Assembly: GCA_018814055.1 (NCBI GenBank)
Contig: JAHJAL010000036.1
Location: 1-5,771 of the forward strand
DNA: 5,771 nt
DNA from: Patescibacteria group bacterium
GTDB taxonomy: Bacteria > Patescibacteriota > JAHJAL01
Direction: 5' to 3'
Positions 1 through 5,771 of the stretch are shown piece by piece. Position numbers and translations under genes: made by a program. The notes beneath the pieces were generated by a model, which worked only from the letters and a program-made list of their open reading frames with translations, was not told the origin of the DNA and did not search any database. Within the stretch, counting starts at the first letter, position 1, and every line of letters starts with the position of its first letter.

Positions 1-165
1 AAGGCAGATGTTGATTTTTGGTTTAATGAAAATTACAAAAAGACTGATTTTCCTAGTGCCTTGGGAAAGCAACTGGGGTGGTTGAAAGATGCCGGTTTTG
101 AAAAGTGTGAAGAAGTGTGGCGTTATATGAATTATTCGGTGTTTTATGGAAAAAAAGGTTTGTAG
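1..165 (+). CDS. Class I SAM-dependent methyltransferase, C-terminal end only
   Basis: This frame is open from the first base and ends at TAG 163-165, giving 54 residues of the C-terminus of a longer protein cut by the window edge. The visible end contains LGKQLGWLKDAGF, then a Trp/Tyr/Asn-rich strand (VWRYMNYSVFYGKK) and a short basic tail. This is the typical last helix and last two strands of class I (Rossmann-fold) SAM-dependent methyltransferases, where a 'QLxWLxxAGF' helix is followed by a strand ending in a 'FGGxK'-like turn. The SAM-binding motifs (GxGxG) lie upstream and cannot be seen, so substrate and exact subfamily stay open. The end overlaps the start of the next gene by 20 bases in another frame, which suggests co-transcription and possibly coupled translation. 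The reading frame is secure; the family call rests on a short tail. Confidence 0.72.
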   Translation, partial: KADVDFWFNENYKKTDFPSALGKQLGWLKDAGFEKCEEVWRYMNYSVFYGKKGL

Positions 166-1915
166 AAAATGCAATGCTGATTTTATTGTAGCTGATGATG
201 ATCTGGTTTTTTACCGTAAAATCGGGACGCCGACGCCGACGTGGTGTCCGGAGTGCCGGCGGGTGCGGCGGTTTGTCTGGCGGAATGAGCGGTCTTTGTA
301 CCGAAATAAGTGTGCGGCGACAGGGAAAGAGGTGATTTCGTCTTTTTCACCCGATAAGCCGATCAAGATTTATGATCAGAGTTACTGGTTTTCGGATGCC
401 TGGAGTCCGCTGGATTACGGGCGGGAGTATGATTTTTCCAGGAGTTTCTTTGAGCAGTGGCGGGATTTGTATTACGCGGTGCCGCAGATTAATGTTTCCA
501 ATAAAAATGTCGAAAATTCAGAGTTTTGTAACGTGAATTCGGACAGCAAGGATTCGTATCTGATTTCGGCGGCGTATGAGAACGAGCGGGTGATGTATGG
601 TAATCGGGTGGGGGCGAACAGGGATTCTCTGGATTTGTATATTGCCAATAATAATGAGTATTGTTACGAACTGGTGGCGGGGAAGAATTGTTATAAGGTG
701 TTTTGGGGGCAGGATTGCACGAATTGCAGTGATTGTTATTTTATTTATGATTGTCAGGGTTGTCGTGATTGTGTAGGCTGTACCGGTTTGCGGAATAAAC
801 AGTATTATATTTTTAATCAGCCGTATGACAAGGCTGCTTATGAGCGGAAGGTGGCGGATCTGGATTTGCGGAGTCGGGCGGGATTGGAGCGGACGCGGGT
901 GGAATTTGAAAAGTTGCGGGCGGGGCAAGTGCGAAAGTTTGCCAATCTGGTGAATTGTGAAAATTCGACGGGAGATAATCTGGAGGGAGCGAAGAATTGT
1001 CATGAATGTTATGATCTGGTAAATGGTTTGCAGAATTGCAGGTACGCGGTGTGGGGTGGTTATCAGATGAGCGATGTTTATGACGCCAGTCCGGGGGTGG
1101 GGGCAAATTCGAGTGTGATTTATGAGGCGTTTGATGCCGGGATTAATTCGAATGATATTCAGTTTGTGGGAGTGGTGCATAATTCGAGTAACGTGCGTTA
1201 TTCTTTGAATTGTTATAGTTCGAAGAATCTGTTTGGTTGTGTGGGTTTGTCGCGGCAGGAGAATTGTATTTTGAATAGGCGGTATCCGGAAAGTGAATAT
1301 GGGACGATGGTGGAGCGGATTAAGCGGCAGATGATGGATTTGCCGTACGTGGATCGGCTGGGGCGGGAGTATCGGTACGGGGAGTTTTTTCCGCCGGAGA
1401 TGTCGCCGTATGGGTATAACGAGACGGTGGCGCAGGAGTATTATCCGATTGATCAGAGCGTGGCGGTGGAGTGCGGGTTTAACTGGTCTTATGATGTGGC
1501 CAGGAATGTGGCGGTCACGAAGAAGGCGGGTGATTTGCCGGAGAGTGTGGATGAGTTGCGGGCGCTGGGCGAGGGGATTTTGCGGGAAGTGATTGAGTGT
1601 GAGCATAAAGGTGAATGTAACGAGCAATGTACGATCGGTTTCAAGATTTTACCGCAGGAGTTGGCGTTTTATTTGGAACATGGTTTGCCGTTGCCGAAAT
1701 TGTGTTTTAACTGCCGGCATTACGCACGGGTGAAGTTGAGGAATCCGATGAGGTTGTGGAAGAGACAGTGTGATAATCAATTAAGAATTAAGAATGAAGA
1801 ATTAACGGGGGATGAGAAAACGCAGCGTTGTCCGAATATGTTTGAGACGACGTACGCGCCGGAGAGAGAGGAGAAGGTTTATTGTGAAAAATGCTATCAG
1901 AATAGTGTTGTTTGA
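146..1915 (+). CDS. Cys-rich multi-zinc-ribbon solenoid protein A (CPR family, function unknown)
   Basis: This is a 589-aa, probably cytoplasmic protein with no signal peptide or membrane segment. Visible order: zinc ribbon 1 (C6-x2-C9, C34-x2-C37, then R-rich RRVRRFVWRNE); a conserved linker (SDAWSPLDYGREYDFSRSFF, 83-102); eight 12-residue units (125-220) with nine Cys between 173 and 212; a cap with GLRNKQYYIFN; a helical stretch (227-265); a second, irregular repeat block (about 266-373) ending in a similar cap; PYGYNETVAQEYYP (421-434); zinc ribbon 2 (C485/C491/C495, C520-x2-C523); and a C-terminal module (C542, C562, C580-x2-C583). I recognise the family from Parcubacteria-type genomes, where copies are deposited as hypothetical or, as I recall, misleadingly as 'CaiB/BaiF family'; no enzyme motif supports that name. 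ATG 146 is chosen because the first CxxC follows at once, as in the paralogue at 2711. It has no Shine-Dalgarno site, so coupling to the upstream gene is plausible. Function is unknown; metal binding is inferred. Confidence 0.93.
   Translation: MEKKVCRKCNADFIVADDDLVFYRKIGTPTPTWCPECRRVRRFVWRNERSLYRNKCAATGKEVISSFSPDKPIKIYDQSYWFSDAWSPLDYGREYDFSRSFFEQWRDLYYAVPQINVSNKNVENSEFCNVNSDSKDSYLISAAYENERVMYGNRVGANRDSLDLYIANNNEYCYELVAGKNCYKVFWGQDCTNCSDCYFIYDCQGCRDCVGCTGLRNKQYYIFNQPYDKAAYERKVADLDLRSRAGLERTRVEFEKLRAGQVRKFANLVNCENSTGDNLEGAKNCHECYDLVNGLQNCRYAVWGGYQMSDVYDASPGVGANSSVIYEAFDAGINSNDIQFVGVVHNSSNVRYSLNCYSSKNLFGCVGLSRQENCILNRRYPESEYGTMVERIKRQMMDLPYVDRLGREYRYGEFFPPEMSPYGYNETVAQEYYPIDQSVAVECGFNWSYDVARNVAVTKKAGDLPESVDELRALGEGILREVIECEHKGECNEQCTIGFKILPQELAFYLEHGLPLPKLCFNCRHYARVKLRNPMRLWKRQCDNQLRIKNEELTGDEKTQRCPNMFETTYAPEREEKVYCEKCYQNSVV
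518..805 (+). repeat. Eight 12-residue Cys repeats in protein A (residues 125-220)
   Basis: Written in rows of 12 residues from S125, the units line up without gaps, for example VMYGNRVGANRD (149), CYELVAGKNCYK (173), VFWGQDCTNCSD (185) and CYFIYDCQGCRD (197). Position 2 is mostly aromatic or aliphatic, position 9 is often N, position 12 often D, and cysteines fall only at unit positions 1, 4, 7 or 10. The last unit runs into the cap GLRNKQYYIFN. The period of 12 suggests a solenoid with one short turn per unit. This is read by eye; the fold is inference. Confidence 0.75.
1781..1808 (+). repeat. 7-bp repeat array inside the coding sequence of gene A
   Basis: Units TTAAGAA (1781), TTAAGAA (1788), TGAAGAA (1795) and a decayed TTAACGG (1802) follow each other without gaps. 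Three intact units make 21 bases, so the frame is kept and they encode LRIKNEE (residues 546-552). The array lies in the linker between C542 and C562 of the C-terminal Cys module. The same kind of array is present in the same linker of gene B and just downstream of gene A. Confidence 0.7.
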
Positions 1916-1943
1916 TTACTAATTATAAATGACAAATTACGAG
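1916..1943 (+). repeat. Degenerate 7-bp repeat array directly after gene A
   Basis: The 28 bases after the stop codon split into four units: TTACTAA, TTATAAA, TGACAAA and TTACGAG. They share the pattern T-T/G-A-x-x-A-A with the arrays in the coding parts of genes A and B. The array begins at the first base after the stop and ends five bases before the terminator stem. Short heptanucleotide arrays are known as dispersed repeats in filamentous cyanobacteria (STRR elements); relation to those is not implied. Confidence 0.6.
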
Positions 1944-1947
1944 GAGG

Positions 1948-1971
1948 GACGTGGGTTATCGCGTCTTTTTT
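1948..1971 (+). terminator. Intrinsic terminator after gene A
   Basis: GACGTGG (1948-1954) pairs with TCGCGTC (1959-1965) around a GTTA loop: seven pairs, two of them G-U wobbles, followed at once by six T (1966-1971). It lies 33 bases after the stop of gene A and only four bases before a TATAAT box, so it probably separates the methyltransferase/protein A transcript from the next one. The stem is short, so efficiency could be moderate. Confidence 0.7.
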
Positions 1972-1975
1972 GGTG

Positions 1976-1981
1976 TATAAT
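1976..1981 (+). promoter_or_regulatory. Candidate -10 box (TATAAT) upstream of the DUF5674-like gene
   Basis: A perfect TATAAT sits between the terminator T-run and the gene start at 2008. The expected start of transcription would be near 1988, giving a leader of about 20 bases. No good -35 hexamer is seen at 16-18 bases; that position falls within the terminator stem (GGGTTA). A second AT-rich hexamer, TATATT at 1987-1992, is an alternative. In AT-rich DNA such boxes occur by chance. Confidence 0.45.
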
Positions 1982-2007
1982 TAGGATATATTTGATAACA
2001 ATTATTT

Positions 2008-2361
2008 ATGGAAGATATTGTTTTGATTGATCAGAAGATTTCACAGGAACGATTAAAAGAAATTGCATCCTGGAGGTTTGGTGATATGGTCAAGGGCGTG
2101 GTTGATGTGGAGCGCCGTGTGATGGCGCTGGGAGCGGATTTGCATGCGGATGAGGAAGCGTTTTTACTGGAAAAAGGTTCGAAACAAAATGATTTGTGGG
2201 GGATAAATTTGTATCCCGATCTGTCGATGCCTGATTTTTTGGAATATGATTCAATGATAAATGTAAGGCCGCAACAGAATAATCGATCGCGAGATGTGGA
2301 AGACGAAAAGACCAGAGAGTTAATTAAAGAAATTCTATTTGAGCTGGTGGAGGTGGGGTGA
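2008..2361 (+). CDS. DUF5674-like protein, function unknown
   Basis: This is a 117-aa soluble protein with no signal peptide or membrane segment. It carries the blocks I associate with the DUF5674 family: FGDMVKGVVDVERRVMALG (24-42), LHADEEAFLLEKGS (45-58), DLWGINLYP (62-70), then SMINVRPQQNNRSRDVED (81-98), and a C-terminal helix. The family is small, found in cyanobacteria and many candidate phyla, and has no established function as far as I know. The conserved LHADxE and NRSRxVED blocks, rich in acidic, His and Arg residues, could form a polar or metal site, but that is inference. Length matches the family as I recall it, so the gene looks intact. ATG 2008 fits the family N-terminus (VLIDQKISQERLKEIA). 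No Shine-Dalgarno site precedes it (ACAATTATTT). It follows a TATAAT box at 1976 and shares one base with the next gene, so the two are probably made together. Confidence 0.82.
   Translation: MEDIVLIDQKISQERLKEIASWRFGDMVKGVVDVERRVMALGADLHADEEAFLLEKGSKQNDLWGINLYPDLSMPDFLEYDSMINVRPQQNNRSRDVEDEKTRELIKEILFELVEVG
2349..2353 (+). promoter_or_regulatory. Ribosome binding site (GGAGG) that decides the start of the next gene
   Basis: GGAGG at 2349-2353 lies within the last codons of the DUF5674-like gene. It is seven bases from ATG 2361 but only four from the in-frame GTG 2358, which favours ATG 2361. It is the only strong Shine-Dalgarno core placed before a gene in this window, and it serves the one start that lies inside an upstream gene's end with a stop/start overlap. 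Confidence 0.65.
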
Positions 2362-2678
2362 TGGGACATGTGGGTTTACAATCCGGACGATGGGAAAAGA
2401 TGACGTTGGCGGAGCAGTTGGCTAATGTGGGTAGTGAATATGGCAGAGCGAAGAAGTGGAAGGAAAAAGGGAATGAGAAGATGTTTTGGGGGGCGATGGA
2501 CAGAATGTTGGAGTTAATTGATTTGTCGATAAATGATAAACGGTGGCGGGGTTGTCGCTTGAAAGAATTAGTGAGGCTGAGAGAATTGGTTTGTGATGAA
2601 TTGTTGGATGAGTCGTCGGCAATGACTGATTTTTCGGATTATTTTATGAGATACAATTTATTGGCTAGGAAAGTGTAA
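2361..2678 (+). CDS. Small helical protein of unknown function, coupled to the DUF5674-like gene
   Basis: A 105-aa charged, Trp-containing, mainly helical protein. Core blocks are RWEKMTLAEQLANVGSEYGRA, then MDRMLELIDLSINDKRWRG, then LKELVRLRELVCDEL, and a Phe/Tyr-rich C-terminal segment (DFSDYFMRYNLLARKV). I recall similar small proteins ('W..mtlaEQLgNIGSEv.RA' and 'aLELiDLTi.DpRWr.RLkEl.RlREv.cD') as conserved hypotheticals in many Patescibacteria, but know no function and no domain name. The pattern of paired helices would fit a small helical bundle, possibly a partner protein. The start is taken at ATG 2361, whose A is the last base of the preceding TGA stop and which has GGAGG at ideal distance. 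GTG 2358 would add one residue; ATG 2400 would cut off the RWEK block seen in relatives. No terminator follows it. Confidence 0.8.
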   Translation: MGHVGLQSGRWEKMTLAEQLANVGSEYGRAKKWKEKGNEKMFWGAMDRMLELIDLSINDKRWRGCRLKELVRLRELVCDELLDESSAMTDFSDYFMRYNLLARKV

Positions 2679-2693
2679 GATGAATGAACGATT

Positions 2694-2699
2694 TATAAT
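2694..2699 (+). promoter_or_regulatory. Candidate -10 box (TATAAT) just before gene B
   Basis: A perfect TATAAT in the 32-base gap between the small protein gene and gene B. Transcription would start near 2706, only about five bases before ATG 2711, so the message would be almost leaderless. This fits the absence of any Shine-Dalgarno site before 2711. No convincing -35 hexamer is present at the usual distance, and the gap is AT-rich, so chance is possible. Confidence 0.35.
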
Positions 2700-2710
2700 G
2701 AATTATTAAA

Positions 2711-4531
2711 ATGATTAACAAGAATTGTAGTAGGTGTAGTGTTGATTTTGTGGTGACGGATGAAGATCGGGAATTTCTAGATAAGATGGAGGTGGACATT
2801 GGTGGGAGAAAATTTGAATTACCTTTACCAAATATGTGTAGGGATTGTCGGTCAAAGCAGAGGATGACTTTTCGTAATACATGGGCGTTGTATCGAAGGA
2901 AGTGTGATACAACTGGTCAAGATATGGTATCGATGTTTAATCCGGATTGTAAATACAAGATTTATCATCGGGATATTTGGTATTCAGATGTTTGGGATCC
3001 TATGCAATATGGAAGGGAAGTGGATTTTTCCAGGTCATTTTTTGACCAGCTTCAGGAGTTATTTTTGGCAGTGCCGTTGTTTCATAATTCGGTGGCTGAT
3101 GACGAGAATAGTGATTTTTCCAACAATTCGAATTTGCTGAAGAATTGTTATATGACGCAGGATAGTACGGAGTCGGAGAATTGTTTGTATGGTAATGCGT
3201 TTGGATTTTCGCGGGATTGTGTGGATTGTACCAAGGTAATTAATTGCGAAGGTTGTTATGAGGTTGTTAATGCCTATGATTGTTATGGGTGCTATTATTC
3301 GACAAACTTAAAGAATTGTCGGGAAAGTTATTGGTTGGACGGTTGCGTTGGTTGTAATAATTGTTTTGGGTGTAAGAATCTGAACAATAAACAATATTAT
3401 ATTTTCAATCAATCAAGGACGAAAGATGAGTATGAGAAGTTTATTGAGTTGTATGTAAATGGTGATAAAACGTATCGAACGGGGATTGAAGGGCAGGTGA
3501 AAAATTTGTGGGTGAGTGAGCCCAGCCGGTTTGCCCAAGTTTATTCGAGTGAAGATTGTACAGGTGATTATATTGGTGATAGTCGGCAGGTAAAGGATTG
3601 TTTGTTGGTGGATAATTCGGAAAATATTCGGTATTCGATGGTGATCAACCGGAGTAAGGATTTTATGGATGTGGAATCGTTTGGATTGGATTCCGAGCGG
3701 GTTTATTGCTCGGTGACGGTGGGATTGAATGCGAATAATGTGTGTTTTTGTAATGAGGTTTGGGAAAATGTGGCCAATGTTTATTATTCGTGGTTTTGTG
3801 GACAGGGAGCGAAGGATTGTTTTGGTTGTGCGGGCTTGCGGGGGAAGCAGTATTGTATTTTGAACAAGCAATACTCAAAAGAAGAATATGAAGAGCTGGT
3901 GCCAAAAATTATCGAGCATATGCAGCGAACTGGTGAATGGGGAAAGTTTTTCCCAATGTCGTTTTCTCCATTTGGCTACAATGAAACGATTGCGAATGAA
4001 TATTATCCTCTGACCAAAGAGCAAGCCCTGGCGATGGGGGCGAATTGGTGTGATAAGCCGGAGCTGCAGTATAGTTTTGATCAATATTATCAGCCGTTGC
4101 CTATACGGCAATATGATCCGCAGGTTAATGCGGGTGCACAGGGTGAGATTGATAAATGTTTGCAGGGGGTGATTAAGTGTGATGTGGCGGGAAGGCCTTT
4201 TAGAATTATATCGCAGGAATTGTATTTTTATATCAAACGGGGTTTGCCGGTACCGACGGTGCATCCGGATGAGAGGAGGAGGGTGAGGAATAGGGATATT
4301 AATCGGGCGAAGTTTTTCAAAAGGCAGTGTGATTGTGGGAAAATTACGGATGACCCCAGTCATGCGACGGGGCAGGCTCCCAGCTATACAGTGGGGCAGG
4401 CTGAATTACGAATGACGAATGGAGAAAGGCAGGTTGGTTGTGATCATGGGGGACGGTGTGGGAATTGGTTTGAGACGACATATGAGTTGGGTAAGGGGAG
4501 GGTTTATTGTGAGTGGTGTTATAGAGAATAA
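2711..4531 (+). CDS. Cys-rich multi-zinc-ribbon solenoid protein B, paralogue of the gene at 146
   Basis: A 606-aa protein colinear with protein A; no signal peptide or membrane segment. Order: zinc ribbon 1 (C6-x2-C9, C43-x2-C46, with an eight-residue longer loop than A); linker with SDVWDPMQYGREVDFSRSFF (92-111); eight 12-residue units (134-229) holding 13 Cys between 146 and 221; cap LNNKQYYIFN; second repeat block (about 274-381) with cap LRGKQYCILN; PFGYNETIANEYYPL; zinc ribbon 2; and the end module (C540-x-C542, C577, C583, C600-x2-C603). Zinc ribbon 2 is degenerate: the second CxxC of A (C520/C523) is replaced by H518/E521, and only C490 remains of the first knuckle. The linker 543-576 is enlarged by a tandem PSHATGQA/PSYTVGQA repeat and a heptamer array encoding LRMTNGE. 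Base composition is more AT-rich than gene A. ATG 2711 puts the first CxxC at the same place as in A; no Shine-Dalgarno is present. Function unknown; metal binding is inferred. Confidence 0.93.
   Translation: MINKNCSRCSVDFVVTDEDREFLDKMEVDIGGRKFELPLPNMCRDCRSKQRMTFRNTWALYRRKCDTTGQDMVSMFNPDCKYKIYHRDIWYSDVWDPMQYGREVDFSRSFFDQLQELFLAVPLFHNSVADDENSDFSNNSNLLKNCYMTQDSTESENCLYGNAFGFSRDCVDCTKVINCEGCYEVVNAYDCYGCYYSTNLKNCRESYWLDGCVGCNNCFGCKNLNNKQYYIFNQSRTKDEYEKFIELYVNGDKTYRTGIEGQVKNLWVSEPSRFAQVYSSEDCTGDYIGDSRQVKDCLLVDNSENIRYSMVINRSKDFMDVESFGLDSERVYCSVTVGLNANNVCFCNEVWENVANVYYSWFCGQGAKDCFGCAGLRGKQYCILNKQYSKEEYEELVPKIIEHMQRTGEWGKFFPMSFSPFGYNETIANEYYPLTKEQALAMGANWCDKPELQYSFDQYYQPLPIRQYDPQVNAGAQGEIDKCLQGVIKCDVAGRPFRIISQELYFYIKRGLPVPTVHPDERRRVRNRDINRAKFFKRQCDCGKITDDPSHATGQAPSYTVGQAELRMTNGERQVGCDHGGRCGNWFETTYELGKGRVYCEWCYRE
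3110..3397 (+). repeat. Eight 12-residue Cys repeats in protein B (residues 134-229)
   Basis: Rows of 12 from S134 align without gaps and match the rows of protein A one to one: CLYGNAFGFSRD (158), CVDCTKVINCEG (170), CYEVVNAYDCYG (182), CYYSTNLKNCRE (194), SYWLDGCVGCNN (206). All 13 Cys (146, 158, 170, 173, 179, 182, 191, 194, 203, 212, 215, 218, 221) have the same remainder on division by three, meaning unit positions 1, 4, 7 and 10 only. Position 1 is Cys in six of the seven units from 146 on. Confidence 0.8.
4355..4402 (+). repeat. 24-bp tandem duplication inside gene B
   Basis: Two adjacent 24-bp units (4355-4378 and 4379-4402) both begin CCCAG and end GGGGCAGGCT. The nine central bases differ at six positions, all of them transitions. 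They encode PSHATGQA and PSYTVGQA (residues 549-564). The first unit plus one upstream C can fold as a hairpin: CCCC 4354-4357 with GGGG 4369-4372 and GTC 4359-4361 with GAC 4366-4368, ATGC loop, one bulged A. The second keeps only CCCA/TGGG pairing. Confidence 0.75.
4406..4426 (+). repeat. 7-bp repeat array inside the coding sequence of gene B
   Basis: Units TTACGAA (4406), TGACGAA (4413) and TGGAGAA (4420), exactly 21 bases, encode LRMTNGE (residues 566-572). Two further related units, TTACGGA and TGACCCC (4344-4357), lie on the other side of the 24-bp duplication, as if that duplication had grown within or beside a longer heptamer array. The array sits in the same linker and in the same frame as the one in gene A. 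Confidence 0.68.
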
Positions 4532-4549
4532 ATTAAATAATGTTATTTC

Positions 4550-5771
4550 ATGAGAATCAATAAAATAAAATTGGTTAATCAGACAGAGCTTGAGTTTGGA
4601 GATATAAATATATTCATTGGTCCAAATAATGTTGGAAAAACTACTTTGTTGAGAGAAATACGATCCGCTCCTATGAATACTAATTTTTTAGGTGGGAAGT
4701 GGTTGTCAGGAGAGAATATTCACGTATTAGAATTTGTGGAATCTGATTTTGATGATATAGAAAATAATCTTGTTTTTGAAAGTAATGGCCAAAAATTAAT
4801 TCGATTTTATAGGAATGATAATGGTGTTATTGATGAATTAAAGACAGATGTATTGAATGATGAACTGAAGAAATGTATTGAAAAAAAAGAATTTGGTGTT
4901 GATCGGCAGAATTATGGTTGGTATAAAAGAATAATTCAAAATTTTATTGCCAACGAAGCAACAGAGGAAAGACTAAATGTCTTGGGTGAGGTTATTGTAT
5001 CAAAAAGAAGTTGTCCAAAAGATAATTATAATTATTTATTAAACCGTCCCGATTTAATTTCGGATCTAAATAGTTTGTTGCTGAAGCTGTTCGATTGTGA
5101 ATTAGTGGTTGATATTAGCGAAAGATCTGTAATGGAGTTATTTATTACAAAGAATAATCCTTTTTGTAAAAATGTAATTGAACATGATGATGATTTAGAC
5201 AAATTATTGGATTGCAAACATAAACATTTTATTCGTTTGGATGTTTGTGGTGATGGTATTAAAGCTGTTATGAGATTGTTTTTGTCTATGTATGATCCTT
5301 TGACAAAAATGTTATTCATTGATGAACCTGAGGTTTTTTTAAATAAGCGAATAAGAAAACGTGTTGCAGAGGAGTTTGCTTTATTGTCGAAGAAAAGTGG
5401 TAAGCAAATTTTTTTGATTACGCACGATCCGGTTTTTTTATCTGGTTTTGTTGCAGGTCATTATTCTACTAATGAGATTAAAGTATTTTACTTGAAAGAT
5501 TTTAATAATATTAGACACATTGATTTTGGGAATAAGAAAATAACGCAATCAACAAAACAAGAAAAGTATCTTGATATGTTTTTTCATAAGTATTCTGTTA
5601 TTTGTGAGGGTGTCGACGATGTATATATTTATTCTGAGTATTTAAGAAGAAAACAATTATTGGATGATGTGTATTTTGTTGGAGTTGATGGAGTACAAAT
5701 TGATGATGTTGTGGAGTTAGCAAAGAACATCATTGAAGGATTTAATAGGGATTACCCTTGTAGGGAAAACA
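4550..5771 (+). CDS. OLD-family ATPase with TOPRIM nuclease domain, N-terminal part
   Basis: The frame is open from ATG 4550 to the window edge (407 codons), so the 3' end is missing. Visible motifs: an N-terminal strand pair (MRINKIKLVNQTELEFGDINIF); Walker A GPNNVGKTT (24-32); a signature-like GDGIKAVMRL (234-243); Walker B MLFIDEPE with D258/E259; a switch/H-loop LITHDP with H292; then the first TOPRIM motif ICEGVDD (E353, D356, D357). This order, SMC/ABC-type ATPase followed by TOPRIM, defines overcoming-lysogenization-defect (OLD) proteins, ATP-regulated DNA nucleases that include GajA of the Gabija defence system. Family members are often 500-700 aa, so about a third may lie downstream. 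It starts 18 bases after gene B with no Shine-Dalgarno site and no clear promoter. It is markedly more AT-rich than gene A (about 30% GC in one hand-counted line, 5101-5160), which fits separate acquisition. Whether it is Gabija, a class 1 OLD or another defence ATPase depends on its unseen neighbour. Confidence 0.88.
   Translation, partial: MRINKIKLVNQTELEFGDINIFIGPNNVGKTTLLREIRSAPMNTNFLGGKWLSGENIHVLEFVESDFDDIENNLVFESNGQKLIRFYRNDNGVIDELKTDVLNDELKKCIEKKEFGVDRQNYGWYKRIIQNFIANEATEERLNVLGEVIVSKRSCPKDNYNYLLNRPDLISDLNSLLLKLFDCELVVDISERSVMELFITKNNPFCKNVIEHDDDLDKLLDCKHKHFIRLDVCGDGIKAVMRLFLSMYDPLTKMLFIDEPEVFLNKRIRKRVAEEFALLSKKSGKQIFLITHDPVFLSGFVAGHYSTNEIKVFYLKDFNNIRHIDFGNKKITQSTKQEKYLDMFFHKYSVICEGVDDVYIYSEYLRRKQLLDDVYFVGVDGVQIDDVVELAKNIIEGFNRDYPCREN

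What the first reader, a model, noticed from the sequence alone, without database searches (positions are those of the whole stretch)
3110..3397. A 12-residue Cys solenoid with cysteines only at every third residue
In protein B all 13 cysteines from 146 to 221 are spaced by multiples of three, and the segment can be written as eight gapless rows of 12 residues. Protein A gives the same eight rows (125-220) with its ten cysteines in the same register. A 12-residue turn is unusually short; the beetle antifreeze protein TmAFP is a known 12-residue Cys-bearing beta-helix, with disulfides. Here no export signal is visible, so in a reducing cytoplasm stacked Cys at positions 1, 4, 7 and 10 could form metal-binding or cluster-binding ladders. 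The register is seen directly; the fold and the metal are inference.
Basis: partly seen in the sequence, partly recalled or inferred. Interest (0 to 1): 0.72.

Follow-up and report, generated by a model that had tools for sequence, protein, structure and literature searches.

The report
Cysteine-cored rods beside a secretion-type motor
This stretch encodes part of a protein that occurs in hundreds of related forms in very small bacteria (Patescibacteria); it is predicted to fold into an extremely thin coil packed with cysteines, and its genes stand in rows, often beside the gene of a secretion-type motor that likely handles the proteins, which may show what the secretion machines of these bacteria move.

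The parts
2711..4531 (+). protein B (606 aa), family member holding the finding
   Evidence: ORF; no Pfam family over its cut-off; 6506 homologues E<=1e-3 among 7995 scored
3110..3397 (+). B solenoid 1, residues 134-229: eight rows of 12, 13 in-phase Cys
   Evidence: predicted strand pattern E--E--E-- in 122-233
3344..3373 (+). B residues 212-221: strongly conserved four-Cys turn CxxCxxCxxC
   Evidence: CCCC in 237 of 348 sequences
3521..3871 (+). B solenoid 2, residues 271-387
   Evidence: predicted strand pattern; Cys columns 280-382
2726..2848 (+). B N-terminal zinc finger (likely), Cys 6/9 and 43/46
   Evidence: Cys conserved 94-99%; zf_Tbcl_2 or zf_Tbcl matched by 21 and 11 of 53 members, place in the protein not shown by that call; none for B itself
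4178..4525 (+). B C-terminal zinc-finger-like region, Cys 490, 540, 583, 600, 603
   Evidence: Cys conserved 96-100% among ungapped rows; weak LIM match of the profile, E 0.0023
146..1915 (+). protein A (589 aa), paralogue of B (37% identical)
518..805 (+). A solenoid 1, residues 125-220, 10 in-phase Cys
923..1285 (+). A solenoid 2, about residues 260-380, placed by alignment to B
   Evidence: alignment printed

Best explanation
The segment is eight rows of twelve residues whose cysteines keep one three-residue phase in hundreds of relatives; it is predicted to fold as a very thin 12-residue beta-helix with the cysteines packed in its core, and the protein is likely a cargo or adaptor of the VirD4-like motor ATPase encoded beside many of its gene arrays. 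Shown: the register, its conservation, the correlation of Cys presence at distance 12 and its anticorrelation at 6, the same-strand arrays, and the co-occurrence with one ATPase subfamily and a TrmB-like regulator. Predicted: the beta-helix with 12 residues per turn, two per protein, between zinc fingers at both ends. Inferred: that the core cysteines stay reduced and serve mainly as small packing residues, and that the motor docks these rods and passes them to, or works with them at, the type IV secretion channel of Patescibacteria.
Confidence: 0.42

Rival explanations
1. The rods are nucleic-acid adaptors: the zinc fingers at both ends bind DNA or RNA, and the neighbouring VirD4/HerA-type ATPase is a DNA translocase that works with them in uptake or transfer of DNA.
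For: ATPase matches TrwB, TraD and DNA-translocating CedD models, the last two below their cut-offs; treble-clef zinc fingers; one array-linked ATPase carries zf_Tbcl_2 itself.
Against: Mean net charge of solenoid 1 is -4.5 and of the aligned protein -5.8. No relaxase was recognised by eye among the recurrent neighbours printed, though RecJ-like and RelE-like ORFs recur in 4 loci each; the flanks were not scanned with profiles.
Confidence: 0.25
2. The cysteine core binds metal ions or Fe-S clusters in a ladder and the proteins serve as metal store or electron conduit.
For: Up to 20 in-phase Cys in one solenoid; a four-Cys turn 212/215/218/221 present as CCCC in 237 of 348; Cys 373 and 382 of solenoid 2 at 97%.
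Against: Opposite Cys in a turn tend to exclude each other (lag 6 phi -0.121) and single Cys of the best turn are lost one at a time; core volume compensation fits packing; among the recurrent neighbours printed only a 6-locus cluster of ABC ATPases with a SufC-like member (by eye) points to Fe-S.
Confidence: 0.15
3. The proteins form a heteromeric envelope or intracellular filament: each array encodes distinct rod subunits that stack end to end, assembled by the ATPase.
For: Paralogues are diverse: among sequences of the fetched loci the best match is in another genome for 191 of 226, median identity 56 against 45% to the best own paralogue; co-directional arrays.
Against: Array order is not conserved; both ends carry further strands and helices instead of open helix ends. 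One search saw only part of each named genome, so own paralogues are undercounted.
Confidence: 0.12
4. Exported, disulfide-bonded TmAFP-like or adhesive protein.
For: Fold match to TmAFP; large Cys-rich extracellular proteins are reported in Peribacteria (PMC4736985, passages).
Against: Lag 6 is anticorrelated while TmAFP bonds C2 to C8 (PMC8038014, passages); the number of Cys is even in only 52%; no signal-like N-terminus in 361 of 362.
Confidence: 0.05

Closest known systems
Beetle hyperactive antifreeze protein TmAFP (1EZG)
   Same: 12-residue turn, inward residue every third position, Cys in the core; best VIA match of the domain model
   Different: No i/i+6 Cys pairing, no TCT ice-binding rank, no export signal, bacterial, two solenoids within a 600-residue protein with zinc fingers
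Left-handed hexapeptide beta-helix (LpxA, LpxD, GlmU)
   Different: 118 model residues span 183 LpxA residues (5dep_A), that is about 12 per turn instead of 18 (18 recalled); acyltransferase motifs were not sought
VirD4/TrwB type IV coupling proteins of Patescibacteria
   Same: The array-linked ATPase belongs to this superfamily
   Different: A subfamily that matches over its own N-terminal part in 17 family-positive genomes, encoded beside the arrays; no T4SS cluster was recognised there, but the flanks were not scanned with profiles
Large Cys-rich extracellular proteins of Ca. Peribacter riflensis (PMC4736985)
   Same: Cys-rich, multi-copy, related bacteria
   Different: Those average 1,655 aa and mostly have signal peptides (passages read); these are about 570 aa without one. 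The list in that paper's supplement was not seen, so an overlap is not excluded

Membership tests
TmAFP-type 12-residue beta-helix | 12-residue turn | tested here: met
   Cys correlation at lag 12; domain model match over 82 of 82 residues of 1EZG
TmAFP-type 12-residue beta-helix | core residue every third position | tested here: met
   one phase holds 13.82 of 14.12 Cys; bridge residue about every third position
TmAFP-type 12-residue beta-helix | disulfide between i and i+6 in each turn | tested here: not met
   Cys presence at lag 6 anticorrelated, -0.121, 0 of 200 permutations as low
TmAFP-type 12-residue beta-helix | TCT ice-binding rank | tested here: not met
   rows of A and B printed hold no TCT
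TmAFP-type 12-residue beta-helix | right-handed coil | tested here: inconclusive
   domain model fits 1EZG, full-length model fits left-handed helices
Left-handed hexapeptide beta-helix | 18-residue turn | tested here: not met
   lag 18 Cys correlation -0.038, not raised; aligned spans give about 12 residues per turn
Treble-clef zinc finger (PF13451, PF23477) | profile match | tested here: met
   11 and 21 of 53 members at E<=0.01, so for part of the family only; A and B themselves gave none
T4SS coupling-protein substrate | gene linked to a coupling protein | tested here: met
   within 300 bp in 18 of 71 loci
T4SS coupling-protein substrate | binding to the coupling protein and translocation | not testable with these tools
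   needs pull-down and translocation assay

The most novel reading that the evidence does not exclude
Patescibacteria carry a dedicated export module in which arrays of up to about ten distinct, disulfide-free 12-residue beta-solenoid rods are the cargo of their own VirD4-like motor, and so are a missing substrate class of the relaxase-less type IV secretion system of the phylum.
Probability: 0.3. Interest if true: 0.87.

Novelty: new variant of a known kind. Interest (0 to 1): 0.7.

Why it matters
Family ORFs and fragments make up about 3.6% of the held window genome (25 ORFs, 32.9 kb), yet neither A nor B has a Pfam or NCBIfam assignment. If the motor link is real, it gives concrete candidates for what the type IV secretion system of Patescibacteria moves; PMC12102498 (abstract and passages) suggests that the system was co-opted for functions other than conjugation. 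It would also be a cytosolic, disulfide-free case of a 12-residue beta-helix, a fold known to me only from insect antifreeze proteins (recalled).

Tried and rejected

Limits: one search scored only the 7995 candidates sharing most words and listed 120. One search kept 77 loci; two of them (L043, L090) carry record names outside Patescibacteria, perhaps misbinned. 6 of 77 loci with frames broken under table 11 were left out of the neighbour counts; L046 and L080, and L069 and L074, overlap on one contig each, so a few genes are counted twice. In one search at most four candidates per genome were scored, so copy numbers there are lower bounds. Negatives beyond the 20 listed were inferred from the list of positives. 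Gene names other than TrmB and the ATPase were read by eye.

Full report
What is there. The window is a whole 5771-base contig of a 925 kb genome, 82% complete. It holds two paralogues, A (146-1915) and B (2711-4531), and between them two small ORFs; an AAA-ATPase gene follows. Residues 134-229 of B, exactly the coordinates given, write as eight rows of 12 with 13 Cys, all in one phase; A 125-220 does the same with 10 Cys. No shuffle of B reached 13 (0 of 20,000, largest 11).

Conservation. The search gave 6506 homologues among 7995 candidates scored; of the 120 listed, those with an organism name are Patescibacteria or just 'bacterium'. On 121 aligned proteins the Cys columns of solenoid 1 (15% or more Cys) stand only at every third position from 134 to 230. 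Between 125 and 222, 65 of 121 have the length of B and 56 have one to three residues more; in the rows printed the extra residues lie before 134. On 348 sequences (362 non-redundant, 14 dropped for gaps) 13.82 of 14.12 Cys between 122 and 233 are in one phase.

Turn length from sequence alone. If the turn is 12 residues, core positions 12 apart are stacked. Cys presence correlates at lag 12 more than at any other lag (mean phi +0.128, 23 column pairs) and is anticorrelated at lag 6 (-0.121, 24 pairs); lag 9 is weakly positive (+0.051). In 67 sequences below 45% identity the values are +0.172 and -0.150, and 0 of 200 column permutations of the full set reach either value. Such permutations do not keep relatedness; the thinned set is the better control. 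The result at lag 6 matters: TmAFP joins Cys 2 and 8 of each turn by a disulfide (PMC8038014, passages), which would demand a positive value. Core volumes compensate within turns (z -1.4 to -17.3 over seven turns) and between neighbours at lags 3 and 12 (-0.19, -0.12), while off-register columns show nothing. Windows of five or six core positions give still larger z, so the volume test supports a tight core, not the number four by itself.

What the cysteines do. One turn, 212/215/218/221, is CCCC in 237 of 348, but LCCC in 45, CCCS in 28 and LCCS in 11. Loss of single Cys, Ser and Leu as replacements, and exclusion at lag 6 fit packing of a narrow core by small residues. Metal at that turn is not excluded. 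The terminal Cys sets are different: 21 and 11 of 53 members match treble-clef zinc-finger models.

Where the genes stand. In 71 of 77 loci, neighbouring family genes share the strand in 181 of 181 pairs, 110 with gaps of 100 bp or less, with up to 11 genes in 22 kb; other loci hold a single copy. L083, fragmented under table 11, shows eight frames of 561-684 aa under code 25. Two gene kinds recur at the arrays: an ORF cluster around a VirD4/TrwB-type ATPase, mostly same strand (20 of 28 within 300 bp), and a TrmB-like regulator, mostly on the opposite strand (24 of 30 within 300 bp), against 94 of 577 for other ORFs. By locus this is 18 of 71 for each and 7 of 71 for both. The profiles for these two were built from near ORFs, which favours near hits.

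Genome-wide test. In 286 genomes of the phylum the family is in 22. The ATPase superfamily is in 283 of 286, but the 20 best-scoring genomes (17 at 755 bits or more, 3 at 597-644) are all family-positive; the best negative has 590 bits over a shorter span. In families f63, f50 and f27 it is 12 of 12 against 0 of 7; in f75, the fourth family with both kinds, the positive genome G162 lacks it (518 bits), which makes 12 of 13 against 0 of 8. The ten best TrmB genomes are all positive too, although some TrmB relative is in 150 of 286 and none was found in G000. In G000 an ATPase ORF of this subfamily ends 177 bp before a family ORF on contig C151.

Reading. A VirD4-type motor present or absent together with arrays of soluble rods suggests that it handles them. 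PMC12102498 (abstract and passages) reports a T4SS across most classes of the phylum, mostly without relaxase, essential for epibiotic growth in one class, with VirD4 homologues mostly far from virB4; but in the strain studied the coupling-protein gene itself was not essential. PrgI, a channel part, is in 19 of 22 positives and 7 of 7 negatives tested, so a channel part is generally at hand and the module looks like an addition to it. That the rods are cargo is inference; a nucleic-acid adaptor role is the main rival. Whether the arrays are old or expand locally is open: 191 of 226 sequences have their best match in another genome, but G000 shows 13 of 15 inside its own.

Noticed in passing
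window 2008-2678: A DUF5674 gene and a 106-aa ORF overlap by four bases between A and B; relatives of the 106-aa ORF lie beside family genes in L081 and L091.
   Followed up: no
window 4550-5770: AAA-ATPase, open at the contig end, with PADLOC matches to AriA, Old and ATPase-Toprim models; likely an OLD-like defence gene.
   Followed up: no
L083 866-15775, L025 148-21307: Loci whose family genes are fragmented under table 11 show eight and ten long frames under code 25 (TGA=Gly), so the arrays seem to persist in recoded Gracilibacteria; the new frames were not each tested for membership.
   Followed up: partly
L029:7911-9911: An array-linked VirD4-like ATPase carries a zf_Tbcl_2 zinc finger, the model that also matches 21 of 53 rods.
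   Followed up: no
G000 contigs C113 and C166: Two long paralogue matches have one in-frame stop each (TAG, TGA), perhaps pseudogenes.
   Followed up: no
window 1-164: End of an upstream reading frame (about 54 residues before the stop), not identified.
   Followed up: no
L018, L028, L073: Two or more TrmB-like regulators inside one array region, some on the same strand, as if arrays were split into separately controlled units.
   Followed up: no
G216 contig C11:21548-23510: A PrgI (T4SS channel) match starts about 200 bp after a family match, the only such close neighbour I saw when comparing the lists.
   Followed up: no
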